From Gammaproteobacteria bacterium (GTDB lineage: Bacteria; Pseudomonadota; Gammaproteobacteria; Enterobacterales; Psychrobiaceae): a DNA stretch of 64,000 nt. Shown here piece after piece: positions 1 through 64,000 of this stretch (positions are counted from its first letter, which is position 1; the number at the start of each line of letters is the position of its first letter). The position numbers and the translations under genes are program-made. The stretch covers positions 1-64,000 of the forward strand of contig JABSRT010000006.1 of the NCBI GenBank assembly GCA_013214945.1, in the 5' to 3' direction. Under the pieces are notes generated by a model. The model was not told where the DNA came from and searched no databases. It was given only the letters and a program-made list of their open reading frames with translations.

Positions 1-229
1 ATAAGGGGCGCGAGCAGGACGCGGTAGCCTTATTGTTGATTTAAACTAGCACAAGTGGTCAATTATTAAATGCAATTGGTATAACTAAAAGTTATCACTA
101 GGCAGCAGAATATCCCATTTTTATTCTAAATGTTAACAACTTGATGTTGTGGTATAAGTATTGATAACCGTCAGAGGACTAATTCACTTATCTGGTCTTC
201 TGGTTATTTACTCATGGAGTTCACTTTAA

Positions 230-847
230 ATGCCATACCCTAGCCAAATTGAACATGCCAAGCAGGTCAAGCTCGCGGCCAATACAATAGTGTTTAATCA
301 AGGAGATGATTGTCAGCAGTATGTTGTAGTTATTAGCGGCAGCATTAAAGTGTTTTCGCGCTCCTGTGTTGGCAAAGAAGTGGTTTTATATCATATAAAA
401 CCGGGGCAAATGTGCGTGCTTACCACCTCTTGTTTATTAGCCAATAAGAGTTATCCGGCGCAAGCGGTGACCGAAAGTGAGGTTACATTAAAAGTAATTC
501 CCAAGCATAAATTTGATAAATACATCGATCAAAACTCAGATTTTAGAGCCTTTGTTTTCAATAGCTTTAGTGAGCGATTAAGTACGTTAATTTTACTGGT
601 TGAGCAGCTCAATTTAACCAGTGTTGAACAGCGTTTAACCCAATATTTATTAGCAGCCTGCCAGCCTAATTTAACGATAAAAATTACCCATCAAGCGATT
701 GCGACTGAAATAGGCTCTGCTCGTGAAGTTGTTAGTCGGCATTTAAAAGAATTAGAGCATAAAAATATAGTAATGCTTAATCGCTCAAAAATCACAGTGA
801 TTGATGTCGCGAACCTCAGGGAAATAGCTAAAAATCCCATTATTTAG
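230..847 (+). CDS. Crp/Fnr family transcriptional regulator
   Basis: A 205-residue cytoplasmic DNA-binding regulator. Residues ~15-115 fit the cyclic-nucleotide-binding beta-roll (NQGDDCQQYVVVISGSIKVF), and residues ~145-195 form a Crp-type winged helix with recognition helix SAREVVSRHLKELE starting near residue 163. The N-terminal four-cysteine cluster of true Fnr is absent, so an oxygen-sensing Fe-S cluster is unlikely; the effector cannot be read from the sequence. The ATG follows a GGAG ribosome site about 10 nt upstream. It is followed by a DUF2892 protein on the same strand 94 nt away, a pairing often seen with redox or sulfur stress genes, but that link is inference. Confidence 0.85.
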   Translation: MPYPSQIEHAKQVKLAANTIVFNQGDDCQQYVVVISGSIKVFSRSCVGKEVVLYHIKPGQMCVLTTSCLLANKSYPAQAVTESEVTLKVIPKHKFDKYIDQNSDFRAFVFNSFSERLSTLILLVEQLNLTSVEQRLTQYLLAACQPNLTIKITHQAIATEIGSAREVVSRHLKELEHKNIVMLNRSKITVIDVANLREIAKNPII

Positions 848-940
848 GGGCTGATTATTTCGTTATGTAACTAAGTCACTGAACTGTTGTATTCAATGTT
901 TAATAATTTAAATCGAATAATTAATCATTGAGGATTTGTC

Positions 941-1132
941 ATGAAAAACGAAGGCATGTTAGATCGCGTTATACGCGTTATTTTAGGCACGGTATTGTTA
1001 AGTCTTACCATTGTTGGACCGATGACTGCGTGGGGATTGATAGGAATTGTGCCGATAGTAACGGGGCTTTTTGGTTTTTGTCCTATTTATAAAATAATCG
1101 GTCTTAGCACCTGTCCTTTAAACCGTAAATAA
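941..1132 (+). CDS. DUF2892 (YgaP-like) small inner-membrane protein
   Basis: A 63-residue protein made of an amphipathic N-terminus (GMLDRVIRVILGTVLL) and two hydrophobic helices (about residues 10-28 and 31-48), ending in a CPIYKIIGLSTCPL segment with two Cys-Pro/Pro-Cys type cysteines. This is the typical layout of the DUF2892 membrane domain found alone or at the C-terminus of YgaP rhodaneses. A GAGG ribosome site precedes the ATG. Function is unknown. It lies downstream of the Crp/Fnr gene and could be its target. Confidence 0.8.
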   Translation: MKNEGMLDRVIRVILGTVLLSLTIVGPMTAWGLIGIVPIVTGLFGFCPIYKIIGLSTCPLNRK

Positions 1133-1186
1133 TTCAAATTACAGATCAACATTTTCAAGACTCTGCCCAGTAATAACCGATAAACA

Positions 1187-1212
1187 GTCATCACTTACCA
1201 GTAAGTGATGAC
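1187..1212. terminator. Perfect 12-bp hairpin between convergent genes
   Basis: GTCATCACTTAC and its exact reverse complement are separated by CA, between the end of the DUF2892 gene (+) and the end of the TRAP permease gene (-). The position suits a bidirectional terminator. There is no strong T-tract on either side, so termination is inferred from position and stem strength. Confidence 0.55.
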
Positions 1213-1239
1213 ATATAAGATTAATTTGTTTGCATAATA

Positions 1240-3300
1240 TTAAGACTGGACTGAGCGCATTGCCTGTTTATGCTGCTTATATTGAACGTTGTCCCACGCC
1301 AGATATGCAATTAACACGGCAACCACGACAATTTTAATCACGATTTGTTCAAGCGGCCATAACAAGAGCAAGCCGCCCACACCGACCAATACTCGCTGGT
1401 ACCATTGGATTTTAGCGTTAATGATGCCTTCCCATGCACAAACTATACAATACAGACCTAGGGCATAGAACATAAATAGATAAATACGCTCAACCCAGTC
1501 ACCCATGATCAGGCCGGAAAAGGCCATTAAGACCGGCACAATATACAATGCCTTAGCTAACTTCCAAGCGCAAAATGCGGTTTTAGAATGCGACGCTTCT
1601 GCGATGCCAGCTGCTGTGTAAGCAACCAAACAGACTGGTGGGGTAACATTGCTGTCTTGCGACAACCAGAAAATAATGAGGTGAGCGGCTAATAAAGACG
1701 ACAATAACAGCTCCGGCGCTAAGGTCATTTCATAAATCACCAGTCGAGTATCGGGCGCTAACGCTAATAGGCTGTCTTTAACCGGAATGTCAGGATCGGC
1801 GAGGCCGGGAATTAAACTGGTTAACATATCCATTTGCGGCAAGTTCGCGCCCATGGCGAGTAACTCTTGCAGCATGTTCATCGAAATTAAATCGCTTAGC
1901 ACTGGCGCTAACAAGGTCGCGACAATGATATAAGAGGCTGTTACTGGCAGTCCTGCGCCTAAAATTAACGACGAAATCGCAATCAGCAGTAACAAAATAA
2001 TCAGGCTGCCGCCAGCCCAATCAACCGCCATCAATGAGAACGTATTGCCAATGCCAGAGGTCGTCACGGCATTAACCAGTAGCCCGATAGTGACTAATAA
2101 AATAGCAGTCACGGTCATGCCTTTAGCGCCTTCGGCTAATGAGTCGGCAATGTCGTTTAATTTCATTGGGCTTTCTGAAATCCAAGACAACGTGATAATA
2201 GACACAATGGCGGCACCAACGGCATAGATCGGAGTATATCCCGACATTAACAGCCCAACTAATACCCCAATTGCCACCAGATGACGCCAGCCATTTTTAT
2301 ATTCAATGTTTGGCTCTGCAGTTGCGTCTGCTTGAGCTTGCGGGTCAGATGAGTCGATATTGTGCTTAATCGCATAGGCCCTAACAAAGAAACCGACCGT
2401 TAGGTAATAAAGCAGTGCGGGCAACAAGGCGGCACTAATAATGGTTAAATAAGGCAGTTGCGTATACGAGGCCATTATAAAAGCCCCTGCGCCCATAATC
2501 GGCGGCATTAACTGACCGCCAGTCGAGGCCGCCGCTTCAACACCCGCGGCAAACTCCCGAGAGAATCCCGCTTTGCGCATTGCCGGAATAGTAATAACAC
2601 CGGTAGCGGCGGTATTGGCGATTGCAGATCCTGAGACCGAGCCCATCGCGCCAGATGCGATAACGGCGACTAATCCCGGACCGCCACGAAAACGTGACGC
2701 GAGTCGAGCTGAAACGTGGATTAAATAGTTGCCGGCACCAGAAGTTTGCAAAAAGGCACCAAACAGCACAAACATAAAAACAAAGGTCCAAGATATTTGG
2801 GCGATCGAGCCAAACATGCCGTCGGGGCTAAAGTAACTGCGAAATAAAACAGACTCCCATGATAAGCCACGGAAGTTAAACATGCCGGGCACGTACTTAC
2901 CCCAGAATGCAATGTAGGTTAGCGCTAAAATAATCAGGCAGGGGATAAACCAGCCGACCACGCGATAGGTTAAAAACAGCGCCAAAATAATAGTAATCGA
3001 GCTAAAAATATAATCGGAGACAATAAACTCCTGACCACGGTCGTATAACAAATCTTCAAACGGGATCACATACAAGGTGCTGGCAACCAATAACACCAAC
3101 AAAAAAATTCGTACAAAAGTGCCCGACATATACATCAAAATTGCCAAGCTACCAAAAAATGAAAAGTGCAGTGCTGCTGCCCAGTTCTCGGGAAGAAAAG
3201 CAAAATAGTTTAAAAATATATGGAACAGGCTAGCGGTGATCGCTAACCAATAAATGGCTTTTTCCATTACCGGAGAATTTTGAGACAACATAGCAGCCAA
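1240..3300 (-). CDS. TRAP transporter fused permease (TAXI type, DctQM fusion)
   Basis: A 686-residue polytopic membrane protein of the TRAP fused-permease family: an N-terminal 4-helix DctQ-like part (residues ~15-130) joined to a ~12-helix DctM-like part. The diagnostic stretch GSVSGSAIANTAATGV and the following STGGQLMPPIMGAGAF are conserved in DctM proteins of TAXI systems. It lies 58 bp downstream of the TAXI binding protein and should form the sodium- or proton-driven importer with it. The substrate cannot be told from sequence; TAXI systems commonly carry small carboxylates or amino acids such as glutamate. Both genes probably read from the sigma-54 promoter upstream of the binding protein. 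Confidence 0.93.
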   Translation of the reverse strand: MAAMLSQNSPVMEKAIYWLAITASLFHIFLNYFAFLPENWAAALHFSFFGSLAILMYMSGTFVRIFLLVLLVASTLYVIPFEDLLYDRGQEFIVSDYIFSSITIILALFLTYRVVGWFIPCLIILALTYIAFWGKYVPGMFNFRGLSWESVLFRSYFSPDGMFGSIAQISWTFVFMFVLFGAFLQTSGAGNYLIHVSARLASRFRGGPGLVAVIASGAMGSVSGSAIANTAATGVITIPAMRKAGFSREFAAGVEAAASTGGQLMPPIMGAGAFIMASYTQLPYLTIISAALLPALLYYLTVGFFVRAYAIKHNIDSSDPQAQADATAEPNIEYKNGWRHLVAIGVLVGLLMSGYTPIYAVGAAIVSIITLSWISESPMKLNDIADSLAEGAKGMTVTAILLVTIGLLVNAVTTSGIGNTFSLMAVDWAGGSLIILLLLIAISSLILGAGLPVTASYIIVATLLAPVLSDLISMNMLQELLAMGANLPQMDMLTSLIPGLADPDIPVKDSLLALAPDTRLVIYEMTLAPELLLSSLLAAHLIIFWLSQDSNVTPPVCLVAYTAAGIAEASHSKTAFCAWKLAKALYIVPVLMAFSGLIMGDWVERIYLFMFYALGLYCIVCAWEGIINAKIQWYQRVLVGVGGLLLLWPLEQIVIKIVVVAVLIAYLAWDNVQYKQHKQAMRSVQS

Positions 3301-3358
3301 CTTTAATTAGATGAGATAAATGACCCGATAGCGTTAGCTACCGGGGTGAAGCAAGGAA

Positions 3359-4360
3359 TTACATTAGGTGTTTAGGGATAGTTAAACCGATTTCTTGATA
3401 GTATTTAATCGCGCCAGGGTGTAGCGGCACCGTTAAACCAGCAATCGCTTTTTGAGCGCTCATTGCCTTAGTCGCTTTGTGAATTGAGTTTAAAAACGGT
3501 AGGTTTTCATAAATCGTTTTAGTGATCTTATAAACATCCGCTGTAGCGACATCAGCGTTAACCGCTAAGAAGTTTGGCTGCGCAATCGTGTTAATGGCGG
3601 TGTCTTGGCCCGGATAAGTACCTGCGTCAATCGTAAAGCGCGTCCACAATGGGAAGTCTTTGTTGATTTTAGTCAATGACTCGTCAGAAACATCTAACAC
3701 CTTAATGTCATCGCCTAGGCTTGAAAATGCACGGGTGATAGCACTAACAGGAACGCCTGCAGGAATGTTCATGCCTTTAATACGGCCATCTTGCATTGCG
3801 CCAGCGCTTGAACCGTAACCCATATGAACAGTAGAGAATCCATCAACATCAATGCCCATCGCACCTAAAATATGGCGACCTGAGCCTTCAGTGCCAGAGT
3901 TTTTCTTACCAATCGAAAACTTCTCACCTTTCATTTGGCTAATCGCACTTAACTCGTCGCCTTTCACTACTTTATTATTAACCACAAAATGTTCGACGTT
4001 TTGCCATAACATGCTGACCGAGCGGAAATGACGTTGTTGACCTTGTTTGGCCATTCGACCTTCGCCATTCCAAGCCCACGCGCCGTACAAACCTTGCAAA
4101 ATAGCAAATTGAACTTCGTTGTCTCTTAGCAACTTAACATTGTCGCCAGAACCTGCCGACGTAATAGCTGACATTGATATTTTATGTTTAGGCTCTAATT
4201 TGATTTTTGCCAAGGTCGAAATGGCAACACCGACCGGGTAGTAAGTGCCACCAGTTGAAGCGGTGGCGAGTAAATAAGAACGCTTTTCTTCGGCAGCTAT
4301 TGCGCCAGACGACAGGCCAATGGTGACAATAGGTGCTAATAAATACTTAAATAACTTCAT
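3359..4360 (-). CDS. TAXI family TRAP transporter solute-binding protein
   Basis: A 333-residue periplasmic binding protein. Residues 1-22 form a Sec signal peptide ending SSGAIAA. Mature protein begins with the TAXI landmark LATASTGGTYYPVGVA. The remaining sequence (GTEGSGRHIL, GYGSSAGAMQDG, HPGAIKYYQEIG) fits the family across its whole length. It is the first gene of the TRAP unit and probably delivers substrate to the fused permease downstream. The divergent two-component system and the sigma-54 promoter at 4496-4511 point to substrate-induced expression. Confidence 0.93.
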   Translation of the reverse strand: MKLFKYLLAPIVTIGLSSGAIAAEEKRSYLLATASTGGTYYPVGVAISTLAKIKLEPKHKISMSAITSAGSGDNVKLLRDNEVQFAILQGLYGAWAWNGEGRMAKQGQQRHFRSVSMLWQNVEHFVVNNKVVKGDELSAISQMKGEKFSIGKKNSGTEGSGRHILGAMGIDVDGFSTVHMGYGSSAGAMQDGRIKGMNIPAGVPVSAITRAFSSLGDDIKVLDVSDESLTKINKDFPLWTRFTIDAGTYPGQDTAINTIAQPNFLAVNADVATADVYKITKTIYENLPFLNSIHKATKAMSAQKAIAGLTVPLHPGAIKYYQEIGLTIPKHLM

Positions 4361-4495
4361 AATAATTATCTCTTTGTTGTTAGTGTTATATCGGTAATAT
4401 TTTTTGTTATATCTGGTAATAATTAGTGGCGTTAAGCAGGGTATGGCTCAGCGCAAAATTTATTATCGGTGTTTCATTACGAGCGTTGTTTAATT

Positions 4496-4511
4496 TGCAC
4501 AGTTCGTGCCA
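4496..4511 (-). promoter_or_regulatory. Sigma-54 (-24/-12) promoter for the TAXI-TRAP genes
   Basis: Read on the minus strand the sequence is TGGCACGAACTGTGCA, matching 11 of the 12 fixed positions of the sigma-54 consensus TGGCACG-N4-TTGCW. It lies about 135 bp upstream of the binding-protein start and points toward it. The adjacent divergent genes encode a sensor kinase and a sigma-54 activator, which agrees with this reading. Confidence 0.8.
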
Positions 4512-4582
4512 TAGTTAACGCATTGTTATATAGGTGATTAAAAGTGTGGCGGTGAATGTTTGTTCATATTGTTGGTAGGGCC

Positions 4583-4632
4583 TGTGAAATATTTTTCACA
4601 AAAACTAACGCGCTGAGTCTTTGATCAAAGAC
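4583..4632. promoter_or_regulatory. Paired palindromes, candidate binding sites for the sigma-54 activator
   Basis: Two inverted repeats lie 72-121 bp upstream of the -24 element: TGTGAAA-N4-TTTCACA at 4583-4600 and the perfect 16-bp palindrome GTCTTTGATCAAAGAC at 4617-4632. This is the usual place for enhancer sites of DctD-like proteins. The first resembles a CRP site, but its half-sites are two bases too far apart. Assignment to the neighbouring response regulator is inferred. Confidence 0.5.
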
Positions 4633-4743
4633 AAGGGGCTTTTTACGGTTGACTTGTGGTGATGTTAACTCTCAATATAGTGCGCAATTGGCGGCTGCTA
4701 GTCGTCATAAATAAAACAATAAATTAGCGAGTTAAGGGGTTGT

Positions 4744-6825
4744 ATGCGTTCGGCCAATACTAAAGTTGTCATATTCTTAGCTTTACCAATTCTAGTCTTA
4801 ATGGCACACATCTATTGGATCAAAGATCAACAGTTCGCCGCTGGACAGCAGCTTAATTTACTTGAAAAATCATTCTCGGGCTCACTGCAGCGTTACCACT
4901 ATTTGCCCAAGATATTAGCCAATAAATCCGCCTATCAAATAACAAATCAAGTTAATAACAATAGCGGCCAGCTTAATCAGTTGCTGAAATTAATGAAAGA
5001 AACGGCTGGGGTTGGCGTAATTTATTTAATGAATGATCAAGGCTTGGTTATTGCTTCAAGTAATTATGATGTGCAATCGAGCTTCATCGGCCAAAATTAC
5101 CACTTTAGGCCTTATTTTAAAAACGCCCTTACTTACGGTGCCGGTAGTTATTATGGGGTAGGTGTTACTTCTGGTATTCCCGGATATTTTTTGTCAGCTA
5201 AGGTAACGGACTCTGAAAATCGGGTTGGGGTGATTACGGTAAAAATAGAACCAAGCCAAATCGATAACTCGTGGAATAGTGCGCACACCAATATATTTAT
5301 CACCAACAGTGACGAGGTTATATTAATGTCGAATCAGGTAGCGTGGCTTTATGGCAGCCTAACTCACTTGAGCGTTAATCAAATTAAGCTGATCCAACAG
5401 CAGCAGCAATTTGCCAATCATGTGCCGAAGAATATCGTGGAGCAGAAAATAAAAATCGATTGGCTCGCGCTTGATTTGTGGCAGATAGATCAAAGTTATT
5501 ATTTGATTAACTCATTGCCTTTAGCGGCCTCTGATCGCGGGAGCAGTAAAAGCTGGGTCATTTATGCTAGCTCGCCTTATAGCGCCGTATTGATTAAAAC
5601 CTTGTATAGCGCTTTGGTGATTGGGCTATTTTTATTGAGTATTTATATCGCGCTTGAGCACAAGCATGTGCTTGAATACGCCAAGCAACGTGAGCAGCAA
5701 TCAAACCAGCGTCGACGCACTCAGCTACAATCTGTTATCGACAATACTCAAGTGGGGTTGTTAACACTAGACAGTCAAGGGCTTATCCTTAGCGCTAATC
5801 CGATCTTTAGAAATATGATCACCAAGAATGCACTGCTGATTGAAGGCCAGCCGATTCAACAGTTTATTGGTTCAATTTTTACCGACGATGAGTTGAGTCA
5901 TTTTACGGCGGGTTTTGTTGAAACCGTGATCGAAAATGAAAACTCAGTGGCGCTGCCTATTATGTATTCCGTTGGATCGGTTAATATTGATGAGTCGGTA
6001 TATTTAGTTACCGTGGTTGATATCACCAAACGAACCAAGGTTGAACAAGAATTACAATACATTAATAATCGACTTGAAAGCTTGGTAGAACAACGATCTA
6101 AAGAATTAGAGGTATTGCAAAAAGAATTAATTCGAGAAGAAAAAATGATTGTGTTGGGCCGCATGGCCGCTGTCATTGTCCATGAATTAAGCCAGCCAGT
6201 GGTCGCGTTTAAAACCGCGTTGGCTAGCATTGTGATTAAAAAGCAACGTAACGATATTGCTGGCATTGGTGACACCATCAATAACATGGCGCCACTGTGT
6301 GATCATATGCAAGACGTTATTGTGCAGCTAAAAGCCTTTAGCTATCGTGGTCACTCACCTTTAGTTGAGTTAGAAATTAACCCACTATTACAGCGAGTGA
6401 TTGATCAAGTTCAACCGACTGATTTAGCCATTATTGAAAGTGATTTGTCAGCGTCCTTGGAGCTGGTGAGCGGTAATAGTGTGATGTTAACAATGGCTTT
6501 TAGTAATTTAATAAAGAATGCGATAGAAGCGACAGAAGACCTTGCAGCGCCACAGGTCAGGATTAGTTCGCAGCAACTAGCACAAGGAGTTGAAGTCATT
6601 ATTGAAGATAATGGCGGCGCGATGAGCAGCGATGTTGCAAAGGATTTATTTGAACCATTCTTTACCACTAAAACGATCGATCAAGGCTTAGGGCTTGGTT
6701 TAGCACTGGCTAAAAATGCGATAAAAGACAGCGGCGGCACGATTAAGCTAGCTTATGATCAAAACAGTACCCGATTTTTAATTTGGTTACCGAATGCGAC
6801 AGCGACAAAGGATAAACAACAATGA
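4744..6825 (+). CDS. DctB-like sensor histidine kinase
   Basis: A 693-residue membrane kinase. Order of parts: transmembrane helix near residues 8-25, periplasmic double-Cache sensor (~35-270, with the DctB-like GQNYHFRPYFKNAL and IPGYFLSAKV), second transmembrane helix ~285-304, a PAS domain (~325-430), a short coiled coil, a HisKA dimerisation box with phosphorylatable His480 in VHELSQP, and an ATPase domain (~565-685) with DLFEPFFTTK and GLGLGLALAKN. It overlaps the response regulator by 4 bp (ATGA). It presumably senses the substrate of the divergent TRAP system outside the cell and phosphorylates its partner. An AAGGGG ribosome site precedes the start. Confidence 0.92.
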   Translation: MRSANTKVVIFLALPILVLMAHIYWIKDQQFAAGQQLNLLEKSFSGSLQRYHYLPKILANKSAYQITNQVNNNSGQLNQLLKLMKETAGVGVIYLMNDQGLVIASSNYDVQSSFIGQNYHFRPYFKNALTYGAGSYYGVGVTSGIPGYFLSAKVTDSENRVGVITVKIEPSQIDNSWNSAHTNIFITNSDEVILMSNQVAWLYGSLTHLSVNQIKLIQQQQQFANHVPKNIVEQKIKIDWLALDLWQIDQSYYLINSLPLAASDRGSSKSWVIYASSPYSAVLIKTLYSALVIGLFLLSIYIALEHKHVLEYAKQREQQSNQRRRTQLQSVIDNTQVGLLTLDSQGLILSANPIFRNMITKNALLIEGQPIQQFIGSIFTDDELSHFTAGFVETVIENENSVALPIMYSVGSVNIDESVYLVTVVDITKRTKVEQELQYINNRLESLVEQRSKELEVLQKELIREEKMIVLGRMAAVIVHELSQPVVAFKTALASIVIKKQRNDIAGIGDTINNMAPLCDHMQDVIVQLKAFSYRGHSPLVELEINPLLQRVIDQVQPTDLAIIESDLSASLELVSGNSVMLTMAFSNLIKNAIEATEDLAAPQVRISSQQLAQGVEVIIEDNGGAMSSDVAKDLFEPFFTTKTIDQGLGLGLALAKNAIKDSGGTIKLAYDQNSTRFLIWLPNATATKDKQQ

Positions 6826-8213
6826 CAAATAGATTACGCAGCTCTGGCTGTTTGAACGAAGCGAGGGACATTGTCTTGATCGACGATAACAACTCGCTTT
6901 TAGTGAATGTTGCCGATTATCTGTCGCTGTATTTCAATAAAGTTCATACCTTTAGCGATCCTAAAAAAGCATTAAAGTTCATTAGCGCCGATTTCCCCGG
7001 GGTGATTATTAGCGATATAAAAATGCCAGGGCTGAGTGGCATGCAATTGCTTGAGCAAGTGATGGCGATTGATCCGAGCTTGCCGGTTATTTTGATGACG
7101 GCCCATGGCGATATTTCGCAAGCGGTTGACGCGATGAAACTAGGCGTTTATGACTTTATCGAGAAACCTTTTGAGCCAGAGCGAATGCGCGAAAGTGTTA
7201 ATCGGGCCATGGAAAAACGCTCATTAACTTTATCGCAGCGTGATTTGGAATGTCAGCTGGCCGATATGAACGCAATAGAGCATCGTTTAATTGGTGTTTC
7301 TCCGGCGATGGTGCGAATTAGAAAGCAAATTTTGAGCTTGGCCCAACTCGACGTGCCAGTGTTAATTTATGGTGAAACTGGTTCGGGCAAAGAGGTGGTT
7401 GCTAACTGTTTACACGATTTTAGCCCGCGTAAAAAGGCTAAGTTTGTCGCGCTAAATTGTGCCGCTATTCCGCAAGACTTAATCGAGTCAGAGCTGTTTG
7501 GTCACGTTAAAGGGGCCTTTAGTGGCGCCCAGCAAAAACGGGTTGGTAAATTAGAATATGCCGACAAAGGCAGCGTATTTCTCGACGAAGTTGAATCTAT
7601 TCCCTTTAACGTGCAAGTAAAATTATTACGGGCACTGTCTGAAAATGTCATTGAACCTTTAGGGGCTAATGAATCAAGGGCGATTGATATTCGTATTATT
7701 TCTGCGACTAAAGAATCACTTAAAGACAACGATAATTTCCGCCAAGATCTATATTATCGACTCGAAGTCGCCGAAATTCAGTTACCACCGCTGCGAACGC
7801 GCAAAGAAGACATTGTGCTGTTGTTTGAACATTACGCCCAAACTTTTGCTAAGGCATTTAATATTGAATGGCCCGGAGTTACCCAACAATTGCAAACGCA
7901 ATTGCTCAGCCATGATTGGCCCGGCAATGTCAGAGAGCTCATTAATATTGCGACCCGTTGCGTGATGCAGTGCAAGCAAGACTTAACCGATTTAGCGTCT
8001 TTTGGTGCAGGCATTAATTTTGACGCCAATAACGGCTCGCTAAAAGAGTCGGTTGAGCACTACGAAAAAGCGTTATTAATTGATGCATTGCGTCAACATC
8101 AAGGCAATATCAGTGCGATATTAGAGACGTTAAAATTGGAACGTCGGACCTTTTATGTCAAGTTGCAAAAATACAACATTGAACGCAGTGATTATGTCGC
8201 GGAAAAATCATAA
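6822..8213 (+). CDS. Sigma-54-dependent response regulator (DctD-like)
   Basis: A 463-residue NtrC-family activator. The receiver domain (~15-130) carries the acidic pair DD21-22 and phosphoacceptor Asp65 in SDIKMPG. The AAA+ domain (~150-380) has Walker A GETGSGKE at residues 184-191 and the sigma-54 contact loop GAFSGA at 231-236, where most family members have GAFTGA. A Fis-type helix-turn-helix closes the protein (NISAILETLKLERRTFYVKLQK). It is translationally coupled to the sensor gene. It probably acts on the sigma-54 promoter of the divergent TAXI-TRAP genes. The Thr-to-Ser change in the loop is conservative and probably functional. Confidence 0.93.
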   Translation: MTNRLRSSGCLNEARDIVLIDDNNSLLVNVADYLSLYFNKVHTFSDPKKALKFISADFPGVIISDIKMPGLSGMQLLEQVMAIDPSLPVILMTAHGDISQAVDAMKLGVYDFIEKPFEPERMRESVNRAMEKRSLTLSQRDLECQLADMNAIEHRLIGVSPAMVRIRKQILSLAQLDVPVLIYGETGSGKEVVANCLHDFSPRKKAKFVALNCAAIPQDLIESELFGHVKGAFSGAQQKRVGKLEYADKGSVFLDEVESIPFNVQVKLLRALSENVIEPLGANESRAIDIRIISATKESLKDNDNFRQDLYYRLEVAEIQLPPLRTRKEDIVLLFEHYAQTFAKAFNIEWPGVTQQLQTQLLSHDWPGNVRELINIATRCVMQCKQDLTDLASFGAGINFDANNGSLKESVEHYEKALLIDALRQHQGNISAILETLKLERRTFYVKLQKYNIERSDYVAEKS

Positions 8214-8485
8214 GTGACGTTAGCTATTAAACAGACAGTTTATAGTGTCTGATCCCAAATCGATTCAAAGGTACCGGCGAGTTAATTGTGGTTAATAGTC
8301 CAATTTACGGTGGGGTATCGTTAAATATAAATTTATTTCAAAACAATTACATGACTTACACTTGTCCGCGAATAACTCAATATGTTGTAATTTTACTACA
8401 AAATATTAGACTGGGCTAAAAAATAAGCTATAATTGTGGCCTGCTCAAATCCAAGCTATTTCTAACTTAAATTGTTGCGTAACTT

Positions 8486-10066
8486 ATGACTACCAATATT
8501 ATTACCCGTGTTCGACCGATATTAATTACTGTTTTTGCTGTTGCTATCAGTATTAACCTGTTCTTCGTGATGATCCCTATCCGTCTAAAAGATGGTGGGT
8601 TTTCAGCGACAGACATAGGTATGGCAATGAGTATGTTTGCCGTTGGCTCTATTATGGCTGGACTATTTGGCACTAAGGTTGTTATTCGATCTGGTCATAT
8701 CCGGGCGTTTTGTACCATGGCGGCAGCATTGGCAATTGTGGCCGTTATCCACAGTTACACCAATGATATTTGGGTTACTGGTGGTCTGCGAATAATCGCT
8801 GGTTTTTGTTTTATTACGAACTTTATTACTCTGGAGAGTTGGCTCAACGTTCTTAGTGATAAAAGTAACCGTGGTAAAGTTTTTGGTATTTATCAGATCT
8901 GTTTTGCCATTGGTTTTGGCGCTGCACCTTTCCTGTTTAGTTTATCGAACGAGCAAGATCCACGATTGTTCGGCCTAATCGGGGTGTTTTTGTGTATCGC
9001 ACTAATCATTATGTCGATGAGCCGGCTGCCATTGCCCGAGTTGCCTGAACGTAGCAGTGCGATGTCGTTAAAGCAACTGTGGGGCTATTCACCGTCAGCG
9101 ACGATGTCTTGTTTTTGTGCCGGTTTGATCAATGCCACCAGTGTCTCGTTAATTTCACTTTATGCCTATGACCATGGTGTCTCGGGTATATGGCTATCGC
9201 TAATTTTAGGCTCATATCAAATGGGTGGGTTGCTAACCCAGATCCCGACAGGTTGGCTGGCCGACCGATACGATAAACGTATCGTTACTTCTGGTTTGAT
9301 GATGATGGGTATTATCAGTAATTTACTGATTGTTGCTGAGTATTTTTACCCAATGCCAATTCAGGTATTAGTGGTCATTTTCTTAGTGTCAGGTGGTTCT
9401 GGTGTTGCACTGTTCCCATTAGCCGTCACACAAATCTTTGACCACATCGATCTTAAAGATGCCATGCCAGCAACCAGCACCATGCAAATAATTCTTGGGG
9501 TTGGTGGGGTAATCGGGCCGATTGTGGCAGGTTTCTTAATGACCGAATTTAGCAGCATTTGGCTGTATTATTTCCTGATCGCGATTCATGTATTTGTGAT
9601 TGTATTTTTGCTGATACGTAAGGTGTTTGTCCGTACTGAAACGCTACAAGAGGCTGGCCCTTATCAAATGAGCATGCAGCAGACTGGTTCTGCAGAGTTA
9701 GATTCGCGCATCGACACTAATTTATCAGACATCGCCGATCCTGAATTAAAACTACTGCTAGTCGCATTGGCACAACAACCTAGAGATCCTGCCGAATTAA
9801 TCGAAACCATGCTTGAGGGCTCTTCTCTTAAGGCCAGCGATTTAGCGATTAACATGGTATTAGCCTTGCCTAAGCAGTCAGGTGAGTTAATTAAACTGTT
9901 GGTCGAAGTAGATCCGGCGCAGCGTTTACCTATCACCTACTCGTTACACGATTTATTTATCTTGCGTAAAGATCGAATTAACTCAATGATTCAAGAAGCA
10001 CTATTAGACGGGGCTAACGAGGAAGAGAGCACCGAGATAAATGCGAACTTAAACCAATTTATGTAA
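8486..10066 (+). CDS. MFS transporter, YcaD-like, with long C-terminal tail
   Basis: A 526-residue membrane protein with about 12 hydrophobic helices in residues 10-390 and MFS loop motifs such as GWLADRYDKR. The general fit is to the YcaD-type branch of the major facilitator superfamily. Residues ~400-526 form an acidic hydrophilic tail with no membrane segment, which is unusual: most MFS carriers end soon after helix 12. Substrate unknown. A possible promoter lies upstream with TATAAT at 8429-8434, but its -35 (TTAGAC at 8406) is weak. It stands alone, followed by a hairpin. Confidence 0.85.
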   Translation: MTTNIITRVRPILITVFAVAISINLFFVMIPIRLKDGGFSATDIGMAMSMFAVGSIMAGLFGTKVVIRSGHIRAFCTMAAALAIVAVIHSYTNDIWVTGGLRIIAGFCFITNFITLESWLNVLSDKSNRGKVFGIYQICFAIGFGAAPFLFSLSNEQDPRLFGLIGVFLCIALIIMSMSRLPLPELPERSSAMSLKQLWGYSPSATMSCFCAGLINATSVSLISLYAYDHGVSGIWLSLILGSYQMGGLLTQIPTGWLADRYDKRIVTSGLMMMGIISNLLIVAEYFYPMPIQVLVVIFLVSGGSGVALFPLAVTQIFDHIDLKDAMPATSTMQIILGVGGVIGPIVAGFLMTEFSSIWLYYFLIAIHVFVIVFLLIRKVFVRTETLQEAGPYQMSMQQTGSAELDSRIDTNLSDIADPELKLLLVALAQQPRDPAELIETMLEGSSLKASDLAINMVLALPKQSGELIKLLVEVDPAQRLPITYSLHDLFILRKDRINSMIQEALLDGANEEESTEINANLNQFM

Positions 10067-10087
10067 TAAGCTGGTTGTTTATGTGAG

Positions 10088-10126
10088 TAACCGATAGCGA
10101 AACTGTTTTGGTTATCGGTTATTTAA
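10088..10126 (+). terminator. Hairpin after the MFS gene
   Basis: TAACCGATA at 10088-10096 pairs with TATCGGTTA at 10113-10121, followed by a short T-rich run. It lies 22 bp after the stop codon. The loop is long (16 nt) and the T-tract weak, so confidence is moderate. Confidence 0.5.
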
Positions 10127-10219
10127 TTGCTTATTAATTAACGTAATACTGTGCATAAAAACTTATTCAATCGCTGCTTTTGTTGAGGTAGCATCAGTTA
10201 CCCAACTTCTTAATTATTA

Positions 10220-10981
10220 ATGCAAATGATTGATAGTATTAGCACAATACTCAGCTCTATTACGTTGAATGATGTCAGCTTGGTATTTCTCACCACGTTT
10301 AGCTCAACCATTGCTGGCGTGTTCGGCTTAGGTGGCGGTTTAGTTTTGGTGGTGATGCTGCCGTGGTTTGTTCCGGCTAACGCCGTGGTGCCAATTCATG
10401 GCATTACACAGCTGGGCAGTAATATTTCGCGCTTAATGTTGTCGTATCGTCATGTCGTTTGGTCTTTGGTACCCTGGTTTATATTTGGCACCGTGTTCGG
10501 TATTGCGTTATTTTCGCTGGTGTTAACTAGCCTTTCAACTAAATATATTCCGGTAATTATTGCGATATATTTGTTATTAAGTCTGTGGGTTAAGTCATTT
10601 GAAAAATTACTCAGCAAGATTGAAAGTTTCTTTGTAGTTGGCATGTTACAGGGCGGTTTAGGTTTAATTGTTGGTGCGCCTGGCCCTATAGCTATTACGC
10701 TACTGATGAAAAAACTGAGTCACCCAGATCAAATTATTGCGACTGCATCGCTGATGCTCAGTTTTGTTAATTTAGCGAAAGTAGTGACTTATGCTATTTT
10801 CGGTTTTGTGTTTTGGGATTATATCCATTCGATTATTTTTGCGATTATTGGCGCGTTTATCGGATCTTTCATCGGCACAATAATACGTAAGAAAGTCGAC
10901 CCTGATCGTTTTTTACATTTATTAAAGTGGCTATTGACCATCCTAGCCCTGCAAACGCTGATTCGTTTTAGCTTTTTTTAA
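10220..10981 (+). CDS. TSUP family (TauE/SafE) membrane permease
   Basis: A 253-residue protein with about eight hydrophobic segments in two repeats. The first half has the typical glycine-rich FGLGGGLVLV, and the second half begins with the matching GGLGLIVGAPGPIA. Family members export sulfite, sulfoacetate or other organic anions; the actual substrate is unknown. The gene is not in an obvious operon: 153 bp separate it from the MFS gene and 78 bp from the small membrane protein that follows. A second TSUP gene lies at 36820-37560. Confidence 0.85.
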   Translation: MQMIDSISTILSSITLNDVSLVFLTTFSSTIAGVFGLGGGLVLVVMLPWFVPANAVVPIHGITQLGSNISRLMLSYRHVVWSLVPWFIFGTVFGIALFSLVLTSLSTKYIPVIIAIYLLLSLWVKSFEKLLSKIESFFVVGMLQGGLGLIVGAPGPIAITLLMKKLSHPDQIIATASLMLSFVNLAKVVTYAIFGFVFWDYIHSIIFAIIGAFIGSFIGTIIRKKVDPDRFLHLLKWLLTILALQTLIRFSFF

Positions 10982-11059
10982 TCATCGTATTATTTTTGCC
11001 AAATCAGCGAGTTTGACCTTTAATCAATAGACATTAAATCAACTGATTAAGACAATGAA

Positions 11060-11476
11060 ATGGTCCAAGCTCAATTAGCTAATGAATGGCAGCTGCTGCA
11101 AAACCAATGCGACAGTTATGAAAAACACTCGTTATATATCAAGTTAGTCACTATCACGCTGTTTTGTCTCGCGTATTGGCTTAACCGGTGTGACGCAATA
11201 TTACTGATAATTACCCTGATATTATGGGGGCAAGATGCTATTTGGAAAACGGTTCAAGCAAGAATAGAGCAGCGTTTATTGGCATTGGAAATGGAGCTGA
11301 TATCAGTCAACGATAGCGTGGTGACAACAGCGTATAGCTATCATCTCAATTACCGTAAATCTAGACCATCAACGGTCGGTTTAATCAAAGAATATGCCCG
11401 CCAAGCCTTGCGACCAACGGTTACTTTTCCTTACTTTATTTTAGTCATCATTATTGGCGTGTTTGCACTGGTGTAA
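11060..11476 (+). CDS. Hypothetical membrane protein
   Basis: A 138-residue protein I do not recognise. It has an N-terminal soluble part, a hydrophobic segment around residues 28-58 that may span the membrane twice (KLVTITLFCLAY and ILLIITLILWG), a charged alpha-helical middle (QARIEQRLLALEMELI), and a C-terminal helix (YFILVIIIGVFALV). It follows the TSUP gene on the same strand and could be co-transcribed. Codon use resembles its neighbours, which supports a real gene. No function is proposed. Confidence 0.6.
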   Translation: MVQAQLANEWQLLQNQCDSYEKHSLYIKLVTITLFCLAYWLNRCDAILLIITLILWGQDAIWKTVQARIEQRLLALEMELISVNDSVVTTAYSYHLNYRKSRPSTVGLIKEYARQALRPTVTFPYFILVIIIGVFALV

Positions 11477-11575
11477 TAATGAATTTTGCGGATTAGAAGG
11501 TGGTTAATAACACCGCTACTTTAATTCGGATAGTTACAACTTTTAGAACGTAGAGTTTGGTTATACTTCCCGATG

Positions 11576-11748
11576 TTAGTTGCTTCAATAGGATGGCCGT
11601 TAGAAGAAAAAATCAGGGACGATTTTTTAGCTTTTTGCGCTGGCGAAGGCAAGGATGCCGTAGTTAGAGTGACGCAGGATGCCAAAGCCGGACACGCATA
11701 AAAAGCGGTTTCGTTAAGACGGCTATTCTATTGAATATAAGCAACTAA
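11576..11748. repeat. MITE-like element with imperfect terminal inverted repeats
   Basis: The 435-bp gap between the small membrane protein and the ABC ATPase has no gene. It holds a ~173-bp unit whose ends are imperfect inverted repeats: 11576-11600 (TTAGTTGCTTCAATAGGATG...) against the reverse complement of 11719-11748, which carries an extra ATATT. A second, inner pair (around 11629-11640 and 11694-11706, AGCTTTTTGCG against CGCATAAAAAGC) would let the whole unit fold. No coding potential was seen. It is probably a dispersed non-autonomous repeat, but copy number cannot be tested here. Confidence 0.55.
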
Positions 11749-11770
11749 AGCGCGGGTCGCCTTTCTTTTG

Positions 11771-11804
11771 GTTACTTTTCTTTGGCGAAGCAAAGAAAAG
11801 TAAC
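11771..11804. repeat. Perfect 14-bp inverted repeat, widespread extragenic motif
   Basis: GTTACTTTTCTTTG and its exact reverse complement flank the six bases GCGAAG. From memory, this sequence together with the upstream CGCCTTTCTTTTG recurs between genes in many proteobacterial genomes. It sits just past the MITE-like unit and may be part of the same composite repeat. Confidence 0.6.
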
Positions 11805-11911
11805 TGGTGTGCTTACACCTAAGCTTAATAGTAAGAAAATATATTTAGCACATCAAATATTCACCGAGCTTTATTGGTAGCCACACTTAAAGTACAACAT
11901 AACCCATTTTA

Positions 11912-13297
11912 TCAATGCCCCAATTCAATCACCGAATCACATCGCTTGGCGATTAAGTTCGGATCATGACTGACCATTAATAAAGCGCAGCCTTGTTCTC
12001 TGGCTAGGTTAATCAATAGCTCGGTGATCTCTTGCGCAATGATTGGATCTAGTCGAGAGGTTGGCTCATCGGCAAACAAGAACACTGGATCAAGCATTAA
12101 TGCCCGTAAAATAGCAAAGCGTTGTAATTCACCACCTGACACTGAGGTGCTGCGTCTGGTCAGTAACTGCGGTGCTAACTTTAGCTTTTTCATTAAAGAC
12201 ACCGCTTTTTTCGGGTCTAATTTATGGCGCTTAATTAGGTCGTCGAGCAAGGTGCCCAAGGTGACACTTGAGGTAAAAGCCGCTGGCGGATCTTGAAACA
12301 GTTTTAACCAGCGATGTGATTTTTGCTGTTCAACCTGCTTAGTTACTTGACCTGCAATAGGCGAAAGCAAGCCAAGCAAGGTATCACCTAGGGTGCTTTT
12401 ACCGCAGCCGCTATCTCCAACAACGCCCATTACTTCACCGGCATGTAAGGTGAAATTAATGTCTTGAGCGAGGCTTTTATTATTGCGGCCAATCGCTAAA
12501 TTAGTCACTTGCAAGATTGGTTTAGTGCCTTTAACGGGTGGCCATTTATCCCAATGACGCGGATCGGCAGCAATCAAGGCTTGCGTATAAGGGTGCTTGG
12601 GCTGCTGTAATACTTGCTCGGCAGATCCCTGTTCAACAACTTGGCCTTGTTTCATGACAATAATGTCACCCGCAAGCTGACGAGCAACCTCGATATCATG
12701 GGTGATGGTCAGTAGCCCACCGCCCTGTGAAGCCGTTTTCAGTAACGTAATAATATCGTTGCGCCGGCTAATATCTAATCCTTTAGTGGGTTCGTCGGCC
12801 AATATTAGCTTGGCTCCGCCAGCGGTTGCTGCACTAACAGCAAGCCGCTGTGCCATGCCTCCAGACAGTTGTCCCGGACGCTTAAAAGCACTGCTTTTTA
12901 ACCCGACCTTCGCTAGCGCGGTAATCGCAGCATCAAAAGCCGTTCGCTCACTTACACGGTGCACATACTGATGAACTTCTGCAATTTGTTGGTAAGCTGG
13001 CATTAAAGGATCAAGCGCATGCCAAGGCTCTTGGGGCAGCATCACCATGTCTGTGCCCCACAGGTTTTTAAGTGATGCAGCATCTTGAGCTTGGCCAAAT
13101 GTTTCTACCTTGCCTTGCATCGATAATTCACTCGGCAGTAAACCCATAATCGCTTGGGCGAGCAAACTTTTTCCTGAGCCCGTTTGGCCCAAAATCGTAA
13201 TCGGACGGTCTTGATATAACTTAAACGAAAGCGGCTCTAACAGCTCGGTTTCGGCTGATGCGATCGAAAGATCAGTAATATTAATTAATAGATTCAC
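11912..13297 (-). CDS. Fused double ABC ATPase of a Nik/Dpp-type importer
   Basis: A 461-residue cytoplasmic protein with two complete nucleotide-binding domains in tandem, equivalent to NikD plus NikE. Domain 1: Walker A GQTGSGKS, signature LSGGMAQR, Walker B LILADEPTKGLD. Domain 2 (from ~residue 255): Walker A GDSGCGKS, signature VSGGELQR, Walker B LFADEPTSRLD. Both sites look intact. The start overlaps the upstream permease by 17 bp, so it is the last gene of the unit. It should power the two permeases. The Zur box heading the unit suggests zinc or a zinc complex as cargo. Confidence 0.9.
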   Translation of the reverse strand: MNLLINITDLSIASAETELLEPLSFKLYQDRPITILGQTGSGKSLLAQAIMGLLPSELSMQGKVETFGQAQDAASLKNLWGTDMVMLPQEPWHALDPLMPAYQQIAEVHQYVHRVSERTAFDAAITALAKVGLKSSAFKRPGQLSGGMAQRLAVSAATAGGAKLILADEPTKGLDISRRNDIITLLKTASQGGGLLTITHDIEVARQLAGDIIVMKQGQVVEQGSAEQVLQQPKHPYTQALIAADPRHWDKWPPVKGTKPILQVTNLAIGRNNKSLAQDINFTLHAGEVMGVVGDSGCGKSTLGDTLLGLLSPIAGQVTKQVEQQKSHRWLKLFQDPPAAFTSSVTLGTLLDDLIKRHKLDPKKAVSLMKKLKLAPQLLTRRSTSVSGGELQRFAILRALMLDPVFLFADEPTSRLDPIIAQEITELLINLAREQGCALLMVSHDPNLIAKRCDSVIELGH

Positions 13298-14087
13298 GCT
13301 GGCTACCTGCTAAAAGTTGAAAACCTAAAACCACGAGTGCCACGGCAATTAGCGGCTGCGCTAGTACCCAAGGAGCTTCAATGTAATAAGGAAATAACTC
13401 GACACTCATTAGGCCAAGTTCTGCCAGTGGTGGTTGAATACCCACCGAGATAAAACCAAGTGAAGCCATGGTTAAAATTGCATTTGCGCCGCCAAACGCC
13501 GCCATGGTAAAGATGGATGGTGAAATTGTCGGCCAAATATGACGCTTAAATTGATACCATTTACCAAACCCCATCATGGCAGATAGCTGCAGCTGTGGGC
13601 TGTTGATGAGTGTGCGGGTCATTGCGCGCGACACCCGATAATATTCGGTCCATTGCACTAATGAAATGGCGAGATAAAGCACGGCAAATGAACCTGGCGC
13701 CATTGCTACTAGCATCAGAATCAGCACTAGCCCTGGTAAAGCGAGCAAAATGTTGATCACAATATTTAAGCTTTGCTCAAACCGGCCGCCAATCCATGCC
13801 GCACTCACCCCGAGAGAGACACCGAGCATTAAGGAGCTGATAACACATAACAGGCTAAGGCTAAATGACAATAAAATAGCACTTGCTAGTCGAGTCATCA
13901 TGTCGCGCCCGAAATTGTCGGTGCCCAGCCAGTGCATGCTATCAGGCGAGGCTAGTCGCTGTGCCAAATTTTGTTCGTCGATGCTGTACGGAGAAAGCCA
14001 CCCGACTAAACCTGAGAAAACCAGCAAACTAATTAGCAGCACCAGGCCGAGTAGTTGCGTTTTTGAGATATTACTTTTGATATTCAT
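13281..14087 (-). CDS. ABC importer permease, NikC/DppC-like
   Basis: A 268-residue inner-membrane permease of the peptide/nickel family. After an N-terminal helix comes the DppC landmark WLGTDNFGRDMMTRL, then five helices including the EAA region (SAMMGFGKWYQFKRHIWP). I chose the ATG at 14087, which overlaps the stop of the upstream permease in an ATGA junction; an upstream in-frame start at 14123 would add 12 residues but overlap by 40 bp. It should pair with the NikB/DppB-like permease. Confidence 0.9.
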   Translation of the reverse strand: MNIKSNISKTQLLGLVLLISLLVFSGLVGWLSPYSIDEQNLAQRLASPDSMHWLGTDNFGRDMMTRLASAILLSFSLSLLCVISSLMLGVSLGVSAAWIGGRFEQSLNIVINILLALPGLVLILMLVAMAPGSFAVLYLAISLVQWTEYYRVSRAMTRTLINSPQLQLSAMMGFGKWYQFKRHIWPTISPSIFTMAAFGGANAILTMASLGFISVGIQPPLAELGLMSVELFPYYIEAPWVLAQPLIAVALVVLGFQLLAGSQRESIN

Positions 14088-15019
14088 CGCTCTTGTTGTC
14101 CTCTTGGATCGATCGCATGACATAATAGGTCAATCACGCCATTGAGCAGCACGAATAATCCGCCCATCATTAGGGCGCAGCCTTGAATTACCGGGATGTC
14201 CCGTGCAAAAATTGCGTGGGCTAAGCCATGGCCAATGCCGGGCCATGAAAACAATGATTCAATCATTACAATGCCTTCGACCACACTGACTAATTGCACG
14301 CCAATAAATGCCACGACCGGCACCGCAATATTACGAATGCCGTGCCGGACAAAGGTTTGGCTTTCATTTAGCCCCTTGACCCGTGAAAAACGATAAAAAG
14401 ACGATGTAATCACTTGGCGAGTGCTGGTATGCACCACGCGATTAGACACTGCCGCTAAACTTATCGCCAGCGTTAGGCTGGGCAGGACCAGGTGCTGCCA
14501 AGTACCAAAACCTGCCACTGGCAATAACTGCCATTGCAATGAAAATAATAATATCAACAACAAACCAAGCACAAATACTGGCATTGCTTTGGTCGCTGTT
14601 GATAACCACACTAACGCGGTATTTACCGCCCCCCCTTTTTGAGCCGACCAAACACCTAATGGCAAAGCAATTAAGGCCGACAGCATAATCCCGAACATAG
14701 CCAGTAACAAAGAATGGCCAAGTTGGTGCTGAACCAGCTCAATCACCGGTAGTCCACTGACTAAGGAGTTACCCAAATTAAATTGTAAAAGATCAGTCAA
14801 CCAGCTTAAATAACTGGTTAAAATACTTTGATCGAGGTTGAGTTCTTGTCGCACTAACTCGGCGGCTGCCGAATCAACATTGTCTTGGCCATAGCGACTG
14901 GCGGCTATGCGATAAGCCATATCGCCCGGCAAGCTGCGCATTAACACGAAGGTAAGGGTGCCAACGCCCCAAATGACCAGCATTAGCTGGAAACATTGTT
15001 TTTTTAGTAAGGCCCACAT
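14084..15019 (-). CDS. ABC importer permease, NikB/DppB-like
   Basis: A 311-residue membrane permease with the family's N-terminal helix and TFVLMRSLPGD motif, the RQELNLDQS segment, and the EAA-type loop RVKGLNESQTFVRHGIRN followed by the SLFSWPGIGHGLAHAIFARDIPVIQG block typical of the family. It begins 3 bp after the binding-protein stop and couples by ATGA to the next permease. Together they form the membrane channel of the importer. Confidence 0.9.
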   Translation of the reverse strand: MWALLKKQCFQLMLVIWGVGTLTFVLMRSLPGDMAYRIAASRYGQDNVDSAAAELVRQELNLDQSILTSYLSWLTDLLQFNLGNSLVSGLPVIELVQHQLGHSLLLAMFGIMLSALIALPLGVWSAQKGGAVNTALVWLSTATKAMPVFVLGLLLILLFSLQWQLLPVAGFGTWQHLVLPSLTLAISLAAVSNRVVHTSTRQVITSSFYRFSRVKGLNESQTFVRHGIRNIAVPVVAFIGVQLVSVVEGIVMIESLFSWPGIGHGLAHAIFARDIPVIQGCALMMGGLFVLLNGVIDLLCHAIDPRGQQER

Positions 15020-15022
15020 CAG

Positions 15023-16609
15023 TTATTTAAACACCATTTGGTTAATGAAGTAATTACGCTCGTAGGGGTCAAACTTGAAGTTTTTGACCCGCTGATTAAC
15101 CGACGTATGCTGGGTGTAACTCGTGATTGGTAATACGGGTAATTGTTGATGAATTACTTTGGCAATGGTTTGGCTGAGGGTGAAACGCTTGGCCATATCA
15201 TGTTCGCGCGACAGCTGGTTAATCGCGTTATCAACTTGGGCATTATGCCAATTCATGGTGCCCCAATCACCACCACCATGAGAAAAGTCAGTGCTAATAA
15301 TAGGGAAGGGATCAGCGATAGAACCGAAATTTCGAGCGATTAACGCCAGCTCTAAGGTACCATCTTGGTGGCCAGCCGGGATCATGCTTGAATTGGTAAC
15401 ATTGATTTTAAGGTCAATGCCAAGCTTTGCCCATTGCGCTTGAATTGCTGTCGCAACAACCGTTAGTTCAGGTCGGTCGGCGTAGGTCATTAGGGTTAAT
15501 TTAAATGGCTGGCCATCACGGCGCAATAGACCCGATTCATTTTTAAGCCAGCCTTGTTCACTCAATAAAGCTTGGGCCTTGGTTAAGTTTAGTTTGCTGG
15601 CGGTTATGCCGGGTAAATACCATTGCGAAAAACTGCGCGGCAAAATTTGAGAAGTTTCCGAGCCCTGAGCATGTAACACATTGGTTGCAATAGAATGGCG
15701 ATCTAGAGCTAAATCAAGCGCTTGTCTTGTTCTAATGTCGGACAATAATGGGTGGCTATTATTGAGTTTTAAAAACAGGGTACGTGGAATAAGGTTGCTA
15801 TGAACCTTAACCGTTTGGTTGCTCGTTAACTGCGATAACATCGCAGGATCTAAGGTGAACACAATATCTGCATCGCCAGTTTTTGCTTGTAACAAACGAC
15901 TTTCAGCTCGGTGGCCTGTAAGGTAAGTGGCGTAAGGGATTTTAGCTTGTTGCGCCCAGTAACCGCTAAATTGCTTCACGGTTAATTTATGAGGCGGCGA
16001 GAAGCTGGAAATTTGATAAGCACCGGTGCCATACAATACGTTAATGTCACCTGATTCATTATAAGAAGCAGGGGCTAAAATAGCGGTTGAATAGTTAGTC
16101 AGTAATGCCGCTAATGAAATATATGGTTGGCTTAAGGTGATCCGAATTTGGTTATTGCCAATCGCAGTGATTTTCGCGATGTCTGCTTTGTTTAAAACAC
16201 CATGTTTTTGTTGGGCATGGCCTAAACTAGCGACTACGGCAGCAGCATTTACTAAGGTGCCATCGTGGAATTCAACATTATTGCGCAAGGTAAATAGCCA
16301 GCTTAATCCGTCGTCACTAGCCTGCCAATTTAACGCTAACCCAGGGGTTAGTTCGCCAGCGCTACTAACATTGACTAAGGTTTCTAATACTTGCATTCGG
16401 GTTAAGATATAGCCCTGTTGTGAGGGCTCTAAGCTAGAAATTTCCCACGGGCCACTGATGGTTAGGGTGTTCGATTTATTCTGGTTTGACTGGGGTGCTT
16501 GATTGCTCCAAAGCCCAAATATACTGCACAGTACAACAACTATAGCGAGTAAGCTGTAGCGAATAAGGCTTTTCTTTTTTGCAATTTCATCGTATGAAAT
16601 GTCGGTCAT
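15023..16609 (-). CDS. ABC importer substrate-binding protein, NikA/DppA-like (family 5)
   Basis: A 528-residue binding protein. An N-terminal hydrophobic segment (~residues 14-36) acts as signal or membrane anchor. The fold is the extracellular solute-binding protein family 5 type, with the GPWEISSLEPSQQG opening and FHDGTLVNAAAVVASL motif seen in nickel/opine-type members rather than in oligopeptide ones. I prefer the ATG at 16609, preceded by GGATG; a TTG at 16627 has its ribosome site too close. First of four importer genes. Ligand is inferred from the Zur box to be zinc, possibly as a metallophore chelate; nickel or a peptide remain alternatives. Confidence 0.85.
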   Translation of the reverse strand: MTDISYDEIAKKKSLIRYSLLAIVVVLCSIFGLWSNQAPQSNQNKSNTLTISGPWEISSLEPSQQGYILTRMQVLETLVNVSSAGELTPGLALNWQASDDGLSWLFTLRNNVEFHDGTLVNAAAVVASLGHAQQKHGVLNKADIAKITAIGNNQIRITLSQPYISLAALLTNYSTAILAPASYNESGDINVLYGTGAYQISSFSPPHKLTVKQFSGYWAQQAKIPYATYLTGHRAESRLLQAKTGDADIVFTLDPAMLSQLTSNQTVKVHSNLIPRTLFLKLNNSHPLLSDIRTRQALDLALDRHSIATNVLHAQGSETSQILPRSFSQWYLPGITASKLNLTKAQALLSEQGWLKNESGLLRRDGQPFKLTLMTYADRPELTVVATAIQAQWAKLGIDLKINVTNSSMIPAGHQDGTLELALIARNFGSIADPFPIISTDFSHGGGDWGTMNWHNAQVDNAINQLSREHDMAKRFTLSQTIAKVIHQQLPVLPITSYTQHTSVNQRVKNFKFDPYERNYFINQMVFK

Positions 16610-16699
16610 AATATCATCCAAATTCAATCCTGCTGAAACTCAACAAGATAAAACGACCCAAAACTTTTCAGCCACTAAGGTGAAAAATTCAGATCAAAA

Positions 16700-16721
16700 T
16701 ATCCCTTATCGGTAAGGGATA
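16700..16721 (-). other. Intercistronic hairpin before the binding-protein gene
   Basis: TATCCCTTA and TAAGGGATA flank a four-base loop, lying between the small His-rich gene and the binding-protein gene. No T-tract follows on the minus strand, so it is more likely an RNA-processing or stability element, or a weak attenuator, than a full terminator. Confidence 0.4.
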
Positions 16722-16738
16722 AGGTACAAAGTATAAAG

Positions 16739-17032
16739 TTAGATATTACAAAAGACAGGAGGTGAGCGAGCCCGGGGAGGTGTAAAGGAGCCAACGTAAA
16801 CATCAAATAGGCCCGTGGCAAAAATACAGTTGGCTAATGTTGTTATTGGTAAGGTCAACGATTTGGCAATTAATGCCGAATTAATGGTGTCATATAACGC
16901 GCAATGGTGTTTCTCATCAGCCTGATGGGCTAATTCAGCTTGGTGCATCAGCGACAGCGCGCTTAGCCCTAAAATAAGTGCTAAAAGTCCTGAAAGCCAA
17001 AATTTTTGAGTTGTAAGGCTGTGAAAAGGCAT
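16739..17032 (-). CDS. Small His-rich membrane/exported protein in the Zur-controlled unit
   Basis: A 97-residue protein with an N-terminal hydrophobic helix (~residues 12-29) followed by a metal-ligand-rich stretch, HQAELAHQADEKHHC, a second hydrophobic part, and a tail PRARSPP. This layout resembles short DUF2946/DUF2607-type proteins often found beside metal transport genes, recognised from memory. It begins 25 bp from the Zur box and precedes the NikA-like importer, with a 129-bp gap. A role as a periplasmic zinc-binding accessory is inference. The ribosome site is weak. Confidence 0.65.
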   Translation of the reverse strand: MPFHSLTTQKFWLSGLLALILGLSALSLMHQAELAHQADEKHHCALYDTINSALIAKSLTLPITTLANCIFATGLFDVYVGSFTPPRARSPPVFCNI

Positions 17033-17056
17033 TTTAGTAATACGCTATGAACAATG

Positions 17057-17071
17057 TGTTATAATATAACA
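17057..17071 (-). promoter_or_regulatory. Zur box
   Basis: The sequence TGTTATAATATAACA is a perfect inverted repeat around its central base and matches the gammaproteobacterial Zur core (ATGTTATANTATAACAT) at 16 of 17 positions when the flanking bases are included. It lies 25 bp upstream of the small His-rich gene that heads the importer unit, where bound Zn-Zur would block transcription. It is 162 bp from the divergent lipoprotein gene, so control of that gene is less likely. Confidence 0.85.
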
Positions 17072-17233
17072 TTACGTCTATTATTATATCAATTATATTT
17101 AGCTTCAACATGGGCAATCTGTGATCTCGCCACTGAGACGCGAAACAAGGCACGAGCGATATTACCTAAGCGATTGATGCCGTATAATGTACTTTATAGT
17201 CAAACTCTTATTTCGTTACAGTTAGGTTTTATC

Positions 17234-17857
17234 ATGAATTATATTGTTAGGTTAATAACCCTTTTCTCTTTTGCTGCTATCAGCGGCTGCGCCACGGTTG
17301 ATACTCGAATCGAAAATTCGAATGGCTCATTAGAGGTCTATTTAACACCTTACTTAAACAGTGAGTTTAAGCAGGTTAATGCCACGTTTACTACGAACAA
17401 GTCAAAAGAGCTGGTATTTAGAGTGTTAGCAAGTCTAGAGCTAACCACGCAGTGGCTTGAGGAAATAGAAAAAATTGAAACTCTTACCATTTATAACCAC
17501 AGCCAGTTTTTATTACGAACCTTAATAAATAGCCCCTGGCCGTTTAAACCGCGCGAACTTGTTAGCTGTGTTAATACTTCATTTGAGCCAAACGTCACGA
17601 CCATCGAGGTAACCTCGTGCAGTGAGCGCTGGCCGTTAACTGATAAGTATGTGCGGGTTAGTGATGTAACATCACGTTGGGTGATCACCGCTACTTCAGA
17701 GTCGGCCTCGAAGGTAAGTTATCAAACATGGCTCGATCCTAAAGGACTGGTACCGGTGTTTTTCTTTAATCAGCAACTTAAAAAGAGCACCGAACAGTCA
17801 CTGACAAAATTACAAAAAATTATCGTCAGTGCAACGCTTGAGCAATTTGCCTATTAA
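17234..17857 (+). CDS. START-domain-like lipoprotein
   Basis: A 207-residue protein. I chose the ATG at 17234 because it gives a lipoprotein signal peptide with lipobox ISGC at Cys19; an open frame extends further upstream but lacks a signal. Residues ~45-200 resemble START/SRPBCC proteins: an opening amphipathic helix (ELVFRVLASLELTTQWLEEIEKIETL), the central NSPWPFKPRELV, and a closing helix. Such proteins bind lipids or other hydrophobic ligands; here it would sit in the periplasm anchored to a membrane. Function unknown. Its stop is 1 bp from the end of the convergent EamA gene. Confidence 0.75.
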   Translation: MNYIVRLITLFSFAAISGCATVDTRIENSNGSLEVYLTPYLNSEFKQVNATFTTNKSKELVFRVLASLELTTQWLEEIEKIETLTIYNHSQFLLRTLINSPWPFKPRELVSCVNTSFEPNVTTIEVTSCSERWPLTDKYVRVSDVTSRWVITATSESASKVSYQTWLDPKGLVPVFFFNQQLKKSTEQSLTKLQKIIVSATLEQFAY

Positions 17858-17858
17858 T

Positions 17859-18767
17859 TTATCTATTAGCCTTAGTCTTAGTGATTAAGCTACTTTGCTG
17901 GCGGCTTAGTAGATAAGCCGCACTTATTACTAATACTCCGCCCGCTGCCATTCTTAAACTGACCGATTCACCGATTAAACTCACAGCGACTAATACCGCA
18001 ACGATGGGCTCGAGCGACGACAAGGTTGAGGCGTCTGCAGCACCGATCTTGGGCGAGCCACTAATAAAAGTGACGATAGGTAAGATTGTGCAAATAAACG
18101 CTAAACCAACCATAGCCGCCCAGCCATTAATACTTTGTGGCAACGTGACGGTTTGCACTAAAACCACCATGATAAAAGTGAGCAATCCACCGAGTAAAAT
18201 AGCGCCAGCCGACGCTAAAGGATCTTGTGGCTGGGTATGATGAGAACCATAAATAATTGCTGAGCCATAACTTAAAGCAGCAAACAACGCCCAAGCTATG
18301 CCGCTAACATCGCCTTGCAATTGACCATCTGTTGCGAGAAATACCCCACACAGTGCCAATAACATGCTGCCAATTTTGGTTTTGGTCGCCTTTTCTTTAA
18401 GCCAGATTATTGAATACAAAGTGACAAACGCAGGAAAGCTGAACATTAAAATTATCGCTAAACTGACCGATGCTGATTGGCTGGCGCTGTAATAGCCTAA
18501 ACCGGCGCCAGCATAACCAACCCCAATCAATAAAGATTGCACCAATAATCGTCCGCGAGGCAGTTTAATCCCTCTAATTTTTAATAGAGCCAACATCAAG
18601 ATAATCGCAATGCTAAAACGAGCAATTAACACGCCTAGGGTGTTGGCACCGTCAGCATAGATAAAATGAGCAAAAAAAGGCTGGATGCCATAACAAACTG
18701 CGGCTATTAACACCAAGGTATAACCGTTGTTGGATTTTTCGTTAGCAGTAACAGTGATGTCAGACAT
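17859..18767 (-). CDS. EamA/DMT family transporter
   Basis: A 302-residue membrane protein with ten helices in two EamA repeats, including LIAAVCYGIQPFFA at the start of the first and AWALFAALSYGSAII at the start of the second. I chose the ATG at 18767, which has an AGGGA ribosome site; the frame is open a further 38 codons upstream without support. Members export amino acids or metabolites; substrate unknown. In opine-metallophore systems an EamA protein exports the metallophore, but no metallophore synthase is nearby, so no such role is claimed. Confidence 0.85.
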   Translation of the reverse strand: MSDITVTANEKSNNGYTLVLIAAVCYGIQPFFAHFIYADGANTLGVLIARFSIAIILMLALLKIRGIKLPRGRLLVQSLLIGVGYAGAGLGYYSASQSASVSLAIILMFSFPAFVTLYSIIWLKEKATKTKIGSMLLALCGVFLATDGQLQGDVSGIAWALFAALSYGSAIIYGSHHTQPQDPLASAGAILLGGLLTFIMVVLVQTVTLPQSINGWAAMVGLAFICTILPIVTFISGSPKIGAADASTLSSLEPIVAVLVAVSLIGESVSLRMAAGGVLVISAAYLLSRQQSSLITKTKANR

Positions 18768-18971
18768 GCTTTCCCTAGACGTGAGGTGACAGTAATACCA
18801 ATTGCCGATTATATCGCTTAAAAATAGAAACTCTGGACTAATTACGACTGTTTTATCAGAGATTAGCGTCATGTTGAGCATCGTATCGAGAAGGCGTAGA
18901 TTAAGGTGTAAAGAAAACGAAGAGCAGGTCTAGCGAGCTAGTATTAAGATTGATTCATCGTAGTTACAACC

Positions 18972-19009
18972 TAGGTTTAAGGCAGCTGATTAACGCTGCC
19001 TTAAACCTA
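18972..19009 (-). terminator. 15-bp hairpin after glpD
   Basis: TAGGTTTAAGGCAGC pairs perfectly with GCTGCCTTAAACCTA across an 8-base loop, just downstream of the glpD stop. There is no clear T-tract on the minus strand, so it may terminate or simply protect the mRNA end. Confidence 0.55.
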
Positions 19010-19025
19010 ATCCAATACTGTAAGT

Positions 19026-20609
19026 TTAGGCGTAAGAATTTTGGGTTTGAGATTGAGGTAGAGGTAGAGTTTGTTCATCAGCGAACTCTAGCAGGCTATT
19101 GTCACTGACTGCTGCTTTTTTTTTAGTACTAAATTCAGTGATAAATTGAGCTAAAACGGTTTGTTCTTGCTGGGTTAGTAATAAACCAAGTTTGGTTCGA
19201 CGCCAAATGATGTCTGCTAGATCAATTGCCCATTCTTGATTGATTAAATACTCAACCTCACGTTGATACAGCCCTGCGCCAAAATGCTGGCCCATTTGTT
19301 CAAGCGAATTGATGTCGATGCAGATATCGTGGCTCAAAGTACCGTAAGAACGGGCTAAGCGTTTGGTTAACGAGTGTGGTAACCAGCAATACTGGCGTTG
19401 CAGGCTCGCTTGCAAGTTATGGAGGTTGTTAAAATTACCACCGGGCAAGCAAACATCGGCGGTCCAATCGCCGCCAGCTGTAGGAAAGTTGCCAATAATG
19501 CCATTTACTGCTGCTTCTGAAAGTTTACGGTAGGTGGTTATTTTACCACCAAATACCGACAGTAAAGGTGCTTGCCCGACGGGCTGATCAACCTCAAAGG
19601 TATAATCACGGGTCACCGCCGAGGGAGAATCAGATTCGTCATCGAGCAGCGGGCGGACCCCGGCATATGAAGCAACAATGTCTAGTTCGCAAATTTTATG
19701 ATTAAAATGATCGTTAACCACTTCAATTAAATACTGGGTTTCTTGCTCTGAAATACAGGCCGCTGCTGGGTCGCCAAAATGCTCAACGTCGGTGGTACCT
19801 ATTAATGAAAAATGCTCTTCATAAGGAATAACAAACACAATACGGTTGTCTTCATTTTGTAAAATATAGGCTTGAGACTCGGTATGGATCCGCGGCACGA
19901 TGATATGGCTACCTTTGATCAGGCGGATTTTTTTCGGTGACTTTATTGGTAAAGCATCATCGAATAAACTGGTCACCCAAGGGCCCGCCGCATTGACCAA
20001 TACTTTAGCGGTGATAATTTGCTGCTCGCCGTTGTCTTTATTTGCCAGCGTTACCTGCCATTTACCATCGACCCTTTTTGCATCAATGCAACGGGTGTGC
20101 GTTAAAATGCTGGCGCCTTTGTCGCGCGCTCCGATGGCGTTTAATACCACTAAGCGAGCATCGTCGACTGAAGCGTCTGAATATTCGAAACCACGAGTTA
20201 TCTTGCTAATAACCGGGCTGTTATCGTCAAATTTTATGGCGTGTGAGCCTTTTAATGTGGCGCGTTTGGCTAGGTTGTCATACAGAAAAAGACCCGCTCT
20301 AATCATCCATGCAGGACGTAAATGTGGTCGATGCGGCAATCTGAAGCGCAATGGTTGAATAATATGCGGCGCCTTTTTTAGTAGCACTTCACGCTCGGCT
20401 AGCGCTTCACGCACTAATCTAAATTCATAATATTCAAGATAGCGTAAACCACCGTGGATTAATTTACTGCTGTTCGACGAGGTTGACGAAGCAAGGTCGT
20501 TCATTTCGCAAAGAATAACACTTAACCCTCTGCCAGCGGCATCTAGGGCAATGCCCGTGCCATTAACACCGCCACCGATCACCAGTAAATCAACATCACT
20601 GCGTTTCAT
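19026..20609 (-). CDS. glpD: Aerobic glycerol-3-phosphate dehydrogenase
   Basis: A 527-residue FAD-dependent, membrane-associated enzyme that oxidises glycerol 3-phosphate to dihydroxyacetone phosphate and feeds electrons to quinone. The FAD-binding site is at the N-terminus (DLLVIGGGVNGTGIALDAAGRG), followed by SSNSSKLIHGGLRYLE and the family core (GTTDVEHFGDP, YAGVRPLL, GGKITTYRKLSE), then the C-terminal DAO domain. Slightly longer than E. coli GlpD (501). It lies downstream of glpR with a 267-bp gap that holds a candidate GlpR operator, so it probably has its own promoter. Confidence 0.97.
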   Translation of the reverse strand: MKRSDVDLLVIGGGVNGTGIALDAAGRGLSVILCEMNDLASSTSSNSSKLIHGGLRYLEYYEFRLVREALAEREVLLKKAPHIIQPLRFRLPHRPHLRPAWMIRAGLFLYDNLAKRATLKGSHAIKFDDNSPVISKITRGFEYSDASVDDARLVVLNAIGARDKGASILTHTRCIDAKRVDGKWQVTLANKDNGEQQIITAKVLVNAAGPWVTSLFDDALPIKSPKKIRLIKGSHIIVPRIHTESQAYILQNEDNRIVFVIPYEEHFSLIGTTDVEHFGDPAAACISEQETQYLIEVVNDHFNHKICELDIVASYAGVRPLLDDESDSPSAVTRDYTFEVDQPVGQAPLLSVFGGKITTYRKLSEAAVNGIIGNFPTAGGDWTADVCLPGGNFNNLHNLQASLQRQYCWLPHSLTKRLARSYGTLSHDICIDINSLEQMGQHFGAGLYQREVEYLINQEWAIDLADIIWRRTKLGLLLTQQEQTVLAQFITEFSTKKKAAVSDNSLLEFADEQTLPLPQSQTQNSYA

Positions 20610-20728
20610 ACTTATTGCTCCTGCTTAGGGTCGCCAAAGATCGAACGTCGATCGCATTTGACTATTATTTGATAAATGAACGATTACTTTTAGTACAATA
20701 CCCGTGAGAATGGTCAAGATCAAACAAT

Positions 20729-20748
20729 TTCGATCAGAAACGAACATT
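20729..20748. promoter_or_regulatory. Candidate GlpR operator upstream of glpD
   Basis: The 20-mer ends in CGAACATT, identical to the right half of the E. coli GlpR operator, and matches that consensus at about 14 of 20 positions. It lies ~120 bp upstream of glpD. GAAACGAACA recurs upstream of glpK, which supports a shared operator. Confidence 0.45.
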
Positions 20749-20876
20749 GATGGGCATGTTGAGGCGCGTTAGTTGAGTATTACGAGTAAAGGGCAGATGT
20801 GAAATAGAGAGCTTATTGGTGATGGTTTTACACCAGTTTTGACCGTCAAGCGCAGGGCGTGGCGGCCAATTGATGG

Positions 20877-21635
20877 TTAAACTAGGTGTAAGTGAACTTG
20901 GTGTTCGCTGAGAATTTGGGTAATAGCCTTTGGTGGCTGCGCATCGGTAAAGAAATGATCGGCTTGGCTGATATTGCCTAATCGTACCATCGCGTTACGG
21001 CCAAACTTAGAATGATCTGCTGCGAGTAATACTTGACGGGAGTTGGCAATAATTGCCTGAGCTACCCGCACTTCACGATAATCGAAATCAAGCAATGAAC
21101 CTTCGCTGTCGATGCCACTGATGCCGATGATGCCAAAGTCCATCCGAAAGTTCTTGATGAACTCTTCGGTTGCTTCGCCAATAACTCCGCCATCGCGCTC
21201 TCTGACCTCACCGCCAGCTATCACGACAGAAAAGTCGGCTTTAGCGCCTAAGATCATTGCAACATGGAGGTTATTGGTGACTATCTTTAAATCTTTGTGG
21301 CTTAATAAGGCCTTGGCGATAGTCTCTGTCGTGGTGCCGATATTAATAAAAAGTGACGCGCCATCAGGGATCATCTGCACCAGTTGCGCGGCAATTTTCT
21401 CTTTGGCCGTCAATTCCATTATTTTTCTGGTTTGGTAATCAGTATTGACGGTACTCGATTCAATACCAGCACCACCGTGGTGGCGATTGATCTTTTTGGT
21501 CTTGGCCAAGTGATTGAGATCGCGACGGATAGTTTGAGGCGTAACCTGGAAATGGGCGACTAGTTCATCAATTGAGGCAAAGCCGTTACGATGGATCTGC
21601 GCTAAAATTAATGTCTGACGTTGTTGCTGGGTCAT
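20877..21635 (-). CDS. glpR: DeoR-family glycerol-3-phosphate regulon repressor
   Basis: A 252-residue repressor. N-terminal DeoR helix-turn-helix (residues ~1-57: RQTLILAQIHRNGFASIDELVAHFQVTPQTIRRDLNHLA) and a C-terminal sugar-phosphate sensor domain with GTTTETIAKAL, VIAGGEVRERDGGVIG and AADHSKFGR. In E. coli the inducer is glycerol 3-phosphate, and the same is expected here. Located between glpD and the divergent glpK, the arrangement expected for local control of both. Confidence 0.93.
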   Translation of the reverse strand: MTQQQRQTLILAQIHRNGFASIDELVAHFQVTPQTIRRDLNHLAKTKKINRHHGGAGIESSTVNTDYQTRKIMELTAKEKIAAQLVQMIPDGASLFINIGTTTETIAKALLSHKDLKIVTNNLHVAMILGAKADFSVVIAGGEVRERDGGVIGEATEEFIKNFRMDFGIIGISGIDSEGSLLDFDYREVRVAQAIIANSRQVLLAADHSKFGRNAMVRLGNISQADHFFTDAQPPKAITQILSEHQVHLHLV

Positions 21636-21912
21636 GTTGATTACGCTGCTCTGATCAAAGGCTAGTTGCCTTTGTTATGATAATTAAACGAAATTTCATT
21701 ATATACTCAAACTCTTTGAAAGTGCATGATTAAGCGGCAATAAATATCTTAATGACTAGTACTTAGTTTGCTCTTGTACTGGGCTGCTGTGATCGTTTTA
21801 GGGACTAGCGCTGGCTTAGTTGTTGTTTTTTAGTCCGGATATGCGGTAATTATGTTGATAAAAACAGCGAAAATTTGGACATATGTTTGTGATCTGCATT
21901 TATTTTATATAA

Positions 21913-21932
21913 AGTGAACCGAAACGAACAAT
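21913..21932. promoter_or_regulatory. Candidate GlpR operator upstream of glpK
   Basis: Contains GAAACGAACA, shared with the site upstream of glpD, and matches the E. coli operator at about 13 of 20 positions. The 347-bp glpR-glpK gap also holds a TTTCGTTT half-site near 21687-21697 in front of glpR and a single CRP-like half-site (TTTGTGATC) near 21886. The rest of the gap shows nothing else I can support. Confidence 0.4.
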
Positions 21933-21982
21933 AAAGAATCTATGGCGATTAACAACTCGTCTTAACGAAAAGTGGATCTAGA

Positions 21983-23464
21983 ATGACTGATTTTATTTTG
22001 GCGATTGACCAAGGCACGACCAGCTCTCGGGCTATTTTATTTAATTCTCAGGGGCAAAGTCAGCACAGTGCCCAACAAGAATTTGAGCAGCACTTTCCCA
22101 ACGATGGCTGGGTTGAGCATGAGCCGAGCGAACTTTGGCAGACAACCTTAAAGACTTGCCGTGAAGTGATTAAAAAATTGGATTTGGGCCAAGATAACAT
22201 TCGTGCGATTGGCATTACCAACCAGCGAGAAACGACCATTGTATGGGATCGTAAAACTGGTGAACCGGTTTACCGTGCCATCGTGTGGCAAGACAGACGT
22301 ACCAGTCAATACTGTCAACAATTGCAGTCAGACGGTTTTGAGTCGATGGTTAGTGACAAAACTGGTTTGCTGATAGATCCTTATTTTTCGGCCACTAAAT
22401 TACGTTGGATCCTTGATGAAATACCAGGGGTTAGAGCACGGGCCGAACGCGGTGAACTGGCGTTTGGCACGGTCGACAGTTTTTTACTGTGGCAACTAAC
22501 GGCTGGGCGTGAGCACCGAACAGACGCAACTAATGCCTCAAGAACCATGCTGTTTAATATTCATCAGCAGCAATGGGACGAAGAGTTGTTAGAGTTGTTT
22601 GACATTCCGCGCTCTTTATTACCGCAAGTGATGGATTCTGCCGATGATTTTGGTCATTGTGAGGCGAGCCTATTAGGCTGTGAAATTCCGATTCTTGGCA
22701 TGGCTGGCGATCAGCAAGCCGCCTTATTTGGCCAAACATGTTTTGATGAAGGCATGGCCAAAAGTACCTATGGGACCGGTTGCTTTATGATGCTCAATAC
22801 GGGAAACCGGGCATTAAAGTCGCAAAACCGCCTATTGACCACAGTCGCTTATCGTTTAAAGGGACAAACAACCTATGCACTTGAAGGCAGTATTTTTGTC
22901 GCGGGCGCTACGGTGCAATGGTTGCGAGATGGTTTGCATTTAATTAACAGTGCATCTGAAACCGAACCTTTGGCGTGCCAAACATCAGCCGATCATGGGG
23001 TTTATATGGTGCCTGCATTTACTGGGTTGGGGGCACCTTATTGGGATCCTAATGCGCGGGGTGCTATTTTCGGTTTAACCCGTGATACGGGTATTAAAGA
23101 AATTGTTACAGCTGGTCTGCAAGCGGTATGTTATCAAACCAAAGATTTGCAAAAAGCAATGGAAAATGACGGCGAACGTCCAGTCGCATTGCGGGTTGAT
23201 GGTGGCATGGTCGCCAATAATTGGTTAATGCAGTTTTTATCTGACATTCTGGGGGCCACGGTTGACCGACCGCAAATTACCGAAACCACTGCTCTCGGCG
23301 CCGCTTATTTAGCTGGCTTACAAGCCGGAATATTCGAATCATTGCCTGCACTGCAAACATTGTGGCAACGAGAGCGACGGTTTGAGCCAGTGATCGACAA
23401 AACCAGTCGTGACAAATATTATGAGGGTTGGTTACACGCGGTACGTCGAGTTCAGTGTGAATAG
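21983..23464 (+). CDS. glpK: Glycerol kinase
   Basis: A 493-residue FGGY-family kinase that phosphorylates glycerol with ATP to glycerol 3-phosphate. Phosphate-binding motif [12 protein letters not shown] is at residues 7-18; [42 protein letters not shown] and [20 protein letters not shown] are family signatures. Length equals the usual ~500. It hands product to GlpD. The gene is convergent with the sigma-54 activator, only 25 bp apart. No glpF facilitator adjoins it, in line with ABC-type glycerol uptake. Confidence 0.98.
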
Positions 23465-23489
23465 GTAAGGAGCTTATTTAGCTTCACTT

Positions 23490-25373
23490 TTAGCGAATAC
23501 CTTGTTGTTTTAGCCGTTTATACAAGGTATTTCGACTAATATTAAGCGCACGCGCTATTTTAGATATATTGCCTTTATGTTGATTATAAATTTGGTGTAA
23601 CTCGAGTTCACTATTATTAATGTTGTTGCTTGCTCGGTGATTTTCTTCGTTGTTATCCGTTGAAATGATTGCAATAGGATTGGTTTGCTGTTGATTGCTT
23701 TGCTTAAGATCATCAAAAAAATCATCGGGTAAGTGCCAAGGTTGAATCATGCTTTGATCCGCCATTGCTTGAGCTATTTTAATCACGCTGACCAGTTGGC
23801 GTATATTGCCCGGCCATGGATGGCTGATAAATAGATTTAACACTTCATCGCTCAGCTGATTACAGTGGACGCTATTGCTGTGCAGTTGATTTATTTGTGT
23901 AAATAACTGCCGGCGGTCGCTTCGCTCTCGCAGCGGTGGCAGCTCGAGATTAAGACCACTGACTCGGTAATAAAGATCTTGGCGAAACAATCCTTGTTCA
24001 ATATCGTGTTTTAGACTGCGGTGAGTCGCTGAAATAAGCTTAATATCAACTGGATAACTTTCGGTTGAACCCAGTGGCGTTACTTTTCGTTCTTGCAGTA
24101 CACGCAGCAAGCGACTTTGCACTTTTAATGGCATATCGCCGATTTCATCGAGAAACAGCGTCCCCCGGTGCGCTTTGCGGATAAAGCCAATCGCGCCCTT
24201 ATTGTTGGCGCCGGTAAAAGCGCCTTTTTCATAACCAAATAGCTCGGACTCAACCAATTCGCTTGGAATAGCGGCGCAATTAACCGCCACTAGCAGGTGA
24301 TTTTTACGCTGGCTATAGTTATGCAGTCCCTTAACAAATACTTCTTTGCCAACCCCGGTTTCACCATGAATTAAGATTGGAATGTCTTTATCGATCAGCC
24401 GCTGGGCTTGTTCTATGCAACGACTGATTTTTGGATCGCCAAAGCTAAATTGCTCAAGACTGATGTAATCACTGTTAGTTGGGTTTGCTTTGGCCTGCAA
24501 GTTACTTGGTTGGCGAAAATCGACTGCCTCGATAGTCGACTGCGACGGACGCTTTATTAAGCCATGCATTTGATATTTGTCTAAGGCTCGCAGAGTAATG
24601 GGCAGTTGCTCGGGGCTGTTTTTCAATTCTGGCAAACTGCGATCGAACACATCGGTAATATTAACTAATGCTAAATCATAACAAAGCAATAACTCGGCCC
24701 GACGATTGGCTGAAATAATGGTGCCATGTTCGTTAAATACCACTAAGCCAGACCATTGGCTGTCGAGGTTGTCGAGGTTGCTATTAAAAGTTAATAAAAA
24801 ATTGTCAGCACAAAATTTGTTGATAATTAATCTATTTTCAATGCTTTGTGACATTAATTTCACCAAACCAAGGGTGTGCGCTTGTGGTAAGTAAGCATCG
24901 CTTGAGATATCAAGCACACCAAGCAGGGTGCGGTTTGCGTCAAAAATAGGGGCGGCAGAACCAATCATAAAGCGGTTAGCTTTAAGAAAATGATCGTCTC
25001 GTAATACTTGCACGGCTTCGCCACTGGCTAGTGCTGTGCCAATTGCGTTGGTACCATTGTTTTGTTCTCGCCAGTCAACCCCTTTAGCAAAGGCTGCTTG
25101 ATGAGTCGAACCAATAAAACGCTGATCGCCCCAGCTATTTAATGCGTGACCGTGATTATCGGCTAGCACAATTAAACACTCGGTATTGGCGAGAATATTT
25201 TGATAATAAGGTAATACCTCGGTGCCAGTAGTTTGCACCAAGCTGCTGTACTGCTCGTCGAGGTTGAGTTGATCGCTTTGACTTAAGCGTTGCAAAGAAG
25301 GTTTACTCGACGGATCTAATCCCAAGCGCTGGCAGCGTTGCCACGATTGTTTAATAATTTGATCGTTACTCAT
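23490..25373 (-). CDS. Sigma-54-dependent activator, DhaR/AcoR type
   Basis: A 627-residue cytoplasmic activator. N-terminal GAF sensor (~residues 60-190, with NNGTNAIGTALASGEAVQV and GSAAPIFDANRTLLGVLDIS), a PAS-like part (~205-290), an AAA+ domain with Walker A GETGVGKE, the sigma-54 loop GAFTGA and LFLDEIGD, and a C-terminal Fis-type helix-turn-helix (NISKIARALNISRNTLYKRL). The GAF presumably senses a small metabolite such as glycerol or dihydroxyacetone. The divergent GlpSTPQUV genes have a sigma-54 promoter and palindromic upstream sites, making them its likely target. Confidence 0.92.
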   Translation of the reverse strand: MSNDQIIKQSWQRCQRLGLDPSSKPSLQRLSQSDQLNLDEQYSSLVQTTGTEVLPYYQNILANTECLIVLADNHGHALNSWGDQRFIGSTHQAAFAKGVDWREQNNGTNAIGTALASGEAVQVLRDDHFLKANRFMIGSAAPIFDANRTLLGVLDISSDAYLPQAHTLGLVKLMSQSIENRLIINKFCADNFLLTFNSNLDNLDSQWSGLVVFNEHGTIISANRRAELLLCYDLALVNITDVFDRSLPELKNSPEQLPITLRALDKYQMHGLIKRPSQSTIEAVDFRQPSNLQAKANPTNSDYISLEQFSFGDPKISRCIEQAQRLIDKDIPILIHGETGVGKEVFVKGLHNYSQRKNHLLVAVNCAAIPSELVESELFGYEKGAFTGANNKGAIGFIRKAHRGTLFLDEIGDMPLKVQSRLLRVLQERKVTPLGSTESYPVDIKLISATHRSLKHDIEQGLFRQDLYYRVSGLNLELPPLRERSDRRQLFTQINQLHSNSVHCNQLSDEVLNLFISHPWPGNIRQLVSVIKIAQAMADQSMIQPWHLPDDFFDDLKQSNQQQTNPIAIISTDNNEENHRASNNINNSELELHQIYNQHKGNISKIARALNISRNTLYKRLKQQGIR

Positions 25374-25651
25374 TAACCTTCCTTGCTACTACTGGATATT
25401 TTTGATCCGTCAGACAAAATGCAATCGTGCAACATTCATTACTTACCTACTCGATTACAGCTACTTTGCTGATGAATAATGAGCATGTTCGAATCATTCG
25501 TCAACGTTCCATTAACATATTAGCTGCTAAAAACGACAAACACTGGTGGTTCATAGATGTTTTTTATAGAAATAACAGTGTGTTGTGGTTTTGTTTGTTG
25601 GTTGAATAAATGTTTGTCGTTGTTGTTTGTTATGAGCTGTTCAACAAAGAT

Positions 25652-25726
25652 TGTTCAATATGAACAATTAAACTGTTCACTAGCGTTAAAAAATGAACAG
25701 ATTGAACAAGTTGTTCAATCTGTTCA
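25652..25726. promoter_or_regulatory. TGAACA palindrome cluster, candidate activator sites
   Basis: Two inverted repeats share the TGAACA/TGTTCA half-site: TTGTTCA-ATA-TGAACAA at 25652-25668, and a perfect 33-bp palindrome at 25694-25726 (16-base arms around one base, each arm holding TGAACA and TTGAACAA). Extra half-sites lie at 25638-25645 and 25675-25680. The cluster is 96-170 bp upstream of the sigma-54 -24 element, the usual enhancer distance. The 549-bp gap between the activator and the transporter has no gene I can support. Confidence 0.65.
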
Positions 25727-25821
25727 GCCAAACATCGCGGAACAGCAAAATTTTAATTTGGTTATTAATAACAACTGGTTACGTTAATTACTCTTGAGTT
25801 TGTTGGTTTTTTGTTAAATCG

Positions 25822-25837
25822 TGGTATGGCTGATGCA
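25822..25837 (+). promoter_or_regulatory. Sigma-54 (-24/-12) promoter of the glycerol ABC operon
   Basis: TGGTATGGCTGATGCA has the invariant GG and GC spaced by ten bases and matches sigma-54 consensus TGGCACG-N4-TTGCW at 9-10 of 12 fixed positions. It lies 85 bp upstream of the first ABC gene and downstream of the TGAACA palindromes. Confidence 0.75.
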
Positions 25838-25922
25838 TAGCTTAGAGCATTAGTAGAGGTTGTTTAGCAGTACGCTGAAAGTTTACTGACTATATAACGC
25901 CATAGTAGGAGAGAGGACGAAG

Positions 25923-27011
25923 ATGTCACTTGTATTAGAGAATGTCGATCGTGTTGTTGATGGCCAAATTCATCTCGATAAGGTTAATCTCACATTAGAA
26001 CCTGGGTCATTTAATGTATTGCTAGGCAGGACCTTAGCCGGTAAAACCTCATTAATGCGCTTAATGGCCGGGTTAGACAAACCGACCAATGGCCGGATAT
26101 TAATGAACGGCGTAGATGTTACAGGTGTGCCGGTGCAACAGCGCAATATCTCGATGGTTTATCAGCAGTTTATCAATTATCCAAACCTAACCGTTTGGGA
26201 AAATATTGCCTCTCCGTTACGTATAGCCAAGGTAAAAGATTCAGAAATTGAGCGTCGAGTTAAAGAAACGGCCGACATTTTGCAAATTACCCCTTTTCTT
26301 AACCGTTATCCGTTGGAGCTATCGGGTGGTCAGCAGCAGCGTACATCAATGGCACGGGCCTTAGTTAAAGACGCCTGTGTGATCTTTTTCGATGAGCCCT
26401 TGGTTAACCTCGATTATAAGTTACGGGAAGAATTACGGGTTGAATTACGCGATTTGTTTAAAGAGCGTAATGCTATTGCCGTTTATGCCACCACCGAACC
26501 GAATGAAGCAATGGCACTTGGTGGCATCACGACCTTGCTGCACGAGGGGCGGGTGGTTCAGTCGGGGCCTGCTACTGCGGTTTATCGTCAACCTAAAAAT
26601 ATTGAAGCGGCCAAACTTTTCAGTGAGCCGACAATCAACCTTATACGCGGTCAGATTAAGGGCAGTGAAGTGACTTTTGATGAAGCGGTTCACTTTCCGC
26701 TTGATCATGATTTGCGTCAGCTCGACGAGGGCGAGTATTTCTTCGGGGTTTTACCGAGTCATATTGGCTTGGTACCGAAAAATGATGATGATTTGGAATT
26801 ATCCATGCGGATGCAGTTGGCCGAAATTAGTGGCTCCGAAACCTTTATGCATGTGGTTAATGACCATTTTGAATTGGTGCTACAAGTACAAGGTGTGATT
26901 GGCTACCAGATCGGTGAACCAATTAAGGTTTATTTGCCAACCCACAAACTTTTTGTGTTTGATCTGGATGGCAATACGATTCAAACCCCTTCGCAACGTG
27001 TCATGAGGTAA
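25923..27011 (+). CDS. glpS: Glycerol ABC transporter ATPase 1
   Basis: A 362-residue CUT1/MalK-like ATPase. Walker A LGRTLAGKTSL, signature LSGGQQQR, Walker B VIFFDEPLVNLD; the switch His appears changed, since the usual VTHD is replaced by YATTEPNEAMALG. The C-terminal ~120 residues form the regulatory OB-fold. Similarity and gene order match GlpS of the rhizobial GlpSTPQUV glycerol importer. A strong AGGAGAGAGGACGA ribosome site precedes the ATG. It is the first gene after the sigma-54 promoter and lies 7 bp before glpT. The two ATPases probably work as a heterodimer. Confidence 0.9.
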   Translation: MSLVLENVDRVVDGQIHLDKVNLTLEPGSFNVLLGRTLAGKTSLMRLMAGLDKPTNGRILMNGVDVTGVPVQQRNISMVYQQFINYPNLTVWENIASPLRIAKVKDSEIERRVKETADILQITPFLNRYPLELSGGQQQRTSMARALVKDACVIFFDEPLVNLDYKLREELRVELRDLFKERNAIAVYATTEPNEAMALGGITTLLHEGRVVQSGPATAVYRQPKNIEAAKLFSEPTINLIRGQIKGSEVTFDEAVHFPLDHDLRQLDEGEYFFGVLPSHIGLVPKNDDDLELSMRMQLAEISGSETFMHVVNDHFELVLQVQGVIGYQIGEPIKVYLPTHKLFVFDLDGNTIQTPSQRVMR

Positions 27012-27018
27012 CTGACTA

Positions 27019-28140
27019 ATGGCTGAAATACATTTGAAATCGCTGGCGCATAGCTACAGCTCAGATCCTAAAAACCCAGGTGATTACGCAATTCGCGCAA
27101 TGGACCACGTCTGGGAACACGGTGGTGCTTATGCACTACTAGGTCCGTCGGGTTGTGGTAAAAGCACCATGCTTAATATTATGTCAGGGCTGCTATCTCC
27201 GTCAGAAGGGCAGGTATTGTTCGACGGCGTTGAGGTCAATAACGTGCCGCCGGAAGAGCGCAATATCGCTCAGGTTTTTCAGTTTCCGGTGATTTACGAT
27301 TCAATGACCGTTTTTGACAATTTGGCCTTTCCACTGCGCAACATGAAAACCCCTGAAATTCAGGTGCAAAGCCGAGTGCAGGAAATTGCCGAGGTACTGG
27401 AATTAACCTCGTTGCTAAAACGCCGGGCCAGTAATTTAACCGCCGATGAAAAGCAAAAAGTATCGATGGGTCGAGGGTTGGTTCGTAGTGATGTTTCGGC
27501 GATATTATTCGATGAACCGTTAACGGTTATTGATCCGCAGTTGAAATGGAAATTGCGTCGCAAACTTAAAGAAATTCACAAACAGTTCAATATTACCATG
27601 GTTTATGTTACCCACGACCAATTAGAAGCCTCGACTTTCGCCGAAAAAATAGCGGTGATGTACGAGGGTAAAATTGTTCAATTTGGCAGCCCACGTGAAT
27701 TGTTCGAGCGACCAAATCATGCCTTTGTTGGTTACTTTATTGGTAGTCCTGGGATGAATTTAATAGAAGTACAGCGTTGTGATGGTGGGGTCAGTTTCGG
27801 CAAAAGCACGGTTAATCTTGAGCCGAAATTATTGAGTTTGCTCGATAACATCAACAGCACCAATCTAAAAGTCGGGATTAGGCCTGAGTTTATCCATGTG
27901 TGGGACGAACCGACTGACGATGCTTATTGCTGTGACTTAATTGGGGTTGAAGATCTCGGCACCTACAAAATTTTACGCTTAAAACTTGAAGGCTGTGAAC
28001 TCAAAGTCAGGATTGACGAAGATAGCCCCGTGCCTGCGGGCAAGGCTTATATTAGTTTTCCAGAGCAGTGGCTCAAGTTATACGTTGATGAATATCTGGT
28101 AGAAGCTGAGGTCGAATCGGAGGTATTAACTCATGAATAA
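27019..28140 (+). CDS. glpT: Glycerol ABC transporter ATPase 2 (degenerate signature motif)
   Basis: A 373-residue MalK-like ATPase with good Walker A (GPSGCGKST), Walker B (AILFDEPLTVIDP) and switch His (VTHDQLEA). The ABC signature, normally LSGGQ, reads LTADEKQ, so one of the two composite ATP sites of the GlpS-GlpT pair should be altered. The C-terminal regulatory domain is present. It overlaps the following permease gene by 8 bp. The symbol follows the rhizobial glycerol system and is not the E. coli glycerol-3-phosphate antiporter of the same name. Confidence 0.88.
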   Translation: MAEIHLKSLAHSYSSDPKNPGDYAIRAMDHVWEHGGAYALLGPSGCGKSTMLNIMSGLLSPSEGQVLFDGVEVNNVPPEERNIAQVFQFPVIYDSMTVFDNLAFPLRNMKTPEIQVQSRVQEIAEVLELTSLLKRRASNLTADEKQKVSMGRGLVRSDVSAILFDEPLTVIDPQLKWKLRRKLKEIHKQFNITMVYVTHDQLEASTFAEKIAVMYEGKIVQFGSPRELFERPNHAFVGYFIGSPGMNLIEVQRCDGGVSFGKSTVNLEPKLLSLLDNINSTNLKVGIRPEFIHVWDEPTDDAYCCDLIGVEDLGTYKILRLKLEGCELKVRIDEDSPVPAGKAYISFPEQWLKLYVDEYLVEAEVESEVLTHE

Positions 28141-28999
28141 GGTTCAAAATAACAAAGCATGGTTTTTGGTGCTGCCAGTATTTTTGTTGGTGGCATTCTC
28201 GGCCATCATTCCGATTATGACGGTGGTTAATTATTCAGTTCAAGATATCTTTGATCAAAACACCTCGTATTTTGTGGGTGCCGAATGGTATCGAGAAATG
28301 CTGCGCAGTCCTCGTTTACATGATTCTTTATTACGTCAGTTTACGTATTCGTTCTCGGTGCTGGCAATTGAAGTGCCGCTGGGCATAGCTGTGGCACTGA
28401 TGATGCCAGCTAAAGGACGAATGGCATCTTTGTGTTTGATTTTGGTCGCTATTCCGTTGTTAATTCCTTGGAATGTGGTCGGCACTATTTGGCAGACCTT
28501 TAGCCGCGAAGATATCGGGTTGTTTGGTTGGTTGGTTAACTCAATAGGCATTGATTATAACTACGCCTCTAATCCGGGTGATGCTTGGTTTACCGTATTA
28601 CTCATGGATGTGTGGCATTGGACATCATTGATTGCCTTGTTGTGTTATTCAGGTTTGCGGGCAATTCCCGAAGCTTTTTATCAGGCGGCGCGCATTGACC
28701 GGGCTTCGAAGTGGGCGGTCTTTCGCTACATTCAGTTACCACGTTTAAAAAATGTGTTGGTTATCGGGGTACTGCTGCGTTTCATGGACAGCTTTATGAT
28801 TTATACCGAACCTTTCGTATTAACCGGTGGTGGCCCAGGCAACTCAACGACATTCCTTAGTCAGGCGCTAACGAAAATGGCAATTGGACAATTCGATCTT
28901 GGTCCTGCGGCGGCTTTTTCATTGATTTATTATTTAATCGTGTTGTTGGTCTGTTACCTGTTTTTCACCATTATTAATCAGCAAGATAACGCCAAATAA
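28133..28999 (+). CDS. glpP: Glycerol ABC transporter permease 1
   Basis: A 288-residue membrane permease of the MalF/UgpA class: about six helices and the cytoplasmic EAA loop EAFYQAARIDRASKWAVFRYIQLPRL, followed by MDSFMIYTEPFVLTGGGPGNST, the conserved block before the last helix. Start overlaps the glpT end by 8 bp, so translation is probably coupled. It pairs with GlpQ. Confidence 0.9.
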   Translation: MNKVQNNKAWFLVLPVFLLVAFSAIIPIMTVVNYSVQDIFDQNTSYFVGAEWYREMLRSPRLHDSLLRQFTYSFSVLAIEVPLGIAVALMMPAKGRMASLCLILVAIPLLIPWNVVGTIWQTFSREDIGLFGWLVNSIGIDYNYASNPGDAWFTVLLMDVWHWTSLIALLCYSGLRAIPEAFYQAARIDRASKWAVFRYIQLPRLKNVLVIGVLLRFMDSFMIYTEPFVLTGGGPGNSTTFLSQALTKMAIGQFDLGPAAAFSLIYYLIVLLVCYLFFTIINQQDNAK

Positions 29000-29009
29000 G
29001 GATTATGTC

Positions 29010-29813
29010 ATGATAAACAAACGCAAAACACTCGGCATGACCGCTTACATTTTATTTCTGTTGGTGCCGATCTACTGGTTATTAAATATGTCATTTAAGC
29101 ACAATGACGAAATTCTTGGCAGCTTGACCTTGTGGCCAAATAATTTCACCTTTGATAATTACATCGTCATATTTACCGATCCAAGTTGGTACATGGGTTA
29201 TGTCAATTCGATGATTTATGTGTCGATGAATATGGTGATTACCTTAGTGGTGGCACTACCTGCTGCTTATGCTTTTAGTCGTTATCGCTTTGTAGGTGAT
29301 AAACATTTGTTTTTCTGGTTGCTCACCAACCGGATGGCGCCGCCAGCGGTATTTTTACTACCATTTTTTCAACTGTACTCTTCAGTCGGTTTGTTCGATA
29401 CCCACATTGCAGTCGCGCTAGCCCATTGCTTGTTCACTGTGCCATTAGCGGTCTGGATCCTTGAAGGCTTTATGTCTGGGGTACCACGTGAAGTCGATGA
29501 AACTGCCTACATTGACGGTTACGGTTTTGGTCGTTTCTTTATCCGAATTTTCTTGCCAATGATCCGTTCTGGCATCGGCACTACCGCGTTTTTCTGCTTT
29601 ATGTTTTCGTGGGTAGAATTGCTATTGGCAAAAACCTTAACCTCGGTCGATGCCAAACCTATTTCAGCGATCATGACCAGAACCATTGGTGCCGCAGGCA
29701 TTGATTGGGGCTTGTTATCCGCCGCCGGTATCTTAACCATTATCCCCGGTATCTTAGTGGTGTGGTTTGTCCGAAATCATGTGGCGAAGGGCTTTGCTCT
29801 GGGCCGAGTTTAA
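29010..29813 (+). CDS. glpQ: Glycerol ABC transporter permease 2
   Basis: A 267-residue permease of the MalG/UgpE class with about six helices and EAA loop DETAYIDGYGFGRFFIRIFLPM. The start lies 10 bp after glpP. The name follows the rhizobial glycerol importer and is not the phosphodiesterase GlpQ of E. coli. With GlpP it should form the transmembrane channel. Confidence 0.9.
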   Translation: MINKRKTLGMTAYILFLLVPIYWLLNMSFKHNDEILGSLTLWPNNFTFDNYIVIFTDPSWYMGYVNSMIYVSMNMVITLVVALPAAYAFSRYRFVGDKHLFFWLLTNRMAPPAVFLLPFFQLYSSVGLFDTHIAVALAHCLFTVPLAVWILEGFMSGVPREVDETAYIDGYGFGRFFIRIFLPMIRSGIGTTAFFCFMFSWVELLLAKTLTSVDAKPISAIMTRTIGAAGIDWGLLSAAGILTIIPGILVVWFVRNHVAKGFALGRV

Positions 29814-29847
29814 TACAATTGGTAAAAATTGAGTTAGGAGAATAATC

Positions 29848-30120
29848 ATGAGTTGGATGGCGTGGACCCCAATTACCGTTGCTTTTTTTAGTGTTATTGC
29901 CGTGATGTTATTAGCAATGACCATTTATGAAATTAAGGTGCCCTGTACCGAGCGCAAAGGATTTTTGCCGATTAGTACCACCCGTGGCGATCGATTTTTT
30001 ATCGGTTTGCTGACCAGCGCTTACATTCACTTAGCCTTTTTAGCGGTTAGTGATATGACCTTGCTGATTCCGCTGGTCGTTTCCGCTATTTGGCTACCCG
30101 TAGTCTTGCGCTGGGGCTAA
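29848..30120 (+). CDS. glpU: DUF2160 small membrane subunit of the glycerol ABC transporter
   Basis: A 90-residue protein with three hydrophobic helices (about residues 9-28, 51-67 and 70-87) and the connecting GFLPISTTRGDRFFIGL, matching the DUF2160 family found only with this type of importer. A ribosome site TTAGGAG precedes the ATG. Its function in the complex is not established as far as I know. It lies 34 bp after glpQ, and 195 bp separate it from glpV. Confidence 0.85.
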   Translation: MSWMAWTPITVAFFSVIAVMLLAMTIYEIKVPCTERKGFLPISTTRGDRFFIGLLTSAYIHLAFLAVSDMTLLIPLVVSAIWLPVVLRWG

Positions 30121-30315
30121 TTTAGTTTCCAGTAATCTATTTAACTATATGGCGTTCTATTGGGCGCGATATGTTTAAAAGGCTCGATCAACTGCAGCGC
30201 TTTAAGTAATTAAAGTCAGCAAATTTGGTGGGCAATATAGGTCGGAAAATACCGACAAACGTGCTGTTAATATTTGGTGTTTGGAACAAATTGAGCAGCT
30301 AATTACAATCTAAGA

Positions 30316-32073
30316 ATGAGATTTATGATGAAACAAAATAAACTAATGAAAGTCATATTGCTCGGGACAGCGATGTCTACTATCGGATTAAGCTGGTCAG
30401 CACTCGCAGATGAGTCGCTGACAGCAGCCAACAAATGGGTGGATCAAGAGTTTGCTATTTCAACCTTGACCAAACAACAGCAGATTGAAGAGTTAAAATG
30501 GTTCATTGAAGCGGCAAAACCGTTTAAAGGCATGACCATTAAAGTCGCGTCTGAAACTATTGCTACTCATACTTATGAATCTAAAGTCTTAGCCAAAGCC
30601 TTTGAAGAAATTACCGGGATTAAGGTAATTCATGATTTAATTCAAGAAGGCGATGTGGTTGAAAAACTGCAAACACAAATGCAGTCAGGTCGTAATATTT
30701 ACGATGCTTATATTAACGACTCAGATTTAATTGGTACTCACTTCCGTTACGGTAAAGTGGTGCCTATTTCCGATATGATTGCCAATGAAGCCAAGGACTA
30801 CACCTTGCCAACGTTGGACCTAGAAGATTTTATCGGCTTAGATTTTACCACTGGTCCCGATGGCAAACTTTATCAATTGCCCGATCAGCAATTTGCTAAT
30901 CTTTATTGGTTCCGTGCTGACTGGTTTGAGCGCGCTGATTTAAAGTCGCAATTTCTTGCTAAATACGGTTATGAGCTAGGAGTTCCAGTCAACTGGTCAG
31001 CTTATGAAGATATTGCCGATTTCTTTACTAATGAAGTGAAGAACATTGACGGCAAGCGAGTTTACGGTCACATGGATTATGGTAAAAAAGATCCGTCATT
31101 AGGCTGGCGCTTTACTGATGCTTGGTTCTCAATGGCCGGTGCGGGTGACAAAGGTTTACCAAACGGTTTACCCGTTGACGAATGGGGTATTCGCGTTGAA
31201 GGTTGTCGTCCGGCAGGTTCTAGCGTTTCACGCGGTGGTGCCACTAACGGACCTGCAGCAGTTTACGCTACCACTAAATATGTTGATTGGCTAAAAGCTT
31301 ACGCGCCGCCACAAGCACAAGGCATGACGTTCTCAGAAGCAGGGCCTGTGCCGTCACAAGGCCATATTGCGCAACAGATTTTCTGGTATACCGCCTTTAC
31401 GGCCAGTTTGATGGACAAAGGGTTGCCAGTAGTTAACGAAGATGGCACGCCGAAATGGCGCATGGCACCATCACCTAAAGGGCCATACTGGGAAGAAGGC
31501 ATGAAGCTAGGTTACCAAGATACCGGCTCTTGGACCTTTATGAAGTCTACCCCTGAAAAACGTCGTTTAGCCGCTTGGTTATATGCTCAGTTTACGGTGT
31601 CTAAAACAGTTTCGCTGCAAAAGACCTTAGTCGGTTTAACGCCAATTCGTGAGTCTGACATTAACTCGCAAGCGATGACTGATGCCGCGCCGCAACTCGG
31701 TGGTTTGGTTGAGTTTTACCGTAGCCCAGCGCGTAAAAATTGGACACCGACTGGTACCAACGTCCCAGATTATCCAAAGTTAGCGCAGTTGTGGTGGCAA
31801 AATATCGCTGAAGCAGCCAGTGGTGAAAAAACACCACAGCAAGCACTAGATAGTTTAGCGGCCGCGCAAGACAAAGTGATGATGCGTTTAGAACGTGCCA
31901 ATGTACAGGGCGAATGTGGTCCTAAGTTGAACGAAAAGCGCGATCGTAGCTACTGGTTAAACAAGCCTGGTTCACCAAAGGCTAAACTAGCCAATGAAAA
32001 GCCTCAGGGCGTAACCATTGCTTATGGCGACTTGCTAAAAAGCTGGACCGATGCTTCGTTAGTGAAGAAGTAA
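30316..32073 (+). CDS. glpV: Glycerol ABC transporter substrate-binding protein
   Basis: A 585-residue periplasmic binding protein, longer than typical sugar-binding proteins as is usual for this family. The signal peptide ends SWSALA before residue ~33. Family 1 solute-binding features include IQEGDVVEKLQTQMQSGRNIYDAYINDSDLIGTHFRYG and DQQFANLYWFRADWFERADL. Last gene of the operon, followed by a strong terminator. It should capture glycerol in the periplasm for GlpSTPQU; GlpK and GlpD encoded upstream then metabolise it. A related polyol as ligand cannot be excluded. Confidence 0.88.
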   Translation: MRFMMKQNKLMKVILLGTAMSTIGLSWSALADESLTAANKWVDQEFAISTLTKQQQIEELKWFIEAAKPFKGMTIKVASETIATHTYESKVLAKAFEEITGIKVIHDLIQEGDVVEKLQTQMQSGRNIYDAYINDSDLIGTHFRYGKVVPISDMIANEAKDYTLPTLDLEDFIGLDFTTGPDGKLYQLPDQQFANLYWFRADWFERADLKSQFLAKYGYELGVPVNWSAYEDIADFFTNEVKNIDGKRVYGHMDYGKKDPSLGWRFTDAWFSMAGAGDKGLPNGLPVDEWGIRVEGCRPAGSSVSRGGATNGPAAVYATTKYVDWLKAYAPPQAQGMTFSEAGPVPSQGHIAQQIFWYTAFTASLMDKGLPVVNEDGTPKWRMAPSPKGPYWEEGMKLGYQDTGSWTFMKSTPEKRRLAAWLYAQFTVSKTVSLQKTLVGLTPIRESDINSQAMTDAAPQLGGLVEFYRSPARKNWTPTGTNVPDYPKLAQLWWQNIAEAASGEKTPQQALDSLAAAQDKVMMRLERANVQGECGPKLNEKRDRSYWLNKPGSPKAKLANEKPQGVTIAYGDLLKSWTDASLVKK

Positions 32074-32100
32074 TTAGCCTAGTAATTATTTAGAAAACAA

Positions 32101-32137
32101 AAAAAGCGCTGAAAACTGAGTTTTCAGCGCTTTTTTT
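32101..32137 (+). terminator. Rho-independent terminator of the glycerol operon
   Basis: AGCGCTGAAAAC pairs with GTTTTCAGCGCT across a short loop, followed by seven T, 28 bp after glpV. The A-run in front makes it potentially active in both directions. Confidence 0.9.
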
Positions 32138-32141
32138 GTTT

Positions 32142-32234
32142 ACGACTACACGGACGTAGGAGGTAGAGCGAAGCATGGATGCCCGAGCCGACGACTACAC
32201 GGACGTAGGAGGTAGAGCGAAGCATGGATGCCCG
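32142..32234. repeat. Two direct copies of a 44-bp repeat
   Basis: The same 44 bases occur at 32142-32185 and 32191-32234, period 49, between the glpV terminator and the inositol locus. Each copy contains GGAGGTAGAGCGAAGCATGG and ends GGATGCCCG. No coding frame is evident. The spacer is only five bases and there are just two copies, so it is not a CRISPR array; a dispersed intergenic repeat family is more likely. Confidence 0.8.
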
Positions 32235-32306
32235 GCCAGACAAATCACCTCAAACTTATATGCTTATATTGAGTGCCGTCGTTTCGGACTCTACAGTCAT
32301 TAAGGG

Positions 32307-33440
32307 CTAATCTTGCGGCTTAATGTCTACCCACTGACCTAAGCGATGAGACTCTTCTATGCAATCAACCACTAAGTTAACTTCATAAGCGGCTCTAAAG
32401 TCTGGCCAAATTGGGGTGTCATTGGCGATGCCTTCAATCAGGTCGCGCACTTCAACAATTTTTTGATCGTTATACCCTAAGCCATGACCAGCCGAAATAC
32501 AAAAGTGCTTATAATCAGGATGTTCTGGGCCGATCAATATAGTTTTAAAGCCCTCGCGCGCGGTATCGCCGCCACGGGTAAATAGTTTTAACTCAGCTAA
32601 ACGTTCTTGATCGAAAATAATGCTGCCTTTGGTGCCGGTAACTTCATAAGTAAGGCCCATTTTACGGCCGCAGGCAATGCGACTGCTTTCAAGTGTGCCG
32701 ATGGCGCCGTTAGCGAATCGGACCATTGCATGGGCTTGGTCTTCATTTTCAACAATGCCAAATTCACCGGGTTTATCGGCAATCGGGCGTTCGGTGATCA
32801 CGGTTTGCAAATCGCCATTAACCGCAGTGATATCACCGACTAAATATTGCGCCATATTAATGATATGAGAGCCCATGTCACCTAAGGTACCAGAACCAGA
32901 AAACTCACGCTTTAAGCGCCAGTTAAACGGTGTTTTGGGGTCTGCGAGGTAGTCTTCATTGTGTGTGCCGCGAAAATGTACCACATCGCCAATTTCACCA
33001 TTGGCGATAATCTCTTTGGCTAACTGACTGGCAGGGTTTTTAACGTAGTTAAAGCCGACCAGTGTTTTAACTCCTGCTAATTCTGCAGCTAGAGTCATTT
33101 CGAGCGCGTCTTGAGCATTAAGTGCTAAAGGTTTCTCTGAATAAACGTGTTTGCCAGCGGCAATTGCAGCTAGGGCCATTTCTTTATGCAGATAATTTGG
33201 CGAGCAAATATCAACGACATCGATGTTAGGATCATTCACTAACTCAAGCCAGTCACCAGTTGAACGGTTAAATCCTAGCTCAGTTGCTTTGGCTGCAGCG
33301 AGCTCGCTATTAACTTCTGCTAACATTTCACACTCAACCTTGGCACTTAACGGAAATACCGCGGGTACTGAACGTAAGGCAATTGCGTGGGCTTTGCCCA
33401 TATAACCTGTGCCAATTAAACCAACTCTAATCGTTTTCAT
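32307..33440 (-). CDS. Gfo/Idh/MocA family NAD(P)-dependent oxidoreductase
   Basis: A 377-residue dehydrogenase. Rossmann nucleotide-binding motif GLIGTGYMGKAHA at residues 7-19, the EKP motif in VYSEKPLAL with catalytic-lysine candidate, and GDMGSHIINMAQYLVGD of the substrate domain. It is divergent from the RpiR/IolR gene and shares its promoter region with GGAA-N6-TTCC sites, so a role in inositol-type sugar oxidation is likely (for example as scyllo-inositol or inositol-derivative dehydrogenase). The exact substrate is not readable; the family is broad. Confidence 0.85.
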   Translation of the reverse strand: MKTIRVGLIGTGYMGKAHAIALRSVPAVFPLSAKVECEMLAEVNSELAAAKATELGFNRSTGDWLELVNDPNIDVVDICSPNYLHKEMALAAIAAGKHVYSEKPLALNAQDALEMTLAAELAGVKTLVGFNYVKNPASQLAKEIIANGEIGDVVHFRGTHNEDYLADPKTPFNWRLKREFSGSGTLGDMGSHIINMAQYLVGDITAVNGDLQTVITERPIADKPGEFGIVENEDQAHAMVRFANGAIGTLESSRIACGRKMGLTYEVTGTKGSIIFDQERLAELKLFTRGGDTAREGFKTILIGPEHPDYKHFCISAGHGLGYNDQKIVEVRDLIEGIANDTPIWPDFRAAYEVNLVVDCIEESHRLGQWVDIKPQD

Positions 33441-33537
33441 GTTATCTCCTTTATTAGTTAAGTGCTTTTTTTATTGAGTATGTTGTCGTGCTCTTTAGCG
33501 AGGGCAATTGCTACTTCACCCATAACCCATATAATTT

Positions 33538-33551
33538 AGAATATAAATTCC
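33538..33551. promoter_or_regulatory. IolR-type operator, dehydrogenase side
   Basis: AGAATATAAATTCC fits the GGAA-N6-TTCC inverted repeat reported for Caulobacter IolR with one mismatch. It lies ~98 bp upstream of the minus-strand dehydrogenase start. Confidence 0.5.
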
Positions 33552-33785
33552 AAGTAATCAATGGTTGAAACTAAATAATTATTATAGGCGATGCGACTAT
33601 GTCGAAACTTGGATCTGATCGTAGTTGTTTTTGTTTGATAACAAAGCAATAGTGCGTTGGCTAGCCCGATTAAAACCTGATGTTCGGCCGATCTAAAGCG
33701 ATATTTTATTGAGATGGAACGGTTATCAATTGCTATTGCTGGCGTATTTTTAGATTAGATCTGCTTAAAAAATATATAAATTCTG

Positions 33786-33865
33786 TTGACACAAAAATGA
33801 CTACGTGGTCTTCTATTGCTCTGGAACGTATATTCCAAATTAGCAATGGGTGAAGAATATATTCT
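33786..33865 (+). promoter_or_regulatory. Promoter region with IolR-type operators upstream of the regulator-iolBG genes
   Basis: A consensus -35 TTGACA is at 33786-33791, with only a weak -10 near 33812. Just downstream, 33823-33836 (GGAACGTATATTCC) is an exact GGAA-N6-TTCC repeat, and 33854-33865 (AGAATATATTCT) is a perfect related palindrome. Repressor bound there would block transcription of the regulator and iolB-iolG. The rest of the 521-bp divergent gap shows no gene. Confidence 0.65.
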
Positions 33866-33961
33866 TTTTCTTGTTGTGTTTGTGATAATAAAAGCTCCGC
33901 TTAATCAATAAACTGGGGTAGCAACGAACGTTTAGTAATGATTCTACGTTAGGGACGGATA

Positions 33962-34813
33962 ATGGGTTCGACAGGTCAAGCAATAGCATTAGAGCAGTTA
34001 AATGCACAAATTACTGAAAAATTTAGTGAATTGAGTAAGCGATTACAGCAAGTTGCTCGCTATGTGTTAGACAGCCCAAACGAAATCGCTTTTGGTACCG
34101 TGGCGGTGATAGCTAAAAGCGCTAATGTTCACCCATCGACCTTGATTAGATTTTCCCATGCATTGGGTTTTTCTGGCTTTAGCGATATGCAGAAACTGTT
34201 TCAAAACAAACTGCTGCAAGAGTCCCCTAATTATGAAGAGCGGATCAAGTTAATAAAAGGTGATAGTAGTTTAGCGGGTGAACATGCTGGCATTACATTG
34301 TTGGAGCAATTTAGTTTAGCCAACAGCCAAGCGTTAAACACCTTAAAAAATACCATTAGCCAACAGGATCTCGAGCAGGCAAGAACAATATTAGCTAGCG
34401 CTGACTCGATTCATGTTAAAGCAGTGGGCCGTTCGTACCCAATAGCCTACTATATGGCTTATTTGTTTAATCATATCAATCTACGCTGCTTTCTATTAGA
34501 TGGAGTTGGCGGTATGCATCAAGAGCATTTAATTCGCGAACAAGATGCGGTGATTGTTATTAGTTTTTATCCTTATGCGGATGAGTCGCAACAGACAATT
34601 GATAACGCTGCTGCGCGGGGAAATCCAGTAATTGTATTTACCGACAGTTTACTTAGCCCTTTAGCTAAAGTCGCTGCGGTTTGTTTTGTGGTAAAAGAAG
34701 CGGAGGTTCATTCGTTTCGTTCGTTAACCTCAACGATGTGCTTAGTGCAATCGTTGGCAATTAGCTTAGCTCATCAGTTAACTACTAAAGAAAACCCTGC
34801 TAGGGTGAATTAA
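33962..34813 (+). CDS. RpiR/MurR-family regulator, probable IolR
   Basis: A 283-residue regulator with N-terminal RpiR helix-turn-helix (residues ~12-85: LSKRLQQVARYVLDSPNEIAFGTVAVIAKSANVHPSTLIRFSHALGFSGFSDMQ) and a C-terminal SIS phosphosugar-binding domain (~130-260, with VKAVGRSYPIAYYMAYLFNH). It is followed 11 bp later by iolB. Proteins of this family repress inositol genes and respond to an inositol catabolic intermediate; the GGAA-N6-TTCC sites upstream support that. It is likely autoregulated. Confidence 0.88.
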   Translation: MGSTGQAIALEQLNAQITEKFSELSKRLQQVARYVLDSPNEIAFGTVAVIAKSANVHPSTLIRFSHALGFSGFSDMQKLFQNKLLQESPNYEERIKLIKGDSSLAGEHAGITLLEQFSLANSQALNTLKNTISQQDLEQARTILASADSIHVKAVGRSYPIAYYMAYLFNHINLRCFLLDGVGGMHQEHLIREQDAVIVISFYPYADESQQTIDNAAARGNPVIVFTDSLLSPLAKVAAVCFVVKEAEVHSFRSLTSTMCLVQSLAISLAHQLTTKENPARVN

Positions 34814-34824
34814 AGGTACTTTCT

Positions 34825-35634
34825 ATGTCTTACTTACACAGCCGCCCGCGCAACGTTGATGATGCGGGCTGTATCCAAAAAATTACTCCACAATCAGCTG
34901 ATTGGGAATATATTACTTTTGAAGTGCATCAGCTAGCAGCGGGTGAAACGAAAAAATTTGCCAGCAGTGACCTTGAAACTTGCATGGTCATTGTTAGTGG
35001 TTTAGCTGATGTTAAAACCGCAGAGCAATCATGGAGCAACATTGGTGAGCGGATGTCGGTTTTCGAACGCAAAGCACCGTATAGCGTTTACACCCCACCG
35101 GGTGACGAGATTACCGTGACTGCTAATACCGCGCTTGAAGTGGCTATTTGTCAAGCGCCGGGTACGGGCAAGTATCCAACGCGGTTGATTAAACCTGAAG
35201 ATTGTAGCTATGAAACCCGTGGTACTGGCACTAATCAACGACATGTTTGCAATATTTTATTTGCTAATTTAGATGCTGATAAATTACTGGTAGTTGAAGT
35301 GATTACACCTGACGGTAACTGGTCAAGTTACCCGCCGCACAAACACGACAGTGATAATTTACCGCTAGAAAGCTCGTTAGAGGAAACATATTTCCATAAA
35401 CTTAATCCTGAACAGGGTTTTGCATTTCAACGAGTTTATACCGACGATCGCAGCATTGACGAAACAATTTCAGTTGAGAATAATTCAGTGGTAATGGTGC
35501 CAGAGGGCTATCACCCTGTTGGCACACCACATGGTTATGATCTGTATTATTTAAATGTTATGGCCGGACCGACCCGTGAATGGGTCTTTAATAATGACCC
35601 TGATCACGAATGGATTATCAACAAGGATAAATAA
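34825..35634 (+). CDS. iolB: 5-deoxy-glucuronate isomerase
   Basis: A 269-residue enzyme of myo-inositol catabolism that converts 5-deoxy-glucuronate to 2-deoxy-5-keto-gluconate. Double cupin fold; metal ligands are expected in YPPHKHDSD and the following EETYFHKL. The end, HGYDLYYLNVMAGPTREWVFNNDPDHEWI, is highly typical. Length matches the family. It lies between the regulator (11 bp gap) and iolG (1 bp gap). The next enzymes IolC and IolJ, and the earlier IolE and IolD, are not encoded in this window. Confidence 0.95.
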   Translation: MSYLHSRPRNVDDAGCIQKITPQSADWEYITFEVHQLAAGETKKFASSDLETCMVIVSGLADVKTAEQSWSNIGERMSVFERKAPYSVYTPPGDEITVTANTALEVAICQAPGTGKYPTRLIKPEDCSYETRGTGTNQRHVCNILFANLDADKLLVVEVITPDGNWSSYPPHKHDSDNLPLESSLEETYFHKLNPEQGFAFQRVYTDDRSIDETISVENNSVVMVPEGYHPVGTPHGYDLYYLNVMAGPTREWVFNNDPDHEWIINKDK

Positions 35635-35635
35635 C

Positions 35636-36640
35636 ATGATTAACTTTGCACTATTAGGCGCAGGACGTATTGGCACCATGCACGCAGGTATTATTGCTGC
35701 GTCATCACAAGCTAATTTGGCGTATGTTTACGATACTTATCAGCCAGCTTCTCAAGAGTTAGCCCAAAAATATCAAGCGGTATCAGTTGAGTCGATTGAA
35801 CAAATTTTGGCAGACGACAGCATTGATGCGTTGCTGATAGCGACTAGCACAGATACTCACGTGGAGTTAATTGCCAAAGGTGCGCTAGCCGGCAAAGCAA
35901 TTTTCTGTGAAAAGCCGATTGATCTAAGCACCGATTTAGTTCGTCAATGTTGGGACAAAATTAAAGATTGTCAGGTACCGATTCAAATTGGCTTTAATCG
36001 CCGCTTTGATCCAACCCATGCCGGATTACAGCAACAGCTGAGCCAAGGTGAAGTTGGCAAACTAGAACAGCTTATTATTACCAGTCGTGATCCCGCAATG
36101 GCACCCGCTGAATATTTACGTCATTCTGGTGGTATTTTCCGTGACATGATCATTCATGATTTTGACATGTTTCGTTTTATCACTGGGGAAGAAGCGACCG
36201 AAATTCATGCGGTTGGCAGTATCTTAATTGATCCAGATTTAGCCGAAATTGGCGATGTTGATAGCGTGATGTTAACGCTTAAAACCGCTTCGGGTAAGCT
36301 ATGTCATATCAATGGTGCCAGACGTTGTGTTTACGGGTACGATCAGCGTATTGAAGCCTTTGGCAGTGCGGGCATGTTGCAGTCAAATAACCCGCGTCCG
36401 AACAGTGTTAGCAAATCAACGGCCGACAATACCGATAGTCAAAGCGTGTTAAATCCATTCTTTATTGAACGTTATGAAGCGGCTTACCGTGCCCAGTTTG
36501 ATAGCTTTGTTGATGCGGTAAAAAATAACACACCAACCTCGCCATCATTTGTTGATGGCATGAAAGCGCAGATAATGGCCGATGCAGCGCAGCAATCACT
36601 AGTTAGTGGTCTGCCAGTGAAGCTTGATTGGTCTGTATAG
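35636..36640 (+). CDS. iolG: myo-Inositol 2-dehydrogenase
   Basis: A 334-residue Gfo/Idh/MocA enzyme that oxidises myo-inositol to 2-keto-myo-inositol with NAD. Rossmann motif ALLGAGRIGTMHAG, EKPIDLS with the catalytic lysine, GFNRRFDPTH and FRDMIIHDFDMFRF match IolG. I start at the ATG at 35636, two bases after the iolB stop and with AAGGAT upstream; the frame stays open 27 codons further into iolB without reason to use it. Third gene of the regulator-iolB-iolG unit. Confidence 0.92.
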   Translation: MINFALLGAGRIGTMHAGIIAASSQANLAYVYDTYQPASQELAQKYQAVSVESIEQILADDSIDALLIATSTDTHVELIAKGALAGKAIFCEKPIDLSTDLVRQCWDKIKDCQVPIQIGFNRRFDPTHAGLQQQLSQGEVGKLEQLIITSRDPAMAPAEYLRHSGGIFRDMIIHDFDMFRFITGEEATEIHAVGSILIDPDLAEIGDVDSVMLTLKTASGKLCHINGARRCVYGYDQRIEAFGSAGMLQSNNPRPNSVSKSTADNTDSQSVLNPFFIERYEAAYRAQFDSFVDAVKNNTPTSPSFVDGMKAQIMADAAQQSLVSGLPVKLDWSV

Positions 36641-36687
36641 CCTAAAACCCCTCGTAGTAGCTCGCAACTGTTGGTCTAAGTTGCTTT

Positions 36688-36716
36688 GCCTCAATCAATT
36701 GATTGGGGCCTTTTTA
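36688..36716 (+). terminator. Rho-independent terminator after iolG
   Basis: GCCTCAATCA folds back on TGATTGGGGC, followed by CTTTTTA. It lies about 48 bp after the iolG stop. Confidence 0.85.
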
Positions 36717-36819
36717 TGTTGGCATTACCCCCTTTTTATCTACGGTATAAATTAATATCAATTTGATTAATAAAGTGATTATCTACTTACTGGAATTGAT
36801 ATAATGAGGAACTCGAGTT

Positions 36820-37560
36820 ATGTTGATTACTGACCCATGGTTTTATATCACGGCTATTCCAGCCATTTTAATTTATGGCATCGGCAAAGGCGGTTTAGGT
36901 GGCGCATTAGGCATTATTGCGGTGCCGTTGATGGCGTTAACGGTTGACCCCTTGCAAGCGGCGGCTATTTTATTGCCAATTCTGTGTCTAATGGATATCT
37001 TTGCGGTTAAAATTCATTATCGTTACGCTGATTATCCGTTGCTTAAAGAGATGCTGCCGGGCGCTTTAGTTGGAATTTTTTTAGCCGGTATATTTCTTAG
37101 TGTGATACCCATCGCCGGTGTAAGCATGTTGATTGGTTTTTTGTCATTGGTCTTTTGCGTGCAATATGCCTTTTTAAAAAACGATAAACAAGCGATTGGT
37201 GGTGCATGGTTTTGGTGTATGCTCGGTGGTTTCTCTAGTACCACCATTCATGCTGGTGGCGGACCCGTTAGTATTTATTTACTGCCTAAAAAACTTGAAA
37301 AAGTCAGCTTAGTAGCGACAATGGCCGTATTGTTTGGGATCATGAATCTATTTAAACTGATCCCTTATGCGGCATTAGGCAGCTTTGACTCCACTAATTT
37401 GTTCACGGCGCTGGTATTAATGCCTCTTGCACCAGTCGGGGTCAAGCTCGGGGTGCTGTTACTACATAAAGTCGGCCAGTCGTTGATTTATCGGCTGTGT
37501 TATCTGTTTTTATTTCTGTCGGGGCTAAAATTGCTCAGCGATGGATTTTCTTCATGGTAA
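36820..37560 (+). CDS. TSUP family (TauE/SafE) membrane permease
   Basis: A 246-residue protein with about eight helices. The first repeat carries YGIGKGGLGGALGIIAVPLMAL and the second GGFSSTTIHAGGGPVSIYLLP, the paired glycine-rich motifs of the family. Members export sulfite or sulfonates, or move other small anions; the substrate here is unknown. It is 9 bp upstream of an EamA permease on the same strand, so the two may be co-expressed. It differs clearly from the other TSUP protein of this window. Confidence 0.88.
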   Translation: MLITDPWFYITAIPAILIYGIGKGGLGGALGIIAVPLMALTVDPLQAAAILLPILCLMDIFAVKIHYRYADYPLLKEMLPGALVGIFLAGIFLSVIPIAGVSMLIGFLSLVFCVQYAFLKNDKQAIGGAWFWCMLGGFSSTTIHAGGGPVSIYLLPKKLEKVSLVATMAVLFGIMNLFKLIPYAALGSFDSTNLFTALVLMPLAPVGVKLGVLLLHKVGQSLIYRLCYLFLFLSGLKLLSDGFSSW

Positions 37561-37569
37561 GGGAATTTA

Positions 37570-38487
37570 GTGATCAATTTATCGCAATCTAGACAAGCAG
37601 AATTGGTGCTTGTTGCCACGACGATCATTGCGGCGTCAGGCTGGATATTTTCAAAACAAGCGATTGCTGGTTTGCCTGCTTTTGGCTTTATTGGTTTGCG
37701 ATTTTTGATTGCGTCACTGTGCTTGCTGCCTTTTTGTTATCGTTCTTTTTCTCAAGTTAAACCGGGGTTATTAATCAAAGGTTTTTTGATTGGCGGGCTG
37801 TTAGGCAGTGGTTTAATGCTGTGGATTTACGCGGTATCCATTAGCGATACATTGGGCGAGGGCGCGTTTATTATGAGCCTGTCGATGTTGTTTGTGCCTT
37901 TGGTCGCTTGGCCATTATTTGGCAACAAGCCGGGCCGCTCTTTTTGGCGCGCCATTCCTTTTGCGATAGCCGGTTTAATCTTGCTCGCGGCTGCTAATGG
38001 CTGGCAGCAATCAAGCAGTCAATTGTGGTTTGCATTGGCGGCGCTGATGTTAGCGGTTCATTTTAATGTTAACAGCCGTTACGCCCAGCGTATTCCGGTC
38101 TTGTTATTAACCTGCTTACAGTTGTTCGGTACTGGTTTAATTGGGCTGATACTATCGTTTTGGTTCGATGTTTGGCCCGAAAGCGTCTCGAATAGTACGT
38201 GGGGCTGGTTTACCTTAAGTGTCTTAGTCGCCACTAGCTTACGTTATGTTTTACAAACGTTGGGCCAAAAAGGCACCAGCAACGAAAATGCAGCCATTAT
38301 TATGATTTTAGAGCCGATGTGGACGTTAATTTTTAGTATGTTGTGGTTTGCTGAAACGATGTCTGCGGTTAAAGTGGCGGGTTGTGTTCTGATCTTGTTT
38401 TCTATTTTAATCAATCGAAGCGGCGATAAAATGATGGCATTTTTGCAGTCAGGTAAAAATGCCATCAGGGTTAAACTCTTTCGTTAA
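37570..38487 (+). CDS. EamA/DMT family transporter
   Basis: A 305-residue protein with ten predicted helices in two EamA repeats (TTIIAASGWIFSKQAIAG at the first; the second begins near LWFALAALMLAVHFNVNSRYA). Probably exports an amino acid or other small metabolite; unassigned. The translation start used is GTG at 37570, preceded by AAGGGAA at the end of the TSUP gene. Likely the second gene of a two-gene unit, ended by the hairpin at 38499. Confidence 0.85.
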   Translation: MINLSQSRQAELVLVATTIIAASGWIFSKQAIAGLPAFGFIGLRFLIASLCLLPFCYRSFSQVKPGLLIKGFLIGGLLGSGLMLWIYAVSISDTLGEGAFIMSLSMLFVPLVAWPLFGNKPGRSFWRAIPFAIAGLILLAAANGWQQSSSQLWFALAALMLAVHFNVNSRYAQRIPVLLLTCLQLFGTGLIGLILSFWFDVWPESVSNSTWGWFTLSVLVATSLRYVLQTLGQKGTSNENAAIIMILEPMWTLIFSMLWFAETMSAVKVAGCVLILFSILINRSGDKMMAFLQSGKNAIRVKLFR

Positions 38488-38498
38488 TTAAGTTTGTT

Positions 38499-38529
38499 AA
38501 ATTAGGCCGTTAAATTATACGGCTAATTT
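38499..38529. terminator. Bidirectional hairpin between convergent genes
   Basis: AAATTAG-G-CCGT pairs with ACGGCTAATTT (one bulged G) between the EamA gene (+) and the carboxypeptidase gene (-), with A/T-rich flanks on both sides suiting termination in both directions. It touches the carboxypeptidase stop codon. Confidence 0.6.
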
Positions 38530-40009
38530 AAAGGTAGCGCTTCATCAGGTGGCGCTTAAAATGTTCAGGATTAAGTACTTCACCTGTCGCTTGCTTAACT
38601 AACTCATTCGTTTCAAGCGTGCTGGCCTTTGACCAAATGTTTTGCTCAAGCCAACTAAAGATAGGCTCGGGTTGTTGCTTGGTTAAGGCCGCTGCGACAT
38701 CAACCTCTTTTACCATTGCACTCATAAATTGTGCTGCATACATTGCCCCCAGCGTGTAACTTGGGAAATACCCAAAGCTGCCATCGGTCCAGTGAATATC
38801 TTGCATGCAACCGTTGCGGTAATTGCCCGCGGTCGATAGGCCAAGGTATTGCTGCATTTTTTGATCCCATAGCTCAGGAATGTCCTGATATGAAATAGTT
38901 TGGTTAATTAAGTCGCGCTCAATTTCGTAACGTAACATGACATGAGCTGGGTAGGTCAGTTCATCGGCGTCAACCCGAATAAATCCGGGCTGCACTCGGG
39001 TGTAAATTTGTTCTAGATTCGCTGGCGCAAAGACCGCAGGGTTGTTATCGGGAAAATGCTTGGCGGCTAAGGGCGCTAACAATTGGATAAACTCGGTGCT
39101 GCGACCTAACTGCATTTCAAAAAACAGTGATTGTGACTCATGAATGCCCATCGAACGCGCTTCGCCAACGGGCAAACCGCTTAATGCTTTAGGCAAGCCT
39201 TGTTCGTATCTGGCGTGACCCGTTTCGTGAACGATGCCCATCATTGACTGCACAAAATCGTTGTCGTCATAACGGGTAGTAATGCGGGTATCGGTGCTGG
39301 TGCCGCCACAAAATGGGTGTGAGCTAATATCGAGTCGACCATGATTAAAGTCAAAGCCCAGTATATTCATTACCTCAAGCCCGAGTTGTTTCTGCTGCTC
39401 GGTATTATATTTTTCAGTTGCAGCAAGGCACGACTCACTGGCCTGTTTGGCTTGTACTTCTTTAGTTAGCTGCGGCAACCATGTTTTTAAATTACCAAAA
39501 ACCTGATCGAGCTGGGCGCTGGTGACACCGGGTTCGTAAATATCAAGCATGGCATCGTACGCAGAGGTGCCAGCTTGCTCTGCCCTGATCTGGGCTTCCT
39601 CTTGTGACAGTGCCACGACGGCGGCAAAGTTTTTGCTAAAACCTGTCCAGTCATTGTCTTGGCGCTGACTACGCCATGCGTGCTCACATTTAGAACCGGC
39701 CAACGATTTGGCCTGCACTAAGTCGCCAGGCAATACCGTGGCAAGTTGCCACTGGCGTTTCATTTCGCGGAGGCTGGCCCGTTCAGTGTTATTAAGATTT
39801 TCGTTGTTGGCATTTTCAAACAACTCACCCAATTGCGGCGCGGTGGCTAAGTGATGGACATGACCCGACAGTTCGGCCATAGCACTGGCACGGGCATCAT
39901 TACCACCGGCTGGCATCATGGTTGCCTGATCCCAGCCGCAAATTGCGCCGAGGTGATTAAAGTGCGCAATTTTTTGGTATTGTTGTGTCAATTGTTGGTA
40001 GTTTTTCAT
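38528..40009 (-). CDS. M32 family metallocarboxypeptidase
   Basis: A 493-residue cytoplasmic zinc carboxypeptidase of the Taq/Pfu type that removes C-terminal residues from peptides. The HExxH motif is HETGH at residues 261-265, in GIVHETGHARYEQGLP; further family blocks are GICGWDQATMMPAGG near the N-terminus, HPFCGGTSTDTRITTRY, and MGIHESQSLFFEMQLGRS, which holds the third ligand Glu. Full family length. It stands alone, divergent from the glycerate kinase. Confidence 0.96.
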   Translation of the reverse strand: MKNYQQLTQQYQKIAHFNHLGAICGWDQATMMPAGGNDARASAMAELSGHVHHLATAPQLGELFENANNENLNNTERASLREMKRQWQLATVLPGDLVQAKSLAGSKCEHAWRSQRQDNDWTGFSKNFAAVVALSQEEAQIRAEQAGTSAYDAMLDIYEPGVTSAQLDQVFGNLKTWLPQLTKEVQAKQASESCLAATEKYNTEQQKQLGLEVMNILGFDFNHGRLDISSHPFCGGTSTDTRITTRYDDNDFVQSMMGIVHETGHARYEQGLPKALSGLPVGEARSMGIHESQSLFFEMQLGRSTEFIQLLAPLAAKHFPDNNPAVFAPANLEQIYTRVQPGFIRVDADELTYPAHVMLRYEIERDLINQTISYQDIPELWDQKMQQYLGLSTAGNYRNGCMQDIHWTDGSFGYFPSYTLGAMYAAQFMSAMVKEVDVAAALTKQQPEPIFSWLEQNIWSKASTLETNELVKQATGEVLNPEHFKRHLMKRYL

Positions 40010-40155
40010 TGAGTTATCTGTGTGATAATAAGCTTACTCTAGGGATAACATGAAGCGCTATTAAAAGATAGGTTGCTGTCGTGGTTGTATGGTGAGTATG
40101 ATGCGAAATTGCACGACGAGCACTCGTACTCGCTTATTTAGGAATTAATATTAAA

Positions 40156-41289
40156 ATGAAAATTGTTATTGCATCTGATTCATATAAAGAAAGTTTGTCA
40201 GCGGCGCAAGCGTGTGCGGCGATTAAGCAAGGTATGAGTCGGGTTTTACCCACCGCCGAGTATGTGTTGGCACCTATTGCCGATGGTGGTGAGGGCACAA
40301 TGGCCGCTATCGCTAATGTGTCACCGGGATATTATCATCAGGTGACCGTTAAGGGCCCACTGAGCGATGAAGTGAACGCAAAGTTATTGCAATTGGACAA
40401 TAACACTTGGGTGATTGAAGTCGCCGAGGCCTGTGGTTTGGCGTTGCTAACAAGTGAGCATCGTAATCCATTATTAACCAGCAGTTATGGCGTGGGTCAA
40501 TTGATGAGCGCAGCGTTAGATTGGGGTTGTAGCACGATTATTGTTGGCTTAGGTGGCAGTGCCACTAATGACGGTGGCGCTGGCATGCTGGCGGCATTGG
40601 GCGCACGTTTTTATAATGATAGTGACGAGTTGTTTGTGCCAACCGGCGGCACGTTGAGTCAAATTGCTAAACTCGATATGACACGATTCGATCAACGCTT
40701 ATCGCAGTGTAAAGTTGTGTTAGCGTGCGATGTTACCGCGCCGCTATGCGGTGAGCTTGGGGCAACTTATATGTTTGGGCCGCAAAAAGGCGCAACCGCG
40801 GCAGATTTACCACTGCTGGATCAGGGCCTGCTGCACTTTGCCGACGCGCTAGTTAAGCATGGCGGTGCTGATATCCGCTTAGAGCCAGGTGCTGGCGCTG
40901 CTGGTGGTTTTGGTGCTGGCTTAATGTCGTTGTTTGGGCTTAAAGTTCACTCGGGTATCGATGTGGTGTTAGATGCGATTGGTTTTGATGGTTTGTTGCA
41001 AGATGCATCCTTGGTGATTACCGGTGAAGGCTTGGTTGATGGTCAAACTGAGCATGGGAAAGCGCCAATTGGGGTGGCGAAACGGGCAAAGGCCCAAGGC
41101 ATTTCAACCTTGTTGCTGTGCGGTGGCATGGCTGATGGATATCAGGCGGTTTATGATCATGGGATCGATGCGGTATTTTCAGCCACTCCTAAGGTGCTTG
41201 ATTTACCGACGGCACTGGGGCAAGCGACAGATAATTTAGCCAACTTAGCTGAAAATGTCGCACGTTTAGTGCAGTTGAAAATAGCCTAA
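40156..41289 (+). CDS. Glycerate kinase
   Basis: A 377-residue enzyme of the GarK/GlxK type that phosphorylates D-glycerate (2-phosphoglycerate is the usual product of this type). Opening MKIVIASDSYKESLSAAQACAAIKQG, GGSATNDGGAGMLAALGARF, PGAGAAGGFGAGLM and ITGEGLVDGQTEHGKAP are family hallmarks. No glyoxylate or glucarate genes adjoin it, so which pathway supplies glycerate is not shown; serine, glyoxylate or osmolyte breakdown are possible. It is convergent with dddT across a hairpin. Confidence 0.94.
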   Translation: MKIVIASDSYKESLSAAQACAAIKQGMSRVLPTAEYVLAPIADGGEGTMAAIANVSPGYYHQVTVKGPLSDEVNAKLLQLDNNTWVIEVAEACGLALLTSEHRNPLLTSSYGVGQLMSAALDWGCSTIIVGLGGSATNDGGAGMLAALGARFYNDSDELFVPTGGTLSQIAKLDMTRFDQRLSQCKVVLACDVTAPLCGELGATYMFGPQKGATAADLPLLDQGLLHFADALVKHGGADIRLEPGAGAAGGFGAGLMSLFGLKVHSGIDVVLDAIGFDGLLQDASLVITGEGLVDGQTEHGKAPIGVAKRAKAQGISTLLLCGGMADGYQAVYDHGIDAVFSATPKVLDLPTALGQATDNLANLAENVARLVQLKIA

Positions 41290-41298
41290 ATTGAAACA

Positions 41299-41324
41299 TT
41301 AGGTGCCAGTTGCCTGACACCTAA
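41299..41324. terminator. Bidirectional hairpin between glycerate kinase and dddT
   Basis: TTAGGTGCCAG and CTGACACCTAA pair with one mismatch around a TTGC loop, in the 47-bp gap between the convergent genes, with an AT-rich flank on the plus-strand side. Confidence 0.6.
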
Positions 41325-41336
41325 ATAATTTATAAC

Positions 41337-42974
41337 TTAAGGCGTTTCAATTGATACATTTTGCTGATGATTGAGCTGAGATTCATCGCTAGTTGTATTA
41401 TTGGTGCTGTTAGTTGATGTTACTTTGTCTGGCGAGCCATCAAGCTCTTGGCGCAGCGATTTATACAAGCCAACAGTGGTTAATATTAAGACCACTGAGT
41501 AAGGTAACGCGGCAACGATAGAGGCTGTTTGCAAGGCTTTTAAGCCACCGGCGATTAATAACACCGCAGCAACAGCGCCAATCGATAAGCCCCAGAAAAT
41601 ACGGTAGCGCGCTGGTGGGTGTTCTTCACCCATCGATAACAAGGTACAAATAACCAAGGTTGCAGAATCGGCCGAGGTAACAAAATAAGTCACCAATAAT
41701 AGGGTACAAATTGACGCACCTGCGATGGTTACTACTGTGCCCAAATTCATTAGCTCAATAGTGGTAAATAACGCGGTGGTGATGTCTTTATTGACCGCTT
41801 CGACCACGCCGCCGCCACCAAATAGCTCAATAAATATAGCGGTATTGCCAAAGATTGAAATCCAAAAGGTTGCGAGCAATGTTGGCGCCAGTAAAACCCC
41901 GGTCACAAATTCTCTGATAGTACGACCCTTTGAAATGCGAGCGATAAACATGCCAACAAATGGAGTCCAAGCTATCCACCAACCCCAGTAAAAGATGGTC
42001 CACCAACCTTGCCATTGGCCTTTTGGATCGGGATCAACCCAGAAACCTAACGCGAGGGTGTTTTCGATATAATCGCCGATATTAGTCGAAAAAGCACCTA
42101 ACAAGTACGAAGTAGGACCAAAGATTAAAAAGAACGCTAAAATAACCCCAGTCAGCTGCATGTTGAATTCACTGAGTAATTTAATGCCTTTGTTAACGCC
42201 ACTTAGCACTGACAAAGTCGCTAACACCGAAATGATCGCGATTAAAATCACTTGATTGATTGAGCTTACTTCCATGCCAAACAGGTAGTTAAGCCCGGCA
42301 TTCATTTGTTGCGCGCCAAGACCTAATGATGTCGCGATCCCAAACACAGTGCCAAAAACTGCGAGTAAGTCAGCAGCGTGGCCAATAGGTCCGTAAATTC
42401 GCTCGCCAAAAATAGGGTATAAACCAGAGCGAACCGACAGTGGCAAACCTTTGCGGTAAGAGAAATACGCTAACGCTAAGCCAGCAATAGCGAATAAGCC
42501 CCAGCCATGCAGGCCCCAATGGAAAATACTAATGCGCATCGCCACTTGTGCAGCTTCAACCGATAGCGCTTGCCCTTCGGCAATAAACGGGTTGCTTTGA
42601 AAATGATAAATCGGTTCTGCAATGCTCCAAAACAAAATGCCAATGCCAATTCCTGCACCAAATAGCATTGAAAACCATGAGAAAAAGCTATATTGCGGCT
42701 TTTCATCGTCTTGGCCGAGTTTAATTTTTCCGTAGCGGCTAAAAATTGTGTAAATAGCTAAAAACAGGAATACGTTAACTATTCCAACGTAATACCACGC
42801 CAAATCTGTGGCGATAAAAGCTTTAGCAGCGCTGTAAATTGAGTCGGCATATTTAGGGTCGAGGATGGTAAATAATACAAAGGCGATGACCAGTATGGCT
42901 GAGCCCACTGCCATCACAGGATTGACTCCGGAAAACAATCCTTTGTCATTGATCATGTTAGGAATGTTTTTCAT
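41337..42974 (-). CDS. dddT: BCCT family transporter, probable DMSP importer
   Basis: A 545-residue betaine/choline/carnitine transporter with 12 helices. Family markers: FFSWFSMLFGAGIGIGILFWSIAEP, the glycine-rich helix-1 signature, and WTIFYWGWWIAWTPFVGMFIARISKGRTIREF, including the tryptophan-rich substrate box of helix 8. A hydrophilic tail of ~45 residues follows the last helix. Its position beside a LysR gene and dddD matches the DddT arrangement of DMSP-degrading gammaproteobacteria, so DMSP is the likely substrate; glycine betaine or choline are possible as well. Confidence 0.88.
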   Translation of the reverse strand: MKNIPNMINDKGLFSGVNPVMAVGSAILVIAFVLFTILDPKYADSIYSAAKAFIATDLAWYYVGIVNVFLFLAIYTIFSRYGKIKLGQDDEKPQYSFFSWFSMLFGAGIGIGILFWSIAEPIYHFQSNPFIAEGQALSVEAAQVAMRISIFHWGLHGWGLFAIAGLALAYFSYRKGLPLSVRSGLYPIFGERIYGPIGHAADLLAVFGTVFGIATSLGLGAQQMNAGLNYLFGMEVSSINQVILIAIISVLATLSVLSGVNKGIKLLSEFNMQLTGVILAFFLIFGPTSYLLGAFSTNIGDYIENTLALGFWVDPDPKGQWQGWWTIFYWGWWIAWTPFVGMFIARISKGRTIREFVTGVLLAPTLLATFWISIFGNTAIFIELFGGGGVVEAVNKDITTALFTTIELMNLGTVVTIAGASICTLLLVTYFVTSADSATLVICTLLSMGEEHPPARYRIFWGLSIGAVAAVLLIAGGLKALQTASIVAALPYSVVLILTTVGLYKSLRQELDGSPDKVTSTNSTNNTTSDESQLNHQQNVSIETP

Positions 42975-43171
42975 GACAGTATCCCTGTATCTGGCAATAT
43001 TTTTTTCGCTGTCAATTGATCGGAAAAAAATATTGGAACTAAATTATTATTTTTTTTATCCATTTTATTATTCTTCTTCGGTTAAGTTTAGGGGCACCAG
43101 AAGTCAAAGAGCTGAGTTCTGAAACAAGGTTAAGCAATGACCAAAATCGATACCCGCTCATTTTGTTCAAG

Positions 43172-43187
43172 AGTGAAAACTTTCACA
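43172..43187. promoter_or_regulatory. CRP-like site between dddT and its regulator
   Basis: AGTGAAAACTTTCACA matches TGTGA-N6-TCACA at nine of ten core positions with the correct spacing. It lies in the divergent 349-bp region between dddT (-) and the LysR gene (+), 197 and 136 bp from their starts, and suggests carbon-source control. Confidence 0.5.
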
Positions 43188-43210
43188 ATCAATAAAAACC
43201 ATGGCTAAGC

Positions 43211-43227
43211 CATAAAAATATTTATGG
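43211..43227. promoter_or_regulatory. Candidate LysR-regulator operator, copy 1
   Basis: CATAAAAATATTTATGG is a near-palindrome of the LysR type. Its exact reverse complement occurs at 44287-44303, upstream of dddD. This copy lies ~97 bp before the LysR gene and ~236 bp from dddT. No gene is present in the remaining divergent gap. Confidence 0.6.
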
Positions 43228-43323
43228 ATGCAATGAATAATTTATGAAAGACTCGGCAGCAATTGACTATTGAGCGAATTTTATTCGCTTAGCTCGTATA
43301 ACCATGCCAATGGAAATGACAAT

Positions 43324-44217
43324 ATGAAAAAAAGACTCCCCCCACTCAACTGGATTCGATCTTTTGAAGCGGCGGCGCGCCATTTAAGTTTTACCCATGC
43401 TGCGGTTGAATTAAATTTGACTCAGGCGGCTGTCAGCCAACAAGTTAAAGGGCTGGAAAGCCAACTTGGAACGACTCTTTTTAAGCGTTTACCGCGTGGA
43501 TTAGAGCTGACCAATAGTGGCGCAGCATACTTGCCAGCGGTACATGAGTCGATCGACCGATTGTTAGTAGCAACCGAAGAAATCTTTGGTCAAGAGCGTT
43601 CAAACTTGTTGACCATTAAAGTGAATATGGTTTTTTTTATGAATTGGTTAGCGCCAAAAATTGCTAATTTTAGGGCATTGCATCCGGAAATAAATTTACG
43701 GATAACCAGTAATATTTGGGTCGACGATCAAGAATCATCCGCTGATTGTGATTTAGATATTCGTTATGGCAAAGGAAAATGGCGGGCGCTATTAGCCGAT
43801 CGTTTAACTTGGGATGAGCTGTTTCCGGTTTGCAGCCCTCAGTATTTAAAAACCCATGGCTCGCTCGACTCGCCTAAAGATTTAGTTAATCACACCTTAC
43901 TGCATGTGATTGGTTATGAAGAAGGTTGGGGGCATTGGCTAAGTAAAACTAAGCATGAAAATTTAAAAATAGCGCAGGGTTTTCAGCTTGATACCTTAGT
44001 GACAGCATTAGAAATGGCCGCGCTCGGTGAGGGATTAGCGTTAGCGCGTACCAGCTTGGTGACCGACATGCTCGAGTCTGGCCGTTTGGTCGCGCCCTTT
44101 GAGCAACGCGTGGTGACCGACGAGGCATTTTATTTAGTTTATGCCAGTTCACAGTTACGCCATCCTCACGCTGAAACGTTTAGAAATTGGTTGTTACAAC
44201 AAATTAGCCCGCCATAA
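43324..44217 (+). CDS. LysR-family regulator of the DMSP genes (GcvA-like)
   Basis: A 297-residue LysR regulator. N-terminal winged helix (PLNWIRSFEAAARHLSFTHAAVELNLTQAAVSQQVKGLESQLG) and a C-terminal effector domain of the GcvA type. I chose the ATG at 43324, which starts the standard family N-terminus and has a GGAAATGAC upstream; an ATG 18 codons earlier is possible. Lying between dddT and dddD, it corresponds by position to DddR/DddZ-type regulators. It likely responds to DMSP or a product such as 3-hydroxypropionate, and the duplicated 17-bp motif is its probable binding site. Confidence 0.85.
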   Translation: MKKRLPPLNWIRSFEAAARHLSFTHAAVELNLTQAAVSQQVKGLESQLGTTLFKRLPRGLELTNSGAAYLPAVHESIDRLLVATEEIFGQERSNLLTIKVNMVFFMNWLAPKIANFRALHPEINLRITSNIWVDDQESSADCDLDIRYGKGKWRALLADRLTWDELFPVCSPQYLKTHGSLDSPKDLVNHTLLHVIGYEEGWGHWLSKTKHENLKIAQGFQLDTLVTALEMAALGEGLALARTSLVTDMLESGRLVAPFEQRVVTDEAFYLVYASSQLRHPHAETFRNWLLQQISPP

Positions 44218-44286
44218 TTGCAACTTGCCCGAGATCCACTTTAAGTAATGTCGGTTAAATCTCATTGCAGCGACGACACCCGGTAG

Positions 44287-44303
44287 CCATAAATATTTTT
44301 ATG
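44287..44303. promoter_or_regulatory. Candidate LysR-regulator operator, copy 2 (upstream of dddD)
   Basis: Exact 17-base reverse complement of 43211-43227. It lies 222 bp upstream of dddD in the 307-bp gap after the regulator gene. The remainder of that gap is AT-rich with no gene; no clear sigma-70 promoter was identified. Confidence 0.6.
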
Positions 44304-44524
44304 TCAATGGGGTGTTTTTTATTGCTGGTTCGATGTTCCGTGAAATCCTATTATCGCTCTATCGATTAACTCAACGATTTTGACAAAACAATAAATTGAG
44401 CTAATTATTTAATATATAACAATATTATTTTTATTTAATCTCGGTCATGGATTAGGGGTATCGCTAGGTTTCGCGGTGTCACCAGCGCTGAAGGGCGAAT
44501 AAAAAGAGCATAAGGACTATCTAG

Positions 44525-47032
44525 ATGAACAATAATTTACCTTTAGCTGGTGTGCGCGTCGTTGATTTTGGCCAGCAAATTGCTGGGCCTGCTGTAGCAA
44601 TGATCATGGCTGATCTTGGCGCAACTGTTATTCATATTGACCCACCCGGTGGCCCGCAATGGGATGATCCGGCTAACGCTATTTTAAACCGCAACAAAAG
44701 TTGTTTAGAACTTGATTTAAAATCAGAGCAAGGCCTTAATCAAGCACTGGTGTTGATTGAAAATGCCGATGTGGTACTGGAAAGTTTCCGACCCGATGTG
44801 ATGAAGCGTTTGGGCATCGACTTTGCTCAACTACGCCAAAAACGTCCGCAATTAATCACGCTTTCGTTGCCAGGATTTGCCAGTAATGACCAGTTACGTA
44901 ATCAATGGAAAGCTACCGAAGCGATAGTTGCTGCATGTTCTGGCGCGTTTACTGATATGGGCTTTAATCGAATTTTAATGGGCTTAAATCCAAGCTTTTC
45001 GCCACTGTCCTTAGGTTCATCTTATGCCACGACGTTAGCGGCTAGCTCGGTGGTAATGTCGTTGCTCGCTCGTGAGAAAACCGGTCGTGGTGACCATATT
45101 GAAGTGCCAATTGTTGCGGCGCTGATGGAAGGTTTGTCGTATAACTCGGTGGTTATTGAAGATATGCCAGCGCGTTATCTGACGATGCGTGAACATGAAA
45201 TTAGCCATCGTAAAGACAACAACATAGTAATGGATTTAAGCTATCAAGATTTACAAGAGTATCTTGACCCGTTTTATCGTAGTTACGAGTGCAGCGATGG
45301 CCGCTTCTTTTATGTGGTGTGTCCGTCGCACCGTAACCATGCCAGCCGTTGCCTAAAAGCCTTAGGTATTTATGACGAGTTGCTAGCCGAGGGTTTACCA
45401 GAAGTTAACGACTTACATTTGCCAATTAACGAATGGGATGGCGAAACGTCAATAGGTGTTTATCCGTTACCCAAAAAATGGGCCGATATTATCTCGGTAA
45501 AAATGAAAAAGGTATTTTTAACTAAAACGTCAGGGCAGTGGGGCGTGGTATTTGGTGAAGGCCAAATTCCCGGCGCGCCACACCGCACCACCCAAGAGTG
45601 GGTTAATAGCGAACATTGTAAAGTCAGTGGTTTGATCGTTGAGGTCAATGATCCGCAATATGGCTTAATGAAACAACCGGGGCCGGTCGCGTGGTTAGAA
45701 GAGTCGGTTAGCCAGATGCTGCAACCGCAACCGCGTAACAATGTCGATTTTGACTATGCAATATCGCAGCTGGTCACTGTGGCTAATGCCGAAACGGTGA
45801 CTCGCCCTACGGGCACTGCTATTCAAGCACCAAGCAATGCTGGTTGGCTTGATGGGGTGCGAATTTTAGATTTAACTAACGTAATCGCCGGGCCGCATTC
45901 AACCGCATTTTTGGGTCGATTTGGCGCCGAGGTGATCAAGCTCGATCCGGTTAAGCCATTATATGATCCGCTGATCGGCACCTTTTTTACCTTCCAAACT
46001 AACATTGGCAAAAAGAGCGCCTTGGTTGATATTACGACCACCGCTGGCCGTGAAGTATTTAATAGATTAGTGCAGTCGGTCGACATGGTCGTGATTAATG
46101 CGCCGGAACGGCAAATGAAGCCGCTAGGGTTAGATCACGACAGCTTGCAGGCCATTAATCCTGGGGTGTTGTTTTGTCGCCTTGATTGTTTGGGTGGGCC
46201 AAAGCGCGGGCCAAAAACTGACTACATTGGTTATGACGATATTATCCAAGCCAACAGTGGCATTATGAGTCGTTTTGGCGGTAATCAGACCCCAGAAGAG
46301 CATGCACATTTAGGTACGCTTGATGTCAATTGTGGTTTTGCCGGTGGCTTGGGCATGGCATTGGCGTTGTATCACAAGCTGAAAACAGGCGAAGTAACAC
46401 GAGCTCGCACCTCGTTGTCTGCAGTAACTAACTTAGCACAAATTAAGTTTGCCTATGATTACCAAGGACGGGGACCTTTTGACGAGCCGTCAGGTCGTCA
46501 AGCCTTAGGCAATCATGCGTTATCGCATTTTTATCAAGCAAGTGATGGCTGGGTGTTTATCGATTCTGATATTAATGAGTTAGCTGTGCTTGAAACCGTG
46601 ACTGGGTTAGCGGGCATTAGCGACACAACCGATGTTAGTGCATTTTTAACCGCCGCATTTAAAAATGATTCAGCAGATTATTGGACCCAGCAATTACGCG
46701 CGGTCGATATTGCTGCTGCTAAACCGGTAGGCATTGAAGCATTACGCGACCAATATACCCGGGTAGCCGACGGCAAGGTGGGCCTTGAGCTGGGCAGTTA
46801 CGCATTCTCAGTCTACAATAATCACCCAAGTGGTCATCGCATTACGCTAATAGATCACTATTCAATTCGCCCAAGCGAAGCGATGATTATCGCGCAGTCT
46901 GAAACTGAACGTTTTGGTCACTCTACTGAAGTTGTGTTGGCAAGTGTCGGTTATACCAGCACAGAAATACAAGCGATGCTTGATCAAGATATAGCAGGGT
47001 TAGGCTGGGGCAGGGAATTTTTACCGAGCTAG
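44525..47032 (+). CDS. dddD: DMSP CoA-transferase/lyase DddD
   Basis: An 835-residue protein of two tandem class III CoA-transferase (CaiB/BaiF) domains: residues ~1-400 and ~445-835, joined by a linker. Characterised DddD enzymes have this size and layout and turn DMSP plus acetyl-CoA into 3-hydroxypropionyl-CoA, releasing dimethyl sulfide. Asp600 in LGTLDVNCGFAGG of the second domain is the candidate catalytic Asp, close to the Asp reported near 602 in Marinomonas DddD. The equivalent site of the first domain reads LSLGSSYATT and lacks it. Neighbouring BCCT transporter and LysR regulator support the assignment. Followed by a terminator. Confidence 0.9.
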   Translation: MNNNLPLAGVRVVDFGQQIAGPAVAMIMADLGATVIHIDPPGGPQWDDPANAILNRNKSCLELDLKSEQGLNQALVLIENADVVLESFRPDVMKRLGIDFAQLRQKRPQLITLSLPGFASNDQLRNQWKATEAIVAACSGAFTDMGFNRILMGLNPSFSPLSLGSSYATTLAASSVVMSLLAREKTGRGDHIEVPIVAALMEGLSYNSVVIEDMPARYLTMREHEISHRKDNNIVMDLSYQDLQEYLDPFYRSYECSDGRFFYVVCPSHRNHASRCLKALGIYDELLAEGLPEVNDLHLPINEWDGETSIGVYPLPKKWADIISVKMKKVFLTKTSGQWGVVFGEGQIPGAPHRTTQEWVNSEHCKVSGLIVEVNDPQYGLMKQPGPVAWLEESVSQMLQPQPRNNVDFDYAISQLVTVANAETVTRPTGTAIQAPSNAGWLDGVRILDLTNVIAGPHSTAFLGRFGAEVIKLDPVKPLYDPLIGTFFTFQTNIGKKSALVDITTTAGREVFNRLVQSVDMVVINAPERQMKPLGLDHDSLQAINPGVLFCRLDCLGGPKRGPKTDYIGYDDIIQANSGIMSRFGGNQTPEEHAHLGTLDVNCGFAGGLGMALALYHKLKTGEVTRARTSLSAVTNLAQIKFAYDYQGRGPFDEPSGRQALGNHALSHFYQASDGWVFIDSDINELAVLETVTGLAGISDTTDVSAFLTAAFKNDSADYWTQQLRAVDIAAAKPVGIEALRDQYTRVADGKVGLELGSYAFSVYNNHPSGHRITLIDHYSIRPSEAMIIAQSETERFGHSTEVVLASVGYTSTEIQAMLDQDIAGLGWGREFLPS

Positions 47033-47081
47033 TTAGATGTGCCGACCTAACACCATCTTAATACCGACGTTGTAATCAATA

Positions 47082-47111
47082 AGGCCGCTAATTTAGCGGT
47101 CTTGTTTATTT
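47082..47111 (+). terminator. Terminator after dddD
   Basis: AGGCCGCTA pairs with TAGCGGTCT (one G-T pair) around a three-base loop, followed by a T-rich run, 49 bp after the dddD stop and before the convergent SulP gene. Confidence 0.75.
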
Positions 47112-47131
47112 TGGCGTTACTGTTTTTTGCG

Positions 47132-48925
47132 TCAGGCGGTAATGTCCCGACTTTCTCTTTGTTGCATGTTGAGTTGGGGTACGCTGGGGCAATCATGAAA
47201 TATTCTGGTGCTGCAATGCTGACAGTGCTGTGGGTTTAATTGGTTAATCGCCCAGCGAATAGCAGGTTGAGGCGATGAATAAAATCGCTGGCGTCCTATC
47301 TTCTTTAAATAGCCTTGCTTGTCTAGTTCATCAATAACCTGATCTTTAAAAGAGCTAAAAATTAACTGGCCGCCTTGTTGCTCAATCCGATTTATTTCCT
47401 GAACCAGCATTTGCGCGCCGGATACATCAATAAAGTTAATGCCTTTGCCGATAACCACAACAATACTTGCCTCGTTATCAGCGGTTAATAGGCGTAATTG
47501 CTGTTGAGTATGAGCAATGGCGCCAAAAAACAACGAACCATCAATGCTGATGCATTTTACCTGCGGGCATTGAGCTAATTGATAGTTCTCAATATTCTTC
47601 AATGGGCGCTTATCAAGGTGCTGAATAGGCGCAACGTCAGTAATGCTGGGTTTTGCGGTTCGTGCCAAATAAAACAGTAACGAGATCGCAATGCCGACAT
47701 AAATGGCCCATTCTAATGCCATAAATAACGTCGCTAAAAATGTCGCGCTAAAAATAATAGCCTCGGCTTTGTTGGCGACAATAATTTGTTTAATGTGATA
47801 AAAATCTATCAAATTCCAAGCGATTAACAAGATAGCACCAGCCATAGCTGGTAAGGGTAAGTAATGGGTTACATTAGGCACCAAGACCATGATCGCCGCC
47901 AATATTAACGCCGCGAAAATAGCTGACAACGGCGTTCTTGCACCAGCATCATAATTGGCTCCAGAGCGAGTAAATGAACCAGAACCAGCATAACAAGAGA
48001 AAAAACTGCCAACAATATTAGACAAACCTTGGCCGATAAATTCTTGGTTGCCATCGATCTGCTGCTGTGAGCGCACCGCTATTGCACGGGCTATCGACGC
48101 AGCCTCAATTAAGCCAAGTAAGGCCACTGCAACAGCGCCTGAAAATAAAGAGGCGATGGTGTCTGGCGTTAGCATCGGCACAGCAAAAGGAGGCAGGGTG
48201 CCAGATAAAGCGCCAACAAGAGCTACGCCCTCACTTGCGCCATCAACTAACCAACAAGCGATACTGCCAACGAGCATGCCAATCAGTAAATGTGGCCACT
48301 TTCGATTACAGCGGCGCACCGCGATGGCGGTAAACAAGGTGAGCAAACCAATGGCTAATGAATACGGATTAATGTGGCCAAGTTGCGCGGCAAGTTGATT
48401 AAGGCCTGCAACAAATGATAAACCTGCAGCAATATCGACGCCAAATAAGTGTTTAAGTTGACCTGATAAAATCAAGATGGCGGCGCCAGCAGTAAAGCCG
48501 AACACCACGGTATGAGAAATAAAATTAATCACAGTGCCTAACCGTAATAAGCCCATTGCCAATTGAATAAGACCCGCAAGCAAGGTGATGGCCAGCACCG
48601 TGGCAATATAATGACTGGGTGTTGGGCCCCCTCCTAACTCAGTAATGGTGGTGGCGACATTAATCACCACAATAGAAATCGCTGCCGTTGGCCCTGAAAT
48701 AAGGTGCAATGACGAGCCGTATAGCGCTGCTATAATTGGGGTAATAATCGCGGTATAGAGCCCATATTCTGGTGGTAAGCCAGCAATAAAGGCATAAGCA
48801 ACGCCTTGCGGTAATACAATAATAGCGCCGGTTAACCCTGCCATTAAATCATTAGATAAGGTGCGTTTACTGACCTGTGGTGTCCAGCTTAAAAATGGAA
48901 AAAGTTGCGTTAAGGTCAGTTTCAT
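47132..48925 (-). CDS. SulP family inorganic anion transporter with STAS domain
   Basis: A 597-residue transporter. The membrane part (residues ~15-420) begins with NDLMAGLTGAIIVLPQGVAYAFIAGLPPEYGLYTAII, the SulP signature. A cytoplasmic STAS domain follows (~435-550: ISIDGSLFFGAI and FIDVSGAQMLVQEINRI). The tail adds a small Cys/His-rich segment (HCQHCSTRIFHDC). I use the ATG at 48925; a TTG 6 codons upstream lacks a ribosome site. Downstream of betC and the choline-type ABC genes on the same strand (196-bp gap), it may handle sulfate released by BetC; sulfate, bicarbonate or other anions are possible. Confidence 0.88.
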   Translation of the reverse strand: MKLTLTQLFPFLSWTPQVSKRTLSNDLMAGLTGAIIVLPQGVAYAFIAGLPPEYGLYTAIITPIIAALYGSSLHLISGPTAAISIVVINVATTITELGGGPTPSHYIATVLAITLLAGLIQLAMGLLRLGTVINFISHTVVFGFTAGAAILILSGQLKHLFGVDIAAGLSFVAGLNQLAAQLGHINPYSLAIGLLTLFTAIAVRRCNRKWPHLLIGMLVGSIACWLVDGASEGVALVGALSGTLPPFAVPMLTPDTIASLFSGAVAVALLGLIEAASIARAIAVRSQQQIDGNQEFIGQGLSNIVGSFFSCYAGSGSFTRSGANYDAGARTPLSAIFAALILAAIMVLVPNVTHYLPLPAMAGAILLIAWNLIDFYHIKQIIVANKAEAIIFSATFLATLFMALEWAIYVGIAISLLFYLARTAKPSITDVAPIQHLDKRPLKNIENYQLAQCPQVKCISIDGSLFFGAIAHTQQQLRLLTADNEASIVVVIGKGINFIDVSGAQMLVQEINRIEQQGGQLIFSSFKDQVIDELDKQGYLKKIGRQRFYSSPQPAIRWAINQLNPQHCQHCSTRIFHDCPSVPQLNMQQRESRDITA

Positions 48926-49027
48926 AGCGGCTCGCTTGATCAATTAAAGAGCTGGCGGAGCAGTGTCACCGAAATTTTGGCGACACTGTGGTTTAGAGCA
49001 AACATCAGACAAGTGCTTTTCTACGTA

Positions 49028-49079
49028 GTATTAACATCAAGTATTAACATCAAGTATTAACAGCAAGCATTAGCATTTT
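49028..49079. repeat. 13-bp tandem repeat
   Basis: GTATTAACATCAA occurs twice exactly at 49028-49053, then a third copy with one change (49054-49066) and a degenerate fourth. It is noncoding, between the ATPase gene and the SulP gene. Confidence 0.8.
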
Positions 49080-49121
49080 ATGCCAGCTTGCAGTGCACTT
49101 GAGTGCAGGCATTAATACGAG

Positions 49122-50387
49122 CTAAGCGCAGTCTTTAATTGAGCCATTAACAGCATCTTTAATAGAGCTTTGTGAGCGATTTTGATCGCTAGGTTGATCA
49201 AAGTCAGTGTTAAAATGTTTGCCTAATAAAGCATGGTAAAAGCAATCATCATTGAGAATACCAACCAAGGCACCTTGATCGGTTAAAACAAGCGGCAATC
49301 CGGTGTGGTATTTAATTTCGATGGCCCGGCGCATCGTGATATCACTGGCAACCACCGCAACTTGGTTATTCGCTAGCTCGTCGACGCGCTGGTGGTGATC
49401 GCAATATTGCAGCGCAACGGTCTTATTACCGATATTTACGTGCAATAACTGTTGCTGTTCACCAAGGCATAATTGAACCTGTTGCTGGCGATCTAACCAC
49501 ACACCTTGGTCGGCATCAGCTAAATTAGCCACGGGCAGCATTAGTGAATGACCTTTAAGCACATTGAGCGGGTTGGTATGGGTGACAAAGTCTTGGACGT
49601 AGCTAGTGGCAGGTTTTAACACGATATTCTCTGGCGTATCGTATTGAATAATTTTGGCTGATTCCATAATGCCTATTTTACTGCCAATCTTTAGTGCTTC
49701 ATCAAGATCATGGCTAACAAACACAATGGTCTTTTTCATTTTTTGTTGCAGCTCAATTAACTCGTCTTGTAACTGGGTTCTAATTAACGGATCAAGGGCC
49801 GAAAAAGGCTCGTCCATTAACAAAATATCTGTTTCCATCGCAAAAGCGCGGGCCAAACCAACCCGTTGTTGCATGCCGCCAGAGAGTTGGTCGGGCTTTT
49901 TGTCGGCCCACTGCTCAAGACCAACTAACATAAGCTGTGCCAGCGCCTTTTTTTTGCGCTGTGCTTTAGCCATGCCTTGCATTTCTAGGCCAAAAGCGAC
50001 GTTATCAAGCACACTAAGCCATGGCATTAAACCAAAGTTTTGAAACACCATTGACACTTTATTGCTGCGCATGTGCAGCAATGTCGCGCTATCACAACTG
50101 GCAATATCAACCATGTCATCGCCATTTTTAACCAGTAATTGACCGCGGCTGGTGGTGTTTAAACCATTAATGGCCCGTAACAAACTGGATTTTCCTGAGC
50201 CAGACAGCCCCATCAATACACAAATTTCACCTTGCTCAATCTCGAGGCTTGCATTGTGCACACCCACGGTGTCACCGGTGGCTTCAATAATTTGTTGACG
50301 GTTTTTTCCGCTGTCGAGCAGGGCCAAACTTTGTGCGGTATGTTTGCCAAAAATAACATCGACATTTTTGATACTAATTGCGGCCAT
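49122..50387 (-). CDS. Choline/betaine ABC transporter ATPase (ProV/ChoV-like)
   Basis: A 421-residue ATPase of the quaternary-ammonium uptake family. Walker A GLSGSGKSS, signature LSGGMQQR, Walker B ILLMDEPFSALDP, switch VSHDLDEAL. Like ProV and OpuAA it has a long C-terminal region (~290-405) that resembles a CBS-domain pair and may sense ionic strength. Its start is 2 bp after the permease stop. Encoded with a choline-type binding protein and choline sulfatase, it should energise uptake of choline-O-sulfate or choline. Confidence 0.9.
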   Translation of the reverse strand: MAAISIKNVDVIFGKHTAQSLALLDSGKNRQQIIEATGDTVGVHNASLEIEQGEICVLMGLSGSGKSSLLRAINGLNTTSRGQLLVKNGDDMVDIASCDSATLLHMRSNKVSMVFQNFGLMPWLSVLDNVAFGLEMQGMAKAQRKKKALAQLMLVGLEQWADKKPDQLSGGMQQRVGLARAFAMETDILLMDEPFSALDPLIRTQLQDELIELQQKMKKTIVFVSHDLDEALKIGSKIGIMESAKIIQYDTPENIVLKPATSYVQDFVTHTNPLNVLKGHSLMLPVANLADADQGVWLDRQQQVQLCLGEQQQLLHVNIGNKTVALQYCDHHQRVDELANNQVAVVASDITMRRAIEIKYHTGLPLVLTDQGALVGILNDDCFYHALLGKHFNTDFDQPSDQNRSQSSIKDAVNGSIKDCA

Positions 50388-50389
50388 GA

Positions 50390-51235
50390 TTAAGCCTCCT
50401 CTTTAGTGTTGGGGGCTTTGCAAATACGGTCAAGGATAATAGCAACCAGCACAATGGCGAGTCCCGCTTCAAACCCTTGCGAAATGTTAACGGTGTTTAA
50501 GGCCCGAATAACGGGTTTACCTAAGCCATCTGCGCCGACTAAGGCCGAAATTACTACCATCGACAACGACAACATAATGCACTGGGTAATGCCCGCCATA
50601 ATGCTTGACATGGCAGCGGGTAATTCAACTTTATAAAGCAGTTTAAACGGAGTGGCACCAAAAGCGCGGCCCGCTTCAATCAATTGTGTTGGTACGCGGC
50701 TGATGCCTAAATAGGTTAAGCGAATGGGTGCGGCAATGGCGAAAATAATGGTTGAAAGTAAGCCCGGCACCACGCCTAAACCAAACAGCACCAGTGTTGG
50801 AATTAAATAAACAAAAGTTGGAATGGTTTGCATTAGATCCAATATCGGGCGCAATAGGGTATAAAACCACGGTTTGTGCGCGGCAATAATGCCAATGGGC
50901 ACGCCAATGACAATCGAAATTGAGGTGGCGGTTATCACCAACACAAAGGTTTCGAGCATTTCTTGCCAGTAACCTAAGTTTAAGATCAACAGCAACGCGC
51001 TCACCACAAAAATAACCAAGCCAACACTACGGTGTAACAGCCATGCTATCACCGCGGTCAGCAGCATAGGTATCGCTGGTGGTAACGCGATAAAAATATC
51101 GACGACATTGAGAATCAGCCATTCTAATGATATGGAAATGGCGTCAAACAAAAAAGCGCCATGGTCGGTTAGCCACTCAACAAAGGCCTCCATCCAATCA
51201 CCTAAGGGGATTTTGTGCTCGGTTATCACGTTCAT
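50390..51235 (-). CDS. Choline/betaine ABC transporter permease (ProW/ChoW-like)
   Basis: A 281-residue permease with about six helices, a ProW-type N-terminal extension, TSISIVIGVPIGIIAAHKP, the DLMQTIPTFVYLIPTLVLFGLGVVPGLL block and the EAA loop IEAGRAFGATPFKLLYKVELPAAMSSIMAGI. All are typical for glycine betaine/choline permeases. It lies 232 bp downstream of the binding-protein gene, a gap with a 10-bp-stem hairpin, and 2 bp before the ATPase gene. Confidence 0.92.
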   Translation of the reverse strand: MNVITEHKIPLGDWMEAFVEWLTDHGAFLFDAISISLEWLILNVVDIFIALPPAIPMLLTAVIAWLLHRSVGLVIFVVSALLLILNLGYWQEMLETFVLVITATSISIVIGVPIGIIAAHKPWFYTLLRPILDLMQTIPTFVYLIPTLVLFGLGVVPGLLSTIIFAIAAPIRLTYLGISRVPTQLIEAGRAFGATPFKLLYKVELPAAMSSIMAGITQCIMLSLSMVVISALVGADGLGKPVIRALNTVNISQGFEAGLAIVLVAIILDRICKAPNTKEEA

Positions 51236-51375
51236 TGCTTTGCCTCTTACTGATTATTTTATTGTTTTTAGAATATTTGGTGACTCTATGCTGGTTAGTA
51301 CTTAAGGAGCATGCTTAACGTTGGCAATGAAATAACCATGCACGGCGAGCACAGATAAAGCACGTGAAGAGAGCG

Positions 51376-51413
51376 CCACTCATAGCCTAAATCTGCAATT
51401 AGTCTATGAGTGG
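51376..51413 (-). other. Intercistronic hairpin between binding-protein and permease genes
   Basis: CCACTCATAG and CTATGAGTGG pair perfectly around an 18-base loop. Without a T-tract it is more likely an mRNA-stability or partial-attenuation element, which would give more binding protein than permease, a pattern common in ABC operons. Confidence 0.5.
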
Positions 51414-51467
51414 TTACTGTTATTGCTCCCGTCATTGTTCGGTCACTTCATCGTTTGCTTGATTTAA

Positions 51468-52448
51468 TTAAATATTTAAATGACGGCGCACGGCTGCTAA
51501 TCCGTCGGCGCCATCTGTGGTGGTAACACCGTTAAGCCAGCTGTTTAGTACCTCAGGATGTTCGGTTAAGTATTTACGAGCCGCAGCGGCGGGTTGCTGG
51601 CGATCTTGCATAATGTAGCCCATCATTTCATTTTCCATCGTTAGGCTAAATTTTAGGTTATTTAATAACTTACCAACATTAGTACACTCTTGCTGGTAAC
51701 CTTTGCGTGTTACGGTGTGAATGGTGGCGCTGCCAAAGTCTTTGCCAAAGTATTTATCGCCGCCAGTGAGGTAGGCCATGTCAAAATTGCTGTTCATTGG
51801 GTGCGGTTCCCAGCCTAAAAAGACGATAAATTGCTTACGCTTGATATCGCGTTTGACCTGGCTCATTACACCTTGCTCACCTGACTCGACCAGTCGCCAT
51901 TTGTTGAGCGCAAAGTCGCCACTGTCGATCATGGTTTGCAGCAATTGGTTGGCCGGTGCGCCAGCTTCTATGCCGTAAATACGCTGGCGAAATTTAGTGT
52001 CGAATTTAGCTAAATCAGCATAGTCTTTGACACCAGCATCATAGGCATAACGCGGTACGGCTAAAGTAAATTTTGCGCCTTCAAGGTTGGTTGTAACGAC
52101 ATCGATATCACCAGGTGTTGCATATTTGTCGATAAATTTTTGCTGCGCTGGCATCCAGTTGCCAAGAAAAATATCAATTTCGTTGTTTTTTAGTCCTTCA
52201 AAACCGATAGGCACGCCTAAGGTAGTCGTTTTGGTTTGATAACCTAGGCCGTTTAACACTGTGCTAGCTAATGCTGAAGTTGAGCTAATGTCGCTCCAAC
52301 CGGGATCGGTAAAACGCACCTTTTCACAACTTGGTGGCACAGCTGCCATCGCTTGTGTTGCGAACAAAAGACTTGCTAAACCAAGTCCCAAAAAAGAGCG
52401 TTGAGTTAACGTGTTAGTTATGTCTCGAACGGGTGATAATTTAATCAT
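51468..52448 (-). CDS. Choline-type ABC transporter substrate-binding protein (ChoX-like)
   Basis: A 326-residue periplasmic binding protein. Signal peptide ends ATQAMAA at about residue 36. Mature sequence opens CEKVRFTDPGWSDI, which in ChoX-type proteins supplies an aromatic cage residue, and continues with IFLGNWMPAQQKFIDKY and FLGWEPHPMNSNFDMAYLTGG, both typical of choline/betaine binders. It follows betC by 119 bp. Ligand is probably choline or choline-O-sulfate. Confidence 0.9.
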   Translation of the reverse strand: MIKLSPVRDITNTLTQRSFLGLGLASLLFATQAMAAVPPSCEKVRFTDPGWSDISSTSALASTVLNGLGYQTKTTTLGVPIGFEGLKNNEIDIFLGNWMPAQQKFIDKYATPGDIDVVTTNLEGAKFTLAVPRYAYDAGVKDYADLAKFDTKFRQRIYGIEAGAPANQLLQTMIDSGDFALNKWRLVESGEQGVMSQVKRDIKRKQFIVFLGWEPHPMNSNFDMAYLTGGDKYFGKDFGSATIHTVTRKGYQQECTNVGKLLNNLKFSLTMENEMMGYIMQDRQQPAAAARKYLTEHPEVLNSWLNGVTTTDGADGLAAVRRHLNI

Positions 52449-52488
52449 AAATTCAATCCTTTACTAAGTTGTTGATGTGCCAAAATAG

Positions 52489-52552
52489 CCAAACACACAC
52501 AGTGAGGTCACCATTTAAGCCGGGTTATTCACCAAGCTTAGAGTGTGTTTGG
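52489..52552 (-). other. Long-range hairpin between betC and the binding-protein gene
   Basis: CCAAACACAC at 52489-52498 pairs with GTGTGTTTGG at 52543-52552, enclosing 44 bases. It occupies most of the 119-bp gap between the two genes and may influence read-through or mRNA processing. Confidence 0.4.
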
Positions 52553-52567
52553 CGGGGCTGTTGAGTA

Positions 52568-54094
52568 TTATTGTTCGCTGACTTGCGGGTAGCGTGAACG
52601 TTTTTCTAAATCGTCAAGATCAATGTTATTGCGCATGTACATGGTGCTGGCATCAAACATTGGTTGGTGATCCCACTGTGGTTGTGTGCCTTTTTTATGG
52701 GCTTGCGCTACTAACCTGCGGCGCTTTTGGCTGATAATGACATCGCGGGTAATTGCGTCAGAATCCCAGCGCTGCGCCGCTTCTTGGCGTAATGATTCAA
52801 GCCTTTGAGCATGCGCAGGATCTTGCGCTAAATTGTTACGTTCTTGGGGATCGCTCACCAAATTAAACAATTGGTCAGGATCTGGCTGCGAGCATATGTA
52901 TTTATAATCACCACGGCGGATCATAAACATCGGTGCAATCACGCCTTCACCCATGTATTCACCGATTACTTCATCATGGCCCTGCTCGCCGTTTAAATGT
53001 GGCATTAAGCTGCGGCCATCAATGGGCATCGCATATTCTGGCGCTTCGCCACCATTGGCCAGCTCTGCGAAAGTAGGTAGCAGATCCATGGTTGAAACAG
53101 ACTCTTTAACTCGTTTGGCAGAAAAATGCTTCGGCGCATAAACCAGTAGTGGCACACGAGCAGACCATTCAAAATAACTCATTTTGTACCACAAACCGCG
53201 TTCACCGAGCATGTCGCCATGATCGCCAGAGAACACCACAATAGTATTGTCACTCAAACCTGACTCTTCTAGCGTTTTTAATAGCTTACCTATTTGGTCA
53301 TCGACATAACTGACCGCGCCATAATAGGCACGGCGGGCATTACGAATTTGTTGGTCGGTGATTTTTGAGCGATCCATTTGATAGACATGATGCAAACGAC
53401 ATGAGTGCGGATCTTGTTCAGCGACAGGAATTTCAAACGACGGCAGTTCAATTTCATCATCGGTGTATCTATCCCAATACTCTTGAGGGATGGCATAAGG
53501 ATCGTGCGGGTGAGTCATCGACACGGTTAGGCAAAAAGGGCGCTCGTCGGTGCCACGGGCATGATCGTACAAATAGCGCTGGGCATGAAACACCACCTCA
53601 TCATCAAAGTCGAGTTGATTGGTTCTGATCGCAGGGCCAGCTTGGGTAACCGATGACATGTTGTGATACCAAGTCGGACGGGCTTCAAAATTTTCCCAGT
53701 CTGGAAACCAGCCGTAATCGGCTGGATAAATGTCAGTGGTGAGGCGCTGTTCAAACCCGTGTAACTGGTCGGGGCCACAAAAGTGCATTTTACCTGACAG
53801 CGCGGTGCGATAATCGCTGTTACGCAAGTAGTGGGCAAATGTTGGAATGTCGGCTGGAAATTCAGCAGCGTTATCATAAGCGCCAATCTTACTGGGCAAT
53901 TGGCCACTCATTAATACGTATCGACTTGGAGCACATAACGGACTGTTGCAATAAGCGGACTCAAACACGACGCCGCCTGCGGCTAGTTTGTCCAGGTTTG
54001 GTGTTTTAGCGGTTTTGCCGCCGTAAATCGACAAAACTGGTGCGGCTAACTGATCGGCCATGATAAATAGAATATTAGGTTTAGATTGGGTCAT
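52568..54094 (-). CDS. betC: Choline sulfatase
   Basis: A 508-residue type I sulfatase that hydrolyses choline-O-sulfate to choline and sulfate. The formylglycine signature CAPSRYVLMSG has its Cys at residue 54, the same number as in rhizobial BetC. Metal ligands are provided by MADQ near the N-terminus and SGDHGDMLGERGLWYKM. The C-terminal extension with KRRRLVAQAHKKGTQPQWDHQP is diagnostic for choline sulfatases. I use the ATG at 54094, preceded by GGAG at 9 nt. First gene of the unit and divergent from a LysR regulator. A sulfatase-maturing enzyme would be needed and is not in the window. Confidence 0.95.
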   Translation of the reverse strand: MTQSKPNILFIMADQLAAPVLSIYGGKTAKTPNLDKLAAGGVVFESAYCNSPLCAPSRYVLMSGQLPSKIGAYDNAAEFPADIPTFAHYLRNSDYRTALSGKMHFCGPDQLHGFEQRLTTDIYPADYGWFPDWENFEARPTWYHNMSSVTQAGPAIRTNQLDFDDEVVFHAQRYLYDHARGTDERPFCLTVSMTHPHDPYAIPQEYWDRYTDDEIELPSFEIPVAEQDPHSCRLHHVYQMDRSKITDQQIRNARRAYYGAVSYVDDQIGKLLKTLEESGLSDNTIVVFSGDHGDMLGERGLWYKMSYFEWSARVPLLVYAPKHFSAKRVKESVSTMDLLPTFAELANGGEAPEYAMPIDGRSLMPHLNGEQGHDEVIGEYMGEGVIAPMFMIRRGDYKYICSQPDPDQLFNLVSDPQERNNLAQDPAHAQRLESLRQEAAQRWDSDAITRDVIISQKRRRLVAQAHKKGTQPQWDHQPMFDASTMYMRNNIDLDDLEKRSRYPQVSEQ

Positions 54095-54640
54095 CGCTAT
54101 TTGCTCCATTAGTGACACTGGCATTAGCACCGATTATTAACGCAAGTTCGGCTGTTGCCATGTTGTAATTGAGTTGACACTAACACTGGCGAGGTCGGTG
54201 ATGGAAACGAAAAAAACTCCGTCAGCGTAACTATAAGTTACTCATGAGTATGGCTAGCAAAAAATAACAACCAGTTCATTTTGAAAACGACATTAAATCG
54301 AATAAATAGCCGCTGATGTGTCGTTTTACGATAACCTTGCATCAGTGCTAAGTGAATATAATAAGATCAATAAAATGGCTAGTTGGATTAAATGAATTTA
54401 AAGATTTAATAATCAGTCTGTTATGAGGCATTGTGGTTCGATGAAAACTTCAGGTAAACTGAGCACTATCCACGAATAAGTCGCCAGCTTTCGTTCAGTA
54501 GTTTAGCCATTTCGAACGATAACCTTGTTATTTTTTGACGGGTAAGCGCCGCTAGACCCATTTTGTTGCGTAACTTTTATTGACCCGATATTTCTAATGA
54601 ATTCTTGTTAGTGAAGTAACTATCAATACCAGGAGAGCAG
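54095..54640. promoter_or_regulatory. Divergent control region betC / LysR with a 12-bp direct repeat
   Basis: About 545 bp without a gene. It contains ACGATAACCTTG twice, at 54328-54339 and 54516-54527, 188 bp apart, as well as TCGTTC and GAACGA arms around the second copy. These are candidate sites for the neighbouring LysR regulator. No clear sigma-70 or sigma-54 promoter was identified. Confidence 0.4.
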
Positions 54641-55594
54641 ATGAGAAAACGCCACTCGCTTACCGCACTGCGTGCCTTTGAAGCTGTTGCTCGCCATGGC
54701 AGTATTTCTGTTGCTGCGCGCGAACTCATTGTTACCCGTCCTGCGATTAGCAAACAAATTAAGCTATTGGAATCTCAGTTGAATTGCTTGTTGTTATCAC
54801 GCAGTGGTAATGCCGTGAGTTTAACTGGTGCTGGTGAGGAGCTATTTTTTGGCCTTAATCAAGCCTTTGACTTAATCGCGGTAACGACCGACAGAATTTG
54901 TGCGCGTGGACCGCAGGAGCAAAAAGTAAAAATGTTGGTCGAGCGAGATTTTGCCTCTGCTTGGCTAGCGGAGCGTATTGGCCAGTTTTTAGTGTTAAAT
55001 CCTGGCGTTTCGGTTGAAGTGCAAGCTGAACAAAATGGCTTAATGCACATGGATCAAGATTTTAGTTTCCGGATTCGGTATGGAAAGCTTGGACAAAGTG
55101 GACCATTGCTCGATGAGAAAATTCTGCACCGTTGGATTGATATTCCGTTATGCACCCAAGACTATGCGCAGAGACATATTAATAGCGACGAGCAGTTGCA
55201 CAGCAAATCGTTACATTTTTTAATCGACAGTGGAACCCAAGCTTGGCAAGACTGGTTTCATTTCAGTGATTACTCGATGCCAAAACTTGAACCGCGCAGT
55301 ACCGTGTTTAACGAAACAAGCTTGTGTTTGTCGGCGGCAATCAGCGGTGGTGGTATTGCAATCGGCAGTTTCTTAGCACTGGGCGCGTTGCAATCAGGTG
55401 CGCTTTTTGCACCCTTTAAAGTCGGCATTGAAAGCGAAGAGGCCTATTGTATTCTAACCCCCGCAGGGCGCAGGCTAAGTCAAGCAGAGCGCGCTTTTGA
55501 GACATGGCTGCACCAAACAGTTAAGGAATACCAACAACATATTTTGCAGTATTTTGAGCAACAGCAGATTAAGCTGATTAGTCGCGTGGGTTAA
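54641..55594 (+). CDS. LysR-family regulator of choline-sulfate genes
   Basis: A 317-residue LysR regulator. Winged helix at the N-terminus (HSLTALRAFEAVARHGSISVAARELIVTRPAISKQIKLLESQL), then an effector-binding domain of the GcvA/BetR-like class. A strong AGGAGAGC ribosome site precedes the ATG. Divergent from betC; related regulators beside choline sulfatases activate the operon in response to choline derivatives, which is the likely role here. Confidence 0.87.
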   Translation: MRKRHSLTALRAFEAVARHGSISVAARELIVTRPAISKQIKLLESQLNCLLLSRSGNAVSLTGAGEELFFGLNQAFDLIAVTTDRICARGPQEQKVKMLVERDFASAWLAERIGQFLVLNPGVSVEVQAEQNGLMHMDQDFSFRIRYGKLGQSGPLLDEKILHRWIDIPLCTQDYAQRHINSDEQLHSKSLHFLIDSGTQAWQDWFHFSDYSMPKLEPRSTVFNETSLCLSAAISGGGIAIGSFLALGALQSGALFAPFKVGIESEEAYCILTPAGRRLSQAERAFETWLHQTVKEYQQHILQYFEQQQIKLISRVG

Positions 55595-55901
55595 TTTTTT
55601 AATATTCCGATTAATGATTTATCAATCAATCAATCGGTCAACCGTCGCCACCGAGTATGCTCCTCAAATTCAACCGGACATTTGTCTTAAAGGAATTTAA
55701 ATAAGTGGCATTAATAATTTGGATTAAGTAACGAAGATTTATATTTTAAACGACCAAGTGAGTGCGGTATTATTTTGTAGGTGGTTTTGTTTGGTTTGAG
55801 CATGCGTTGGGTGATGTATCAATAATGATGAGTGTTGTGAAAGGTTCGGTAGAGTAGGGCTGGTTATAAAGGGAAGAAGTAAATTACTTTATTACAGACA
55901 T
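55595..55901. other. Intergenic region without recognisable gene
   Basis: About 307 bases between the LysR stop and the tRNA terminator. AT-rich, with a short ATCA microrepeat near 55618-55637. I see no gene, promoter or RNA that I can support. Confidence 0.5.
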
Positions 55902-55947
55902 AAAAAAATCGCCAGTCTTAGCTTATTCTACAAGCTTAAGGGCGATT
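55902..55947 (-). terminator. Terminator of the tRNA gene
   Basis: On the minus strand AATCGCC (55947-55941) pairs with GGCGATT (55913-55907), with further partial pairing inside, followed by a run of T (plus-strand A run 55902-55906). It lies 23 bp after the tRNA. Confidence 0.75.
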
Positions 55948-55969
55948 GATGTATTGTGCTGTAAGTGAT

Positions 55970-56046
<77 letters not shown>

Positions 56047-56247
56047 ATCACTTTAATTTAACTGTTCAAGTCGCTTTATCTTGTTAGATGCTGCGTCCCG
56101 TTCAGATGGCGCTATAATAGCGACATTATGATTTAATGCAACTACTAATTTAAATTAGTTTGCCATCTGTCGCAATATCAAGCGTAACGCTGGTTAATTG
56201 CCCTTTTATAGACCAGATAACCGATATACGGGCTAATAAAAGTAATA

Positions 56248-57645
56248 TTAGTATAAATGCAGTAGCTGATTAATCGTAAATTCACCGCCGTGGCCATACT
56301 CTAAAATTAGCATCTGTTTTATTTGTTCACTGACGTCATTCGTTACCCCTGCGCGCGTCACTAAACCGTGTTTAATTAATAGCGCTAATTTTTTATCGCT
56401 GGCAATGGCTTGTTGTGCCTCACGATAAAAATTTGCTTTGCGTTCATCGACTAATTCGACCAGTAGCCGTTTGACCGCGTGAGCTTGTTGTTGCTTTAAC
56501 ACGACTGTTAGTTGTTGCTTGTTACTTAAGATCATTGGATCCGCAGCCAGCTCGATAAGTGGATGAGCCAGGTGACTTTGGTCGCTTGATTCAACCCGGA
56601 TATTGGTGGGACGTACTTGCTTGTTAACCGTCAGATAGACCGTTGCCGCGAGCGAATTAGTTTGGTGTTGGATTTGGTACTGATAATCGGAATAAATCGG
56701 TATTTGCACGGTTGGTGATAAATGCGCTAAATCATGCGCTAAAGCGTTAGTTTCTTTAAGTTGACGGCGGTCGAGCTTTCGTAAAACATTGAGAGAATGT
56801 TGGCGGTCTTGCATTTGATTACTTGTTTGTGCCAGAGAATAATTAGTGGTGGCTAAGTGTTGCTCTAATTGTAATTTTTTGGATGCGGTTAAGCCGCTGG
56901 CGCTAAGCTGAGTCATTAGTGAGTTAGTTTGTGAAATTAATTGGTTCTTTTTACTTTGTAGCTGGTTTACCTTTCGATATAAATAATCAATCTTATGACT
57001 GTTGTTATGTTCTTGAGCTGCGTTATGGGCGATCGATCTTTGGATCTCAATTAGCTCTGGATTGATGATGGTTTCACTGCCACTGATGTATTTCGTTTGC
57101 AAGGTGGTGCTTGACTGCTCAATTTCATAAACTGGAGTCGATTGGGTAAAGCGTAAAACCCTGGCATAACGCTGCGTTGACAGGAGTAAGCCGTCAATGT
57201 CGCTGATCTGGTGCGGCATAATATTAATGCCTTTGCCCGCTAATGACACATCCAGCACGCTTTGAGCTCTTAATTTCAGATAAAGCGCTTTATAGCGACT
57301 ATTAGCTGTTGGGCTGCGGGTTATTTGAAAAACTTTGCTGTAAAGCAGCAGGGCTTTTTCTAATTGTTGGTTTTGCTGAGCCAGCGCAGCTTGTTGCGCC
57401 AGGTTGTTGGCCCAAGCGTTTAGCTGGGTTGTGGCAAGGATAAGTTGTTGGGCGGTTTCTTGATTGTCGGGTTCTTCTTTTACAGCGGCACTAAATTTGT
57501 CAACGGCCAGCTCAAATTGCTGCTGGCTCATAAATTGTTGCCCGGCATCAACGAGGTTTTGGTGGGCGCAGCCGCTAAGAAAAAACACGCTAGCGAATAG
57601 GCTGAAAATGATACGTTGTTGTTTTATATATCCGAACTTGACCAC
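56248..57645 (-). CDS. Lipoprotein of unknown function with TPR-like and coiled-coil parts
   Basis: A 465-residue protein. Signal peptide with lipobox FLSGC, Cys26. Residues ~30-120 look TPR-like (AGQQFMSQQQFELAVDKFSAAVKEEPDNQETAQQL, EKALLLYSKVFQI). The middle (~205-290) is a long Gln/Ser-rich coiled coil (SHKIDYLYRKVNQLQSKKNQLISQTNSLMTQL), and the C-terminal part contains mixed beta-type sequence. I do not recognise the family. It is alone between the tRNA and apaH. A periplasmic scaffold or envelope role is only a guess. Confidence 0.7.
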   Translation of the reverse strand: MVKFGYIKQQRIIFSLFASVFFLSGCAHQNLVDAGQQFMSQQQFELAVDKFSAAVKEEPDNQETAQQLILATTQLNAWANNLAQQAALAQQNQQLEKALLLYSKVFQITRSPTANSRYKALYLKLRAQSVLDVSLAGKGINIMPHQISDIDGLLLSTQRYARVLRFTQSTPVYEIEQSSTTLQTKYISGSETIINPELIEIQRSIAHNAAQEHNNSHKIDYLYRKVNQLQSKKNQLISQTNSLMTQLSASGLTASKKLQLEQHLATTNYSLAQTSNQMQDRQHSLNVLRKLDRRQLKETNALAHDLAHLSPTVQIPIYSDYQYQIQHQTNSLAATVYLTVNKQVRPTNIRVESSDQSHLAHPLIELAADPMILSNKQQLTVVLKQQQAHAVKRLLVELVDERKANFYREAQQAIASDKKLALLIKHGLVTRAGVTNDVSEQIKQMLILEYGHGGEFTINQLLHLY

Positions 57646-57886
57646 TTAATTGCCCTTTTCTAATTATCTCAATGACTTATGATAAACGTACTGGCTGAAC
57701 TGAAACTGAGTGAACATCATAACCCAAAGGTTTAATCGTCACGACAGTTTGTTTTTGTGAGTTAGCTTGCTTTGGCGTGTCTCGAGCGTCACGTTTTATC
57801 AAGCACAAGTGACCACTTAATTAATCGGATTGGTATTTATTAAGCTGATGCGACATCAATAAGAGCTAGCGGGGAATTAAAGTCGA

Positions 57887-58702
57887 TTAGTTTAGCGCGG
57901 GTTGCACTATCTTTTGATCGGTTTCTAAACACCAAGCCGTTAGTTCGTTACCCCATAAGCAGCCAGTATCTAAAGCAATGGCATTGGCATGGTTAGTGTG
58001 ACCGAGCAGTGACGCCCAATGACCAAAAACGACTCGAGTTTTATCTAGGCTGGCGTTTTCTAGTGAAAACCATGGCACAAGTTCGGCAACTTTAAGTTCG
58101 CTTGGCGGGCAATTTTGGATGAAATCTAAACTGCCATCATTAAAGCAATAACGCATTCTGGTTAATGCATTAATGGTGTATATCCATCGCTGCTGTGGCG
58201 AGTCACAAGCAAACCAGTTATTTGGTTGGTTGTTATACATTGCTTGAAGCAATTGTGAAAAATCGGGCTGTTGCAGTTGATGCTCAACCTCAAGCGCGGC
58301 TTGCTTGGCGCTGCTCAAATTCCATTGTGGTGATAATCCAGCGTGAGTCAATATGAGCTGGTGCTCGGGTTGCGCGATTAATAATGGCTGAGTCCTAAGG
58401 TAGTCGACGAAGTAGTCTAATTTAGGTGAAGCCAGTAATTGGTCGAACTTATCGCTCGGTTTTGCTGATTTAATTGCGCGGCTAATCGCCAAGAAGTGCA
58501 GGTCGTGATTACCTAAAACTGTTTGAATTGAATCGGGGTGAGCCGTTACATACTCAAGCGTTGCTAGCGCTTTGGGCCCACGACCAATTAAATCACCGGT
58601 TAAAAATAAGCTATCGCGGCCGTGCTCAAAGTTGATTTTAGCGAGTAATAAACTAAATTCATCGAAACAGCCTTGAATGTCGCCGATGAAGTAACTGGCC
58701 AT
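57887..58702 (-). CDS. apaH: Symmetrical diadenosine tetraphosphatase
   Basis: A 271-residue metallophosphoesterase that cleaves Ap4A into two ADP and also removes Np4 caps from RNA. Metal-binding motifs in order: GDIQGC near the N-terminus, FLTGDLIGRGPKALATLEYV, VLGNHDLHFLAI and LTHAGLSPQW, with the late VFGHWA and LDTGCLWGNELTAWC. Last gene of the conserved surA-pdxA-rsmA-apaG-apaH string, 1 bp after apaG. Confidence 0.97.
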   Translation of the reverse strand: MASYFIGDIQGCFDEFSLLLAKINFEHGRDSLFLTGDLIGRGPKALATLEYVTAHPDSIQTVLGNHDLHFLAISRAIKSAKPSDKFDQLLASPKLDYFVDYLRTQPLLIAQPEHQLILTHAGLSPQWNLSSAKQAALEVEHQLQQPDFSQLLQAMYNNQPNNWFACDSPQQRWIYTINALTRMRYCFNDGSLDFIQNCPPSELKVAELVPWFSLENASLDKTRVVFGHWASLLGHTNHANAIALDTGCLWGNELTAWCLETDQKIVQPALN

Positions 58703-58703
58703 G

Positions 58704-59102
58704 TTAGTGAATAGCGCCCGGCAGTGCTAGACGAAATGGCGCAACGGCCACCTCTATTAACGCATCATCTTCAACTTGCATAATAAAGTGGCCATGCATG
58801 GTGCCGACCGAAGTCGTTAAATGACAACCGCTGTTGTATTCAAAACCCTGATCGCGGGTCAACACCGGCTGTTGGCCAATGACACCGTCACCAGTGACTT
58901 CACTTTGCTGGCCATCGCCATCGGTAATTACCCAATGACGACGCAATAACTGAACTTTATAATCACTGTCGTTGCTTAGCTCAATGTGATACCCAAACAA
59001 ATATTGCACCACACCTTCAGCGTCAGTGCGCTGGTCAATAAAGTAAGGCGCGACATCGACTGTTATTTGCTCGGTAATTAGGTTCAGTTCAGCAGGGGTC
59101 AT
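58704..59102 (-). CDS. apaG: Co2+/Mg2+ efflux-associated protein ApaG
   Basis: A 132-residue protein consisting of one ApaG (fibronectin III-like) domain: LFGYHIELSNDSDYKVQLLRRHWVITDGDGQ, GDGVIGQQPVLTRDQGFEYNSG and MHGHFIMQVEDDALIEVAVAPFRLALPGAIH. Its exact function is unsettled; mutants of Salmonella CorD/ApaG affect cobalt and magnesium efflux. The start overlaps the rsmA stop by one base, which implies coupling. Confidence 0.96.
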   Translation of the reverse strand: MTPAELNLITEQITVDVAPYFIDQRTDAEGVVQYLFGYHIELSNDSDYKVQLLRRHWVITDGDGQQSEVTGDGVIGQQPVLTRDQGFEYNSGCHLTTSVGTMHGHFIMQVEDDALIEVAVAPFRLALPGAIH

Positions 59103-59920
59103 TAGGCGCTCTTATTGCTTTTTTTATCGGTAATAAGGTTAGCTAAAGCTACAAATTGTTCGACTGATACTTGCTCAGCTCGCAATTCTGGTGCGACGCC
59201 AACAGCCATTAATTCGTCAACAGTTAAGGTGCCTTTTAGGCTGTTACGAATAGTTTTACGGCGCTGTGAGAAAGCCTGGGCACAGATATGCTGTAAACAA
59301 GCGAAATCTTTGGCAGGGAAAGGCAGTTCAACGTACGGCTCAAGGCGTACTACTGCTGAATCAACCTTAGGCGCCGGCACGAAACAATGTGGTCCCACTT
59401 CAATCACGGGGATGATGTTACAAAAATACTGTGCCATCACACTTAAGCGGCCGTACGACTTGCTGTTAGGCGCGGCGCACAAACGCAATACCACTTCTTT
59501 TTGCAGCATAAAGTGCATGTTTTCGATCATTCCCGTTTGTTCAAATAAATGAAACATTAGTGGGGTTGATATATTGTAAGGCAGGTTACCGAACACTTTA
59601 AGTTTTTGACCATCGGTCACTAAAGCCGAAAAATCAAACTTAAGCGCATCACCCTGATGAATGGTTAATTTTTTACCCAAAACTGGATGGTGTTCAAGTC
59701 TGCGGGCTAAATCACGGTCAAGCTCAACCACTGACATGTGATCTACTTTAGCCGCTACAGGCTCGGTTAAGGCACCAAGACCGGGTCCGATCTCAACTAA
59801 ATGATCTCCAGGTAGCGGGTTTATGGCAGCCACGATATTGTCAATCACGCCCTGATCATTAAGGAAGTTTTGTCCAAAACGTTTTCGAGCTGTATGCCCT
59901 TGGTGTACTTTGCTATTCAT
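59102..59920 (-). CDS. rsmA: 16S rRNA adenine dimethyltransferase RsmA (KsgA)
   Basis: A 272-residue methyltransferase that dimethylates A1518 and A1519 of 16S rRNA (E. coli numbering) using S-adenosylmethionine. SAM motif I is [13 protein letters not shown], the catalytic motif IV is NLPYNIS, and the N-terminal RKRFGQNFL is typical. Also known as ksgA; its loss gives kasugamycin resistance in E. coli. It lies 1 bp after pdxA and overlaps apaG. Confidence 0.98.
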
Positions 59921-59921
59921 C

Positions 59922-60902
59922 TTAATTCTTCACTGCAAGTTTTATGGCTTCGTTAATCGCGACTATCATACTGCCACTATCTGCTCGGCCGGTACCAGCC
60001 AAATCAAGGGCGGTGCCATGATCGACTGATGTTCTAATAAAAGGTAACCCTAGGGTTATATTAACGGCTTTGCCAAAACCTTTGTGTTTCAATACTGGCA
60101 AGCCTTGATCGTGAAACATTGATAATACAACATCGGCATCGTCGAGGTATTTATCCTGAAACAAAGTGTCGGCCGGTAAAGGACCAACAATGTCCATGCC
60201 TTCTTCGCGTAATTGCTCAAGGGCAGGGCTAATTATTTCAATTTCTTCTCGGCCTAAGTGACCGTCTTCTCCGGCGTGCGGATTTAATCCACAAACATAA
60301 ATACGCGGATTACTAATGCCAAATTTATTAACTAAATCAGTATGTAATATCCGAGTAACATTAACAACACGGTCAAAGGTGATTGCCTTTGACACATAAG
60401 CTAGCGGCAAGTGAGTGGTCACTAATGCAACTCGTAATCCTTCGGTCGCCAATAACATCACCACATTTGGGGTATTTGATTGTTGAGCAAAAAATTCGGT
60501 ATGACCGCTAAACGCAATACCCGATTTATTGATTATACCCTTATGAACGGGTCCTGTAACGACTGCGGCAAATTCACTGGCAATATTGTGATCGCAGGCA
60601 AATTGCAGCGTTTGCAATACGTAACTTCCGTTTTGCTCGTTCAGCTCACCACAGACCACTGGCTGCGCCAAATCAATGTGATGCACGGTTAAGGTACCAG
60701 CCGATTGCGGCTGGGCCGGTAGGTTCTTATCATAATCACGCAGGGTTAACGCTAGGCCTAATTTTTCGGCGCGTTCGATAAGCAAATTTCTATCGGCGAC
60801 AACGACGATTTCAACTGGCCAATCTTGTTGTGCAATTACAATGGCTAAGTCTGGGCCGATGCCTGCAGGTTCCCCTGTCGTCAGTGCGATACGTATTGTC
60901 AA
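59922..60902 (-). CDS. pdxA: 4-hydroxythreonine-4-phosphate dehydrogenase
   Basis: A 326-residue NAD-dependent, metal-dependent enzyme of pyridoxal 5'-phosphate synthesis. It oxidises 4-phosphohydroxy-L-threonine to an intermediate that PdxJ condenses into the pyridoxine ring. Family blocks are [13 protein letters not shown] at the N-terminus, [45 protein letters not shown] and [12 protein letters not shown], containing the expected metal-binding His residues. Located 20 bp after surA. Confidence 0.98.
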
Positions 60903-60922
60903 AGTGTGATCCTTACTTAGAG

Positions 60923-62215
60923 TTAATTGGCAGTCGCTAATACGTCAATATAGGCTTGAGCACGCAGCTCTCGCGACCACGCTGCACTTTCTTCTGTAAA
61001 TTTTCGGTTAAATATCAGCTGATAAGCTCTATTTTTTACAAATTTGTCAGTTGCGTCGATGTCACGGCGGCCAATAAATTCGATTAAATGCCAACCATGA
61101 ACCGTTTTAAATACTCGGCTTAGCTCGCCTTTTTTATTCAGTGTGGCTAAGGTCTTTTTAAATGCTGGTACGTACGCGCTAGGGTCGTTCCAGCCAAGCT
61201 CACCGCCTTTAATCGCTGAACCAGGATCGGCTGAGTGTTTCTTGGCTAGCTCGTTAAAGGTTGCGCTGCCATTGCTCACTTGTTTCGATAAATCTTCAAG
61301 CAGGTCTTTCGCGCGCTCATCACTTAAAATGATCGATGGTTTAATGAGAATGTGGCGAGCATTGACTTCAGTTACTTCAACTTGTTGCTGGCCTTTAATA
61401 TCGAGAATGGTCAAGATATGGTAACCATTGCCGCTGCGAATAGGGCCAATGATGGCGCCTTTAGCTTGGTCTTTTACTGCATCGGTAAACAAGGTTGGCA
61501 TTTCGTTAATGTTCATGAAACCCCAATCGCCTCCTTCCAGCGCTTTTGGCCCTGAAGAGGCTGTAATCGCGATATGGGCAAAATCATCACCTTGCTTAAG
61601 CAAGTTGATAACTTTATCGGCACGCTCGCGTGATGCTTGTTGATCAAGGCCTGAATTTTGATTGTTATTGGCAATCAAAATATGTCCAATTCTGTACTCA
61701 GTATTGGTACGGCCGTGTTCGGCTAGGGTTTGTACTAAGTTGTCGACTTCTTGGTCTGAAATATTAATGCGACGACGCACGGCAATTCGTTCAACCTGAC
61801 TGAGCAAAATCTCACTGCGGATCGATTCGCGATAATTAACAAAACTTTCACCGTTGCGTTCTATTATATTTTTGAGCTGAGCAACCGTTAACTTTTGTTC
61901 GTCAGCGATCCCCGCAATGGTTTGATCGACTTGAGTATCACCAATGCGGACACCGAAACGCTGGGCCATTTGTTCTTTTAATACCTTATCAATTAGGCGT
62001 TCAGTGGCTTGAGTTCGTAATACATTGTCTGACGGTAGCTGTTTGTTGGCCGCCGCAGAGCGCTGCTTAACATTATTGACTAAAGCCGTGATCTCACTCT
62101 GGAGCACGACACCGTCATTGACAATAATTGATATTTTATCCAAAGGTTGCGCCGCGTTGGTTAACATGGTTGTGCCTGTTAACGCGGCTGCTAAAAAAAT
62201 ATGTGATAGCTTCAT
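60923..62215 (-). CDS. surA: Periplasmic chaperone and peptidyl-prolyl isomerase SurA
   Basis: A 430-residue periplasmic chaperone for outer-membrane beta-barrels. Signal peptide ends TMLTNAAQ near residue 22. Then the N-terminal chaperone domain ([17 protein letters not shown]..., to ~165), two parvulin domains (~175-275 with [10 protein letters not shown], and ~285-385 with [10 protein letters not shown]), and a C-terminal helix. Length matches E. coli SurA (428). It sits between lptD and pdxA in the usual order and its client LptD is encoded just upstream. Confidence 0.97.
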
Positions 62216-62275
62216 CTACTTTCCATTACTGAACATTTTGACTTCATTTATCTTAGAGATAGTCAAAGTGCATGG

Positions 62276-64000
62276 TTAATTATTTAAATAATAGGGTTCT
62301 CGATAACCAAATTGACCGTTCTCGAGCATCTCTGTTGCTTGAAGTTTTTGCTGGCTGCCTAAGCCTTTAATTTGAAAACTAAATGAAACGCCAGTATCAA
62401 AAGTGGTGCTAGCACTGGTGCTACTGCTGTCCTCATAATTTGTATTTAGCTGACGATAGGCTTGAAGTCTGATTGACCAGCAGCAAGACTCATATTGCAG
62501 ACCAATAAGACTCTCAATAGTTCGATGCAGATTGATATCACGGTAATAATTTCCGACGAAGGTCCAGTCGTTATTAATTGGCCATATGGCTTGTATGCCT
62601 AACTGATCGACTTGTGAGTCACTGATGTCTCGGACGTAACGATGACTTATTTGAATTAATTTGTTGTGCGCTCGTCGGTATTCAAGGCTAATTTTGTTTT
62701 GATTAATTGCATCATATTCTTCATTGAGCTGCACTGAGCCACTGAAATACCACTGATCACTTGCTCTAAAGTCAATTTCACCGGCTAATGCCGAGGTGCT
62801 CGATGTATCGCTATCAGCCTCGGTGCCGTCTAGTGTTGTTTGGCTTTGACTAAAATAATAGATTTGGCCGACACTGACCTTTAATTTCTCTTGGTTGTTG
62901 CTGTCGATAAATCGGTTGGTAACACCTAAGGTCATTTGATTGGCGTCTGCAATTCGGTCGAGCCCGCTGAAACGACGAGACCGAAATAAGCCAAAATAAT
63001 CTTCAGAGAGCAAGGCGGTATCGTACAGCCCGATATCGGATTGATCTTTAAATGGTACATATAAATATTGAATTTGTGGTTCAATGGTTTGAAAATAATC
63101 GCGACCAAACAATGAGGTTTCACGTTCAAAGTTAAGGTTGGAATTGATTCTAAGTTGCGGCACAGTTCGGCTAATTGACTCGTTTGAACTGTCGCTTGAA
63201 TTTTTTTGCTGGTACCAAGTTTGATGCAGCGTCAGCTCGGTGGTAAAACTGCCTGCGGCATAATCGATTGGCAGTCTCAGAATTGGTTCAAGATGTACTC
63301 TGGCAGCATCGTCTTCTGAGGTCGATGTATTTTTAAAATAACTAAACTCTGAAAAAATATCATATTCAAGATATTTTGCTAACGTGTTGTTGTAGCTATT
63401 AAAGCTTAGCTGAGGTAAAAGCTGGTATGGGGTGTCTTCAGTGCCAAATACGTCAATGTCTTGAATCTTGATTGCCGTAGTCCAGTTGTCCTTAAAATAA
63501 CTTAACGACGCATAATTGGTGATTTGACTGTCCGAACTACTGCCATAATCACTGCCGATGGTATTGAAATAATTATCGTCACTTAGCTTGGTATAACTCG
63601 CCGTCACGCGCCAGTTGTTATCTATTTTACCACTATGGCTCCAGTGGAATAAATAACGCTCGCTATCATCGGCTGCTTTGTCTGAAGGTAAAAATTCAAG
63701 ATTAAATAAACCCTGCTGATCTTCAACCAAGTAGCGAAACTCGGTGGTTAACTGCAGGCCGTGATTAGTCATAATCCGCGGCGTTAGGGTTAAATCATAT
63801 TCCGGTGCAATATTCCAATAATACGGCACACTAATATCAATGCCGTTGTTGCTGCTACTGCCAATGCTCGGGTAAAGCAGGCCGCTGGCACGCTTGTCTG
63901 AAATCGGAAGGCTAAGGTAAGGGAAATAAAACACAGGAACTTCAAATACCTCTAAAGTAGCTTGGCGTATTATCGCGCGCTCTTTAGCGGCATCTATCGT
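62276..64000 (-). CDS. lptD: LPS-assembly protein LptD, N-terminal part missing at window edge
   Basis: The reading frame enters from the right edge (AKERAIIRQATLEVFEVPV precedes FYFPYLSLPISDKRASGLLYPS) and ends at 62276, giving ~574 residues of the C-terminal beta-barrel of the outer-membrane LPS translocon. PYYWNIAPEYDLTLTPRIMTNHGLQL is a strong family signature, and the conserved adjacent cysteines are in QYESCCWSIRLQAYRQ near the C-terminus. The N-terminal OstA domain and signal peptide lie beyond the window. An internal GTG at 63934 is not the start. surA follows 60 bp downstream. Confidence 0.96.
   Translation of the reverse strand, partial: TIDAAKERAIIRQATLEVFEVPVFYFPYLSLPISDKRASGLLYPSIGSSSNNGIDISVPYYWNIAPEYDLTLTPRIMTNHGLQLTTEFRYLVEDQQGLFNLEFLPSDKAADDSERYLFHWSHSGKIDNNWRVTASYTKLSDDNYFNTIGSDYGSSSDSQITNYASLSYFKDNWTTAIKIQDIDVFGTEDTPYQLLPQLSFNSYNNTLAKYLEYDIFSEFSYFKNTSTSEDDAARVHLEPILRLPIDYAAGSFTTELTLHQTWYQQKNSSDSSNESISRTVPQLRINSNLNFERETSLFGRDYFQTIEPQIQYLYVPFKDQSDIGLYDTALLSEDYFGLFRSRRFSGLDRIADANQMTLGVTNRFIDSNNQEKLKVSVGQIYYFSQSQTTLDGTEADSDTSSTSALAGEIDFRASDQWYFSGSVQLNEEYDAINQNKISLEYRRAHNKLIQISHRYVRDISDSQVDQLGIQAIWPINNDWTFVGNYYRDINLHRTIESLIGLQYESCCWSIRLQAYRQLNTNYEDSSSTSASTTFDTGVSFSFQIKGLGSQQKLQATEMLENGQFGYREPYYLNN

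Follow-up and report, generated by a model that had tools for sequence, protein, structure and literature searches.

The 64,000-nucleotide stretch of gammaproteobacterial DNA analysed here (the window) holds, between glpS and a divergently transcribed regulatory gene, a region (25374-25922) that very probably serves as a sigma-54 enhancer promoter, where the product of the divergent gene, a sigma-54 activator (bEBP), would drive transcription of the glpSTPQUV importer genes. Glycerol uptake is the standard case of control by the GlpR repressor, and a bEBP acting from an enhancer on a -24/-12 promoter is a standard mechanism. As read from sequence, what we report is a known importer joined to a conserved sigma-54/bEBP module; the mechanism is not new, and it is its use on a glycerol importer that we did not find described in the literature searched.

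The importer operon lies on the + strand. It comprises glpS (25923-27011) and glpT (27019-28140), both encoding ABC ATPases (PF00005), glpP (28133-28999) and glpQ (29010-29813), encoding permeases (PF00528), glpU (29848-30120), encoding a small DUF2160 membrane protein (PF09928, E 3.6e-36), and glpV (30316-32073), encoding a solute-binding protein (PF01547). The substrate context is provided by the glycerol kinase gene glpK (21983-23464, + strand; TIGR01311) and, on the - strand, by the DeoR-type repressor gene glpR (20877-21635; NF008154) and the glycerol-3-phosphate dehydrogenase gene glpD (19026-20609; NF008899), all three scoring above their model cut-offs. The same order of two ATPases, two permeases, DUF2160 protein and GlpV-type protein occurs in records from Thalassospira, Azospirillum and Comamonas, where the operons of Azospirillum lipoferum and Comamonas odontotermitis sit with glpD, glpK and a DeoR/GlpR gene, and that of Thalassospira marina with glpD. 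The window GlpV is 72% identical to the T. marina and 74% identical to the A. lipoferum binding protein, and the window GlpS is 63-72% identical to the activator-adjacent GlpS of relatives. From this gene context and homology we infer that glpSTPQUV of the window imports glycerol; a search of solved structures with GlpV returned a single marginal match (1eu8, E 0.0018). The view, expressed in the first-pass annotation, that ABC-type glycerol importers are mainly rhizobial had to be abandoned, as Azospirillum, Thalassospira, Comamonas, Pseudomonas, Psychromonas and Photobacterium all have GlpV relatives at 69-83% identity.

The window operon, with its DUF2160 gene and its glpD, glpK and glpR neighbours, has the gene set of the known glpSTPQUV importer and differs from it in its control, which is described there as repression by GlpR and would here involve a divergent sigma-54 activator and its boxes. 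According to excerpts of the respective papers, the homologous operon of Cupriavidus is repressed by GlpR (PMC7912956) and that of a Ralstonia strain is up on glycerol (PMC11223650). The glp importer genes are also named in PMC11505543 and PMC4597393, and the excerpted text of PMC12316311 does not mention glycerol.

The activator gene (23490-25373, - strand) is divergent from glpS and encodes a protein of 627 amino acids, in which Pfam recognises a GAF domain (residues 65-181), an AAA+ domain (Sigma54_activat, residues 313-476; PF00158, E 3.5e-65) and a Fis-type HTH (HTH_8, residues 598-623; PF02954). The GAFTGA loop (24207-24224, - strand) is intact in the translation, and GAFTG is invariant in the 12 aligned activator orthologues (12/12). 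Residues 6-234 match residues 15-240 of the DhaR chain 4lrx_C (E 3.4e-10), and the AlphaFold model (mean pLDDT 81, pTM 0.47) has a second alpha/beta module at about residues 190-275; together they suggest that the GAF domain is followed by a PAS-like segment, where Pfam reports no PAS domain. A PDB fold search with the activator was led, in its best 50 matches, by the AAA+ domain and was uninformative on the sensor. The sensor half appears to have diverged among relatives, since Pfam at 1e-3 finds no GAF domain in the activators of one Pseudomonas locus (L042) and of the Photobacterium locus (L174). The genome contains one rpoN match (Sigma54_DBD, 239 bits) and 19 matches to PF00158, 15 of which have E values of 1.7e-45 or lower.

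The first-pass annotation had placed this protein in the DhaR/AcoR type. The GAF, AAA+ and Fis domains and the DhaR-like sensor half bear this out in part; identity with DhaR was rejected, the score of 261.5 bits being below the NCBIfam DhaR cut-off of 551, and the genome gave no match to the DhaK partner (PF02733), a protein that 3 of the 14 control genomes do have. Among the best 25 of 29 NCBIfam models for the activator none was above its cut-off, the top one being PrdR (300 vs 795). AcoR has a GAF sensor, an AAA+ domain and a Fis HTH, and the window activator resembles AcoR-like bEBPs in this architecture, whereas the glp-linked activators form a clade of their own among the 63 rows of our tree. 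With DhaR the activator shares the N-terminal sensor half, the AAA+ domain and the Fis-type HTH; besides the score below cut-off and the missing DhaK, it differs in its intact GAFTGA loop, which E. coli DhaR, a sigma-70-dependent protein, lacks according to an excerpt of PMC3162934, where AcoR-like proteins are a recognised class of sigma-54 activators.

Two predicted activator (enhancer) sites, neither with an assigned strand, lie upstream of glpS. The perfect 33-bp palindrome TGAACAGATTGAACAAGTTGTTCAATCTGTTCA (25694-25726) has 16-nt arms around a 1-nt centre and consists of four TG(AA/TT)CA units with a 9-bp period. The inverted repeat ATTGTTCA-ATA-TGAACAAT (25650-25668) has the core TTGTTCA-ATA-TGAACAA (25651-25667), arms that reach 8 nt and a 3-nt centre that is not palindromic. 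Two further TGTTCA boxes occupy 25638-25643 (+ strand; identified by sequence and box enrichment) and 25674-25679 (+ strand; by sequence). The palindrome is the sole occurrence in the 4.7-Mb genome of TGWWCANNNTGWWCANNNTGWWCA (a TGWWCA triple with 3-nt spacers), and the inverted repeat is that of TGTTCANNNTGAACA (TGTTCA-N3-TGAACA); the reversed-pattern controls for TGWWCANNNTGWWCANNNTGWWCA and TGTTCANNNTGAACA gave 0 matches each in the same genome. Because the tested paired-box patterns are unique to the glpS upstream region, the activator appears to be a local, dedicated regulator. Both repeats had been noticed in the first-pass annotation and are present as described, the palindrome exactly and the TTGTTCA/TGAACAA repeat with arms that can be extended to 8 nt, and the distances of 96-170 bp upstream of the promoter given for them are correct.

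The -24/-12 element TGGTATGGCTGATGCA (25822-25837, + strand) has its GG at 25823-25824 and its GC at 25835-25836, with 10 nt between them, and predicts a glpS transcription start at about 25848. It matches 9 of 13 consensus positions, which taken alone is not above chance: in dinucleotide shuffling of the 200 bp before glpS, 442 of 1000 sequences reach that score (P 0.44), and among the 448 GG-N10-GC sites that the window holds on its two strands, 75 score at least 9. As the window-only statistics are unsupportive, the case for this element rests on its relatives. A weak IHF-like site, TAACAACTGGTTA (25769-25781, + strand), matches 8 of 9 consensus positions and is likewise not above chance (shuffle P 0.31). 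A consensus scan for sigma-70-like promoters yielded 1 site vs 1.9 expected from shuffles of both strands; this weak site, TTGACG-17-CATTAT (25476-25504, - strand), is a possible promoter of the activator gene. The same scan gave no site on the + strand, an absence that means little since the shuffles yield 1.9 sites across both strands.

To the window we added 14 activator orthologues (48-61% identical by BLAST) drawn from 295 sampled genomes of the order (Enterobacterales), three Pseudomonas loci, one Psychromonas locus and one Photobacterium locus (activator 44% identical), making 20 loci. These are not independent of one another: the activators of L032 and L045 are identical and their regions near-same, one of the 14 orthologues from the order has the same sequence as the Psychromonas activator, and several other loci are close kin. 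A sigma-54-type GG-N10-GC site scoring at least 9 lies 40-86 bp before glpS in 20/20 loci, as compared with 10 of 319 control upstream regions, which belong to the window and to 23 loci (several in related genomes). At a score of at least 10, the figures are 19/20 loci, all beginning with TGGCAC or TGGCAT, vs 7/319 controls; the range used in these counts, 35-95 bp before glpS, was picked after inspection of the loci. The single-locus shuffle test gave P <=0.02 in 13 of 19 loci, and the six others had values of 0.442 (window), 0.161, 0.11, 0.069, 0.06 and 0.057 (the near-copy L045). It is these counterparts that make the window element credible. Hence the -24/-12 promoter into glpSTPQUV proposed at first reading is present and kept in 20/20 loci, but it is chance-like when considered alone and the weakest of the 20.

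Upstream of the promoter the most enriched 6-mer is TGAACA, with 42 occurrences vs 4.45 expected (z 18.1), found in all 10 representatives of 19 loci, the window included, which were chosen by hand, one per close group. Each of the 20 loci has 2-7 TGTTCA boxes within 280 bp of glpS, and two or more boxes thus occur in 20/20 loci vs 33 of 1200 random stretches, these stretches not being cleared of glp regions. In L024 a single exact box lies upstream of the promoter and one more downstream of it. Across loci the boxes mostly stand 80-180 bp upstream of the -12 element, and their number, orientation and spacing vary between lineages: a 9-bp period in the window and G281, direct repeats of 21 bp in L032, L034 and L045, an inverted pair of 22 bp in the f10 loci L023 and L025-L028, and mixed spacing in the Pseudomonas loci. 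The comparison of related intergenic regions for conserved TGAACA palindromes, which the first-pass annotation had suggested, recovered the boxes in 20/20 loci, in the relatives as direct or spaced repeats and not as the 33-bp palindrome. A TGAACA box also occurs 30-37 bp downstream of the -12 element, within the predicted leader, in L023-L028 and L030, where it is possibly a repression or feedback site.

An IHF site between enhancer and promoter is common in sigma-54 promoters and is not required. Past the last box and before the promoter, 10/20 loci have a perfect IHF consensus. In the position test, performed on 11 of the 20 loci (one per close group, chosen by hand) with a 15-35 bp range set after inspection of the data, such a consensus stands 20-31 bp upstream of the -24 element in 4 of the 11 representatives, for a shuffle mean of 0.03 and never 4 in 5000 shuffles; a site scoring at least 8 in the expected place is absent from 6/11 representatives, including the window. 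The IHF-like sites near the promoter of several relatives, though not of the window, would fit an enhancer layout.

The activator and the importer are inherited together. A close activator occurs in 15 of the 295 sampled genomes of the order, always divergent from glpS, and a close GlpV (at least 77% identity) in 16, of which 15 are exactly those with the close activator. Six weaker activator matches (35-39% by BLAST, L036-L041), in whose flanks of about 1.5 kb glpS was not found, were not counted as orthologues. GlpV matches occurred in 32 genomes, and the 16 with only a 53-65% identical GlpV-like protein were left out of the close class. Eight loci of the order (L162-L168 and L173) encode GlpV-like binding proteins 54-66% identical to GlpV, and their 18-kb stretches contain no match to the importer ATPases or permeases; in L165 the neighbour of the GlpV-like gene encodes a family-3 binding protein. 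Repeating the comparison with the GlpQ permease in one family returned the same 6 of 12 genomes for activator and GlpQ, all six being already among the 15, so that this repeat is not independent.

The exception is G271, which has a close GlpV and lacks the activator (no match at E 1e-100), any promoter site above 8 and any TGTTCA box. Its locus (L154, 10149-16055) carries glpSTPQV with diverged ATPases (53-57%) and, going by its sequence, is a natural example of an importer without the sigma-54 circuit. It is the only importer locus of the order without an activator in our evidence, and the contrast within the order rests on it. Outside the order, the three alpha- and betaproteobacterial importer stretches examined (A. 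lipoferum, C. odontotermitis and T. marina) have no activator match. In these controls a single box occurs in Comamonas and in Azospirillum; Comamonas also gives a 10-point match under a looser score (without GG and GC), and Thalassospira has neither box nor promoter match.

The activator tree was built from matches that cover at least 560 residues of the query; 43 of its rows are non-glp and 20 glp, the window protein replacing its copy L021. The tree has long branches, and several rows, the window included, have an unusual letter make-up. The glp-linked activators fall in one clade (20/63 rows, support 100/99), and glp linkage requires one change on the tree vs 17.1 in shuffles. In a class-wide sample of 369 genomes searched at E 1e-140 the activator was found only in its own genome, which indicates that the module is sparse outside the order; three Pseudomonas loci and one Photobacterium locus carry it nonetheless. 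Among the genomes listed for the window's genus, the eight others (three of them 80-88% complete) show neither activator nor GlpV under the cut-offs applied. The window activator has its nearest relative in G281 (61%), a genome of another family, in keeping with a horizontal gain; the window module was possibly acquired by transfer, or else lost in the other members of the genus. G281 also has, between glpK and the activator gene, an extra gene for a GlpS-like ATPase (52%; L155, 7186-8259) besides its normal glpS.

We propose the following circuit, in which the parts, their order and their spacing are read from the sequence and its comparison with relatives, and binding, bending and sigma-54 dependence are predicted. 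The GAF-PAS-AAA+-Fis activator would bind the clustered TGTTCA/TGAACA boxes (25638-25726), 96-184 bp upstream of the -24/-12 promoter; the DNA between boxes and promoter would bend, probably with the help of IHF in many relatives; the GAFTGA loop would then remodel the sigma-54 RNA polymerase at the promoter, allowing it to transcribe glpSTPQUV. The signal perceived by the sensor half is presumably glycerol or an early metabolite of it. The sigma-54 control that the first-pass annotation had postulated for this importer thus gains support from the activator domains, the GAFTGA loop, rpoN, the promoter and boxes conserved in 20/20 loci and the linkage to the importer.

Could the operon instead be governed by GlpR from a sigma-70 promoter, as in Cupriavidus, with the TGTTCA boxes serving as GlpR operators? 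The repressor gene belongs to the same cluster as the importer, and GlpR represses the homologous operon of C. metallidurans, as stated in an excerpt of PMC7912956. In addition, a good GlpR-like operator (14-15 of 16 consensus positions) stands near the activator start in the five f10 loci L023 and L025-L028, where GlpR may control the activator gene. Between activator and glpS, however, the best GlpR-like score in the window is 11/16, as against 12-14 for chance sites elsewhere in it, and the boxes carry an A where the GlpR half-site has a G. The scan is low-powered, as its best scores in front of glpD (12/16) and in the glpR-glpK interval (11) are unconvincing too, which leaves GlpR some room. 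Against it, the importer of G271, which has no activator, lacks both the boxes and the -24/-12 site. We consider it quite improbable that GlpR replaces the sigma-54 circuit; it may act as a second layer of glpS control. Even less credence, close to none, can be given to an RNA-level reading of the 33-bp palindrome, as an intrinsic terminator or a hairpin and not a protein site. Read on the - strand it does form a 15-pair stem followed by TTTTTT, with 1 terminator-like site found vs 0.3 expected, but no known gene sends a leftward transcript into it, the activator start being 321 bp further left and glpS running rightward, and relatives hold the boxes as direct or spaced repeats that form no such palindrome.

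A different objection leaves the sigma-54/bEBP circuit standing and proposes that, in some or all carriers, the importer serves mainly for a small polyol other than glycerol. Seven of the eight listed flanking regions have no glpK, glpD or glpR found nearby, so that the substrate in those regions rests on homology, and loss of the homologous transporter left C. metallidurans able to grow on glycerol (excerpt of PMC7912956). Yet the module adjoins glpK, glpR and glpD in the window and in G281, and the first two of these genes in L045 and L160, which belong to the Psychromonas group; glpD, glpK and a gene of the DeoR/GlpR kind accompany the operon in Azospirillum and Comamonas, as glpD does in Thalassospira; and the homologous genes were raised on glycerol in a Ralstonia strain (excerpt of PMC11223650). 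We thus regard another polyol as rather unlikely, though as the least unlikely of these alternatives; it is compatible with the sigma-54 mechanism and concerns the substrate only.

Control of a nutrient importer by a bEBP together with RpoN has a parallel in Pseudomonas, where, according to an excerpt of PMC7962211, AauR and RpoN control the aatJQMP amino-acid ABC importer, whose substrate and components differ from those of the window system. Among the matches listed for open-access PMC text, we found no sigma-54 control of a glycerol importer and no such activator clade with its boxes.

The signal of GlpR is glycerol-3-phosphate. It is conceivable, though we lean slightly against so broad a proposal, that the bEBP clade uses its GAF-PAS half to sense glycerol itself and has gained control of the ATP-driven importer, and that activator, enhancer, IHF-assisted sigma-54 promoter and importer travel between gammaproteobacteria as one high-affinity module, adding a substrate sensor to the GlpR circuit. 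If the sigma-54 circuit operates as we propose, the importer would be silent without the signal of its activator, which would suit the scavenging of scarce glycerol. Our finding would assign to this bEBP clade a target and a candidate binding motif, together with a promoter that is directly testable.
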